This document shows, piece after piece, positions 1-64,000 of a stretch of 64,000 bases of DNA. Within the stretch, counting starts at the first letter, position 1; every line of letters starts with the position of its first letter. The DNA is taken from NCBI RefSeq assembly GCF_025118155.1, contig NW_026251388.1, positions 186,001 through 250,000 on the forward strand. The letters are read 5' to 3'. The DNA is from Cokeromyces recurvatus (Eukaryota; Mucoromycota; Mucoromycetes; Mucorales; Mucoraceae). A program made the position numbers and the translations under genes. The notes under the pieces are model-generated. The model saw only the letters and a list, made by a program, of their open reading frames with translations, did no database searches and was not told where the DNA came from.

Positions 1-93
1 TTAAAAAAAAAATCCGCGTTATTTATTGAACCCGCCATTTTGAAGCCCTTTTTTTCCCCCCTTTTTCCTATTGAATGCATCTAACCATCTTTC

Positions 94-2688
94 ATGACCA
101 ATCCATCAATATTGCAAGAACGTAGTATTGTCGTTATATGTGAACATGTATCGAATTACTGTGAACAATATATAAATTCTGCTACCAATCTTTCTCCTCA
201 TTATTTGAGATCATTTCATTCCTTTTTACCTGATTTTCTTGTACATGTATTTGGTTCACCAACTACTAGGTAAACGTAGTAAACTGCCTACTATTTTATA
301 CATCTAGAAAATAATAATAAATAAACTTAATTCGATTAAAAATATTTAGAGGTTGGATACAAACCGAAATACAGCCAGTCCAAGAGGAAGCTATTAAAAA
401 GTTACTTTCTATTAATGGCCCTTTCTTTCAAGCTTTATTAAAACTAAGTTTGTACCCTGAATATTCTTATATTCTTGTGCAAGAAAGTTTACCAGTAAGT
501 GTAAATCCTAATTATAATAGATACCATACCATATCCTATCTCATAGACTGACATAAATTATAGGTTGATATACGACAGATACTTTCAACAGGAGCTATTC
601 ATCTTTTGCCACCCGTATATAAAGATTGTACAGATATAGGCACTTCTGCAACGACACCCACAAATCCATTAGACATAAAAGCCGCAGCAACACGACAGTC
701 TACACTCATATCTTCAAATGTTGGAGGAAATAGGAAAATTAAGCTGAATATACTTCAGTTTTATTTGTATTACTTTGTAAGTGTTCCTACATGGCCACCT
801 TTATCCCCTCCCTCTCCTTCATTCCCTTCTACTTCTTCTCAGCCTACATTTACAACTTCATTTACAAATTTTACAAAAGGTGGAACGACAACGACAACGA
901 CAACGACAGCAACAAATACAACAGTAAACAACTCAAAGATGTATTCCTATGGGACCATCAGTAATACTTCATCCACCCTAAATTCTTCGCTCTCTTCTAA
1001 TAACACAAACACAAATCCACCCCATTTAATACCAGGCAAACTAAGAACAATGATATATAGTGTATATGACAGTGTGCTAGAGGAGTATTTGACTCAACTT
1101 ATCCCTATTGGCACAAGTAACTCATTCCCTAACATTGTAAATACATTCCTCTTTGATGCGTGTATGGAACTTTGGATTCGTACAACATGGGTTTCTTCAG
1201 GTCAACGACTTAGTAATGAGATTATGCATTATATCACAACCTTTGTAAAATACATTGTTAAACATAACCTTCGTGATTGTGTTTTAAATGAAAGATCATT
1301 ATTTTATCAAGTCTACTCAACTCTTAGGGACGAATTATATACTCTTATATCTCGATTAGCATTAAATTGGTGTAAACAAGATGATTATTTACAAGTGGTT
1401 GAATTGTGGTCTATATGGGCTGCACCATGGAGATTTGGTGCTACTCCACGCAGTTCAGAGAAGCAAGATTACACGCCTATCTTACATGGATGGTCACCTT
1501 TTATATTAGATAATATTTTATATTATACTTCATTGGTTAATATTCTCTTACAACGTACTAGTACATTTCCATACAAAGACAATTCAATACAACAGCAGCA
1601 GCAACAACAACAACAGAAGACATATACGTCGGGATATAATGATGGAGGTACAATGGGTGGGCATTTGCGAATTTTGTATAGAATCATTAATGTGATTAAG
1701 GCACGAGAACTTGTTGAACTTTTGGCCTCTATTGAAAAAGGATTAGAAAAGTTTCAAACAGGATCAGTAGGCATAATGACTGGATCACCTTTGTCAAACA
1801 AGCCATTTAAACGTTTATCATTAATAGCTTATGGAACTGATAAGTTTGATTCTGTGATTGAAGAAAAATTAAAAAGGGCATATGATATGCTAGTATTACT
1901 GGAAGGTCAGACAGGAGGTATTTGGAAGCCAAAGGGTTTATATACGAACGATATCCAACCTCGTTCTGAGGCACTTTTAAAGACATTAAATGCTATTTAT
2001 AATGCTATTCTGGTGCGCGAGGGTAAAAATTTGAACATTGTCAATTCGCAAAAAGCAGCTGAACAATTAAATCAGTTAAAAGAAGTTTACAGGATTTTAA
2101 CTACACTTTTTAATGTATAGTAATCGTATTTTTTTTTGTATTCTGTATACAAAGATATCAATTAGTAATGCATTTATTTAATAATATTCTTACAGGTAAC
2201 GGATACAAGTCATTTAGTACTAAATACATCAACCACACACACTTCACAGCCAAAGTCAATAACGCCAACCACAAATACATCAACAGCTGAATATAAACAA
2301 AAGTTAGCAGGCCTAAGTAATGGAGGATTCTTGACAGAAAAAGAGATTGAACTTGTTCGACAAGGAAAAATGATATGTGCTGAAGATAATGTTCCTACTG
2401 TAGGAAATCGTTCACAGAATATCGCTCGTTCTTATGAACTTTCTATTCTTGTACATTGGACACTGTTGATTGATCAGAAACTTAACTTTTATGTAAGTCA
2501 ATTTAGAGAACCTTTAATTTAATATTAGCTAATGAAAAAAAAAGTATAATAATCTATTATCAGAAAATATCAGACCCAGCTTTTTACCTAAACGATTAAC
2601 GACTAGACCACTTGCTAATCCAGTAGATATAATATACATAGTGATACTATTGTATATATTCTGGAGTTTTATCAGATTTGTCTTTTAA
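94..2688 (+). CDS. SMPD4-like (neutral sphingomyelinase 3 family) protein
   Basis: Five exons read by eye: 94-269, 350-494, 564-2114, 2196-about 2496 and about 2564-2688, giving about 765 residues. The start is the first ATG in frame with the conserved body. Family-like stretches are LNILQFYLYYF, the W-rich run ELWSIWAAPWRFG followed by WSPFILDNILYYT, and RSYELSILVHW; the C-terminus has one hydrophobic span (IIYIVILLYIFWSF). SMPD4 proteins are ER/nuclear-envelope membrane proteins linked to nuclear pores; sphingomyelinase activity is reported for the animal members. A Ser/Pro/Thr-rich insert and a run of nine Gln lie in exon 3 and look clade-specific. The last junction is uncertain: the obvious donor GTAAGT at 2493 gives the wrong phase, and a weaker GTCAAT at 2497 keeps the tail in frame. 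The family call rests on resemblance only. Confidence 0.72.
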
Positions 2689-3470
2689 GGGTTTACATCT
2701 ATATTCATATATAAAAGAAAAAGAGTTTGCAAGCATTCATGGTTTACCTTATAGAATATTACACACTGTAAATATTATATAATAATAATATTATTATTAT
2801 TATTTTTTTTCTTTCTTTCTTTCTAATTAATGTATATGCGTATTTGTAATTAAAGTATGTTATTATCAATTTCTATAATTCTTGCTCTGTATATTTGTTT
2901 TGAATATCATTTGTTTGAAAATTAACTATGATTTTCTCTTAATTTTCAGACATAGATTACCTCTGTTTCACTTATAACAGGAGGAACCAGTAATAGAGTA
3001 TATATTAATATGAATAAGGACAATGCTCAAGATAATACCACACCTACATCTGAAGGTACAACAACTACTCACTTACTTTACAAAAATTCATTCATGGTCT
3101 GCTTGAATAGTCATGGATCCTAAAGGAAAACTACTTGGTGATCGATATATCGTACCATCCCATAAATCAAGATCAATGATCAGGAAGATTGAAAAGTCGC
3201 GATTATAAGAGTAATGTATCCCTCCCTTATTAGCCTGAAAATAAATTTAATGGGTCAGTTCTGGGCAACTATAAAAGGAAGATTGAAGCATCACAAATCA
3301 TTCATTATTATAATAAAACCTCATTTTAAATATTCTAACTGTCTAAAAAAGAAAAAGAAAAAGAAAAAGCAAAAGAAAAAGGAAAAAAGGCAGTATATTA
3401 ATCGTAAACTTATAAAAATGATACAATAATTCTTTCGACATTGGCAAATATATATATATACATGTATTTT
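2689..3470. other. Intergenic, no gene recognised
   Basis: This stretch lies between the SMPD4-like gene and the LINE relic. It holds ATT/TTA microsatellites near 2780-2805, a CTTT run and an AAAAAG-rich run near 3345-3385. Short open frames here are low-complexity and show no family resemblance. The first ATACATGTAT palindrome of the window is at 3458-3467. Confidence 0.6.
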
Positions 3471-3499
3471 TTTTTAAAAAAGGACAGTTCAATTTTACT

Positions 3500-4640
3500 T
3501 GGCAAAGTGGCATTTATAGTATTCCTACTTTAATTCCAATCCTACACCTTAAAAATACCACCTCTACAATAATGAATTGCCCAATGAAGATTTCTTCCCG
3601 TACCTCCGTGTTCCTATTAAATCTGGTGCTGTCGTACATAAATCAGCACTTTTACAACAAAACATTAATAAAGCACTTGGAGCGATGAGATAGCTTATTA
3701 CCCTTGGTGTAAATAAAAATGATTTTGACTACCTTCTTTCAGCTTGTTTTTACGCCCAAATAGTTCGACCACAATTAGAATATGGATTAGCAATCACAAC
3801 CTTCAACCTACGGGAAATCTGCTCTCTAGAAAACTGCCAAAATCAATGTATGCGTCAAATTTTTGGGTGGGCGGCCTTTCACCTCAACCAAAGTAATGTT
3901 ACACCTAACAAATTTACCTAGCATGAAAGATCATATTTCAATACTCCAAGTACGATTTCTTTTTAAATCCTCCTTTCTACCAAACGATGTATTATTGACG
4001 AAATTGCTACCATACATATAGTCTCAAACTAAATCAAAATGGTCCCAACTATCCAAATCTCCTCTATGAATATCAGTTTACAATGAAAATCTTAATACTA
4101 CGTCTCAAAGATTTTAGTAGAAAACGAAGACGATTCCTGCTTGACAGCTACCGCTCAAAACTACAAGAAAAATATTCAAAACTTTTATCTCATTGCCATA
4201 ATAATCTAATTGTCGACCCTATTCTCACGATACCAATGACAAGAAGTGAACGGTTTCGTTGCGTGCGATGGTGACTTGGTTGGTTACCTCTTGGTAAACC
4301 TCCCCAAGCCTGCCCCTTCCATCCAAATGAACTCTTTACACGCTCACATAATTTTTCTTGTTTGCATATGCATAACCGCCTTCAGATGCCCCAAATCGAT
4401 TGAAGATCCACTCACTCTCTTATCTCTTGAACCTCCTATTACCATCAACATTCCTTAATAAGAAAGTGAGAAAATCAATTGATGCCCGGCTCATACGCTG
4501 GCCTTCTATATGTGCAATTCTGCTTGGAGATGGACTATCTAGCTTCACTCCCAAATCCTCGAACCCACTGACCATCATCTTCTTTCAATACAACAACGAT
4601 TTTCTGATAGTTAATTGTCATCACTTATACATATACTTTA
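3500..4640 (+). pseudogene. Degenerate LINE (non-LTR) reverse transcriptase, C-terminal part
   Basis: Conceptual translation in shifting frames gives pieces typical of the end of fungal non-LTR reverse transcriptases: FFPYLRVPIKSG near 3590, LLSACFYAQIVRPQLEYGLA near 3735-3795, NLPSMKDHISILQVRFLFKS near 3908-3970, and a terminal segment near 4255-4440 with LGWLPLGKP, then CLHMHNRLQMPQ and EDPLTLLS. Frameshifts and stop codons separate them (for example the TAG at 3692 and breaks near 3920, 3980 and 4260), so no functional ORF2 remains. The N-terminal and palm regions are absent, which fits 5' truncation on insertion. The non-coding 3' tail follows. It is a dead insertion between two housekeeping genes. 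Confidence 0.82.
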
Positions 4641-4800
4641 ACATTTTCCCTTTTATCTCAAAAGGGGTTTTCTTTCCTTTTTTTCATAGCGATCTGACCT
4701 GGGCAAAACAGCATATAAAAGTAATGTGTTCATTGGTCATTTTTTTAATTTTTAAATAAAATTCTTTAATCGTATTTTTTAGTAACGGACATTTAATTTT
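4641..4800 (+). mobile_element. LINE 3' tail, shared with an element at 41.8 kb
   Basis: After the last recognisable coding remnant comes an AT-rich tail containing CAGCATATAAAAG and TTCATTGGTCATTTTTTT (about 4700-4755). A closely similar tail, CAGCATAAAAATTG and CTCATTGGTCATTTTAATTT, occurs at about 41838-41880 behind an unrelated upstream part. This suggests a 3' end recognised by the same reverse transcriptase. The element end is not sharply defined, and I found no clear target-site duplication. Confidence 0.6.
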
Positions 4801-4941
4801 CGCAGTGACATTATTTACTGTTCTCATTAAAACTAAAATCTGCGCTTATAAAAAAAAAATTTGACATTATTGGCCTTTCTTAGGTTGCTTTTTTTTTTTT
4901 TTTCGTTCTCTTTTTTTTTTTTTTTTTTGTAAAATAATTTG

Positions 4942-6905
4942 ATGAACTCTCAAGAAATTCCTGATCCAGTCCAAGATTTTAAAGCTTTCCAAAGTTCACT
5001 ATTTAAATCATTAGTTTCAGCTACTGCAGCTGTAAACAGCATTCCTGTCGAGGAAGTTGGTTTTTTTAGATCACTTGATAGAGGTTTTGCCAAAGATCTT
5101 GAGCAAGCTGGATCTAATTCTTTATCTATTGGTAATGCTTTATTACAACAATGTGCTATCGACTGTGGTCTTTTAGTCAAAAGCTTTGAAGATACGGACG
5201 ATGTTGTTGAACGATATGGATCAGTCACTGATGTTTGCGATAGTTTATTAGAGAAAGCTGTGAGTTTGATTACTATAGATTTCAAAAAAAAAAACTAATG
5301 GAGAAATTCATTTGAATCATATTTCTAGGATATATGCTTGGATCAACTTGGTGGTAAAATAAAACAAGATGATTTTAAACAAGCCACTCCTGAAGTAACT
5401 CAAATTGCAACAAAAGTAAGAAAATGAGTCCTTTTTTTATGTTTTTTATCTCTTTTTTTTTTATCTTTTTAACTTATTTAACATGAATATAGGATAAACT
5501 GGATTATAAATTTTTACATGCTAATAATGTTATACGTCCTCAGATGAAATTCAAAGATAAAATCGATAATTCGAATACAACACCATTTCAAAGAAAAATT
5601 AAATACAAGCCTCATGCTCTTGTTCCTCTTGATTTTACTGTAACATCTGAAGATAAATCACTTCCTCATCCGTATGCATATGAAATCAATAATATTGAAT
5701 ATCCTGAACGTATGTTTCAAGTTCAAGAACCTGAAATGTATAAAGCTTACGATACCACCTCAGCTACCTGGGTTAATACAGAAGAAGGGTTAATAGAAAT
5801 GATGAAAGACTTTGAAGGAGTTGAGGAATTGGCAGTTGATTTAGAACATCATAATTATCGTAGCTATCAGGGCTTTACATGTCTCATGCAAATTAGTACT
5901 CGTGATAAAGATTTTATTATTGACACATTAGAGCTCAGAGATAAATTATGGATGTTGAACGAATATTTTGCTGATCCCAATATTACGAAGGTACTTCATG
6001 GTGCTGAGTCAGATATTATATGGCTTCAACGTGATTTTGGACTTTATATTGTGAACTTATTTGATACTTACTTCCCAACTAAAGTACTTGATTTCCCTCA
6101 TCACGGTCTTGCCTATCTCTTAAAGAAATATTGTAATTATGACGCTGATAAAAAATACCAATTGGCTGACTGGAGAATTAGACCTTTACCTGAAGAAATG
6201 TTGAATTATGCTCGTTCTGATACGCACTTTCTTCTTTACATTTATGATTGTCTTCGTAATGAACTGGTAAATAAATCTACCTCTGAGGATGGTAATCTTG
6301 TTCGTTTCTGTCTTCAAAAATCAAACGAAGTAGCACTTCAAAAGTATGACAAGGAAGTATATGATCATCTTCACGGTCTTGGACCTAATGGTTGGAAGAA
6401 TATGTTATCGAAATGGAAATATGCTATCAATCCCCAACAATTAGCTGTCTTTAAGGCTCTTCATAGTTGGAGAGATCATACAGCAAGAGAAGAAGATGAA
6501 TCTTGTCGATATGTTTTACCTAATCATATGCTTATGGCTTTAGTTGAACGTATGCCTACTGACTCTAGTGGCGTTATTGGCTGTTGTAATCCTTGTCCTA
6601 CTTTAGTGCGTATGAATGCACAAGAGATTAGTTACATCATTCAAAAGGCAAAGATGGAAGCCTTATTAGCTCCTAAAGAAAATGCTTTCAATGAAGAAGC
6701 TAAACCTGTTACTGTAGAAGTCAAATCAACACATGGCAATAATAATGGTACAATTACAACAACTATGAAAGTACAACAAATTAGAAAGAAACGACCTCAT
6801 CTTGATTCTGATGTATTTGATTTAAAGAAAGCCAAGAAGCTTAGAACAGAAATAGCTTCAAAATTAGAGAAGGAGACTTCTGCATTATTTGGTTCCTGTT
6901 TTTGA
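4942..6905 (+). CDS. RRP6: Exosome-associated 3'-5' exoribonuclease Rrp6 (EXOSC10)
   Basis: Three exons, 4942-5259, 5329-5415 and 5493-6905, give about 605 residues. The start ATG follows a T-rich leader. Residues about 1-110 match the N-terminal PMC2NT region that binds Rrp47/C1D. The DEDD-Y exonuclease domain follows: AVDLEHHNYRSYQGFTCLMQ gives the first D and E, HGAESDIIWLQRDFG the third acid, and YARSDTHFLLYIYD the Tyr and last Asp, so all catalytic residues are present. An HRDC domain follows (FKALHSWRDHTAREEDESC to MNAQEISYIIQKAK). The C-terminal tail is short and Lys-rich (VQQIRKKRPHLD, KKAKKLR), probably nuclear-localising. In the family the enzyme trims 5.8S rRNA, snoRNAs and aberrant nuclear RNAs with the nuclear exosome. 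The protein is shorter than yeast Rrp6, mainly at the C-terminus. The call is secure. Confidence 0.96.
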
Positions 6906-7494
6906 TAAAATAATATAGCGACCATTTTTTTTCTTTTTTGTTTTTTTTTTTTACAAAGTAGAAAGAATGAAAGAAAAGAAAAGAAAAAACATGTAAATAG
7001 AATGCCTTGTTTATAGACTCTATTCTTTAAATTGAGGTGGCTTTGCACTGTTTAATAAAATAAATAAATACAAATGAATACATAATACAAATGAATATTA
7101 TATATCTGTATACATATATATTTTTTTTTATAAAAATAATAAGTATCTACATTCATAAGTTATAGGTAAGATGATTAAATTATTTTACTTTCCTTCTTCT
7201 TCTTTATTGATGTATAAAATGTTCATATCTTTAGTTATCATTTTATACCAAATTTATCAAGTCAATTAACTTTATATCGTTAGTTGTTGTTTGAATAACT
7301 CAAGAATCTAAAATCTATAGTATTATACCACTATAGTATTACAATTCTTTGACGCGGTAGGTTTTGTTTGGATGCAAAAAAAATAAAATAAATAATAATA
7401 ACAGATGAGCAGTTTAACTTTGGAAGAATGACTACTGTCATTTAGTTATCAGTTATTCAAATGAAGTTTTATATTATATATAACATAAGAGAAT
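6906..7494. other. Intergenic, no gene recognised
   Basis: This is the 3' flank of RRP6, with AT-rich sequence and A/T runs. A short duplicated phrase, CTATAGTATTA, lies near 7315-7342. No coding or RNA gene is recognised. Confidence 0.5.
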
Positions 7495-7790
7495 GTGCAT
7501 AACAATGTCGAAATTCTCATTGCTAGGATCTAAATTGTAAGGACTCAATGACTTGTGTCTACTTAATGTCATTAAGCTCTCGGTGTTGAAAGAGTCATAT
7601 TCTTCATCAATGTCCATTGCTTTATTTTTCTATCTTCATCGTAGACGGTGCCTTGTCCATTTTCATAAAAAAAAAAAAAAAAAAGGTTTATTTTATTTAA
7701 ATCAAGTGAATAGAGTTGCGTGCAAGACGGAAAATAAAATCTCAATGAACGGTTTTTGATTTGCCAACGGGCGGTACCTTTATTCCCAAA
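7495..7790 (-). pseudogene. 5' fragment of Tc1-like element, inverted copy of 11238-11546
   Basis: Read on the minus strand this segment is almost the same sequence as 11238-11546 on the plus strand. Both have the same run through a T tract, ATGAAAATGGACAAGG, a GACATTGATGAAGAATATG block and the end GAGAATTTCGACATTGTT. By eye about nine in ten positions agree. The similarity stops abruptly at about 7495, just after GACATTGTTATGCA, so only the leader and N-terminal part are present. The frame has a stop near the start of the coding-like part. It is a truncated second copy of the same element. Confidence 0.75.
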
Positions 7791-8268
7791 GAACGGTTCT
7801 TTTTCCCATCCGCTGAATAGAGTAGAAATAATAACAGTTCCATCCTTTACGCACACAGCAGCAAACTTAATTAAATAATTAAATCTGCAACATTATATAA
7901 TGGTGAGTTGAATTAAATGATTAATCTGAAACGATGATTATATTAAAAATATGTTAATTATATTCATCAAGTTATTGTTATACAATGTGGTTGTTCATGA
8001 TATAATATGACTTAGTTCATTAAACTTTGCTGCATTAGTGACAAAGAGTTTATTATTGAGTTCTCTATAAAATATTATATTAACAATTTCAATTAACAAG
8101 GGTTTCTGAAATCCTTAAAACCGTATAATAGAAAACTTGATTTTGGCACCAACACAAGATAGAGGTGGCATTGTAATATTAAAAATTTAGATAGTATTTC
8201 ATACAAGAGTCGTAGTAACTTTTGAAATGAGATTTTTTTTTCATTTTCTTTGATTTTTATAAAAAAAT
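7791..8268. other. Intergenic, between repeats
   Basis: AT-rich sequence between the left inverted copy and the tandem hairpin array. No gene, RNA or clear repeat is recognised in it. Confidence 0.45.
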
Positions 8269-8420
8269 GTCCCCTAGAAAATTAAGGGACAAAACCTCCT
8301 AGAAAATTAAGAGGGTGCCCCTAGAAAATTAAGAGACTTTGATGCTCCTAGAAAATTAAGAGACTTTGGTGCTCCTAGAAAATTAAGAGACTTTTTTTAT
8401 GCTCCTAGAAAATTAAGAGC
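8269..8420. repeat. Tandem array of six hairpin-like units, core CCTAGAAAATTAAG
   Basis: The 14-base core CCTAGAAAATTAAG starts at 8273, 8298, 8320, 8347, 8374 and 8404, so the period is 22-30 bases. The bases flanking the core are complementary and change together: GTCCC...GGGAC in unit 1, CTC...GAG in unit 2, GCTC...GAGC in unit 6. Each unit could form a short stem with an AT-rich loop. Spacers are T-rich (ACTTTGATG, ACTTTGGTG). The array lies in a region rich in dead transposons and away from genes. No known family is recognised. Confidence 0.85.
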
Positions 8421-9004
8421 AATAATTGAAAAAGAAAGAGAAAAAGAAAAGAAAATTATTAAAAAAAACAAATCGTAACTATTCATAGTTTTTCAAAAAA
8501 AAAAAAAAAACGTGACTCGTTCTTTTAAAATTATGTAGCAGTCATTTTCAAAACGTGGCATTGTAGAGAATTAGCGAATCAACACTATTTCCGGAAATTA
8601 TTCATTCATAAAAAAAGTGTAATTTTATGAACTTATTAATTATAATCGTTTTTTTTTAATGTTTCAACTCTTGCTAAAAAGGAATTAGAACATTTAGAAA
8701 ATGTTTAGATGATGTACACAGAACATTTATCAGATTTAACAGCGTAGATTCTGGTTCTTCTAGAATAGTTGCTACGAACAAAAAAAAAAAAAAAAAAAAA
8801 AAAAGACGTCAAGCGTCCTTTTGAGAGATGGCATTGAAGAAATGGAGTAAGTTGATTAAAAGTTGATCCTTCAAGCTGAAAAACTCATAAAACATTCTTA
8901 TTAAATTAGAGGAAGTACAAGGTAACAAAAATCAAACTAAAGTGCTTTGGAACGTTGTCTTTGATACTATTAAGGACCCTCTTCAGCAAGATAACTAACA
9001 GGAA
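8421..9004. other. Intergenic, poly(A) tract and unrecognised fragments
   Basis: Contains an A tract of about 24 at 8780-8803. A short readable segment at about 8910-8995 (VQGNKNQTKVLWNVVFDTIK) ends in stops and resembles no family I know; it may be part of the neighbouring transposon debris. Confidence 0.45.
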
Positions 9005-9165
9005 GTACAATGATGAACAGATAGATCTTTTCATTGATTTACTTGCTACAGGATCAGATGTCTAAATCCGCCTGTATGACTACAGGCATTAGTCAATCAT
9101 CTGAATACAAACATAGAAAAACTTATAGAGAGAATCCTGAAAGGAGTCCCGTTCGCTATAGTTTT
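9005..9165 (+). pseudogene. Tc1/mariner-like transposase N-terminal fragment
   Basis: Two frames together give a helix-turn-helix-like N-terminus: YNDEQIDLFIDLLATGSDV at about 9010-9065, then after a 1-base shift KSACMTTGISQSSEYKHRK and ENPERSPVR to about 9155. This pattern of 'D-E-Q-I-D-L-F' followed by a T-G-I-S helix is typical of the DNA-binding end of Tc1-like transposases in mucoralean fungi. The frame is broken and nothing of the DDE domain follows, so it is a relic. Confidence 0.6.
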
Positions 9166-9927
9166 TTATGCGAACATTCAATTCTTACAGTGTCTCTTCT
9201 TCCCCTTCTGGCTCTTTTTCTATATCTTTTGCACCGCTAGTGAGCCCCAGCTCATCGACTAATTCCTCATCACACTCTATTGACGTGTCCACATCCTCAA
9301 TTGTGGGTTTATTATACGTCTATTATAGGCTAACATAAACCTCTTCAAGGGACATCTTCTTCATCAGTACGACAATAGTCATTTTGTAGCTTGGGGAAAT
9401 TACGAACTACAGTTTTTCCACTTGATATTGAGACAAATCAAAATGATATTAAAAGAAAAAATTTAAGAGGTGTTGCTTAGCATAAATTGAGTTCTTTTGC
9501 AGGGCAACCATCTGAAGATGTCTCTGTATGTCTCTGCTCCATTCTTGACAGTCTTTAGCAGCAATTCTTTTTTTTTTGGCAAGCAGTACTAATTATTGGA
9601 ATTAATGTACCCATTGTCGTCTAAAGTTAGAAATGAAAACAAATTCTTCAGGGTTTTTTTTTTACATGAAAAGAATATTAAGCAAAGTGGAAGAAAAAAG
9701 AGTTTATTTGATTCATTTTAGTTGTGGTATATGAAAGTAGACCTTTAGTATAAGAAGGGGCATTTGAACTATTTTATTAGTGGCATTATTATTATTTGTA
9801 GTGAGGGAAATAGGATATTTTACCGTACTATTACCATTCGTTCTTAATCTTATTTCGATAATAATTTTTTTTTTTTTTGTAAATTTTTTATTTAAGAAAT
9901 TACTATATCCAATCAGTCAAGGCAAGT
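9166..9927. other. Debris region with an acidic minus-strand coding-like remnant
   Basis: On the minus strand about 9195-9315 reads TIEDVDTSIECDEELVDEL and KDIEKEPEGEEETL before a stop, a Glu/Asp-rich remnant. Upstream of it on that strand are stop codons and no start. It may come from another element. The rest, to 9927, is AT-rich with T tracts and no recognised gene. Confidence 0.35.
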
Positions 9928-10648
9928 TCAAGACTGTTGCAAGTCCTTAAGCTGTAGCAATAAACTGATCTTCTTTTTTTTCATTTGAATCCTCAGTTCA
10001 TCTTGTTCAATTTCTCGTTTCTTAGCCAATTTTAATTCTTCTTCTTTGACTTCTTTAATTTTTTGTAATTCCTGTTCATATAATTCCACCACTGAATACT
10101 GCTCATTAGCAGTAGTGGTAATGGCTGCTGTTGTACTTGTACTTGTAGATGGTGTATATGCGTTATTGTTATTTGTACTATAATTTTCGGCAGCTGTAGT
10201 AATGTTAGTGCAGCGACACCAAGTAGAAACACGATTCAAAGTAGTTTGAATGGTATCACAGCTCTATCCTCAATATTAGTCAGTGTTCTGTTTATCAATA
10301 AATTGCACATCTTACTTACATATTATGCAACAGGCTGATCTTTAAATATAGCAGGCTTAACGAACAAGGGAGACAAAGATCGGCATAATGTACATTTTTT
10401 TTTTATTATAATAATAAAAGAAAGTTGCTGCATTCTGTTTGGTTTTAAATTTTGGAAGACAAAAGCTAAAAAGAAAATTATAAATGAAACTTATTTTATA
10501 CTACAAATATTGAGACAGCACTTACCCAGCCACTTTTTGACTTTTTATAATACTAATAGGCTTTACAAAGGAGCATTTCTTCATAATTTCCATAATATCA
10601 TTTGCAGTCTTTCCTTTGATTGTTGTTTTCTAATTCTTCAGTTGACAT
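9928..10648 (-). pseudogene. Doubtful gene or relic with C-terminal coiled coil
   Basis: The last open segment (about 10250-9928) reads CDTIQTTLNRVSTWCRC, then a Thr/Ser/Asn-rich linker, then a charged helix (QELQKIKEVKEEELKLAKKR) to a stop, which looks like a real protein end. Upstream, a segment at about 10620-10525 reads IMEIMKKCSFVKPISIIKSQ up to a good donor (GG|GTAAGT). A second one at about 10385-10330 reads SPLFVKPAIFKDQPVA, so an F-V-K-P motif appears twice. A plausible ATG lies at 10648 after an AAAA leader. Frames do not join cleanly without a 1-base shift. It could be a degraded element-encoded DNA-binding protein or a gene with sequence errors. Function unknown. Confidence 0.35.
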
Positions 10649-10663
10649 TTTTAAATTATTGGT

Positions 10664-11237
10664 TTTTGTGTATGTGTTTTTTTTTAAGAAAAAAAGGAAA
10701 GAATGCGTTGAGTCCACCTTGTCATGATTGTAAAATTTATAACTTAATTCAATAAGATAAATAGTCAAAATAGAACATATAGTGCACTTTTATAATAATT
10801 CTGTCTATAGACATATTAAGAATATTTTTACTCTTGTGTAAAAAAAATGACAACATTTTAAAATTTATCTTGTTCAGCTGAATATAAATTTATAAGATAA
10901 ACTGGGGTAATACAAGTACGCGTAATATCTGATTCCACTCAGAGTTATAAAAATAAATAGATGGAGATATATCTATGATCATTCTCTTCCATGATTACGT
11001 CATGAAATACAATTTGTTATATTATTACTCATCATCCTTAACCACAAAATATATAAATGCTCTTACGTAATTAATCATTTTTTTTTTATGTTTACCATAA
11101 TAAAACTTATTGGCAACTCTCAACGTACTTCTTCTGTCTGTTTTCTTTTTATTTCTCTTTTTATTCTTTTCTTTTTATTAATATTTTATTATATTCGTAC
11201 ATGTGAACCACGATACACCTAGGAGTCCACAAACGAA
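10664..11237. other. Intergenic, no gene recognised
   Basis: AT-rich sequence between the doubtful minus-strand gene and the right inverted copy. It has T-rich runs near 11140-11180 and no recognised gene or repeat. Confidence 0.45.
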
Positions 11238-12200
11238 AAAGTTGGAAATAAAGATACCGTTCATTGACAAATCAAAAACCGTTCTTTGAGATTTTATTCT
11301 CCGCCATGCATGCAACTCTATTCACTTGATTTAAATAAAATAAACTTACTTTTTCTTTTTTTTATGAAAATGGACAAGGTACCGTCTACGATGAAGATGG
11401 AAAAATAGAGCAATGGACATTGATGAAGAATATGTCCCTTTCAACACCGAGAGCTTAATGACATTAAGTAGATACAAGTCATTGAGTCCTTATAATTTAG
11501 ATCCTAGCAATGAGAATTTCGACATTGTTATGCATGACTTGGAGGCAAAAAAAAAAAAAAAAAATACGTTAGGAACAATCAGCCAAAAAGTACAATGTCT
11601 ATACTGCTGACGATCAAACATCATTTGTATACTTCAGAAAAATAAAGCTTTTGAGTGCAGCTGTGGCAGGTAGAGGTAGCTGGTATTGTTGAACGTACCG
11701 CTCAAACTTGGACTACGAGACTGGACAATGATCCTATATTGGGATATATTTGGGAAGGAAACCAAGAAGATCAACCGACCTAAGGCGCAACTACGAGAAG
11801 AGAACAAGCATCGTTCATTAGAGTTCTTTGATGAATACACTCAAGCTACAAGAAATGATGCCATGGACAGTTTAACAGAAAAAGAAAAATTTGAAGGGCT
11901 AAATATAAAAGGATTCTCTTTTGGTAGTTTTATACTGCATGAGTGCAACTTGACTGTTAAAACAGTTACTCGTCATCCAGCTGCAAAGAAATAATGACAA
12001 TAATTTTCGATTAGACGCCTACGCCTACGCCTAAAGTGGGTGGAAAAAATGGAGTAAAATGGATATCGACTTCTTAAGTAGTTGCGCTTCTGTTGATGAC
12101 ATTAATAAGAAAAGTTCTTATGCACGTTCAGCTCGAGGTACATCGGCAACAACCATTAAAGCAATTTATCCACACTGGTTTAGGAGCTAACACATACTCC
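11238..12200 (+). pseudogene. Tc1/mariner-like transposase, degenerate
   Basis: The first ~310 bases are the right arm of the inverted pair with 7495-7790. The coding-like part starts near 11360-11413 and reads MDIDEEYVPFNTESLMTLSR, and continues after an A17 tract and stop. Further pieces in changing frames follow: KIKLLSAAVAGRGSW (about 11640), ERTAQTWTTRLDNDPILGYI (about 11690-11750), LTEKEKFEGLNIKG (about 11870) and ECNLTVKTVTRHPAAKK (to 11994). At about 12055-12160 WSKMDIDFLSSCASVDDINK is followed by SSYARSARGTSATT, which matches the region around the first catalytic Asp of the DDE domain in Tc1-like enzymes. There are several stops and shifts, and the C-terminal catalytic half is missing. 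It is a dead element. Confidence 0.75.
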
Positions 12201-13026
12201 ATTGGATCGTAAACTTTTTTTCTCCTTCTTCATTAAGAAATGTTTTCATGTTCATCTTTATAAAAGAAAAAGGTATTCATCATTATGTTATATTTTTATT
12301 AGGAAGAGAGAGAGAGAGAGACAAATACAGGTGCAGAAGATATGCGACAATTTGGTGCAATCTTCCTGCCAATTTTAGTTAGCCAGTCCTGACACTTGTT
12401 TTTAACCAAAGTGACAAAAACAATTTAAACTCATGATCCAACATTTATTTTTGTCTTCGTTATTTTTTTTTTAGAAAACGCTAAATTGCATAAGTTTGAC
12501 TGTGTATGCTATAATTTTAAAAGAATTAGTTTGTTTGGTTGCTTGTTTTTGAGACATAATAAAACTTGTTTTTTTTTCTTTTAAATCTTACAGTCACTTT
12601 ACGCCTTGTACAGATGCATATGTAGTAGAAGATTGATAATTTAATTTGGGGGGGGGTACAGCAGCATCTTTGAATTTATATTATAAATTTTTCTCAAGAA
12701 GATCTGATTTAAAGCAGTATACTGATTCATATTAGTCATAAGATTCTTATTTCCTTTAGACTAAATATTTTTTTTTTTGGTGAAACAAAGTATCCATTGA
12801 ATAAAGTAGTAGTCGTATATAACTTTCGTGAAACATCTTTAATATCAAAAGTATTTATTACTTGACCCCCTCTCCTCCTTTATGTACATCTGTTATCATT
12901 CAAGGTAGATAGTAACAGATTCTATTATTTGTTGAGATAGTGAAGTATGAAAATAAATTTACTATAAATGGTATATTTTACTTCCCCCACACAAACATAA
13001 AAGGAAATTTAATCGGCCCTTTTTTT

Positions 13027-13067
<41 letters not shown>

Positions 13068-13855
13068 CATTGAAAATGTACATTCTAAAGAGTTTGCTTC
13101 AAAATAGATGGAATTGACTTTTTTTTTAAGTTATTTTCTTCTTCTGTCTATTACATAAATAGGTTGTGAAATTTCATGTAATTTTGATTCAATGAAATAA
13201 ACAGGCTATACATATATTTCCTGCTACTACTGTCTATAATTGGCTATATTTTCTAAAATTACATAATCTCACATCAATCATATGTACACAGTGGTGACAC
13301 AATGAGCATACAATGATCTGCTAAAATAAGTCTTCTTTGATCTATAAAGTTTAATAACGGGTTTTAAACAAATCATTATTTTCCTTTTATGCATCCAAGC
13401 TACCTTTATGCTTTTCTTCAAACATAAATTACTAATGTGGAAAAAAAAAGGAAGAAGATAGAACAGGGAGTAACAATAAAAGATGTGCATATATTTTTGC
13501 ATAAGCTTTTATTTATTATAAATTCCTTTTCTTTACACATTTCTCTTAAAAAAAAATTAAAAAAAATAGATGATTATGTCACATAAAACATACACAATGA
13601 TAAATAAACTTGTACTTATTAGCTTCTCGGTACAAACCGAGTTATTTAAATAAACGTATACAAATTTAAGTGTGGGGAAAATTGAATACATGCTAGATTG
13701 ATGCACAAGCCTATAACCTAATACAAATAAGAACTTTTTTTTTTTTTTTCTAATTTTTATAAATTTGAGGATCAGCAAAGTGATTTGCATTTCGTGTTTT
13801 CTTTTTTTTTTTTCATTTTAATATATATTTATTTTAAAAAGAAAAAATACTAATA
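12201..13855. other. Intergenic, T39 tract, GA microsatellite
   Basis: Contains AGAGAGAG near 12305-12325, a G9 run near 12648, a T39 tract at 13029-13067 and further T runs just upstream of the JEN-type gene (13736-13749, 13802-13813). No gene is recognised. The last part is the promoter and leader of the transporter gene. Confidence 0.5.
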
Positions 13856-16115
13856 ATGCCAGATCAGGTAGAAGAAAAATCAAATAATAAAGGTGAAATC
13901 GAGCAAGTTGAAGCAGTTCAGTCGAATGAACAACGACGAGATGATTCGATTTTTGAAGAATTTTCAGAAAAGGAAGAAAATAAAAAAAAGAATATATTTA
14001 TTCGATTTAAAGAGTCAATATATTCTAAACCTGAAAAAAGAGAAAATGCATGGAAACTATTAACAAATCTTACTAATACTCAAAGAATAACATTCGCTGC
14101 GGGTAAATATTTATATATATATATATATATATATAATACATGCACTGTTTATGTTTATATATTTTCTTTATAATAGCTTTCTTTGGCTGGACTTTAGACG
14201 CCTTTGATTTTTTTTCCGTTTCTTTATCAGCGACAAGAATAGGTATTTACCTTTGTTTTATGATCTCTAGACTGTATATACTCATCACATATAACTTTTC
14301 CTATTTTAAGCTGAAACTTATGGTGTTCAGCCATCTGATGTAACAAGTAAGTCAAATTTAGAATCATGTTTACATAGTTATTTATTCTAAATTGGCTAAT
14401 TTTTTTTTTTATTTATCCAAAATAGGTGCAATTACTACTACTTTGGTATAAATAATCTAAAATACTACATAAATTATTTTCTCACTATTATTTTTAACTT
14501 TAGATGTTGCGTCCTATTGGTGCTTTAATTTTCGGGTAAGCTTTTTCTTTTCTTTTTGCAGTATCTTGAAGAATTTAATTTAATTTAATTTAATCAAAAT
14601 TGATAATAGTGCTTTGGCCGATAAATTTGGACGTCGTTGGCCGCTTATGATTGATATAGTTTTATTTTCTGTTATTAATATGGCAAGTGGTTTTGCACCC
14701 AATCTTCAGACTTTTATTGGGCTCCGAGCTATTTTCGGTATTGCTATGGGTGGTGAATGGGTAATAATAATATAAGATAGAGAATATATTAAAGATTTTT
14801 AAAACAAATTTTCTCTTTTCTATTCTTTATATGTATATATATTTATATATATAGGGCTTAGGTGCTAGTTTAGCCTTGGAATCATTACCGATCGAAGCTC
14901 GAGGCTTATTTTCGGGAATTTATCAACAAGGATATGCATGTGGGTATCTTTTAGCGACATTAGTGAATTATGCTGTTGTTCAAACAAATTCATCTTGGCG
15001 TATTCTCTTTTGGGTGGGTGCTGCCTTTGCAATATTGGCTATCGTCATTCGAATTTGGGTCCCTGAGTCTGATACGTTTGAGAAACAAAAGGAAGCACGA
15101 AAAATTCTTGGACGTTCTTTATTAACCGAAATAAAATTGGCTTTAAAGCATCATTGGTTACGCTTAATTTACATGGTTATCTTGATGGCCTTTATGAATT
15201 TCTTTTCTCATGGTTCTCAAGATCTTTATCCCACCTTTTTAACTACTCAGTTAGGATATACGCCTACAGAACAAACTGTAACAAGTGTGATTATGAATCT
15301 TGGTGCAATTTGTGGTGGTATCCTTTTTGGTTATCTCTCTAATTACTTTGGTCGACGTTTGATTTTATCTGTTTGTGCTATTTGTGCAGGTGCTTTTATA
15401 CCTTTATGGATATATGGTCCTAATATCCATACCCTTCAATTTGGTGCCTTTGTAATGCAATTCTTTGTTCAAGGTGGATGGGGGTAAATAATAATAATAA
15501 TAATAACGCGTTACTTTACCTATATATTAAATATTAACTGCCCCCCCCTTTTTTTTCCTTTTTTCTTTCTTTCCACCCATTATAGTGTTATTCCTGCTCA
15601 TATTAATGAATTATCACCTCCATCATTTAGAGGTCTTCTACCAGGTCTTAGTTACCAGCTTGGTAATTTGGTAAGGATTATTATCAAGCTTATTTTAAAA
15701 TAAAATCACTCTATTCATATTCTGGAATTAGATCAGTGCCGCATCAAGTCAAATTGAAGCCACTATTGGTGAAAAATATCCAGTTCGTAATGCGGATGGA
15801 AGTTTCAAGTTAAATACAAAAGGAGAAACTATTGCTGATTATGGTTTAACTCAAGCTATTTTTATGGGATGTGTTTGTGGATGCTTATTAATTACAGGTA
15901 ATATAATAATACAATATACTACTACAAGTCCATTTATATATATATATATGTATATTTATTTTGTTTCTATAGCCTTGATTGGCAAAGAAGAACGTAACCG
16001 AGACTTCTCTGCAGATCTTGCAGAAGGTCAAACTAGTCATGCCATAAGTCCTGGTGACATTAAAGCAGAAGAAATTGAGCAAGGTCATGAAGGAACCTCT
16101 CGAGTATCTAACTAG
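13856..16115 (+). CDS. JEN1-type monocarboxylate/H+ symporter (MFS)
   Basis: Ten exons by eye: 13856-14102, 14177-14242, 14311-14346, 14426-14445, 14504-14535, 14610-14760, 14855-15483, 15586-15670, 15732-15897 and 15973-16115, 524 residues. All phases agree. It has a charged cytosolic N-terminus, then [20 protein letters not shown] (first helix), the MFS motif [30 protein letters not shown], and the JEN signature [15 protein letters not shown] in the seventh helix, which in yeast Jen1 is needed for substrate transport. A second loop motif [10 protein letters not shown] and [11 protein letters not shown] follow. The C-terminal tail is acidic. Family members import lactate, pyruvate or related acids with protons at the plasma membrane, and are usually induced on non-fermentable carbon. 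The exact substrate is not visible. Exon 4 is only 20 bases. Confidence 0.93.
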
Positions 16116-16575
16116 AATTTATTATCTTTATTACTTTATATATCTTCTTTATTATTGTTATTAGCATTTGATTTATCATCGCTATATGTATATTCGTTCT
16201 TTTTATTCGAATATTATAATTATCAGTAAATAAAAAAAAATGAATTATAATTACAGTTGGTTAATTCATGTATAGTGATAACTGTTAACTGTTTTATCTT
16301 ATATGTGAGCATACAGCAACTACCAGTGCGATAATTTCAAAATTGAACTAAAAAGAGCCAAATTAAAAATGCTTGTCATATATATTATGCTTATACTCAA
16401 ACATCGAAACACACATTTTTTTTAAAAAAAAAAGAAAAAAAAAAAAAAAAACTTTGTTTTGCCCGAATTTTGGGGAGTCGCTTTTTCAAATAACAATGAT
16501 TTTATTTATTAATTGAACCCTTTTTTTTTTTACCAAAATTATTCTTTTTTTTTTTTTTTTTTTCCTTAAAGTAAA
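16116..16575. other. Intergenic, promoter of MBOAT gene
   Basis: 3' flank of the transporter gene and promoter of the next gene. It has mixed A and T tracts (16419-16450, 16520-16563) directly upstream of the next ATG. No other feature is recognised. Confidence 0.5.
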
Positions 16576-18019
16576 ATGAATCTGGCACAACTTCTAGAAA
16601 GTGGCCTATCAAGAACACCACTTAATACTTCATACTACCTTGGATGTGTTTTTGGTTTAGTTCTTGCACAAAATGTTTTGGCAGAAATTAAACCATCCAC
16701 AATATCAACACCTGTCAAACAAATAATGGCTACTCCTATGGTGATTGCTGATTTAATGTTTCCAGTATTTTTTAGAAATGATGGTTGTAAGTAGTCCCAC
16801 CCCCTTTTCTCTCTCTCTCTCTCTCTCTCTTTAAGCTTTTACTATATGAATTATAACTAAACAATGCTGAATATAGCATGGAACTTACTTGGTGCTACCA
16901 TCTTATTTATGGCATTTCTTCGATTTTGTGATCTCTTTTTGCTTGCTCCTGCTATTCAAGGTGTAGAAGCATACGCTTCTATGAAATTCTTACGTGATGA
17001 GTTTTGGAGTTGTTTACGTACCTTCCCTAAAAACAAAGAAGAAGAAAAAAAATTTGTAAAAGACAAAGTAAGGAGATCAACAAATAGTTTCTTACAAAAA
17101 AAAAAAAAAAAATAACTTTTTTATTTTATTTTCTTCAGAAATTTTATCATCTTATACCTTATTTCATTTTTCATGCTCTTGTTTCTGATATTATTGTTGC
17201 TTGGTTTTCAACTTTTACAAATGAAGAGCTTATGAATACATATCATCAGAGACCTGTTTTCTTTTTCTTCTTCTTTTGCATGGTTTTGATCGCTATGCCT
17301 GCCGGATTTACAGCTAATGGTTATTTATTACAGATTTTATATGTTCTTATTTTTGAGAAAGGTTCATACTGTGAAGGTATGTATGTAGATATCAAGGACA
17401 GAGTTGCATTTATAAAGTACTTTTTTTTTAAAAAAAATAATTTCTATATACAGCTCAATGGCGTACTTTGATGAAGCACCCAATTTGCGCAACATCACTT
17501 GGACAAATTTGGTCTGATCGTTGGCATCAGGCACTTAAATCAACTTGGCTTCAATTGCCTTTCAATGAAACACGTATTTTAACAGAACGTCTATTGACTA
17601 AACGTCGTGTAAAGAGTGCTAAAAGATTAGCTATTATGGCTGGGGCACTTTCTGTGTTTATGATGTCAGGATTATTACATGAATACTTGGCTTACGTGAA
17701 TATAGGCTATCATCAATATAAGCAATATATGGGAGAGGAGATGTGTTTCTTTACTATTCATGGTGTCGCTGTGATGATCGAGAAATTTGTTGCTAAAGCA
17801 TGTAAAGGACAAAAATGGGCAACTAGCAGCCCCGTTATTCTCATTCTTAGACGTGTCTGGACCTTGGGTTTTGCTTGTTATACCATTCCTCTTTTCTTAA
17901 GGGCTTTCATGTACTGGGATTCATGGCATTCTGCCCCTTTCTTCCCTTTACAACCCTACATTCTAAACATAATGCGACAAATTCCTGGAATGCATCACAT
18001 CTGTGGCAGCTTATTTTAA
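16576..18019 (+). CDS. MBOAT-family wax-synthase-like O-acyltransferase
   Basis: Four exons, 16576-16786, 16877-17067, 17139-17376 and 17454-18019, give 401 residues. It has several hydrophobic spans (LGCVFGLVLAQNV, NLLGATILFMAFLRFCDLFL, FYHLIPYFIFHALVSDIIV, FFFFFFCMVLIAMPAGFTA and others). The wax-synthase domain signature is present: IWSDRWHQALKSTW, and then in a hydrophobic setting SVFMMSGLLHEYLAY, whose His is the expected catalytic residue. Members move a fatty acyl group from acyl-CoA to an alcohol, sterol or other hydroxyl in the ER membrane. The acceptor here cannot be told: plant wax synthases and fungal Tri7/trichothecene-type acetyltransferases share the domain. A very Phe-rich helix (FFFFFFC) is notable. 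Same strand as the transporter, but no shared pathway is evident. Confidence 0.85.
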
Positions 18020-21000
18020 TTTTATAGATATAGATATATATATACATGTATATATTAAGCTCGACTTTTTTTTTTCTTTATTGAACATATATAATGTATT
18101 ACTATTTTAGAATAGATTCTCAACAATTGTAATTATTACTACTACCCTCTTTTTTTTTCTTCTTCTTTTCTTCGGTAAAATTATGTTTTATAGTTTGGCT
18201 TCCTCCATATACATGTATATAAATAAGCTTTTTTAGTTCTATTTTGTCTTGATTTTGCTATTCACTTTATTTTGTGTTTCCTAAAACTTCTTCTCCACCT
18301 TTATAAATATGCTGCTGATAGCAAAGCAGGACAAGCCATTAGATCAGCGTTCTTCCTATATTGAAAAGCTCTATACATACATGTTTATCATTTTTATTCT
18401 AGAATCATGCCGTTCCAACCAGTATTAAACTTGCATAAAGTGAAATTATATATGAGAGAATAACAGGGCAGAAAAATAAGAAATGATTTATCTCAAGAAT
18501 CCTTTACTAATATCGAAAAAAAAAATAACCATCGAGACAGAACTGGGATAATTGCACAAAGTCTTCTTTTCATTGCTATATATTAGCCTCTTGCAATGTG
18601 CAAACTTTTTCTACATGCAGAATGCGTAAAAGATAAATTAGCAGCTTTCAAATGTGTCAATGCATTCCCTGTACACTACACCATTTCGAGGATCAACGTT
18701 CTAAAGTAGTCATTTTAGTTAGCTATTTTGATGATCCTTATTATTTGCTAGTATATTATGCATTTGCTATAGAAAAAAAAAAGGGGGGAGAGGGGGAAGA
18801 GTGGGATTCATTTTTACTAACTTGTTTCAGCATTACATTTCTTTTTTTAAAAAAAAAAAGTTAGAAAAACGATTTCGTTCTCATTTGCTAGAATTTCACA
18901 TTACTCGCATTGTTTTGTTTAAGCATTGTAAAGCTTTTGATAACCTAATGTACATGGCTGTTTGGTTTATAACATGTGGTCCATAAAAATGAAAGAAAAA
19001 AAATTTTTTTTATAAGATTAGATGTACTTTTAACTTCTCATGGTTAATAATCCCATTACTATTAAAGCTTCATTATTCAATGAGAAAAAAAAAGATATTA
19101 TTAACAATAAGAATGCAAACAATAATACAAAATAACTAAAGTGCTTATTATAATTTACTGTAAAAAAAAAAAAAATAATAATACATGTACATTTACATTT
19201 TAATGTAGATGTTTTACATTGATCATCAATTTTTAAGATGTCTATAAATGGATTATCACGTAAGAAAAAGTATAAATTTAAATAAAGCTCTTTCTTAGAT
19301 GAAACATTGTTAAACAAATGAGCATATATAAAACAATATGTAATAATAATAATCGAAAACAAAACAAGATGCAAATGGGATGGGGTTATTGTGACTTATT
19401 AGACTTTAGAGCAATAAGAAGATCATTTTTGTTATATTATTATATTTACACATCATGATTTTTAAACCAAAGCTAAAAAATAAAATAAAAGTTACATGTA
19501 AAGATTACAGACAAATGAAGAGAAATGAGTTTTAAGAAAGGCTTTATTATCAAGATAATACGCAGTATAAATATAGAGAAAAAGAAAAGTAGATTAAACA
19601 GAATGATCTCAGAATAAATATACTTTATTATATTATACAAAATTACATGTTTTTCGAAAAATTAGGTTTATAATAATAATATATTTCCATAGCACAAACA
19701 ATTTTTTATTCTAATTATGCAACTTTAAAATACAGGTATTCTCATAGGCTCTGAAATTTAGGAAAAAAATAAATAAAAAAAAACAAAAAAAAAAAAATAT
19801 TATAGAGGACTGTATCCATCACAAATATTTCGTCATCATCCTATTCATAGTACAATATTGCTTTAGTAATAGTCGTTCAAAGCACTCTCTCTTTCCTTTT
19901 CTTTTTTGAAGCTTTACTGCAGTATTTTGTACAAATTGATTATAGCTATAAATAAATGAATACTTTGATCGACATGAAGGTTTAATAAGTCATGCTTAAA
20001 ACGCTTGTTGATGAACTTTCATTATGTTGTATACAGATGCTAATAGCTAAAACAGAAGTTTATTTTTTTTTGTTTCCTCCCCGTTAATAGCAAACATTTA
20101 ATTCAATTTGAAGGCACAGTTCATGAATCAATAGTTGGAGAATACAAGTGCTCTGTTGTATAATTACTTCATTGATACAAACTTATTGATAATATTAACA
20201 AAACTGCTTTTATAAAAGAGTTTTACTTAAAATAAGTCTTTATTTTATCTCATCTCATTCTCTGTTGTGAAATATCCATTTTTAATAAAAGTTAAAGTAA
20301 ACATTAGTCTTGATATTGTTAAATAATAAAAAATATCTTTGGCGGGTGAGTCAATAGAAAAAGAAAAAAAAAAGAAGTGAAGAATAAACAGCAAGTGAAT
20401 AAACAAATGCTTTTTGAAATCATTTAGTGATAGTTAAACAGGATAGAATAATAGAAAACACACACACACACACACAAATAATAGATTTCATAGTTACATG
20501 TATAATAAAGGTACTACGTGGTAGTAAATAGTTTACAGATATAAGCATATAATAATAATAATGTTGACATTACTGAACAGCAATTTGTTAAAGATGTGCT
20601 ATATTATACTTGATGTCTTTAAATTGCATTCTATTTTGTTACCACTAGAGAATAGTCTTGCAGTTTAGATTCTTTCTACAATATATTTATATCTCTACTA
20701 AAGTTGTTCCTAATTATGATATTATATACGTACTTTGCATAAAAAAAAAGAATTTTTTTATTTCTTGATAGAACAGTTCTAAAAGTATATAATGACATAT
20801 TAATTACCGTCATTATATAGAGGATTTGAAGTACATGCAATAATAAGGTTTATATGTACATATATGTATATATTTAGGGGCGATTTTAGTATAGGTTTAA
20901 ATCTCATATATAGACTATAACACTCTCTGTATCAAGAACTTGAAAGATCAGGTTAGTCGATAATAATAATTTAAAAGCTTAATGATAGTTAATAAAGATG

Positions 21001-21072
21001 TTCACAAACATAAATCTGACTTTCTTAATCTAAATTGTAATAAGCGCTTCTTTGGCTTCGGTAGAATAAATT

Positions 21073-21106
<34 letters not shown>

Positions 21107-22641
21107 TGTGCATGCTCACAAGCTGATTAAATAATCTTGTACTATTCATTGCAATAATTATATATGATACAACATGCTACAAATCACGAGTTTTATTCTA
21201 GGTCAGCATAATTTGTGAATTCTCTTATCTTTTTCTCTACTGCTGCTGCTGCTGCTTCAGGATAATATAAAAATAAGAAAAAGTACCTTTCTTATCTATT
21301 TTAATATATTGTTTAGTGTTCCAAATTGTTCTTGGCAAATTAAGTGAATAAAATATCCGGGATCAATTATCTACCAGTAAATACAAACAACCGGGGCGTC
21401 GTAGTAGGAAAAAAAAAAGGGTTAGTAAGTAGATTCATTATCATAAGAAAAAAAAAAAAGAAGACCAATACAATCAATCGAAATAGAATAATAGGGAACT
21501 AAAGACATGAAACAAGGCCAATTATAATGGATAAATTGAAATATTTATATACTTTACAGTTTAGTGTTACATTTAAGCTTCTAACCTGTCCCCCTTAAAA
21601 TATATAACAATCAATTGGGATCAAAAAAAAACACCCCCTTCAATGTAACATTTTAAAGAGGATTTATAAAAATAAAAATAATGATATTACAGAGCTAAAC
21701 ACTATTATTATTATTATTATTTTGCCGATGAGTTTTTCTTCGTTTTTGATGACAAGAAAGAAATATATCTTATAGCAACAAAGTCGGGAATTTTTTCTGA
21801 GTGCAAGTTAATTAAGCATCAGACAAGTTTAACTTCAATTTTTCAGTGATAACTGATGAGTTGATGATATGTTTGCGTAGCCTAGAGGATAGAATACATT
21901 TATAATTAAATCCTTATGTGAATAATCCTAAGAAAGTAGTTTAATATTATATTCTCGGTCATTGTTACTTCTTGTTTAAAATGGATGCATATTATACTTT
22001 GATTTTGATTTTTTTTTAAAAAAAAAAGAAATTGCTGTAGCATATTTCAGAATAAAACACATCTACATGAGAGTATACGTAAGAGAAAGCTCGAGAAATT
22101 AATAGTATAACTTATTCCAGTTTTGTATTTTTTTGTATACTGTATTGGTAAATTCTTTATTTTAATAGTCGAAAGATTCTATAATCTCGCTAACAAACTA
22201 GACTAGGTAAGTAATAGTTGAGAGCCAATAATGCTAGATCAAGTATTCTATTTCTTCTATATATATTACAAAAGGCGCTTAATGCTTATGGCAATACTTT
22301 AAATCAAAATCAGGAGAAAATTCAAATTGTAAAAAAAAAAAAAAAGCAAAAAAAAAAAAAAAAAAACAAAAGACTTCTACCAAAATTATTTACTCCATGC
22401 TATCAAGATATTATGTAGTTATTCATTGTCATAAATCAATTCAGGTACATAGCTTTTTTCGAAAGAAAAATAAAATAAAATAAAAAGGGATAACAATTGT
22501 TTATTTAAAATCGGGGCATAGAAAAAATAAGAAAAAAAAAAAAAGCTTTAAGGTAAGGTGGGATTAATGATTAATGAAAAAAAAAAAAAGATATTTTTTT
22601 TATACCTCCTTCTTTTTTGTGCTTTGTTTCTTTTTCTTCTT

Positions 22642-22676
<35 letters not shown>

Positions 22677-22979
22677 GAGGGATAGTTGGCCCTTGCGTAC
22701 TATATTAAATATAGCAAAAAACTTTTTTTTTTCGTACCTGAATTAGTTAGATAAATAAAAAATAAAGAGAGAGAGAAAGAGAGAAAGAAAGAGAGGTTGA
22801 TTGATAGAATATACGGCGAAGGAAGTGCAAATAAAACTTAAAGTTAAATTAGCCTTCTTTATTTTATTTTATTTTTTTGCCAATAAACTTGAATAATATA
22901 TATGTGCATGCATGCATACATATATTAAATATTATACGCACATACACACACGCACACAGCTTATTTGTAGCCTTCAAAA
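18020..22979. other. About 5 kb without a recognisable gene
   Basis: I read all frames and find only short, AT-biased open stretches. The region holds two ATACATGTAT palindromes (18042-18051, 18209-18218), a CA microsatellite (20459-20476), CTG repeats at 21240-21256, T39 at 21075-21113, mixed A tracts near 22331-22367, T29 at 22644-22672 and GA repeats near 22766-22795. It ends at the ATG of the FAR1-domain gene. It may contain long UTRs, a promoter or a non-coding RNA, but nothing in the sequence proves this. Confidence 0.5.
21075..21113. repeat. T39 homopolymer
   Basis: Uninterrupted T tract of 39 bases in the gene-poor region upstream of the FAR1-domain gene. Tracts of this kind exclude nucleosomes in fungi. 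The exact length is uncertain because homopolymers are error-prone in sequencing. Confidence 0.8.
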
Positions 22980-25372
22980 ATGTCAAAGAGTATTAGAAAT
23001 TTTTCTGAACCAAACAACCCAGTCATAACTCAAGATCATAGTCCAAATAAACCCTTTTATTCTGTATGGCATATCTATTTTTTTTTCTTTTTTTTTTTAG
23101 GCTACTTATTAACTTTAATATTATGTATGTAGCTAATTGCATTCTATGATATATTATTATCAAAAACTTTTCAATCACATCAAGAAGCTATAGCATTTTG
23201 TAGAGAATTATGCTCGAATTATGGATTCACCGTCAAACAGGAACAAAGTACACATAAGGTAATTAAAATTTTATTTTATTTTATTTTTTTTTAAAAATAA
23301 AAAAATTAAGCTCAACTTATACATGTATATACATATACAAGAGTATTTATATTTATTGCTCTAGAGAAGGTTTACCAGATTCTCATAGAAATCCAAAAGT
23401 TAATCCACAAAGGAATCGACAATCACAACGTTGTGAATGTCGATGGCGCATTGTGTTATTTGAAAATAGTCAAGGAGTTTGGGAATTTCGAAAATCTCAG
23501 AATGTCGATGCTTTCATTCATAATCATTCATTATTAAAGCCAGACGAAATAAAAAAGGAATGGCCACGCGAAGTTTCTGAAAAAATATTTGAATTAGCAA
23601 GACAAAGATTGCCAACGAATGAGATTAGACAGCAAGTACGTGAATTATATCCTGACATTTATTGGGACGATAGACGCTTTTATAATCGCCTATCAGAGGA
23701 ACGTCAAAAGATGAAGCAACGTGATACTATCGAAAGAGCCTTACGACTTGTTAACCTGAGCGCACGAATCTGTATGGTGAATGCTGGTAGTGAAGATTTA
23801 TCTCATTATGTTGAAAGAAAATTAAACTACTTGCTAGAGACTACGTGTAAATTTGCTAATATGGATTGTAATTCAATTACTGATACACCTGTTTTTAATA
23901 CAATAACAGCAGAATCGGGTATTTTTGAATCTTCTCAATTGCCTTTTTCTGTATCAAATGATATTGATACTTTAAAGAAAACTTCTATAATGAAATCCGA
24001 AAATTCGAAGAATAATAATAACAGCAATATAAATAAGCTAGCAGCAAAACAAGTTGATGATAATAATGTAACTATACATAATAATGCATATAACCTGTAC
24101 ATACATATATAATTATCTGTATCTTACAAACTTTAATTATTTATATGTGTTTTTTCTTTTTTATAATAATAGATAAAAGAAATCAAACGCCCATCTTCAG
24201 ACAATCAAAATAAATCCTTGGAAACATTACCAAAGGGATATATAGCCATTCCAGTTTCGGACTATACATTATACGTAAAGATGTATAGTCAAGGCTCAGT
24301 AGGAGATATCAGACGCGCTATTTTTGAAGGGCAAAAATCAAATTCGAATATCATCCATACTAGCTCTGCTCATTCTCAGTATAGTGACTTACCCAGAAGA
24401 CGATCACGAGCATTATTTGTTTCTGAAGAACACAATGATTTAATGGAGTTAGATACTCCTGCGAAAAAGGTATCAAAACAATTTAGTTCTATTCTTTTGG
24501 ATGATGAATTAGATGGCATGTCTGCTCATTCTTCTCCTTCAACTTCTCAAACGACCCTGTTTACACCTACTCCAATACCAAGCACAGCTCATGCACAAAG
24601 TAGTCATCCTAGACAGCAATCAGATTTACTACTAAATACTCAATTTAATACACGTGTTTCATCTGTTCCTGTTCCATTAGTTGCAGAATCTGCGAATCAT
24701 TTGTTATACGAAAGTAACGATGGAATTTTACCAACTAATAACAGAGCAAGTAGTTATTTACGACAAACTCAGTCCCATATTCCTTCTGCTACAGATAATG
24801 TATACCCTATAATTAATCTAAATGCCTCTATAAATACTCTAAGGAGAGAACAGCCTCAGCGACTACAGCAACAGCAACAGCAACAACAACAACAACAACA
24901 ACAACAACAGCATAATCTTACCTTTAACCCTATCTCTTTTATACCTGCTGCTGCTGCTGCTGAACAACAGAGTTCAAATACCGAAACAGGGATTCCTACT
25001 TTGCCTCATCATGTTCAACATGAAAGAGCCTATCCTTTGTCTTTTGGACCTACATCACCTCCAACCCTGCTGTTAAGACCTCAATCTAACACTTTTCCTC
25101 AAAAAGCGTCTACCATTGAGCCACCTGCTACACGAGCTACTACTTCATATCCTTTGGAGTTCCCTTCTCAAATACAAAATATGTTTGATGAATCAAGTAG
25201 AAGATATTATAGTTACCAGGGACAATCTTCTACAATTCCTCCTCGACCAGTCCTAGACACTGCTATGCCAACCATCACTTTATCCTCCCAAAAACAAGTT
25301 GAACATCGCCATTATCTATCTCAGCAACAGCAACATGGAGATACTCTATTTTCTTATAATTTAAATCCTTCG

Positions 25373-25410
<38 letters not shown>

Positions 25411-25513
25411 TCATATAACCCCACAAGATGTATATTCAATGCCGTATATGATAAATGAACAACAAGCTGTTAGTTCAACAGACGAAAGAAACATAAATCA
25501 TCCTCAATACTAA
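22980..25513 (+). CDS. FAR1-type DNA-binding domain protein with polyQ tail
   Basis: Four exons, 22980-23063, 23133-23258, 23342-24067 and 24173-25513, give about 758 residues. Residues about 25-110 resemble the FAR1/WRKY-GCM1 zinc-binding fold: SHQEAIAFCRELCSNYGF, then IYCSREGLPD, then the basic CECRW segment and FIHNHSL, which supply Cys and His ligands. A helical region follows (VSEKIFELARQRLPTNEIRQ, WDDRRFYNRLSEERQKM). The C-terminal half is low complexity, with two polyQ tracts (about 24865-24910 and 25374-25409) and many Ser/Pro, as in activation domains. No transposase or SWIM domain follows, so this looks like a MULE-derived DNA-binding domain serving as a transcription regulator. The target is unknown. 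The start is the first ATG in frame with the domain. Confidence 0.8.
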
Positions 25514-25845
25514 CAACCTTTGCAATGAAGAGTTCGTGGTCCAAACTAAACCAGGTTTTTCCTTTTTTCTTTTTATACTTTTTTTTCTTCTTATTATAAT
25601 TTTAGAAGAGCTGAAGCTTTAATTCTAGTAGTTTTATTACGTAATGTTTTTTTTTCCTTATTTTTATTTTAGTTTTTTAATCAAAATATATAGTACGATT
25701 TTTCTTTGTTTTTAACCCTTATATAAAATAAACTGTTTACTCTGTTTTATCTACCTTTTTCTTTTTGTAGATGATTTATGTACCACTGTATCTTCTACAT
25801 GTAGCAAATCATTATCTATGAACCACCTATCACGCTTGTTCTCGA

Positions 25846-25890
<45 letters not shown>

Positions 25891-26266
25891 GGAGGAGAGA
25901 GAGAGGGATAACTTTATAATATATTTTTTTTTTCTTGATATGTTCACTACTGTATCTTTAACTAAACATCATATAATATGATAGGTAGATTTTATAAGTA
26001 TGATAATGTTCGTTAAGGATAAAATATATATATGCACATTGAATATACACACGAATTAATACTTGGAATTTTGGATTTAGTTATATTTTATTTATTTCTA
26101 GTTGCCTACTTGCAAGTTATTAAAAAGTACCATGTAGACTTTAGTAGCAAGTATATTTTTTTCTTCTTTTAATCTCTATCTAAATGTGATACATAAAAAG
26201 TATCAATGGCTATTCTATAACATACTGCATTATATGCAAGCTTTTTATTGCTACATCCTTTTCTTT

Positions 26267-26306
<40 letters not shown>

Positions 26307-27090
26307 ATACATATCTATTCAATAATATCTTTCTAATATTTTAGTGTACGTAAAAAAAAAGAGAACTTGATATGTTTTAGAATGAATAAATATATATGCT
26401 TGAGTTATGTAAATCTATTAACAATATTAAAAATATCCCTTATATTTAGTGTTTGTTGATTAGGATAGATTGTCGACTATAACGCTGTCTCTCTTTCTTT
26501 TCTTTTTTTTATTTTTATTTTTCTTGATATAAGCTTATTCCTTATTCTTAGGGTTATGTACAAGATAATTACATTCGTAAGGTATTCATCTCTGTTATCT
26601 TCTTTACAATTTTGTGATAATACGAATAGTTACGTAGACTCCTTTTATAAATATCTAAAAGAATAAGAATATAAGTGTGTAGATATTATATAATTTCGGG
26701 TGTGTGTGTGTGTGTGGTGGTGGTGGTTCTGTTTAGATCTACCATGAGTATCATACATATTGAATTATATGCTGGGTTAGTCAGTCAGCCAGTCTACTTT
26801 TTTTTTAAGAAAAAAAAAATAGTGTAGAATGATGAAGAATGATATTTTATAAATCTACATATTCAGAAGCTTAATCAGCCATTTAAAATCTGGATTTGAT
26901 GTTTCTACTTTCCCCCTCCCCTCTTTCTTCCCCTTCCCCTTAGAACTAGGAGTTCATACCACTTGTAATTCAGTAGAAATAAAATAAAAAAAAAAACGTG
27001 TTCAATTATCTTTAAGCTTTTTTCTTTTCTTTTCCTTTTTTTTTTAAAAAAAAAAACTAAAGTATATTTATTATATATATAAATAAATAA
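25514..27090. other. Intergenic with long A and T tracts
   Basis: Contains A40 at 25847-25886 followed by GA repeats, T36 at 26269-26304, a TG microsatellite running into GGT repeats (26700-26726) and mixed A/T tracts near 27041-27056 just before the next gene. No gene is recognised. Confidence 0.5.
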
Positions 27091-27578
27091 ATGACTTTTG
27101 ATTTTGAAGAAATACCAAGGGATTTACTTAGTTCTATTGCACCAACAGATAGTATTGTTATAGGCATAAGTGAAGACGTTAAGCTACCATGTAAAGGTAT
27201 ATACACACATATATATAAGTCTTCTATACCTTTGTACATCAACTTTTGCTTATATATATTTATAAAGGAGTATCTGCTATATTTCGCCAAAGATATGCAA
27301 ACCATCTACTTCAAGTTCAAGCTCAAAGAAAGACACTTGGACAAATTGCCATGACTATACACGAACAACGTCATATATTTTATTTAATTATGCGACACAA
27401 GCTTTATAATAAGCCTAGATTTATAGATCTTGAAACTTGTCTGATCGAATTACGTAAAAGTTGTGAAAGAAACGGTATCAAAACCTTAGCTCTTTCTCGT
27501 GAACAGGGTACAGGATTTGAAGGGTTTCCAGAGAAACACATGAAGGAATTACTCTTTACTGTATTTGATGGTAAATAA
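27091..27578 (+). CDS. Small macro-domain protein (OARD1/TARG1-like fold)
   Basis: Two exons, 27091-27196 and 27268-27578, give 138 residues, the usual size of a stand-alone macro domain. It matches the OARD1-type layout: IAPTDSIVIGISEDVKL at the start of the fold, then GVSAIFRQRYANHLL, IFYLIMRHKLYNKPRFIDLE, and the C-terminal NGIKTLALSREQGTGFEGF and KELLFTVFDG. OARD1-type proteins remove ADP-ribose from glutamate or deacylate O-acetyl-ADP-ribose. Against the human enzyme, its catalytic Lys (in an ITK context) and Asp (in a GLD context) appear replaced here by Arg and Glu, so activity is doubtful and a binding role is possible. This comparison is from memory of the family. An alternative is another macro subfamily. 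Confidence 0.7.
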
Positions 27579-27862
27579 GTGTTATTCTATTGAAGATGAA
27601 GAAGAAGAAAAAAAAAAAAGGGGGAAGGTGTATTCTCATAGATATTTATTATAGGTTGGCATGGTAAACTAATGATGTATACAGGTTCATAAATATAAAC
27701 TATTATCCGATTAGTGTGGAAAAAAAAAAAAAAAAAAAAAAAAAAAACGATAAAATATCCTATCATTCATATTATGCATGACTCTATTTTTTATTATTAT
27801 CGTAACCCCATCCCCCCTTTTTTCTTATTTTTTTTTATATTATAAACAATAATAATAAAAAA

Positions 27863-29367
27863 ATGGTTACAGAAGAGGAGCATGCACCTCTGTTGAAAAG
27901 ATCTAACCACAATGTCAGTCATTGGAATCGACTGAAAAAGAGCACCATGGTAAAAAAATAAATAATAAAAAATAAAAAAATAAAAATAAAACAAATGCAG
28001 AGATTTTGACGCATAATTCTATTCATTTCAAACAACTACATTATGTTCAGCTTATTCGCGCATTTATTGCATTCTCTATATTATTACTCTTTACTGGAGG
28101 GATTTCGATGCTCCAGCGCTATTGGAAAAAAAACAATACGTTTGATTTTGGTGATTTAAAAGGATATTGTTCACATGTTCAACCCATTCAACCTCATGAA
28201 TACATTATTCGATATAAGAAATTAGCCAAGGCATTAAAGGAGGAAGATGCCAGTGCCTTCATTATGGAAGGCGGGGCAACCATGCTTTATTATACAAACA
28301 TTGACTGGGAATTGACTGAACGTCCTTTTATGGTCGTTCTTCAGTTGAATGAGAGTGAGCCTACTGGTATTCACACGACGATTGTCACACCTGCCTTTGA
28401 AGCAACACGTGCAGTTAAGAGTGTAAAGGAAGCAAACTTACCTAACGAAATTCAACCTAAATTTGTAGAATGGCTTGAGGATCGTTCTCCCTTTGATGTT
28501 CTCAAGACTATTCTTATTCAACCTACCACCACAATTGACGACGACGACGACAACAACAACAACAACAGAAGAAGAAAAAGACAGCAACCTATTATTTTCG
28601 TTGAACAAAATGTCCGTTTATTCGTTTTCCAAGGCATCTCAGACGCTTTGTTGACGGGAAAAGTCATGATGGCGCCTCGATTCATCCGTATGTTGCGCAT
28701 GGTGAAATCAAATTCTGAGCTTGAAATAATGCGATGTGCTAACAAGGTGACTGAATTAGCCATTCGTACCGTTCGTCCACATGTCAAGATAGGCATGACA
28801 GAATTGGATATCCAACGTTTAATGGAAAACGCGCTTCATACTGCTGGATTGACAAAGACTTGGGTTTTAGCTCTTATTGATGAAAATGCAGCGCTTCCGC
28901 ATGGATCTTCTAGTATGAAAAAGGTGACTGGACATAGTAGTGTTTTAATTGATACAGGAGGAGAATTATTAGGTATGTTCCAAAGCCCCCATTTAGTATT
29001 ATTATGAGTAATGAATGCTATTATCTCTTCTAGGATATCAATCTGATTGTACAAGGACTTTCTTTATGGGGGCAAGAGGATATAATCAGACAATTGAAGA
29101 TGCTTGGTATCTCGTTCGTCGTGCTCAGGAAAATGTATTGAATCATACAGAGGCCAACATGACCTGTGCCCAAGTTGATTTAACTGCACGTCATATTATT
29201 GATAAAGCTGGATATGGACTTTATTTTACACATCGTCTTGGTCATGGTATTGGTAGAGAAATGCATGAAGAACCTTATATGAATCAAGGCAATAAAGCAC
29301 AACATTTAGTGCCGGGAATTACCTTCAGTGTCGAGTAAGTTTTTTATAGAAACGTTTACTGTTGTTA

Positions 29368-29414
<47 letters not shown>

Positions 29415-29557
29415 AATAATTCTTATTTTTACATAGACCTGGAATATATGTGCCACAAGAGTTTGGTATTCGTCTTGAGGATATTGTTTTCGTAAGAGAA
29501 GATGGTAAACTGGAACTACTAACAAGCGGCTTGGCTCAAAATCCTTGGACACTTTAA
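27863..29557 (+). CDS. Membrane-anchored M24 metallopeptidase (Xaa-Pro dipeptidase-like)
   Basis: Four exons, 27863-27949, 28003-28972, 29034-29334 and 29437-29557, give about 492 residues. The short N-terminus is followed by a hydrophobic span (LIRAFIAFSILLLFTGGISM), which predicts a type II membrane protein. A creatinase-like N-terminal domain precedes the pita-bread domain. Metal ligands are all visible: Asp in SVLIDTGGEL, Asp in YQSDCTRTFF, His in FTHRLGHGIGREMHEEPY, Glu in ITFSVEPGIY and Glu in FGIRLEDIVF. Family enzymes remove an N-terminal residue before proline using two divalent metals. A loop of repeated Asp, Asn and Arg (about 28540-28578, GAC and AAC repeats) is inserted in the N-terminal domain. 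The third intron holds an A44 tract. The start could be a later Met, but this ATG splices in frame. Confidence 0.9.
29369..29412. repeat. A44 homopolymer inside an intron
   Basis: Forty-four A in the sense strand within the third intron of the M24 gene (29335-29436), 24 bases before the acceptor. It forms most of the intron body. The length is approximate because of homopolymer error. Confidence 0.8.
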
Positions 29558-29788
29558 AATGAAAAAACTAATATTTATAAAATTTTATACATATTACTTG
29601 TCATATCTTGCATCTTCAAACCTTATTTCTAATTGCTAAAAAAAAAAAAAAAAAAAAAAAAATGCACCTTAAGCTTTTTACTTTTTTTTTTTTTCAGTGG
29701 CTTATCCATTTTAATTTTTATATATTTATGTGTGTGTGTGTGTGTGTGTATTAAAAAATAGACTTTACAATATCTTTGTGTGATTATA

Positions 29789-29836
29789 ATGTCTGATTTG
29801 GAAGATCAAAAAGTTTTGTTGAAAAAGAAACAATGA
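29789..29836 (+). promoter_or_regulatory. Possible uORF overlapping the RIO1 start
   Basis: ATGTCTGATTTGG opens a 15-codon frame whose TGA overlaps the RIO1 ATG (sequence ATGA at 29833-29836). Such an overlap allows termination and re-initiation. It may instead be outside the mRNA or the result of an unseen intron. Confidence 0.4.
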
Positions 29837-31820
29837 ATAAAGAAGAAGAGGAAGATTATACAGAGGACTATGATGATTATGATGATTACGATGATTATCT
29901 CGATGATGAGCTTAATGATGCTGATATGTGGGATACTGCTACTGGAGGTAAAATTAGAAAAAAAAAAAAATAGCTTCAAAGTTTTTTTTTTTTTTTTTTT
30001 TGTTTAATTCCATGTTTATATACTACAAAATTGTATACTGACTTGAAGTGTTTTTTTTTTCTTAAAAAAAAAATAGATTTTACTAAACAATACAATAAAC
30101 TACGACAACAGATTGCGCCTTCTCCCAATACAGATAAGCCTGCACCCGTAGTCAATAGAAAGATAGCTCCTATAGCAGTACGTAGTAAAGCTGGCAATGC
30201 TCAAACTAATTCAAGCACAGCTGATAAAAAGCAAATGTTAGAAAGCCAAATTGACAGTTTAGGACATTTTGCTAGTCGTATTCATATTGATGATTATAAT
30301 CCTAGTAAGATATCCTCCTCTGTTGCAAGTGATATTAAATTAAGTTCTAAAAAAGCCAGTGGAGACAAGTAAGATATGGTTTCGAATAGACAATGAACCC
30401 TGCTATTTATGCTTAACATGTCATATTTAGGACAATTCAAAAAGATAAAGCAGATCGTGCTACAGTTGAACAAGTACTTGATCCTCGTACACGTATCATT
30501 CTTTTTAAAATGTTAAATAGAGGGATATTTTATGAAATTAATGGATGTATAAGTACTGGCAAAGAAGCGAATGTATACCATGCAATGACAGAGGATGGAC
30601 AACATAGAGCTATTAAAGTCTACAAGACCTCTATCCTAACTTTCAAGGATCGAGATAGATATGTTACAGGAGAATTTCGTTTTAGACATGGCTATTCTAA
30701 ATCAAATCCAAGAAAGATGGTTAAAGTATGGGCAGAAAAGGAAATGCGTAATTTAAGACGTCTTCAACAAGCAGGCATTCCTTCACCTAATGCACTTGTG
30801 TTAAGAATGCATGTATTAGTGATGGAATTTTTGGGTGATAAAAATGGATGGGCTTATCCTAGATTAAAAGATGCAAATATTGAAGCGTCAAGATATCCAG
30901 CACTTTATTATCAACTTGTAAAGAATATTCGTACAATGTATCAAGTTTGTAAATTAGTTCATGCTGATTTAAGTGAATATAACATCTTGTAAGTAAGTTT
31001 TAATGTATTTAATTTTTTTTATACAGCTTCTTTTCTCAATTTTTTATTTTTTTTAACAGATATCATTCACGTAAATTATATATTATTGATGTATCGCAGT
31101 CTGTTGAACATGATCATCCTCATGCTTCAGAATTCTTGAGAAAAGATCTTTCAAATGTGACAGATTATTTTGCAAAGAAAGATGTTCGAGTGATGAGTGT
31201 AGTCGATCTTTTCAAGTTTGTTACTGACATGTCATTTGGTAATGAAGAAGAAGAAGTAGATGCAAGACTAGAAAAGGTAATCGAAAATTTATACATGTAT
31301 TAATGAGATGATAATAAACTAATATATAAATATATACATATAGATTCAAGAAGAGATGAATAATAATCCAAATAAAGAAATTAACAAAACTGAAGATGAG
31401 ATTTTTGTAAAATCTTATATACCAACTACATTAGAAGAAGTGATTGATATTGAAAGAGATACTTTAATAGTTGAACAAGGAAAAGCAAAGAATCTAGTCT
31501 ATGCTGATTTACTCGGTACAGGCGTCACTTCCACCCTAGAAAAGTTAAATATCAGTGATGATGAAGAAAAAGATCAAGATGATCCCATCTCAGAAGAAGA
31601 AGAAGGAAATGAAGATGAAAGTGAATCTTCTTCAGAGGAAGATGATGAAGAAGAAGATAAAAAGATGAAAAAGCCAAGAGGGAAAAAGAATGAAGATAAA
31701 GATGAGAAAAGAGAAAGAAAACAAAAGGCAAAAGAAGAAGCTAGAGAACGTAGAAAACATAAGATTCCAAAAGCAGAGAAAAAGAGAAAGATCAAAACTA
31801 GTAGTAAAAAGAAGAAATAA
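29833..31820 (+). CDS. RIO1: Atypical protein kinase/ATPase RIO1
   Basis: Five exons, 29833-29947, 30077-30368, 30431-30988, 31060-31276 and 31344-31820, give 552 residues. An acidic N-terminus ([14 protein letters not shown]) precedes the RIO kinase domain: P-loop-like [15 protein letters not shown], Lys in AIKVYKTS, the RIO insert [17 protein letters not shown], hinge [10 protein letters not shown], catalytic loop [12 protein letters not shown] and the metal-binding strand [13 protein letters not shown], all typical of RIO1 (not RIO2). The C-terminus is Glu/Asp then Lys-rich, ending in [16 protein letters not shown]1 acts in the last cytoplasmic steps of 40S subunit maturation. An ATG at 29789 lies upstream in another frame and hits a stop at 29834-29836, overlapping this start, so it would act as a 15-codon uORF. 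Confidence 0.95.
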
Positions 31821-32096
31821 AGGATTTCCTTTCTATTTGTTATTGTGCCACCAAAGAAATAAAATAGAAATAAAAATGAGAAAAACCAGTCTTGTTATTT
31901 GTTGAATAAATAAGCTTTTTTTTTTTTTTTTTTTTTTTTGGTTATAGGCTACACAATTATTATATTTCTTATTGTGCAACTAAAACTAAAACAAACGTAC
32001 ATAATTTCATCCCTTTTATCTTCTCCTTGGGCGACTATGAATAAAACGACAATGACGATGTAAAAAGGGAAATCACTTGAATATACTTTTTTGAAA

Positions 32097-32129
<33 letters not shown>

Positions 32130-32299
32130 ATTACATAAATCTCGGCAAATAAGCTGAGTTATTTTATTCTTAAATCAAAGAGTTACACAGAAATTTGAAA
32201 ATAAGTCTTTATTTATTTATTTTATTTTATTTTATTTTTTTTCGGCTTTTTCTTTTTCTTTCTCTTTATTGGTTTCTTTGTATTATTATTATTATTATC
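31821..32299. other. Intergenic, promoter of GT2 gene
   Basis: 3' flank of RIO1 and promoter of the next gene. It contains T24 at about 31916-31939, A29 at 32099-32127 and TTTTA repeats near 32205-32240. No gene is recognised. Confidence 0.5.
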
Positions 32300-34210
32300 A
32301 TGAAAAAAGTCTCTCTGTTGAATTATCCCTTCGAACTAGTTGCGCCTATGGTGGCTATTGGATCTGTTCTTTTATTACCTTTAGGCCCGCTTTTGATCCC
32401 TCGTATCTATATCTTGTTTTTATTGATTTATTTTACTGTATTCTTATACACTCAAGTAAATCATCTTTTCAAATTTTATCTTACTGCAACTAAAATGACA
32501 AGAACGATTCGTAATTATAACAATCAACGTAATAATAACCAAGAGCTTGACAACTCATCACTTACCATTACTACTAAATCTATTACATCTACTACTCGTG
32601 AAAGAATTCTTTCAGTTGAAGAACTTGAAGAAATGGAAACTAGTTTAAATTTTTATAATAATACTCAACTGATTCATGCTTTTATTATACCAAACTATGC
32701 GGAACCAGAAGCTCTTTTAAGAGATACTATTAAACGTCTAGCCAATCATAAGTAAGCATTTTTTTTTTATATACATGTATTAAAAAAGCGGAGAAAGAGA
32801 GAGAGAGAGAGCCATTCATTGATGATATTTAATTTTATTATATTATATTATATTAGAAATGCTCAAACAAATTATGTTATTATTTTAGCTATGGAAGCAT
32901 CAGAATTAAATTATGAACAAAAGGCAATTAATTTAGAAAATTACTTTAAAGACAGTTTTCTTCAGTTTATTATCACTGCTCATCCTGCTGATATACCCGG
33001 TGAATCGCGTGGTAAGGGATCTAACGTTGCTTATGCTGCAAGACATGGCTGTGCTCAAATGCTACAACATGGAATTGATAGAAGACAAATTATTTTAACT
33101 ATATCTGATTCAGATTCTTCCATTTCTGAGCTATATATTAGTGAGGTTAATATATAAATATATACACATATATCATACTATTTATATAGATATACATTTA
33201 TATATTAATCTTATTTCTTGATTTAGGTTGAAAAATCTTTTAATCATGCTGAAGATCCTTATTACTTGTTATTTGCACCACCTATCTTCTTTTCTCGTAA
33301 TTGCTTTGAAGTTCCTGCCGCTGTTAGAATGACGGATATTACTTGGTCTGCTATGGTCATGTCTAGTTTAAGTAATAGTCGTGGTCTTTCTTTCCCTTGT
33401 TCAACTTATAGTTTAAGCATGATATTAGCAGAAAGAGTTGGCTATTGGGATACAGATGCTGATTCAGTAGGAGAAGATATGCATATGATGTTGAAATGTT
33501 TCTTTAAAACCGATGGACTCGCTCGCTGTTGTCCTATCTTTGTACCTATCAATTTAACAAATGTTCAAACATCAGGTTATCTAGCAAATATGAATGCAAG
33601 ATTCGTTCAAGCAAAGCGACACTATAATGGTATTGCTGATTTGGCCTATACACTTCGAAATTCATTTGGAGTAAAAGATACAAGTAAATTAGATAACTTG
33701 GCATTCACAAAAAAGACAAGTTTACTTTATAGTTCTCATTCATTTTGGCTTGATAAATTAATTATGTGTACAAAGGTAATGGAAGCTCATCTTATTCCTG
33801 TTAGTTCTGGTTGGCTTATGTTTGCTGCTGTACCTTTGATGCAATTCATCTTATTTCCTCCTCATTCTATGATTGCCTTCGTTGACCCTTCAGATAATCC
33901 AATTCTTACTTCAGAGTTTTATTCAACTTTGTGGAACATTGTTAAGATCATCACTGTCTTTTTACCACTTCCTTTATTTGGAACTTTGGCTATCTATGAG
34001 CGCCTTCACCGAATCGTTGATCGGGAACTGTATCGCAAATCAGAATCTCGTAATTGGCGTAACACATTTGATTATATCTCTTTACCTATTGCTGCTTGGG
34101 CTTTTATGACAATTCCAGCTACTATTGCTTGTATCAAAAGACTCTACAAAACAAATGATAAATATATTGTAGCAGAAAAGTTTTTTGAAGCAGTAGATAA
34201 CGAACCATAA
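32300..34210 (+). CDS. Membrane glycosyltransferase, family 2 (GT2)
   Basis: Three exons, 32300-32751, 32857-33145 and 33227-34210, give about 574 residues. Two hydrophobic N-terminal spans (VAPMVAIGSVLLLPLGPLLI, IYILFLLIYFTVFLYT) precede the GT-A domain. Features are AFIIPNYAEPEALLRDTI (start of the fold), GESRGKGSNVAYAAR, the D-x-D-like LTISDSDSSIS, GEDMHMMLKCFF (acceptor/base region) and QAKRHYNGIADLAY, which takes the place of the QxxRW motif of processive enzymes. At least three more spans follow (LMFAAVPLMQFILF, IVKIITVFLPLPLFGTLA, ISLPIAAWAFMTIPATIACI). GT2 enzymes of this layout build or extend surface polysaccharides. Substrate unknown; it is not a classical chitin synthase. Confidence 0.85.
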
Positions 34211-34593
34211 TAATAATAATAATAATAATATATACACCTATATGCATCATATATTTATATATCTTAATACTCACTAATTATAATACAAGTAATTTTTTTT
34301 TTATTATTATTATTTCATCTATACTAATATGTATAATTCATATAGATAGATAGATATATAGATAGATATATTTTAGCTTATAATAAATGTAATCATCATT
34401 TATACACAATTCTATTTTTTTTTATAGTAGAATATGTATGCAATGCATGACATAATACTGTATGCATAATTATACATAAAGAATATTTCATTATTTGTAA
34501 AAAAAGTTACACTGAATTTGTGATATATACACACTATAAATAAAGATGTTGAATCATGAAAAAAAAACGTCACAACAAACGAATAAAGAAGGA
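34211..34593. other. Convergent intergenic region
   Basis: Lies between two gene 3' ends (plus GT2, minus PLP enzyme). AT microsatellites and an ATAGATAGATAT run near 34344-34370. No gene is recognised. Confidence 0.5.
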
Positions 34594-35916
34594 TTACAAT
34601 ATTTTATATGCATTATTATAAATCTCTTTTGCTACTTCTTTTCTCAAGAATTCTATTAAAGATGAAGGTTCTTTAAATTCAATACTACCAAAAAAAAAAT
34701 TAATATTTATAATTTGTCTTTTGCATCATGTGTAGTACCTTTCATGTTGAAAATAAATGGTTTCTATTGGTAATAATAATCGTGAAGTACTTGTAAGAAA
34801 ACATCCTTCCCATTTCCCTTCTTTAGCATCTTGAAGTTTAGGGAAATCCCATTTAATTGGGATCTGATTCTTTTCACAAACATCAATAACAATTTTTAGA
34901 ATAGATCCTAAAAGAATATGATCTAATGATGCACAGTAAACAGCCTTATCAATGACTGCTAAAAAGTTGGATGCCATTCCTTCATATATGTGTCCTTTAT
35001 CATCAATTAAAACGACTTCATTTACATCTTTAGCTTTATTCCTTTCTGATTCTTGTCTATCTCTCACCCATTGAGAATTCTTTATTTCAGGCGAATTTCG
35101 CATCCTTTGCTCTATTTCAACTTTGATACGCATTTGAGGTGGTAATGAAGGTAGAGATACAAAATGGGCAGCAAAATAAGCTTTGTGTGTCTTTTCAAGT
35201 AAAAACAAATAAATAAATAAATATATTGACTTTTATTATTATTACCTGGAATGAATAGGTTGCCATTAAAGATACTTTGGCTTCTAAAGGATGTTCACTA
35301 TTGGATGTTGGGTCCACTTGTTTATAGAATGTTTTTAACCCTTTTCTTAATAAAGGAATCAACTTGTTCTCAAATTGAATAGGATCTCTAAGAGATGCCA
35401 GGGATTCACTAGCTTCATGGGTCTCCTCAACTGTATTTCCTTCAAATTTTATATTTGCAAGTGCTTTTGTCATTCGTTTCATGTGTGTATTTAGCTCCAC
35501 AATCGCATCTCTGTGCACTGTACGCATTCCTGTATAAGCCCCTAAATTAAAAAAAAAAATACATACATACATACTTGGTTAACTATGTTGTAATTTCTTC
35601 GCTCCTTTTTTTTTTCTTTTCTTTACCGCTTGGATAAGAAAGAATAAATTCATTAAATGTCTTGTTTCCTAATTGAATATCATATTGTATCTTTTCTTCA
35701 TCGTTTTCGTTGACATTAACTTGTTCAATTATAACTTGTTTTGTATAGAAAAAATAACAGTTTAATTTATATTTATATTTTATTTTATTTTTAGGGTTGA
35801 TGAGAGAGATAATTACGTGTGGTAGGTTTCAACATGGTAGAATAATTTTTTAATTTGTATCGAGAAAAACGTCTTAATTTAGTTACAAGAGAATAACTAT
35901 GAAATAAAGACCGCAT
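34594..35916 (-). CDS. Fold-type IV PLP-dependent enzyme (BCAT/ADC-lyase-like)
   Basis: Five exons on the minus strand: 35916-35817, 35734-35627, 35541-35246, 35190-34739 and 34684-34594, 348 residues. Phases agree throughout. The N-terminus (MRSLFHSYSLVTKLRRFSR) is basic, hydroxylated and free of acids, as in mitochondrial presequences. GAYTGMRTVHRDAIVELNTH is the opening of the fold, PEIKNSQWVRDR carries the probable PLP lysine, and EVVLIDDKGHIYEGMASNF is the conserved strand-turn near the cofactor phosphate. LTSTSRLLLPIETI is near the end. It resembles the plant and fungal 'D-amino-acid aminotransferase-like' branch, whose substrates are poorly known; the branch includes BCATs and 4-amino-4-deoxychorismate lyases. 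Substrate is therefore open. Confidence 0.85.
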
Positions 35917-36016
35917 TAAAAAAAGAAAAAAAAAAAGAAATTATGCCTGAAAAGCAATGATTATTATATAGTGTTGGCTTTATTCAATGATTGGTTAGTT
36001 ACCAAGATATTTAAGC

Positions 36017-36064
<48 letters not shown>

Positions 36065-36398
36065 ACCGTTACATAACCTTTTTAAGAGTGTTCTATAAAT
36101 GTGTTCATCCATAGTAATTAAAAAAAAATGATAAACTTTGTCGGTTAGAATTTAAAGAGTACATAACTTGGAATCTATTTCTATGCAAGAAATAAATACT
36201 AGCACATAGTAAGAATAATAAAAAAAAAGGTTTTACAATTTGATTGTTTCACTCTATATTCTTCTTAGATACTAAGAGTCAAACAAACGTCAAAATATGA
36301 ATAAAAGTCATTATATAAGAACTGTTCATTCCTTGTACTAAAGAATACGAGTTTTTTTTTCTTTTCTTTTTTTCTTTTCAAATTATTAATTAAACATA
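35917..36398. other. Divergent intergenic region with (AGT)15
   Basis: Shared upstream region between the minus-strand PLP enzyme and the plus-strand aspartic protease. The (AGT)15 microsatellite lies at 36019-36063, and T-rich sequence directly precedes the protease ATG. No gene is recognised. Confidence 0.55.
36019..36063. repeat. (AGT)15 microsatellite
   Basis: Fifteen perfect AGT units in the divergent promoter region. It is likely to vary in length between strains. Confidence 0.95.
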
Positions 36399-37845
36399 AT
36401 GATAATAATAATATCAAAGAATGCTTTATTGAAGGTCATTACGCTATTATCAATTGTGAATATACATTATTGTCAACCTGTAACTACTAGAGGAAAAGGA
36501 TATTTTAAATTACCTATACAAAAGTTTCAATCTTCATCAGTCACTGGACATGATATTTTTACTGCTACCAATAGTACCTCTGTTGTCTCCTTTATGACAA
36601 AGAAGCAAAAGCAACTCTCTTACAATCATGGAACTGGTAAGGAAATTAAATAAAATTAAATTAAAAAAAAAAAAAAAAAGTATTACATATTTGCTTACTT
36701 GTATGAATAGGTTATTATGGTGAAATAAGTGTGGGGACACCGCCTCAAAAGTTTAACGTAGTGTTTGATACAGGAAGCGCTGATCTTTGGATTGTATCGA
36801 CACAATGTAAAAGTGATATTTGTAAAAATCACGGAAAGTTTGATTATGATGCCTCTGAGACTTATAATACGCTAGAGGATGATGATAGCAGCATTCATAT
36901 TTTTTATGGAACTGGAAACATGCACGGACATTTAGGTGAAGACACCGTACGGTTATGCAATAATCAGATTATTATAAAAAATCAAGTTATTGCAGACGCT
37001 GTAACGATATCACGAGAGTTTATTGGCTCTCCCTTTCAGGGCATCTTTGGTCTTGGGTTTCAGAAACTAAGTAGTTCTCCAGACTATAGCCCACCTCTTC
37101 AATCTATCGTTGAGCAGAATCTCATGGATGAACCTATCTTTGCTATTTATTCTCAACAGAAGGCAGGTGAAATTGATTTCGGCGGAATCGATACAACCCG
37201 CTTCATGGGCACTTTAAGTTATGAAAAAGTAATTGATTCTAGTTATTGGATGATTAAAATAAATAACATTAGGTTTGGTTCTACCTATTTTGGAGAACGA
37301 AAAGCAATTGTAGATAGTGGTATAATCTGTGTTATTTAACTAACTAACCAACCAACTAACTAACATATCTTATTATAATAATCTAGGTTCTACTTTAATT
37401 ATCATGTCTCGTAAAGATGCAACTGTGTATCATAGTCAAATTCCAGATGCTATCTTTAATGGCGATGGAACTTGGTCATTTCCTTGCGCAAATATAAATA
37501 AAGTGAAACCTCTTATGATTAAAACGTCAACTGCACTACTTACAATTCCAATGAGCAAATTATTTATAACTCCTGTAAGCTCAACAAGTAAAACTTGTCT
37601 ATCAGGTATTTCAACAGATAATGAAGAAGAAGGAAACACATGGATACTAGGAGATATCTTTCTACGAAATTTTTACACAGTAAGTTTCATATATTGTAAA
37701 TATGTATACATTTATAAAAGTGTAATTATACAAAATTTTATTTTCTATCAAGGTATTTGACTTTGGAGAAAATCGATTAGGATTTGCACCTGCTATAGAA
37801 GACATTGCCATGTCTGATCCTACTTATAAGCAAATAGGACTCTAG
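36399..37845 (+). CDS. Secreted pepsin-type aspartic protease (A1 family)
   Basis: Four exons, 36399-36636, 36711-37319, 37387-37679 and 37753-37845, give 410 residues. The N-terminus has a signal-peptide-like run (ALLKVITLLSIVNIHYC), then a propeptide. The mature enzyme has GYYGEISVGTPPQKF, the first catalytic VVFDTGSADLW, the flap region HIFYGTGNMHG, FQGIFGLGF and the second catalytic IVDSGSTLI, with NTWILGDIFLRNFYTVFDFG and LGFAP at the end. Both active-site Asp are present. Rhizopuspepsin-like enzymes of this family digest external protein at acidic pH. A C-terminal tail of about 15 residues lies beyond the usual end. Each of the first three introns interrupts a conserved motif region and all phases agree. 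Confidence 0.93.
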
Positions 37846-37864
37846 CCCTTTATATTATTATTTT

Positions 37865-38619
37865 TTAAACATGCTGGTTTTCTTTTTCTATTTCATTTGA
37901 AATCTTTTCAAATAAAGCTTCTATTTCTTTCGTATGTACGTCAGGAACAAATTTAACCGAAATCGGTTGCCTTAGTTGACGTTGAATCATCATGTTTAGT
38001 AAATGGGTATAATGTTTTAAAGCTCTATGTACATTTCCTCTTTCTCCTTTTTTAGTTGAAATGGGTTCATATAAAATTTGACATTTTCTCAGATTCCTTG
38101 AGACTTTTACACCATGTATATTCACTTGACTAGGTGTAATCCATTGAGTGGGAAAATCTTCAGTCGAATAAACGGTTAAAATAGCCCTCTGTATACGCTT
38201 TGCAAGACGATCTTGGGCTATTGTCGGTGTAGCATCAAATTCATTAAAAGAGATGGGCTTAGCTGGAGTTGTATATAGATTCTTAATAGTACTTGCTCTT
38301 TCCGCAATCTATATCATTCATAAACTCAGTTTATTTAAAGAAAAAATAAAAAAAAAAATAAAAATAAAAAAAGGCTCTTTTAATTCATTTAATTTTTATT
38401 TACCGTCTTATTATCATCACCTTGTCTCCTCTTATCGGCTTTTGTTTTAAAATATTTCAATGCAGGACCAGGGATCATAAAGTTATCCAATATATGCTGA
38501 TTCTCTGAACTATACCGAGAAGGTTTTGTCCATTTATTTGGAATTCTAGCACTGACCGAGATGAATCGCTTTGTACATGGGGACAAGCAAATTTTTGAAA
38601 AGTAATGTGTTAATTGCAT
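37865..38619 (-). CDS. RBFA-like ribosome-binding factor, probably mitochondrial
   Basis: Two exons on the minus strand, 38619-38404 and 38308-37865, give 219 residues. The N-terminus (MQLTHYFSKICLSPCTKRFI) is basic and Ser/Thr-rich, as in a mitochondrial targeting sequence. The C-terminal domain has the RbfA pattern: QDRLAKRIQRAILTVY, then VNIHGVKVSRNLRKCQILYE, then ALKHYTHLLNMMIQRQLRQP and ISVKFVPDVHTKEIEALFEK. RbfA-type proteins bind the small ribosomal subunit during maturation of helix-1 or h44/45 rRNA; the fungal protein would serve mitoribosomes. Its stop codon is 19 bases from that of the convergent protease gene. The call rests on pattern resemblance, as this family is weakly conserved. 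Confidence 0.75.
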
Positions 38620-39975
38620 TATTTAACTTGACATTCAACTGAAAGAAAGATGTTGAAATAATTGTGGGAGGAAAGTTTCTTTATCCAATAATATTTAATT
38701 AGAAGAAGGGATAAAAAAAAAAAATTTACGAACAATCTGAGCTTTAAAATATAGAAAAGACAAAATTTGATTTGGTAGTGCAGCAAGAGATATGCGATCA
38801 TGTGTATATTTCAAGCTTAATTATTTATTATTAGTAGCCTATTTCACGAATATAGTTCACAGAGATTTATTATCCAAACTTAAACAGTTTTCAAATGTAA
38901 TGCTTTGATGAGCTTCAGTTATAGAAGACGGCAAGCATGACGCTTTTATTCAGAAAAGATCTCTTCTCTCGATATTTGTCTTAGTCTTCGATTAGCATCA
39001 TTTTAAATAATTCAATATGTATATGTATATACATGTATTATAGTGCAAATCAATGGCTTATACTCTCTCCTCCTGATAAATACAGTATGATGGATATTAA
39101 AATTATACATATAATATTAATAGGTTATAATTGCCTCAAGTTGATTAAACTACACAGTAGCCTTTAATTCTCTCTTTCTAAGGGCTTTTTTTCTTATTTA
39201 TTTCTTTTTTCAAGTTAATCTTTTACTTTCTCTCTTTTTTTTTAATTGAGATTTAGAGTAAGGTTTCTCGAGTTTCTTTACACAGAGTTTTTTTACTTTT
39301 GAAAAAAAAAAGTGATGCTAAAAGGAAAAACAACAGTATACAATGCTTATAACAACTTCTTTCTCTTTCTAGCAAATATGTTTTTATAACGAAAATAAAC
39401 TGCTGCCTATTTTAAGATAATATATATTCTTTGGCTAGACAATACTACAAAGCATGAGGTGAAATTATTCTACTATTAAGATAAATTACTAAAGCTTCTT
39501 TCACTATAGCTAACATTGATAATAAAAAGATAGTTATCACAATTAGCTAATAAAAAAAATCGTGTATGCCTGGTAGTATACCTTCTTTAAAAAAAAACCT
39601 TATCATTTTCTGAGAAGACTACAAGGTAATACAATATGATTCACTCATGTTAAATAAATGAAAATAACTTATTATAAGCTGTATAGGATAGTAACATCGC
39701 TTTTAGTCGTGAGTCTCTTGAATTTTGTCTATTCATTCTATTCCTATTCTATCTTTTAAATCTCAGATTATTCATAAAAATTTTCTTATTTCAGGTTAAA
39801 ATTCTACACTAGAGTCGGAAAAAATGGGTTCGATCCGGAACTCTTCGATAACTACCAAATTTAGAAACTACCTTACTTAGCCAACTGGCCCGAGGATCAA
39901 GTTGGAATCAAGGCAACGAGATTACTTTGGTAAAGTGTAATACTTCCTCTTTCGACATACATCTATTCATTAAAG
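38620..39975. other. Intergenic upstream of eL24, with tRNA-like relic
   Basis: AT-rich divergent region between RBFA-like and eL24. One ATACATGTAT palindrome lies at 39029-39038. A pair of tRNA-promoter-like boxes on the minus strand is listed separately. No other gene is recognised. Confidence 0.5.
39826..39891 (-). other. tRNA-like A-box/B-box pair (relic or SINE head)
   Basis: On the minus strand GGGCCAGTTGGCTAAG (39891-39876) resembles an A box/D arm. GGATCGAACCC (39836-39826) differs from the B-box consensus GGTTCGANNCC at one position. They are about 55 bases apart, a little more than in most tRNAs. I cannot form a proper T stem or acceptor stem, so it is not a working tRNA gene. It could be a tRNA relic, the head of a SINE, or chance. 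Confidence 0.3.
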
Positions 39976-40806
39976 ATGAAGTAAATAGACATATAAAAAA
40001 TCCATCCAAGTAATAATCAACTAACCTTATCTGTATCTGTTATCTATATAAATTATTAGGCTTGAGATTTGTTCTTTCTCTGGCCACAAGATCTACCCCG
40101 CCAAGGGTAAGACTTACGTTCGTGTTGACAGCAGGTAAATTGAATTGTTCATTTGATGAAGAATATGTAAAGTTAACACCCTTTCCTTTTTTTTTTACTT
40201 GATCTTTTATTCAAAATTTATAGAGTAAGTGTTTTAAATTCATTAAAAAAAAAGCGAATGACTTTATTATGGATTTCAGTGAATCAGCCATTATTATAAG
40301 ATAGTCGATTTTCGTCTGACGTTTTTCTTTTTTTTTTTTTATTCGTTCATTTATAGACTTTCCGTTTCATCAACGGTAAAGCTGCTTCTTACTTCCTTCA
40401 ACGTTTGAACCCCCGTAAGATCAGATGGACTCAAATCTACCGTCGTTTGAACAAGAAGGGTATTACTGAGGAAGTCCGTAAGAAGCGTTCTCGTCGTACC
40501 GTCAAGCACGAACGTGCTATTGCCGGCGCCTCTTGGGAAGCTATTCGTGCCAAGCGTAACCAAAAGCCTGATGCTCGTGCTGCTGCTCGTCAAGCTGCTA
40601 TTGCCAAGTCTAAGGAAGTTAAGAAGGCTGCCGCTGCTGCCAAGAAGGCTGCTAACCCTAATGTAAGTTACTCAATCGAACAATGCTCGATTATACATAT
40701 ACTAATCATATATGTATATATATATATATTATAGGTCAATCACTCTAAGGTTAGCAAGCAACAAGCCAAGGGTTTCGCTCCTAAGGCTGCTGCCACCTCC
40801 CGTTAA
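39976..40806 (+). CDS. RPL24: 60S ribosomal protein eL24
   Basis: Five coding exons: 39976-39980 (only ATGAA), 40060-40134, a single base at 40224, 40357-40662 and 40735-40806, giving 152 residues, normal for eL24. The protein begins MKLEICSFSGHKIYPAKG, continues TYVRVDSRTFRF and RLNPRKIRWTQIYRRLNKKG, and ends in an Ala/Lys-rich tail. The Arg codon in VDSR-TFRF is AG from exon 2 plus one base; only the lone A between TATAG and GTAAGT at 40224 restores the frame with canonical sites. Codon use is more C-ending than in neighbours (AAG, CGT, GCT, TTC, GTC), as expected for high expression. eL24 sits on the large subunit and bridges to the small one. Identity is secure; the one-base exon needs RNA proof. 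Confidence 0.95.
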
Positions 40807-41599
40807 ATAACTTATTTTATCATACGAAAATAAAATATAAGCTTCATTAAAAAAAAAAGCCTAATTTACATGTAAACTTGAAGTAACTATAATAATTATG
40901 TGTAATTACACTTCTTGAATTTATAGTGTGTTTTCATTCAATGGGAACTTATATATAAATATGTGCACATATGTATTTTTTTTTTTTATTATGTCATTTA
41001 CTCTAAAAATGAGAATTGATCATCCTTTTTTAGTAGTGTATAGTTATAGTATGATTTAAGTAAAGAATCTTATTCAATCTATTTTTTTTTTAATTTCATA
41101 ATTTATTCTGAGCATTATTAACTAACAAGTTTATGTTTGGCTTATTTGAGAAAAAAAAAATACAAGTAAACTTAATTACAAACCGTTTTCTGTGACTATA
41201 ATTATTTCCATTCTTCCTTGCAGAAATACAGCAACATAGTAAACTTTAAATTACTTTAAAGTCCCAACAATAGTATTCATGATTAAATTTAGCAAACAAG
41301 AATATTCTATTGGTTTGTATTATGGATTGACATCAGCAAACTATACATTTCACAAGATTGCAAGTATAATTTACTCATTAGTGAAAAAAAAAAAAGAAAG
41401 CTCCCTATTATATAATAACCGTCACACTAGATTACCACATATGCATAAGAAAAACGTTTAAAATATACATTTTTAAACCCAATGAGCACACTGATAAACT
41501 ACATATCAATGTTACCCAGGGGAATTCTTTAAAAAAGAAGTGAAGGAATTAAAAAGAAAAAATGGGTTCAAGAGGAACAAAGTGAAAGGAGATTTAAAT
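40807..41599. other. Intergenic, no gene recognised
   Basis: 3' flank of eL24 with scattered T and A runs and no coding or repeat feature that I recognise. A 60-codon open frame near 41279 is low-complexity and unsupported. Confidence 0.5.
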
Positions 41600-41757
41600 A
41601 GCAAAACGAGGGTTTAGCGGGACAATTGTTCAATTGGCTGTTAAAAGCGCATACCTCCAGTCGAGGAGCTATTGATGTGACCTACGGATGCAAAACACCT
41701 GGACCACCAGAGCCTTTAATAGGCTGATTACTTGCTTCCAGTCTCTTTCTCTGGGGA

Positions 41758-41801
<44 letters not shown>

Positions 41802-41910
41802 CACTTTCTCTTTTTTGGAACTGGCCAAGGCAATACAGCATAAAAATTGCGATATGCTCATTGGTCATTTTAATTTAAATAAATAAATTCTTTTAATTAT
41901 ATTAAGCATA
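41600..41910 (+). mobile_element. Possible SINE with LINE-type 3' tail
   Basis: The 5' part (about 41630-41715) has a tRNA-like look: AATTGGCTGTTAAAAGCGCA resembles a D arm/A box and CCTCCAGTCGAGGAG an anticodon-like hairpin, although a good B box is not evident. A T42 tract follows (41760-41801). The 3' part (about 41815-41905) closely matches the LINE tail at 4690-4775, including CAGCATAAAA and CTCATTGGTCATTTTAATTT. A tRNA-like head with a LINE tail is the usual build of a SINE. It may also be a LINE 3' fragment with an unrelated flank. Confidence 0.45.
41760..41801. repeat. T42 homopolymer
   Basis: Forty-two T within the possible SINE, between the tRNA-like head and the LINE-like tail. 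Length approximate. Confidence 0.8.
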
Positions 41911-42011
41911 GAAAAATTTCCGATTTCCCCCTCCCCTTTTTTTTTCCCTCTCTCTTTTTTATTTTTTATTTTTAATTTATAATAAAAGATTATATATTGT
42001 GAGAAACAATT

Positions 42012-45000
42012 ATGGTGAAGAAAGAGATAGTATTAGAGTTAGATTTAACTGATACAAAAATGAATGTAAGTTTGTCATGCTTTTATACAATTTATATTTT
42101 AATGAAAGAATAAATAAATAGACATCTTCCACAACAGAAGATTTAAACAATGCAGAGGATACAAATCAAGAAAAATCTTCTTTAAAGACAAAAAGTAAAA
42201 AAGAATTGAAAACACAAAAATCTTTAAAAAAGACAAAGTCATTGCCTGAGCTTGGAAACATGAATAACAAAAAAGAAGAAAAGGATTCTAAAAAGAAAAA
42301 AAAGACCTCCAGAAAAAAGACTATTAAAAAGGAAGGTAATAAAGAAGATGCAGTTACTGATACTGCGAAAACCCTTAATAAGAAGAAATCTAAGGAAGAA
42401 AACGGTACTGCGGAACATCAACAACAGAAAAGTGAGATTATTTCTCAGCAAACTCTAAATGAGGATAGTACTAAACCTGAAAAGCGCAGCAATCACAATG
42501 AAAAAAGAAAGATGCCGTCCAAGAAGGTTTCCAGTAATGACGATGAAATAACATACACGGTTGATTATAATAGTATAAGGGAAGCTCTATCTGAATCATT
42601 TAGCTTAGATGATAGGCATAAATCTGTACATTTTGCTCCGCTAATTATAAAGTCTAAAAAGAAGAAACAACTACCCTTACCTCAAGTTTCTAAATCTGCT
42701 TCACCATCAATACCTGTAGATCAGTCTCCAAGGACCTCAAATACTTCTTCACCTTCTGCTAAGAGTAATTTATTATTATCATCTATTAATTTAGCTTAAT
42801 ATGTCTAACTTTAGTTCATAATAGATCGACATGCTGAGGTTCCTCCTCCTCCTAGTTTGACTACCAATAATACTGCGGACAAAAAGAAAAAATCTTTAAA
42901 AACTACGCATAATGAAAAATCAATTATTAAAAGAATCAAAGAGAAAAAGGCTTTGGCTAATAAGAATACTGTTACTACTGAAAAGCAAGATCAAGAAATG
43001 ACTGGTAAAAAGAAATTGCTCAGTAATCAAAAAATTGAACGATCTATTAAATCTACTGATAAAAAAAGAAGCTCTGCAATTACTTTGGGTACGCCAGTTA
43101 AGCCAGTTGTTTTTGTAAAAGAGAAAAGTCACAAAAAAAAGAAGAGTTTGGATAAACAAGGTATAGGTGAATCTGTTAAGCCTGTAGTTTTTGTAAAAGA
43201 AGGAAAAAATCAGTCAATGGTTATCTTGGCCAAAAAGGCAAATAAAATCACCCATGATGAAAAAAGGCGTGAAATCAAGGAAATTAAAAAAGGAATGAAA
43301 ACGATTGATAAAGTAGACTATTGCCATCCAAATGATATTATTCACAGTAATAGGTCTGGTAGAATTCGATATGATCGTTATGTTGATCCTAAAATATGTG
43401 AAGAGAAAATTAAACAAGGAATATATTATCAGGGTGTACTTCGAATTAATAAACGATCTCGTTTAGATGCTTATGTAACTAGCGACAATTTGGATGCTGA
43501 TATTTTTATTAATGGTCAACGTGATCGTAATCGTGCACTAGATGGTGACAATGTTGTTGTTGAATTATTGGATTTAGATACTGTGTGGGAAAAGAAGAAG
43601 GAATCAATGACTCAAAAGCGTGAGCAAAGACATGGCACTGTTGAAAGGCCCCCACAAGAAGAAGGCGAAGAAGATAAAGGAAAACCAAAATATGCTGGCA
43701 AGGTTGTTGCTATTACCAAACCCGGTAATAATCAAAACTGTGCTGGTATTCTTACAGTTTATCGTAATAACTCAACTGAACAACCATCTCAAGAAGATGA
43801 AGTTGTATTAGCTTCTAATGAGGATGATAATGAAGACATTCAAATTGATGCCAGTACTACTACTACAGTTACAACAAAAAATAATAATAAAGATATTCGC
43901 CTTGTATGGTTCAAACCTATCGATAAACGAAAGCCTTTGATTGCAATTCAACTTAAATATGCGCCAAATGATATTCTTACAAATGAAGAAAAGTATAAAC
44001 GTTTACTAATGGTAGCTAAAATTACTCGCTGGCCAATTGATTCTATGTATCCCTTTGGTGCTGTATTGCGTGAATTAGGCCATATTGGTAATATTCCTGC
44101 TGAAACTCGAGCAATTTTAGAGGATAACAATATTGATGAAAAAGCATTTAGTAAAAAAGCGCTTAAAGGTTTGCCTAAATTGCCTTGGTCTATTCCTCAA
44201 TCAGAAATTGACAATCGTCGAGATCTTCGTGATATACGTATTTTTACTATTGATCCATCTACTGCAAAGGATTTAGATGATGCCGTTCATGTAACCAAGC
44301 TTAGCGAGAATGAATATGAAGTAGGCGTTCATATTGCTGATGTGTCTCATTTTGTTCATCAACATACAGCCTTGGATCATGAAGCGTTTGATAGAGGCAC
44401 GAGCACTTATCTTTGCGATCGTGTGATCCCTATGTTACCTTCTTTGTTATGTGAAGAGTTATGTAGTTTAAATCCTGGAGTTGAAAGATTAGCCTTTTCA
44501 GTCATATGGAAAATGGATGATGCTGGTAATATTAAAGAGACATGGTTTGGAAAAACTATTATCAAGTAAGTTTATTTTACTACGTAAATAGCTATTTTAG
44601 TATCTAACTTCTTCTTAATAGATCTTGTGCTAAGTTGGCTTATGATGATGCTCAACATGTAATTGAAGGTCATGGTTTACCTAAAACTGCTAATGTAAAA
44701 TTCTTTACAGTTCCTGAAGTTGAACAGGACATTATTTATTTATTCAACCTATCTAAACAAATGCGCCAACGCCGATTTGCTAATGGTGCTTTATCAATGA
44801 ATTCAATTCGACTTTCTTTTGAACTTAATGAACTGGGTGAACCTTGTAATGTTTCCATATATGAGCAAAAGGATGCTAATCGTCTTATTGAAGAATTTAT
44901 GCTTTGTGCCAATATGAGTGTAGCACAAAAAATTAGTAAGCATTATCCTAATGAAGCTTTACTTCGTCAACATTCACCTCCACATGAAAAAACCTTGGTA

Positions 45001-45965
45001 AGCTTATTTTACAGACAGTTTATATATATGCATAAATAATATTAATTTTACATTTATAGAATGAATTTATCAAAATTGCCGAGAGTTGGGGATACTCCTT
45101 TGATGGTTCATCTGCTGGCTCATTACAGAAATCTTTTGATGCAATTGATTCTGAAGATATTAAAACAGTTTTGAGACTTATAGCTATTAAACCAATGCAA
45201 CGTGCCAAGTACTTTTGCACAGGTGCATATGATATTAGCGAATATAGACATTATGCACTGAATGTTCCTCTCTATACTCATTTCACATCACCTATTCGAC
45301 GTTATGCTGATATTATTGTTCATCGTCAATTAGAAGCAGCCCTTAACGATAAACCCTCATGCGGCTATAAAAAGAATACAGTACAAAAGGCTGCAGGCCA
45401 TTGCAATGAGCGAAAAGAAGCAGCCAAGAATGCTCAAGACATGAATATTCAACTTTATCTCTCTCATTATCTTCATATGGTTGAGGCTAAAACGGAGAAA
45501 CCTATTATTTGTTCTGCTATTGTAACACAAGTATTAAGAGACTCCTTTGATATTTTAGTGCCTGATTATGGTCTTGAAAAGCGTATCCATGTTGACGCAT
45601 TACCAATTGAGAAATTTGTTGCTGACCCCCAGAAAAATAATCTCTTTGTATATTGGAAAGAAGGTATCGAATCTAATTGGGAATGGGATGAACGGCGTAG
45701 ATTAAATGAAAATTATGTTGGTCCTTCTGGCTCATTACTGAATTATGATACAGTTGATGACTCAACCGAAGATGACAATGATGAATCAATTGCTACAAAG
45801 AAGTGTATCAAGATTCCAGAAGAATTAATAAGTGATAATTTGATAGATCAGAAAACTAGAATGCAACGTTTTGAACCTTTATCTAAATTATCTGTTCGTA
45901 TTCAGGTTAATGTTGATCGTTCACCCCCAATTATTAATATTTATCCTGTTAACCCTTTTATATAA
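42012..45965 (+). CDS. RNase II/R-family protein, DIS3L2/SSD1 type
   Basis: Five exons, 42012-42065, 42122-42764, 42825-44565, 44622-44997 and 45060-45965, give 1239 residues. About 440 N-terminal residues are Lys/Ser-rich and probably disordered, with possible nuclear-localisation runs. Two cold-shock domains follow (YQGVLRINKRSRLDAYVTS, NALDGDNVVVELLD-like, then the CSD2 region to IGNIPAETRAIL). The RNB domain has the catalytic cluster IDPSTAKDLDDAVHV with all four Asp, then GVHIADVSHFV, YLCDRVIPMLPSLLCEELCS, FTSPIRRYADIIVHRQL. An S1-like region closes the protein. DIS3L2 degrades uridylated RNA 3'-5' in the cytoplasm. Yeast Ssd1 is related, but inactive and mRNA-binding. The acidic cluster argues that this one is active. 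No PIN domain, so it is not DIS3. Confidence 0.9.
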
Positions 45966-46211
45966 GACTAAGTAATAAATATTTATTTTTATAATAACGA
46001 AGTTTTAATGTATCTGCCTAATATGAGAGTACCTTATTTATGCAGCTAAATTATAATTTACGCAGTCTCAATAAGCCACAAAATTTTATGATATTTTGTA
46101 ATGAACTTTTATTTGCTTTCTAATTCAAGTGTATTTTAATTTTCTAATTTTGTAGAATTTAGAAATATATAAATATACAAATATTCATTCATATACATAT
46201 AAAAAAAAGAA

Positions 46212-49200
46212 ATGAATAGCAATACAGCTCAATTGGAGGATTATTATGTAACTCCAAAAGAGATTGCTGATGCTTTAAAAGTAAAAGATCTTCCTAATTT
46301 AATTCGAGGTAACAATTTTATGCTTTTTCTTTTTCTTTTTTTTTTCTTTTATTCCTTTTAAAGAAAAAAAAAAGTATAGTTGCAATGAACTTGGATGTTA
46401 ATGCTAACATGATTTAGGTTTATCCAAATTAAGATCACAACTTTCAATTGCAGTTAAAATTCGAGTAGATCCTACCGAAAAATATACAAGACCTCTCGTT
46501 GAATATTGTCAATCATGTACAGATAGTCAAGATCTTAATAATTTATGGGATTATCAAGCTTCCGTAAATATAAACAAGAATGTATTGGCAGAGAATTTAA
46601 CTAATCACTTATTATAATTTCAACATGTTATTAGTCTAATTTACAGGATTTAGAATGCATGTTACCCGACATTATAGGATTATTCATAAAACTCTGCACA
46701 ACGCCTGTTATCCGTTCTTACGGTATCCAACTGATTCAAACCATTTTACAAAGACAAATGAAGTACATTTATCGCGGCATCTCTTCCTTACGTATTCCTC
46801 ATTGTCAATCCACCTTCCGTTTATTGACTTCAATAGTATCTTTTAATGAATCAACAGCAAGGGATCTATTCACAGTATTTAATTTCCAAGCTGAAGTAAG
46901 CATTATCCTTTTTTTTTTATGATTATTGATGAAGATAATTAGTTCTCATTTTTATTATTTTTTTTAGGGCTTTTTAAGAGCTTCAAGATACCGACAAAAC
47001 AAAAAAAATAAAAAACCTCAAAGCTATATATATGGTAAAATTCTTAAAAGGATTTTTTTTTTAAAAAAAAAGAGCCGTTCTTTTTTAACCTTTCTTTTCT
47101 TTTTTTTTTCCCCTTAAGATTTAAGGACCAATTATGTCCAATTCGTCCTAGCATTTTTTAAATATGGTGACTCGGAATTAAAAAAGCAAGTGCTAAGTGT
47201 AAAAAGTCTTGTAAGCAGTATATTTATGGGAATAGAAGAAGACGCATATCCAGTAAATATTTATTTGTTTTCAACTGATTTATATAATATGGAAGCAATT
47301 AACCCAATTTAATTAGTTATTGGAGCAAATTCTCGCAGTCATGTATGAAAATTTGATTTTGGATAATAATGTGCCTAGAAGCAACAAAGTATTCTTCTTT
47401 TCATCTTATATCTTGGAAAAAATTGCTAAAATTTACTCACGAACTGAAGAAGAAGAGACGAATAAGGGAGAAGCAGGTATTCCTGCCGATTTGATCCACC
47501 ATTTTTTGATTTCAATCTGTAGTGTGCCTAATGTTGGTGTTTGCTTCCGTGATACATCATGGTATAATGCTCAGTTAAATCCCGACGAGACTATATCATC
47601 TAATGGCAAGAGTCCGCATATTATGAATCAAGTATTAGCCAAATTTATTAAAACACTTAAGCCTTCAGATGATATGCGTCAACAGGAGCTTGTTTTGAAA
47701 ATTTTAAAAGCGTGTCCTGAACTTGTTCAAGTGTAAGAATAATATTTTATATATTTTTTTTTATTTTTTTTTTTAAAAAAAAAGAAGAGATGTCTAAATC
47801 CTATAATTTGATGATAGATTTTGGAACAATACAGTTCTAATGCTTGAACCACGTATTTCAAGTAAATGGCTGGCTAATATGACTGTTTTACAGAAAATTA
47901 TTCAATTGCCTGTTCCATCTTTATATTATGGATCAACAGAGCTTTATCCAGCAGAGCCTCCCAGTCCAGAGACAATCCTCGACAATATTTTACCAAATGT
48001 TTTTAATCGTTCAGCTTCTAGTAAAGGACTTCAACATGCTAGCCCTCTTGTTAGATATACAACTATGCTTGTTTTATCTGCTGCTTTCCAAAAATATGAT
48101 AAAGTAGCTCAATCTATTAAAAATGTCATTATGTCTCTTGAAAATTTGGAAATGGAACAAAATCGAGTAAATAATACATCTAATGAAGATCAGAATAAAC
48201 CATTTGAAAATTGGAAGCGATGTCTTGAAAATGTTCGTGAAGGATTACGTCGTCGAGTTCCCGATATTTTAATCTTAGTTGCACTACATAAACGTACAAC
48301 AAATATTACTGTTTTGGAGGGTATGGATGAGGAAGAAATAAAATGTCAAAATCAATTATTACAAGATACTGCTTTTAGAATTATTCGCTACTATCAAGAA
48401 TTTATACCAGAAACATTAATGGAATCAAATATTGATCCAGGAAACTTTATTCCTTCTGATATTTTGAATGTAAAGCCTGGAACTTTAATTCATATTTTGA
48501 CTCTATTCTTGAACATGCCAAACTTTAATTGGACTAACAAATCATGTAAGTAGAATATATATATTCATTTTAGAAGCGATAACAATATTAATAATACATG
48601 CATAATTAAATTAGCTGGATCATCTGTTTCACATATTACAACGTTACTAACTTTGTATATGCAAACACCTTATAAATATATTCGTGAATTGACTGGCAAA
48701 TTACTGAATCAAACTTTATCTGGCTCATTTATGTTTGTTCATGATCCTGATGAAGTAAAGCTTTGGCTGATGGCTTTACCCCGGAACTTTTCTTCAACAT
48801 CTAACAATTTAATCATGTCGGAAACGCAGCAAGCTATTCTTCAGTTCTTGGATAATTGTATTAATAGATTTATAAAGGCCCAATACAAGTATACAGATCA
48901 ATTGGTAGAGCTTGTTAATACAGTAAATTCGAATATTATTTCGAAGGAGAGTAATAATGCTTTAATGCGTGCTTTGATTGTATCCAGTACAACTTCTGAT
49001 GCTACAACAGATTACAAACATCCTTTCAGTCCACTTTTATTAACATTATGTGAGAATTTAAATTTTATCAAAGCAGAAAGACGACCAGCTGTATTATACT
49101 TGACAAATTTAATTTCATTGTTACTTACAAAACAGAACATTCCCTTTTATCTTCAAGCCATATGTGCAAAATTAGATAATGAAGTTGATGATTCCATAAA

Positions 49201-52200
49201 GATACTTCCTTACGATGTAAGCGAATGGAGCAAAAATGAAATGATCCATCAAGCAAGATTATGTTTGGGTCAAGAAGCATTAGATTCTACTTCAAGCAAT
49301 ACCAGTCATAAAAATATCGAAAACAAATTAGTTTCATTGATTAAACGTAAGTTTTGCAACTAGGATCTCTTATTTTCTTTATACATGTATTCACATTATT
49401 CTTATTATAGAAAATGACATTAAGGATATCAATGAATGTAAAAACGAATTTCTCTATATTTTGAACCAACTACCTGTTAAAGTATTTCATCAACATTTAG
49501 AAAATATAGCAGCATTTTGTAGCCAACAGTTAAATTGGACTTTATATGAACCACTTGTAGACTATATTCATACTCGACATCCTTTATCAGGAAGTATTTT
49601 TTCGTATAATGATGTGGCTCATATGAAGTCATTAATCTCTACGGAACAGTAAGTATCTATATATATATATATATATATATATATTGCCCTTCAAAAATAT
49701 ATTAGGACTTCTAATTATTCAATTATTTATTTAGTGAGCATACGTTATCATTATTAAAGCAAATTCCTTTTAATGTTCTATTTTACAATACAGTTATTTT
49801 TAAAAAGTATGACCAGGAAATTTCCATGATCTTATTGAAGCATGCACTTGACACAATGAGGTCTAGCGAGTTGATGAATGCAACATCATTTATCTTTCAA
49901 CATTTGAATACGATTTTGACGAGCACCAGCAATAATGATCAGAGCTTGGATGCACTGAAATTTTGCTTCACCCTTTTAAGCCATATTGTAAATTTAATGA
50001 ATCAAATTCAAGATATTAAGCTACGTTCAGAACTAAATACCTTTATCTTTAATCATCCAACTCTAAGATACCTTATATCCGAAATCACAAGAGACATTCG
50101 ATCTTTCGAGAATATAGACACTTTCCCTACTAAAATTAGTTCAACAGTATGTATTTTTTTTTATTTTTTTTATTTTTTTTTTTTGAGAAATGGCGGTTAA
50201 ATGGGACGAACTAACTTTTTATCTTTTGTCATAGTATCTTCAATTGACTATTTTATTTATCAACATTTTTGGAAAAGGGTCTAATGGACAAACATTATTA
50301 GACTGTATAATTCGAGTTGATTTTGATGGTCTTCATAGATATTGTGAAGAAGTCTTGAAAAGCAACCATATTAACGAAATTATGAAAAAATTGTTAATTA
50401 TACTTGTAGAATATGTGTATAACTCCAGCACAACCGAGAATTATACTATTCCTTTCAAAGCATTCGAAATTATTACACACCTTTGGAAGTTAGGCACAAC
50501 TGAAGAATTTCATTTAGAAGTGTTATCCTTATTAGAATTAAGCATGTCTCGAGAACAATTAGCGACCAAGAATGAAGTTGAACATAATGCCATTCATGTG
50601 CTTTTAGATGCATGTTGTGAGCCTATCATTAAGTATATTTTGGCTGGTAACAAATGCTCAATTGATCTAGACGCTCTTCGTACATCCTGTGTTGCATCTT
50701 CTATAGAAGTCGCTTCAATAGTTCTTAGCTATATCAACAAGCAATGTCCGTTAACACCTAACCTTGTAGATATTATACATATTGGTTATGATCTTTTATT
50801 GGACAAAATGGACGACCGAAATGAATATCTTACAAGAGTGATTGAATATCTCCTGAAACAATTGACTTTAGCAGCTGATGTCAATACATTATCTGTAGAA
50901 ATGCCAGAGGATGCATTTTTTGACAAATTTGTTCAATTTTTCAAAGCCATCCCCGAAAATTTCGACTGGTCTAATTATGTAAACCTGGAAATTGTACGTG
51001 ATTTTATATTAACAACGTTAATGGATGCCATCTCTAATGCTGCAGCCATTCGCTTTGTGAGCACATTAGTTGAACGTATCTATGATGGCTATGAGAAGCT
51101 TGAACCTATAGAAACTTATCTTCGTCGTATTCTGGATCATGATCAATATCAAAGTTTAACTTCACCTGATGTAGCTAAATTGCTTGCACATCAAATACCA
51201 GCCAATGATGAACAACGTTTTGCAATTATACAATTAGTTTATATCTTAAACAGAATACAACCTGCGATTTTGGGTAAAAACCATGGTTTACTTGATCCTC
51301 TTCTAACTAGCTATAGTGCAACTATAACAACTACTGATAAGCTTATCCTTCATATTTTGATGACTTGTGAAAAGCAAGGTCATGAAACAATCCTTCCTAA
51401 ATTACTCATGTGGGGGCCAGGCTCTGATCGTACACGTCAAGCACATGCACAAGCAGGTACTCTACTACAAATTAGTACTATTTCTATTGAAACATTTAGT
51501 TTAATTGATCCTGCCTTGATGAAATATACCTTCACTCATTTCCCTGCTGAGCGTACACTTGAGATGGATGCTGATTTTACCGATCATTCTTCCTCTGTCG
51601 TTTATGATCCTTCATTTTTCTTTCCATTATTTGCAAATATGATATCCTCTGGCGCGATTGAATGTCGTAAGTTTATCGAATGTAATGGATTAGGGTTTGT
51701 CATTGTAGGAATGTCATCCACAAATGATATGATTCGACATATTGCTTATCAAATGATGGACCAATTTTATGTCATGATACAGCACGCACGCTTTAAAGAG
51801 CAACCTTCTATCTTATTTGTTTTGGATATCTTTAAGAATTCTATTCATGACCGCTCTAACAATGATGTACCTCCTCGTATTCCCGCTGCTATCAGTGTCT
51901 GTATTGCGCATGCAATGTCTATCTTACTTCATCCTGAACACTATATGCATCCTCATATTACCAATTGGATTATGCAAAGCTCAACCTTTGATTTCAATGT
52001 AAGTTTAGTATATTATATATGAAACAAGCTTAAAAAAAAGAGAGAGAGAGAGAGAGAGACTAATACTTTGTATATTTAGTATGTTCCAATGTTTAACTCC
52101 TTATTTAATTCAACTTCACCCAATCATAAAAAGGAGCGTCTTTGGCTACTTTATGTGCTATCATCATCTATAAAAACATTTGAAGACTATAAAATATTTT

Positions 52201-52587
52201 CAAGACAAAGTATTTTTGATCTAATTGCTGTATTTTATAACTCTTCATGTGCTGACAAATTAAGTAAAAAAGTGATTATTGAGGTAAGTATTTATATTCA
52301 TATAAAGAAATAGAAAGAGAGAGAGAGAGAGATTCATTAATTTCTTATCATAGATTATGGAACAAGCAACAGCCATTCCCAGTGTTACATCTAACTTAAT
52401 ACAATATAATGGATTACTAGCCTGGATACATCAAGCAATGGCTTTTGCCTCAGATGACGAAGAATTTAAAGCATGGGAAGGCATATTAAAATCAACAATG
52501 GATAGTGTTCATAGAATTGAAAGAGTACCTGAAAAAGTAAAGTCAATATTATCTGATGAAGCTCTTGTATTATCAGAATTAAGATAA
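46212..52587 (+). CDS. URB1: URB1/NPA1, nucleolar pre-ribosomal-associated protein 1
   Basis: Thirteen exons: 46212-46308, 46418-46563 (or 46581), 46647-46895, 46968-47034, 47119-47252, 47317-47732, 47818-48545, 48615-49346, 49411-49648, 49735-50146, 50235-51998, 52080-52283 and 52354-52587, about 1806 residues. Yeast Urb1 has about 1760. Phases agree at every junction. Diagnostic is [20 protein letters not shown] then [16 protein letters not shown] in the N-terminal NPA1 domain. The C-terminal domain has [35 protein letters not shown] and [11 protein letters not shown]. The rest is helical, HEAT-like. Urb1 is a scaffold in early 60S pre-ribosomes and is needed for 25S/5.8S rRNA processing. 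The only doubtful border is the second donor (GTAAAT at 46564 or GTATTG at 46582), both phase 0. Confidence 0.92.
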
Positions 52588-53230
52588 ATATTATGTAAGA
52601 TATTTAATCGCGCAAGATTTTAAGTTTAATTACATAATTATACACACCTAATAAATTTGTATATTTATAATTAGAAACATTGTCTTGGTATATTTTCTCT
52701 ACTTTAATATCTAATACATTAGACATTCAGTTTGCTTGTTAAAATATATGTATATATTTGTATAAGATATATTTTGAAATATGTATTATGTTTGTTTTCG
52801 TTTTTGTTTTCGTTTTTTTTTTTCGTTTTTTTTTTCGTTTTTTTTTTTTGTGTAATTATATTATGTACAAATAGATAAAGAAAATTGCTATAGATTAAGC
52901 ATTCGTATATACACAAACATACACATATATATAGATATACATATAAATATGTATGTATATATAGTTATATTAGTCCTTTTTTTTTGTTTTTTGTTTTTTT
53001 GGTCATGTATAAAAAAATAAAATAAAATAAAAAATGATACTAGGGAGAAGTAGAAGGAGAGTGCATAGTAAAGAGATTATAATAGTAGTTTTACAGTTGA
53101 TTATAAAAGGGTAAAAGTTAGAAATGTAATATATAAAATATGCTTATATATGTGTATATATAAAAAGTGTTATGTAAATATAGGGGAGGGGGGAGGTTTT
53201 TTTTTTTTTTTGTTATATAAATGTACGCTG
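52588..53230. other. Convergent intergenic region
   Basis: Between the 3' ends of URB1 (+) and the C2H2 gene (-). Holds CGTTTTT repeats near 52797-52850, AT microsatellites near 52920-52975 and a T15 tract at 53196. No gene is recognised. Confidence 0.5.
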
Positions 53231-54064
53231 TTAAAGGTCTTCAATAAAAATACCAGAAGATTCATTTGATCCTATAGAAAGATTCTCTAGGTCTCCATCT
53301 TCATCGTCAATGACAATCGACTCAACTTCATCTTCTTCTTCATCTGAAATAATAGTTTTTCTATTCTCAATTTGTTGTGATATATCATCGCTTTGAGTGT
53401 ATAATTTTTTCTCAGAGCCTCTACGTTCCATATTAATCAAAATAGCAGCAGCCTCAAGCATCTGGACTTGTTGATGCTTTGTTAAAGGTAATTTTTTTGT
53501 AATTTCCCATTCCTCTGAATGCTCCCAACGATGCTTTTGTAAACAATTGGGGCTTTTATATGACTTTCCACAGTCATTGCATCGGTATTGTCCACTAAAT
53601 GATTCCGAAAGACCTCGATTAATAGTAAAAGTACTCTTTCTTCTACCTGCAGAACTACTAATATTTATTTCTGATTGGCGACGGTTACGGATAGTTAGTC
53701 CTCCAGTAGCTGCTGCTGTAGCAGTTGCTGTAGTACTTGTAGAAGAAGTTGCGTGTAGACTTCGTTTATGACTTACGGGTAATGGTATTAATGAATGATC
53801 AATTGTATAGTTTTCTGGCATAGAAGTTGAATAGTCTTTAATAGACATATCATTAAAGACTGTTTGGAGTGAGTCTCTTCGTTTTTTCTGTTCGTTAATT
53901 AGGACAACAGGAGCTGCAGATGTAGATGACTCTTCACCACAAAAGGAATTTGGAGGTGAAGGAAGTCCATTTGCTGTACTAGTTTGATGACCTTTTTCAA
54001 CAATAAGCATCCTTTGCTGCTGTTCTTTCTCTTGTCGAAGTTGGAAGCTAAGTAAGGACGACAT
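53231..54064 (-). CDS. Single C2H2 zinc-finger protein
   Basis: One exon, 277 residues, starting at the ATG at 54064. A single classical finger lies near residues 158-182: YRCNDCGKSYKSPNCLQKHR continuing WEH, with Cys-x2-Cys and His-x3-His spacing; the GKSYKSPNCL-HRWEH form is typical of fungal C2H2 regulators. Around it are basic stretches (RNRRQSE, GRRKSTF) and Ser/Thr/Ala repeats. The C-terminus is very acidic (ISDEEEDEVESIVIDDEDGD). The overall build suggests a transcription factor or co-regulator with a short DNA-binding region. Target unknown. An A41 tract on the plus strand (T tract on the coding strand) sits about 90-130 bases upstream of the start. Confidence 0.8.
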   Translation of the reverse strand: MSSLLSFQLRQEKEQQQRMLIVEKGHQTSTANGLPSPPNSFCGEESSTSAAPVVLINEQKKRRDSLQTVFNDMSIKDYSTSMPENYTIDHSLIPLPVSHKRSLHATSSTSTTATATAAATGGLTIRNRRQSEINISSSAGRRKSTFTINRGLSESFSGQYRCNDCGKSYKSPNCLQKHRWEHSEEWEITKKLPLTKHQQVQMLEAAAILINMERRGSEKKLYTQSDDISQQIENRKTIISDEEEDEVESIVIDDEDGDLENLSIGSNESSGIFIEDL

Positions 54065-54148
54065 GATGTTTGTCTTATTCAAAAAAAATAAAATAAAATA
54101 ATAAATATGTAATGTAAAATTGCTAAATGGTATATGTATATTTATATG

Positions 54149-54197
<49 letters not shown>

Positions 54198-56137
54198 TTC
54201 CAGGGCGCAAATTAAAAGGAAATAAAAGAAGTTCGGCGATTAAATTAAGAAAAGCCATGTTTTTCACAAGTGTATGCTGCAATTAAATAAAACCTAAATA
54301 AGCATATAGTAATAAACTTTACTGCACTGTCCGAGTCGGTTTAAAAAGAAAAAGGAAAAAAAAAAAAAAAGGAAAAAAGAGGAAGAAGAGATGGTCTCAA
54401 ATGTGAATAAGGAAGAAAAGAAACTATTTTGTTTGAATAGGAAGAAATGTAAATATTTTTATTTAAGGCTCGAGTTTTATGGAAACTATTTTCAAGATTA
54501 GGATAAAATATCATCATTCTCAAAGAAATATCTTGCGAATGCATTTTGGATATGGACTCAAAATTTGGAAAGAACTTCCATTTGAGTGGTTATATTGGAC
54601 TCTGATGGCTTTATTGTCTTTATCTGTTCTGGATAATCATGCTATAGTATTTCTGCTTAAATTATGGACGTTTACAATTATTTCTTAGATGATAATATTA
54701 ACCAGCAGCTGTTGTTTCGGACTTATTCAATTAGCATAGATAGTAGTCTTTGCAATGATTATATGTGATTATTTTATTTTATGCTATTAGAGTATATAAT
54801 AATGCAATTTGTATACATTTATTATTAGTAATTTTACTTTAAAAGCCTGTTTTAGGCATTTCATTTTTTTTCTTCTTTCTTCTTTGAGACTTTGAACTTT
54901 TATATTGAGATATTGATGATCATATTCGGCTAATTGCTTAAAAAAAATAGTCAAAATCACTCTTTAAGTTGATACTACTTCAATGTTCATATACAATATA
55001 TCTATGGAAGATTATTTAATTCACCTTACGATACGCAAGTCAAGTCCAGTTTTGTTAATGAAAACAAAAGTCTTAAGATTATCTTTCTGTTTTAACTTTT
55101 GTTTTTATCATAGAAATTTGTATCTGTGGCGTATTTTTATACTGTATCATACTATTTATAAAAGTAGAAAGAAAGCCCTTGGGATTTTTGTATACAAAAA
55201 ATCGTTTTGCACTTTATTACTAGTTAAAAGTATGGCGTATTTGATTAAAAATCATTCGAAACCTATAAATCAGTTTTTGAATCTTTAATAATATATTTTT
55301 TTTTTGTTAAAGTAAGTTAAATATGAAATATCTCATAATATTAATAGATAATATGCTTATGGATAACAATCGTCAAATAGTTTTTTTTTTATCAAACTAA
55401 AGATTTCTATATACTTAGTATAAATTAAGAAGGGAATCACATTTATAATGACATAATTACATACATAATATAAAGTTAGAACTTAAAACTTCGATACATA
55501 AGAACTATAATGCTATATTGTCGGGACGCTTTTCATAAATAGGATTAAAAAATCTTTAAAGTATAGCCTTCAGAGTTTTTAGATACTAGAGCCGAAGATT
55601 TAAAACATATATAGACGCATTGTAATTGTTATGTTTGATGTATTAAAAGGAGAGTAAAAAAATGCTTCTGTGACAAAATAAAAAATAAATAAATACATGT
55701 TATACACAAGCATTGTGATTATACGCCAAATACAAAACTTATTCATAAATAATTAGACTAACAGTACTATGCTTCAAAGTTGATAAGGTTTTCTTGCTTT
55801 CTGTATTTTAATACAATAATGTGCATATTAGGATCAATACTTTGAATATAAATGTTCGTATTATAAACAAGGAGTTGTGATTCATCTTTTATCATCTACT
55901 AATAACTACTTGTGGATTTATAATTAGCTTTTCTAAAGTAGCTATTATATAAAAGTAGTATAGCAGTAGATATAAATATACATAAAATAAATTATAGCAG
56001 CTGTTTCTAAAATCAAGTAATAGTTTGTTAGCTTTAAACAATAACTGATTATTCAATCCTATAGTTTTATTATTATTATTATTATTATATGGATATATAA
56101 GCTATAAAGATGATTAATACTTGTATGATATATAGTC
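54065..56137. other. Intergenic, about 2 kb, no gene recognised
   Basis: Contains A41 at 54153-54193, likely part of the C2H2 gene promoter, and an A-rich run near 54350-54375. Open frames near 54479 and 54983 are short, AT-driven and match nothing. The right end is the 3' flank of the F-BAR/PH gene, with (ATT)n near 56068-56087. Confidence 0.5.
54153..54193. repeat. A41 homopolymer
   Basis: Forty-one A on the plus strand, upstream of the minus-strand C2H2 gene. Length approximate. Confidence 0.8.
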
Positions 56138-58728
56138 TTAGCCATTTGTAGCATCAAAGAATACATCATTTCCTTCTCGTGTAGGCAACTTGTTTACTTG
56201 TTGATCGTTAACTTTAGTATATCCAAGCCGAGTTGAACGGTTATTCGTTGGTGTAATAACTGAACTATCGCTAATACCGGAGTTAGATAAACTAGTGTTA
56301 CGGATACCTGATGAAGATTTACTATACCTATAATCATTGTTATTTCTTTCATAATCAGTTGTAGTAGTAGGAGAAGAAGTATTCATAGAAGAGATATTTC
56401 TAGTATTCTCATAATTAAGATTTTTAATCTGAGGATTATAATTCTGACCCTTTTCAGTGTAAGTATTATAGGGCTGTGATACGTTGTTATGATTGAACAT
56501 GGACGAGTTATTAATAAGGTGGTTATCATTTCCAGTAGATTCTTCTTTATTATTTGGCACAGTCATTGGCTTCATATCTAAAGCTTCATTTTGGTGCGGC
56601 TGTTCTCTGGTATCACCTCCAGCAGTAACAGCTTTACTATTATAAGGTGTATTTTGATGTTTACTATTATACATACAAGTATTTTGGTCAAATAATCCAT
56701 TTAAGTTTTGTGGTTGATTTTTATCATTTGTAGGTATCGCCTGATTTTGATTTGTTTGCTTGGATGAATTATTATTATAATTATTATTGTTACTTTCTTT
56801 AGCTTGTTGGGGAGATGATTTAGTAGTTTTAACAGGAGCATTTTGCTGAGAATATGAACTATGATCAATAATATTATTTGCTGCTTGTTGATTTGGTGAA
56901 TTCATACTAACTTCTTCATGTTTAATAACCATAGAACGTATAATTTGGATCCATTGTTGAATATGATTAGGATCAGTAGAAGATAATTGGAGTACTCTTC
57001 TACTTTTAAATAACCCATTTATTATTTTCCCCTTCAACTTGAATAAGTGGGTTAAAGGGTCAATAAACGCTTCAGATTGAGGTAAAAATATGGATAACTC
57101 AGGATTCATAGGTAATTCCATCAGGCCATCTTCAGAAGCGAAACGATACAATATACCCACTATACATATATATATATATATATATATACAGATAATATAG
57201 TTAGAAAGCTTTTGTAGATATATTAACTTTCTCATATAAATATATATATATATCATTACCTGGACTTATGATATAGTACCCTCGACTCCAACCCTTTCCA
57301 TTTAATCTTTGCAAATATCCTGCAATCAATGGTTGAGCAAGCCGATGGTTAGCATTTGGGAAATCAAGATGATTCATGTCTTTAAAAGCAGCTGTTTGTT
57401 TAACTAGTTCATTATCATGATGATGAACAAAATCCATCCATTCAGAGTCTGTTTCAATGGCATTAAAAATATTAGCTGCTTTAGTGATTCCTTCCAAGTT
57501 TTCTAAATGTTTTTGACAACGATATTCTTCAAAACTTTGAAACACATTACGATAAACATTAATAATTTTTTGTTGCTCAAACTGACGATAAGCATCCTGT
57601 GTATGGAGGAACTCTTGATGTAAGCGGTTTTCTTGCTTATACATGTTTCTGATTGTATGAATTACAGCTAATATAAAGTAAATATATATATGTGTATATG
57701 TATGTATTTAGTCATTTATCTTTTTCCATATTTAGTATATTAGTGTATATTATACCATATTTGACTAACAAAGGATCTCTTTTAGGTATGACATAATAAT
57801 CGTTTGCCTTTTCTTGCTTATTAAGGGTAGAATGAATATCGAAATTATAGCGGGTAATGATCTTATCTACTTTTTCACGACAGTTATAAAGTACAGTTGT
57901 TCTTAATGCTTTATTTTTTCTTAAAGATCGCATTTTTTGATCAATATCCTTTAACATATTGTGCAATGATGGTATAATAGCGTTCTCAATAAATTCGACA
58001 AAGTCTTCATGAATTAAACTATTTTCACGACTATATTGTCTAAAGGACATCCATGCATCCTGTACACCATTTGATGATTTGAATTGATTTTTAATTTTAG
58101 TAGGGAACTTGAAGTTAGCATCAATTTTTTGATAACCTTTCCCTGTATTAGTTTCAACTTTTTTAATACTGCGAAACAGGCTAATCTATAAATACGTTTG
58201 TTAAACAAACAAAAAAAAAAAAAAGAAAAGAAATGGTTAATATTCATTGATAAATATTAATGCATTCCGTCAATAATGTACCAAATATTTAATTGAAACC
58301 TGCCAATCTAACAATCGTTTGCATAAAGTATTGACAGGGTCTATCCCATCTTTCATACTATAAATCTGCTTTTGAATAGTTCTCTTTCGTGTCGGAAGCC
58401 TAATGATAGAAGCCTTTCGAGGAGGACGTGCTGTAAATTTTGGAGGTGGAGAAACTAACGGCACATCAGTACGACTATTACTCTGTTGATTTAATCCTCT
58501 CCTTGAGTTTTCTATATTATTTGTTATTTCTGAAGATACTGTAGTGTTATGCGTTACAGTTGGTGTAAAATCTTCAGCATTAGCATCATGAGCTAACCAA
58601 GGTAAGCCAGATTGACCAGGCACGACATTAAATGAATTTTTATTACTTGTTTGTACAGGTGAGATGGGTGGAGTAATAATGCTTTGGACTGGCTGTTGTT
58701 GCTCTGTTTTTTCAACGAAATTATTCAT
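56138..58728 (-). CDS. F-BAR/PH protein of the Slm1/Slm2 type
   Basis: Four exons on the minus strand, 58728-58300, 58185-57756, 57667-57260 and 57159-56138, give 762 residues. A disordered Ser/Pro/Asn-rich N-terminus has RKASIIRLPTRKR, possible phosphosites. Residues about 125-390 form the F-BAR-like domain (DPVNTLCKRLLDWQ-ISLFR, AWMSFRQYSRENSLIHEDF, then long helices such as QKMRSLRKNKALRTTVLYN). A PH domain follows (AGYLQRLNGKGWSRGYYIIS, LHEF replaced by LYRFASEDG, and HIQQWIQIIRSM at the C-terminal helix). The last ~230 residues are Asn/Gln/Ser-rich. Slm proteins bind PI(4,5)P2 at eisosomes, are TORC2 substrates, and act in sphingolipid and actin control. The low-complexity tail is longer than in yeast. 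Confidence 0.87.
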
Positions 58729-58946
58729 ATTTTCTCAAGTAAATTAATAAGAAAAAGAAATAAAGTTATTATTTAAATCCATTTACGTATTTATACTTTA
58801 TGATATTATCAGTAAGAAGATATAGTCTGCATTATATAATGACGCTAGTTAAGGGTAATGATTTATTATTATATCCAATAATATTTTTACGTTGGCGTAT
58901 TTTAAGTTACAAGCCTTTTTTTTTTTCAGAGTCAAAGCTGATTATG

Positions 58947-59931
58947 CTATGGTTCTATACGGCGCTTTTTAACTAGTTCATCATCATCTTCTAATTCATC
59001 TTCATCGCCGTCTTCATCTATTTCATCTTCTTCATCTTCATCCTCTTCCAATACGGATATATCTCTTTTTAATGCATTGTTTTGTTCTTCACCTTCCTCT
59101 GATTCCTCACTATCACTAGTTTCGTGTATTGTTGTACTACTATTAGTTTGTTCCTCCTCTTCGTCATTCTCTTCTTCAGCCTCATCATTATCATCAAGAA
59201 CTGCCTCTTCCTCCTCCTCCTCCTCCTCCTCCTCCTCCTCTTCTTCTTCTTCTTCTTCTTCTCCACCAGTATCTTCTTCTAAATCCACTTCTTCTTCTTC
59301 TTCACCATCTTCTTCTTGTTCACCATCTTCTTGTTCACCATCTTCTTCTTCGCCATCTTCTTCTTCCTCTTCTTCCTCCTCATCGTCACTATTCCCTAAA
59401 TCTTCTTCTTCTATATCTGATTTCGCCTGGAACTTGTCTAGGAAATTTTGTACTTTTGTTTTAAAGATGGATTCATTTATTGATTGCGATAATAGATCAT
59501 TATTATTCTGAATAGATAAAACTAAAAGATGAGTATATTGAAGATCTTTAAATAGTTGAGTGCATTTTTTCGTCATGTATATGAATCGTTCTTTATATGT
59601 ATTTGATTTATCTTTTAAAACTTGACATAAATCAGTAATTTGTTCTTGTCTTTCAAAAATATTATCTTTTAGCCATTTTTCTGAACTATGTTCGATTGAT
59701 TGCATCTGGTTGATAATAGCTGCTGCATATGCATCCTCTTCATTCTTATATCTATTTACAATAATAAGGTAAGACTACATGTTCTTTTTATTTAAGGAAA
59801 TGTGTAAACAAATACAGTACATTCCAATGGCTTTATGAACTAGGTTTTTATCGTTCGCATCATCATAACTTATTAAAATAAAGTCTGTAACACAATTATT
59901 TAAATGTTGTTCTTCTTTTGATTGAACCATG
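58947..59931 (-). CDS. Acidic protein of unknown function, with a frame anomaly
   Basis: Two exons on the minus strand, about 59931-59821 and 59751-58947. The second encodes about 268 residues: a helical N-terminal half (SEKWLKDNIFERQEQITDL, YMTKKCTQLFKDLQYTHLL), then about 110 residues that are nearly all Glu and Asp, ending VKKRRIEP. In the first exon the frame starting MVQSKEEQHLNNCVTDF breaks: one T too many in the T-rich run at about 59880 puts it out of the frame reading ILISYDDANDKNLVHKAIG. Removing one base gives 305 codons in all, so a homopolymer error or an unseen intron is likely. Nothing here matches a family I know. Coiled-coil plus acidic tail with a basic end suggests a nuclear protein, but this is a guess. 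Confidence 0.55.
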
Positions 59932-60160
59932 CTAACTTAAATGCTTATGTAATATTTATATATATTTATATTTATATGCTGTCAAGTGAATAATTATATA
60001 TATCAAGCGTATTATACAAATCCAAAAAAAAAAAGATAATGATAATAAAATAAAATAAAACTAGACCGCGTAAAGTTATAAATAATTATTTATTGATTTT
60101 CCCTCCCTTTATTTCTAAACCCAGTAATAAAAATTGTTTCCTTTTTCTTTTTTTTTATAT

Positions 60161-61091
60161 ATGAACAAGACTAGTAAACTACTAAAGCCTTATTTGAGAA
60201 AATTTGTTTTAGAAACTCATCCAGACTTTTTTCAATATAATTCATTAAGAAAACAAACCAATGCCACTTCCTTACAAAAATTATATAATATACTTCAACC
60301 AGACAAAGATACAAAATTTGATACAGAAACAATTAAGCTAAAATTCTTTATAAAGAGTCAAAAGAAGCATAATAAAGAATTGCCAGCAGCTGTTGCTACA
60401 TTTAACTATCGTGATTCAGAATGGAATAAAGCAAATACATTTCTTAACCTATGTCAGCAACTTAATATACCCATTTTACAGTCTGATGTAGACATTGTTA
60501 AGGAAATGATATCAAAGGAACTAAATAAGGCTATTAAATCCAAGCCATATAAATCTTTAACGCAAGAATTTGCAGAGAAACTGCATCAGAAATACAATGC
60601 ATACACAAATAAGAAATGGGAGCCCGATGATATACTAAAGCAAAAGATGATCATGTTTGATCCACTTGTAAATCAGACATTAATAGCTAAGAAATTATGT
60701 CAATGGCTACCTCAATTACAACCTCAGCTATGGTGGGGTAAAATACCTATGCTAATAATCTCATCTAATTCTGATTTACCTCCTAAAGAATTAACTAAAG
60801 ATTTATTAATCTTTAAAAGTAATATGGAATTCGAAGGTAATGAAAAAAAAAAAAAAAAAAGCATACAATAATTAAATTCAATCTATTAATTAAATATAAG
60901 TTAGATTTGAAGAATTACCTAGACGTACGTTTGAAGAATATAACAAAATAAAACCATTATTAGCAGAAGTAAATGATGATCATATTGTATTGTTTAATAT
61001 TATGAAACTTTCCGTTTCTCTTTTCTTTTTTTGCCCCTGGTTATTGTTGTATTTCCTTGTCGTCGTAAATTGCTTTAAGAAGAAGCATTAA
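60161..61091 (+). CDS. TCAIM-like (DUF4460) protein, probably mitochondrial, short
   Basis: Two exons, 60161-60836 and 60901-61091, about 288 residues. The start region LKPYLRKFVLETHPDFFQYN then TSLQKLYNIL matches the J-domain-like DUF4460 opening of TCAIM proteins (HPDFF is the usual core). The middle (LNLCQQLNIPILQSDVDIV, DPLVNQTLIAKKL) is compatible with DUF4461. Animal TCAIM is near 500 residues and mitochondrial, so this one lacks about 200 from the second domain. The last 30 residues (LSVSLFFFCPWLLLYFLVVV) are hydrophobic and look like translated non-coding sequence. The gene may thus be truncated, or the true splice pattern may differ. The exon 2 acceptor used is AAG at 60898-60900, chosen to keep the frame through RFEELPRRTFEEY. 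Confidence 0.6.
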
Positions 61092-61275
61092 TATGATTGG
61101 ACAAAACTTAAAAGCGGGGCTTTTTTTTGACAATGACAAAAAAAATACCGTTTTTTTTTTTTTTTTTTTTTTTCTTATTTACCTGACATCAATTAAATTT
61201 TGAACAACATTACTTACAAAAGACAATTTCAATTAAATAAATCCTTTTTATTTTTATACATGTATATATTTATAA

Positions 61276-62441
61276 ATGGGGAAAGATAATCATCAACAAA
61301 AGTCAATATACCAGGCTAATCTTAGACAGGCTTTAGTAGCAGGTGCCTTGGCTGGGACTGCTGCTGATTCAGTTTTATTTCCTTTAGGTATAATTAAATA
61401 AGCAAATTTTGAAATAAAGAAATTACATGTAATAATGGTTTATATATATATATATATAACGATAAACAAAAATAATAGATACCATTAAAACACGATTGCA
61501 GTCAAGAGCTGGGCTTGCTATATCAGGCGGATTTCGTAGTGTTTATTCTGGTTTATTGTCTGCATTTGTTGGAAGTGCTCCAAATGGTAATGCTAAGCAA
61601 TATATATATATTTACAATGTAATTTATATATTTCTCTACTAATACAGAATACTTGTAGCTGCTTTATTTTTTGTTACTTATGAAGCAATTAAAAGGTTGC
61701 TAGGTGCTTCTACAGATGGTTTATCAGATTCACCCTATATTTTTATGACAGCCGCTACATGTGGTGAAATAGTATGTATGCATTTTTTATTTTTATTTTT
61801 GTGTGTGCATGGGTGCTAATTTGACAGTATATAGTCTGCATGTACAGTTCGTGTCCCCACAGAAGTTATTAAACAACGTATGCAAATTAAGCAATACAAT
61901 ACAACATTGGGAGCAGTCACTAGCGTATTAAGGACAGAGGGATTATTAGGATTTTATCGAGGTTTTTTACCCACTGTAGCTCGAGAGATTCCTTTTACTT
62001 GTATTCAATTTCCTGTTTATGAATATTTAAAAAGAAAATACAGCGATCATAAAGGCGATAATGTAGAACCTCTTGAAGCTGCTGTTATGGGTTCTTTAGC
62101 AGGTGGATTTGGTGCGGCTATTACAACACCATTAGATGTTTGTAAGACTAGAATTATGCTTTCATCCAAGGTTTGTAAATAGTATGAATTATGGAAATAG
62201 ATGACTTGAGGAAATTTAATTATTATTTATATCATAATAATAGACAACAGAATTTGGTATCAAGCCATATACAGGCATTATAGAAACGATTAAGAGAATA
62301 GTTCAAGAAGAAGGCGCAAAGAAATTATTTGCAGGTCTTGGACCTCGTGTTTTATGGATATCTATTGGCGGCGGTATTTTCTTAGGTGTATATGAAAAGG
62401 GATTAAAGACTTTTACACAATTACAATTATTGGAGAAATAA
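61276..62441 (+). CDS. PET8: Mitochondrial S-adenosylmethionine carrier (SLC25A26/Pet8 type)
   Basis: Five exons, 61276-61387, 61479-61586, 61659-61771, 61835-62170 and 62244-62441, give 288 residues, the usual carrier length. There are three repeats, each with the Px[D/E]xx[K/R]x[K/R] signature: [23 protein letters not shown] and [13 protein letters not shown]-carrier hallmarks are VRVPTEV in the second repeat, [20 protein letters not shown] and [19 protein letters not shown]. Six membrane spans are predicted. It exchanges SAM for S-adenosylhomocysteine across the inner membrane, feeding mitochondrial methylation. Exon 4 was placed at ATATAG|TCTGCATG so that [11 protein letters not shown] matches the family. 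The gene follows the TCAIM-like gene by about 185 bases, on the same strand. Confidence 0.92.
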
Positions 62442-64000
62442 TATAGAGTTGAATTATTTACACATGTAACCATTAGAGGAAGAGGAAGAAGGAGAAGAAG
62501 AAAAACTATATATATAGCACACAATCACTTTTTGTACATATACATATACATTGTAATATTTAATAAAACCTGTAGTATGCATCTTTATAAGAAAATCGTG
62601 ATGCTTTTTTCTAACAGGCTTAAGAAAAACTGGTGCAACACTGAGAAGAGATTGAACTAATATGAATCTATTTCAAAGCCATTGAGATCCTTGTAGCTGA
62701 GACGATTTTTATTTTTTTCTTCAATTCATTTTAACTTTATTAAACAATATCGACTTAATAATGTCATTTATCCCATACTGACCAGACCAGCAAGAGCAAT
62801 TTGTAGATGAATACATTACTTCCGATAAAGAAATGGAAAAAAGAGACTTGTGATTGTAAACATACATTCTCATATACTTACATACGACATATTATTTATT
62901 TTATACAAATTGTTAAATCCAATAATATGAATAAAAGTAAGTAGAGAGACAAAATAAGTGAACCGTCTAAACAAAGTATGATTTTTGATTATGGTTGGCT
63001 CTACAGGCCAGTATCTAACCAGGTTAACCATCAGGCTAACCTCTATGTCGTGTATATAATGATGTATTACACAGTATCTTATAATATACAGATTAGAGTC
63101 ATGAATATTATTTGATTTCAGTTTATAAGACATTCTTGTAATGAGAAAAATAATAATATTATAATAAATACTAACGTTACGAAATAATGACAAGCCAAAC
63201 AATAGTATAAAGAGTTATAAATGATAAAGACATATATGAATTATAGACTGTACCTATTAGTCATATATACACATTATTGTTATAATATTATCTAGTATAC
63301 TATCTATACAATATACAATATAATGACATTCATTCAAGTAGTACATTGAAGAATGAATATAGAACACAAAGAAATCTATATCAAAAAGCATCTTTCCTAT
63401 ATCATTCACAGGTATGAACAAATGAGATCTCATTATTTCATTTCAAGGAAAATAACCAAACCTGCTAGATCGAGCACGAATAATTTAATATTTATTAGAG
63501 TGAGTTAACTGAGATTAATTCTTCATTCTGTTCCTGTTGCAAAGTAACCCGTTCTCCACAAGTTATAAATAAGCACTCCTTTTTTAGAGCTTAGCTTTTT
63601 TAATTTATTCTTATTTAATTTCTTCATAAAAAATCATTTAGCATTTATAATAAATTTAGAGATGTTATCTTAGTTCTTTTTAGAACTGTCATGAGCTGAT
63701 TTATAATGTCATGTTTCTTGATTAAACATTCGGATCAAGAAATTCATCATCTATAACATAACTTATTCGATCGTAACTAACACTTTTCTGACTCACATCT
63801 TATGTCAGGCCTCTTTAACAATTCTTATAAATACTCTCATCAATTTAAATTCATAAATAAAATCATTGACACTAGAACCATTGTTCAGTCTCGTTGACTT
63901 TCTCTTGTCTTTTTATTATTTTTATTTGATATTTTACAAGTAATATCACACATATTTCGATGTTAGAACAGTATATAGAATAAAATGCATTGTATACTAT
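62442..64000. other. Terminal intergenic stretch, no gene recognised
   Basis: AT-rich sequence after the SAM carrier gene to the window end. It includes GA-rich sequence near 62475-62505. One short open frame on the minus strand near 62870-63202 is AT-driven. I see no gene, RNA or repeat that I can support. Confidence 0.5.

Follow-up and report, generated by a model that had tools for sequence, protein, structure and literature searches.

The eL24 ribosomal protein gene in the Cokeromyces recurvatus (Mucorales) stretch analyzed here (the window, 64,000 nucleotides of contig NW_026251388.1) very probably contains a constitutive exon made up of a single nucleotide, the A at position 40224. Exactly one base sits there, flanked on one side by an acceptor and on the other by a donor, both canonical and strong, and the same layout is found in the two other eL24 copies of the genome. 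The A lies between a phase-2 intron (AG/A, with slashes marking splice borders) and a phase-0 intron (AGA/ACT), both of the GT-AG type, and would therefore complete an Arg codon, AGA, and keep the eL24 frame. Re-reading of the sequence agreed with every base and coordinate given in a preliminary description of the gene (40134, 40135, 40217-40230, 40224 and 40357). Exon 2 ends in GACAGCAG at 40134 and is followed by the donor GTAAAT; the inner block, TTTATAGAGTAAGT, reads as TTTATAG/A/GTAAGT; and the final acceptor TTATAG precedes the exon start ACTTTCCG at 40357. The two intron lengths proposed for the pair, 89 and 132 nt, were likewise reproduced. The main exon matches the Pfam family Ribosomal_L24e (PF01246) at 51.2 bits against a curated cut-off of 27, which places the gene in the eL24 family.

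Table 1 Features of the eL24 gene in the window, and related genes elsewhere in the genome
Feature	Position	Strand	Remarks
eL24 coding exon 1, 5 nt	39976..39980	+	ATGAA; layout matches C62 and C6 copies
First intron, 79 nt	39981..40059	+	GTAAAT...ATTAG; CTAAC 35 nt from its end
Coding exon 2, 75 nt	40060..40134	+	End ...GAC AGC AG
Intron 1 of the pair, phase 2, 89 nt	40135..40223	+	GTAAAT...TTTATAG
Putative single-nucleotide exon, A	40224..40224	+	Third base of Arg codon AG/A; identical base in C62 and C6 copies
Intron 2 of the pair, phase 0, 132 nt	40225..40356	+	GTAAGT...TTATAG; CTGAC 37 nt from its end
Main coding exon, 306 nt	40357..40662	+	Start ACT TTC CGT TTC
Last intron, 72 nt	40663..40734	+	GTAAGT...TATAG
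Last coding exon, 72 nt	40735..40806	+	Includes stop TAA
eL24 copy in the window	C12		
Second eL24 copy	C62:431.0 kb		
Third eL24 copy	C6:218.4 kb	-	
RLP24 gene L011	C6:352 kb		Single intron at AAG/ACT
RLP24 gene L012	C64:230 kb		Single intron at AAG/ACA

Splicing through the A yields a complete eL24 of 152 residues, and its omission brings a stop after 43 codons, in each of the three copies; the base is required in all of them for both the frame and the conserved motif. Two earlier claims hold as they were made, namely that direct joining of the neighboring exons is out of frame and runs into a stop, and that using the A as an exon places Arg in the D-S-[RK]-x-F pattern, where AGA would supply the conserved basic residue. 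No single GT-AG or GC-AG intron restores an intact eL24 when introns of at least 45 nt are allowed, with donors sought from codon 7 onward and acceptors as far as 44 bases inside the main exon: there are 19 in-frame options (7, 6 and 6), each of which deletes conserved residues. The one-base exon, the main reading of the preliminary description, is the only canonical arrangement found that gives an intact eL24, and it does so in three diverged copies.

A Pfam search of the whole genome (28,050,255 bases in 64 contigs, with the window on contig C12) returned ten L24e matches, which by position represent five genes, three for eL24 and two for RLP24, the latter named from their relatives in the protein listing. 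In all three eL24 copies the elements AG/GTA..., YAG/A/GTRNGY and TAG/ACTTTCCG fall at the same codon, and the inner blocks of the C62 and C6 copies read TTTTTTAG/A/GTATGT or TTTTATAG/A/GTAAGC. The paired introns measure 79 and 95 nt and 82 and 96 nt in those two copies. Fourfold-degenerate sites differ by 24-26% between the copies, and the introns show little alignable sequence beyond the splice sites (the aligner set the C62 inner block out of register), yet the inner block is kept. Conservation of the single-nucleotide exon is thus seen at the DNA level across three paralogues of one genome, and in other species by way of protein models. The three copies also have in common a first coding exon of only 5 nt (ATGAA/GT).

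The same copies bear on the most durable of the alternatives, a single 221-nt intron with a non-canonical border (TA...AG or GT...TA, both leaving AGG) and no inner exon. Such an intron would also yield DSRTF, which in all three copies is permitted by G/G at the donor and by the G that precedes ACT at the acceptor. It is compatible as well with the deposited protein P0001, which matches in every residue the C6 product predicted with the one-nucleotide exon and in which AGA and AGG, both Arg codons, are indistinguishable. We nevertheless consider this arrangement very unlikely, as it needs a rare class of intron three times over and leaves TAG/A/GTRNGY in three copies as a coincidence. The TA-AG version, which had been put forward earlier as an alternative, would in the same way leave the conserved inner block unexplained. 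Moreover, the ten remaining introns that were measured across the five L24-family genes span 59-104 nt, and the composite intron exceeds them all, at 222 nt in the window and 175 and 179 nt in the two other copies, in line with the earlier remark that a 222-nt intron would be unusually long here.

Shuffling indicates how readily the inner block arises by chance. In dinucleotide shuffles of the composite introns (20,000 per copy, with both sub-introns required to be at least 45 nt), a YAG-A-GTRNGY block appeared in 0.12%, 0.015% and 0% of cases for the three copies, rates that are not simply to be multiplied because the copies have common ancestry. The 14-mer, with up to one mismatch allowed, occurs once in the window against 0.06 expected (6 of 100 shuffles had one). 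Its 13-base core, TTTATAGAGTAAG, is found at three places in the 28-Mb genome (two in the reversed control), two of them at this eL24 position; the stretch around the third (L015, C44) has no evident gene as judged by eye. The looser pattern YAGNGTRNGY, with four occurrences in the window against 5.7 expected, is not unusual by itself, and the weight comes instead from the place of the block and its reading frame. A search for more one-base exons likewise gave no genome-wide excess of TTTNYAGNGTAAGT, with 18 places against 27 in the reversed control. Besides the window copy, three of the 18 were interpreted; these, YAG-N-GTAAGT strings at C5:538903 (L019, thioesterase-like), C16:117353 (L025) and C62:989396 (L032, dipeptidase-like), lie at what we take, from open frames and protein families, to be ordinary exon ends or starts. 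The pattern alone is insufficient to call a one-base exon.

Deposited protein models extend the comparison to other species. We scored the best 120 of 247 eL24 matches, with genus taken from the name and grouping by taxonomy, and defined the stretch around the codon as intact when it fits [VI][RK]xD[NSG][RK]xF. Among these 120, the stretch is intact in 19 of 60 models from Mucorales, none of six from Umbelopsidales, all 15 from Mortierellales and all 39 others, the last including unnamed metagenomic models; put the other way, 41 of 60 and six of six are broken at the codon, versus none of 54 outside these two orders. The residue itself is R or K in every one of those 54 (35 R and 19 K, unnamed sources included), and DSKIF stands at this position in 60S L24-A of entry 7pzy, the top match among solved structures. 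A second set, the best 120 of 1235, added 26 models from outside the group; the pattern flagged five, of which P0249 (RVDSRSFRI) and P0267 (KSDSRTYRL) keep the codon by eye, leaving three broken. Taking the best 120 of each set together, 77 of 80 eL24 models outside Mucorales and Umbelopsidales are intact. The three exceptions are P0254 (Thamnocephalis), P0255 (Saitozyma) and P0257 (Ustilago trichophora), so breakage is not strictly limited to Mucoromycotina, and plain introns or independent microexons could lie behind them. One unnamed metagenomic model, P0241, is 96% identical to an Umbelopsis model over the 73% that aligns and is cut at the same codon; it stands outside the counts. The eL24 DNA of stray fungal contigs was not found in one viral and one prokaryotic contig collection.

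As a control, RLP24 models from the best 120 of 5821 matches are intact in 49 of 50 named Mucoromycotina (P0121-P0171 minus the unnamed P0134) and in 69 of 69 others. These figures apply with A and G allowed after the D; with D[SN] only, nine of 50 and 24 of 69 count as broken, compared with one of 50 and none of 69. None of the model counts are independent, as several species and pipelines recur, and sets of the best 120 may miss badly broken models, the RLP24 control included. The eL24 models are not simply bad throughout, since the main-exon motif is present in 59 of the 60 listed from Mucorales and in all of those from the other groups. The 5-nt first exon is often missed, and the expected protein start is absent from 24 of 60 listed Mucorales models and 14 of 15 from Mortierellales. 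Mortierellales models fail near the protein start and not at this codon, while those of Mucorales fail at both. Two points count against a one-base exon as the cause: some of the breakage goes along with the mis-modelled first exon in those 24 Mucorales models, and the 19 intact Mucorales models could in principle reflect species with one normal intron. Taken together, the break at this codon in Mucorales and Umbelopsidales versus intact eL24 models elsewhere and intact RLP24 models suggests that the one-base exon is shared by Mucorales and probably Umbelopsidales, and would thus be ancestral to at least Mucorales.

The manner in which the 47 broken models fail is also informative. Sorted by regular expression, 17 have insertions or other changes after DS[RS], 11 have deletions, 17 have exon 2 lost or out of frame, and two are direct joins; correction by eye assigns P0041 to the deletions and makes P0046 a larger deletion. 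The DSRLSVS of P0050 (Rhizopus arrhizus) and P0087 (Mucor hiemalis) corresponds to AG joined directly to ACTTTCCG, the out-of-frame product predicted when a model overlooks the base. Eight models, from Mucor circinelloides (two), M. fragilis, Rhizopus stolonifer (two), Absidia glauca, Rhizomucor pusillus and Lichtheimia ornata, have R-V-[R/C/S], as from AGA read into GTANGT, although this read-through is also expected if exon 2 ran directly into A/GTANGT. The R-Y of P0016 and P0077 fits read-through of the exon-2 donor AG/GTAY instead. For the DSS before an insert in P0007, P0008 and P0096 no explanation was found. The other broken models have VRxDSR deleted via a cryptic donor, or exon 2 lost.

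The models with this deletion raise a further alternative, a canonical intron that runs from a cryptic donor in exon 2 (TAC/GTTCGT or CGT/GTTGAC) to the final acceptor and gives an eL24 without VRVDSR or VDSR. In-frame GT-AG options of this kind are available in all three copies, and deposited models of the type exist, with KTY/TFRF or VR/TFRF in P0012, P0017, P0018, P0039, P0041 and others. It is, however, highly improbable as the true structure, for it deletes residues that are kept in those 77 of 80 listed outside models and in L24-A of the solved ribosome, and that are retained in 19 Mucorales models, including P0001 of this same genome.

If the A is indeed an exon, the two introns would have to leave one after the other, since a one-base exon is too short for acceptor and donor to be recognized simultaneously. 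With the first intron gone, CAGA/GTAAGT would remain, and with the second gone, TAG/AAC; good splice sites would be kept in each case, and either order appears workable. A branch-point-like motif near the inner acceptor is clear only in the C62 copy (CTAAT, 18 nt upstream); the window copy has only TTGAT at 21 and TTAAC at 47 nt, and the C6 copy TTAAT at 29 nt. If the A is left out, each of the three copies runs into a stop at codon 44; in the window this lies over 250 bases ahead of the last exon junction, and transcripts that skip the A would for this reason be expected to be degraded.

The need for two sequential steps, and the donor CAGA/GTAAGT that would be newly joined by removal of the first intron, also suit a stwintron, in which the splice signal of an outer intron harbors an inner one and there is no true exon. 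The preliminary description had called this an equivalent reading. The two successive removals are indeed common to both, but the equivalence goes no further: each intron is complete alone and neither splits the intronic splice signals of the other. Ahead of any splicing step nothing is missing from the outer donor GTAAGT or from either acceptor, the split affects donor positions within the exon alone, and the mRNA requires the A; we therefore give a stwintron hardly any credence. In a stwintron of the [D1,2] type the outer donor would be split between its first and second base; this arrangement, with 40135-40225 as the inner intron, was also tried and leads to DSNF, after which the frame is lost and a stop follows within six codons. 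The last alternative, a one-base assembly error at either junction of a plain 222-nt intron, could mend the frame of one copy but would have to recur in three diverged copies on three contigs, while models from other species fail at the same codon, so that its probability is negligible and the two paralogues with the same block exclude it in practice.

Returning to the one-base exon, the RLP24 genes point to how it may have arisen. Their single intron and the second eL24 intron interrupt the gene between the same two codons, a position that has possibly been common to the two genes since the divergence of the two proteins. The phase-0 intron may, on account of this shared boundary, be the older of the pair, and the phase-2 intron was probably inserted later, one base upstream at AG/A, cutting off the single base. 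A more far-reaching proposal is that the exon is older than the divergence of Mucorales and Umbelopsidales, that eL24 has retained it since, and that omission of the A acts as a switch which adjusts the amount of eL24 through unproductive splicing; we regard this as unlikely.

One-base exons probe the lower limit of exon recognition. The eL24 case combines a compact fungal genome, a housekeeping gene and three natural replicates, so that splicing order and efficiency should be easily measured, and it provides a specific explanation for why eL24 is mis-annotated in many of the deposited proteomes from Mucorales. It may also be an old example outside plants, and the lone RLP24 intron at this codon boundary points to a simple origin, in which a new intron came to lie one base away from an old one.

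Among the titles and abstract beginnings searched, none described a one-base exon in Mucorales or in a ribosomal protein. The preliminary description had such exons as reported in plants and extremely rare; the plant cases stand, but a fungal example backed by transcripts followed in 2026 (PMC12940212). In Fusarium CYP621A the base is a G that forms the middle position of a Gly codon; 18 SRA reads support it, the P450 is seemingly expressed only rarely, and the gene-model transcripts are wrong with a single exception (PMC12940212). Like the eL24 exon, it lies in a conserved motif of a fungal gene and is missed by automatic models, and it is shared by CYP621A orthologues (PMC12940212). The eL24 exon differs in its base, A, in belonging to a ribosomal protein, in occurring in three paralogues of one genome and in a distribution that gene models suggest to span a whole order. 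The proposed origins differ as well: for CYP621A, a base loss rescued by a cryptic exon (PMC12940212), whereas eL24 would better fit an intron inserted beside an older junction. In Arabidopsis APC11, the exon A333, examined in constructs with T, G or TT in its place and with the base deleted, is likewise a single constitutive A between GT/AG introns that is required for the frame (PMC4674806); that exon belongs to a single-copy plant gene and is experimentally proven, whereas the eL24 exon is predicted from sequence. In land plants, conserved 1-nt microexons are described in APC11 and VPS55, the latter with a conserved donor GTRAGT (PMC8831610); these are old and missing from reference annotations, as the eL24 exon appears to be, and are found in plants. 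Stwintrons also lose two introns in succession, but there the outer splice signal is interrupted, whereas in eL24 both introns are complete and would leave one mRNA base between them. On this comparison the putative eL24 exon is a new case of a known phenomenon, with an unusually broad inferred distribution.
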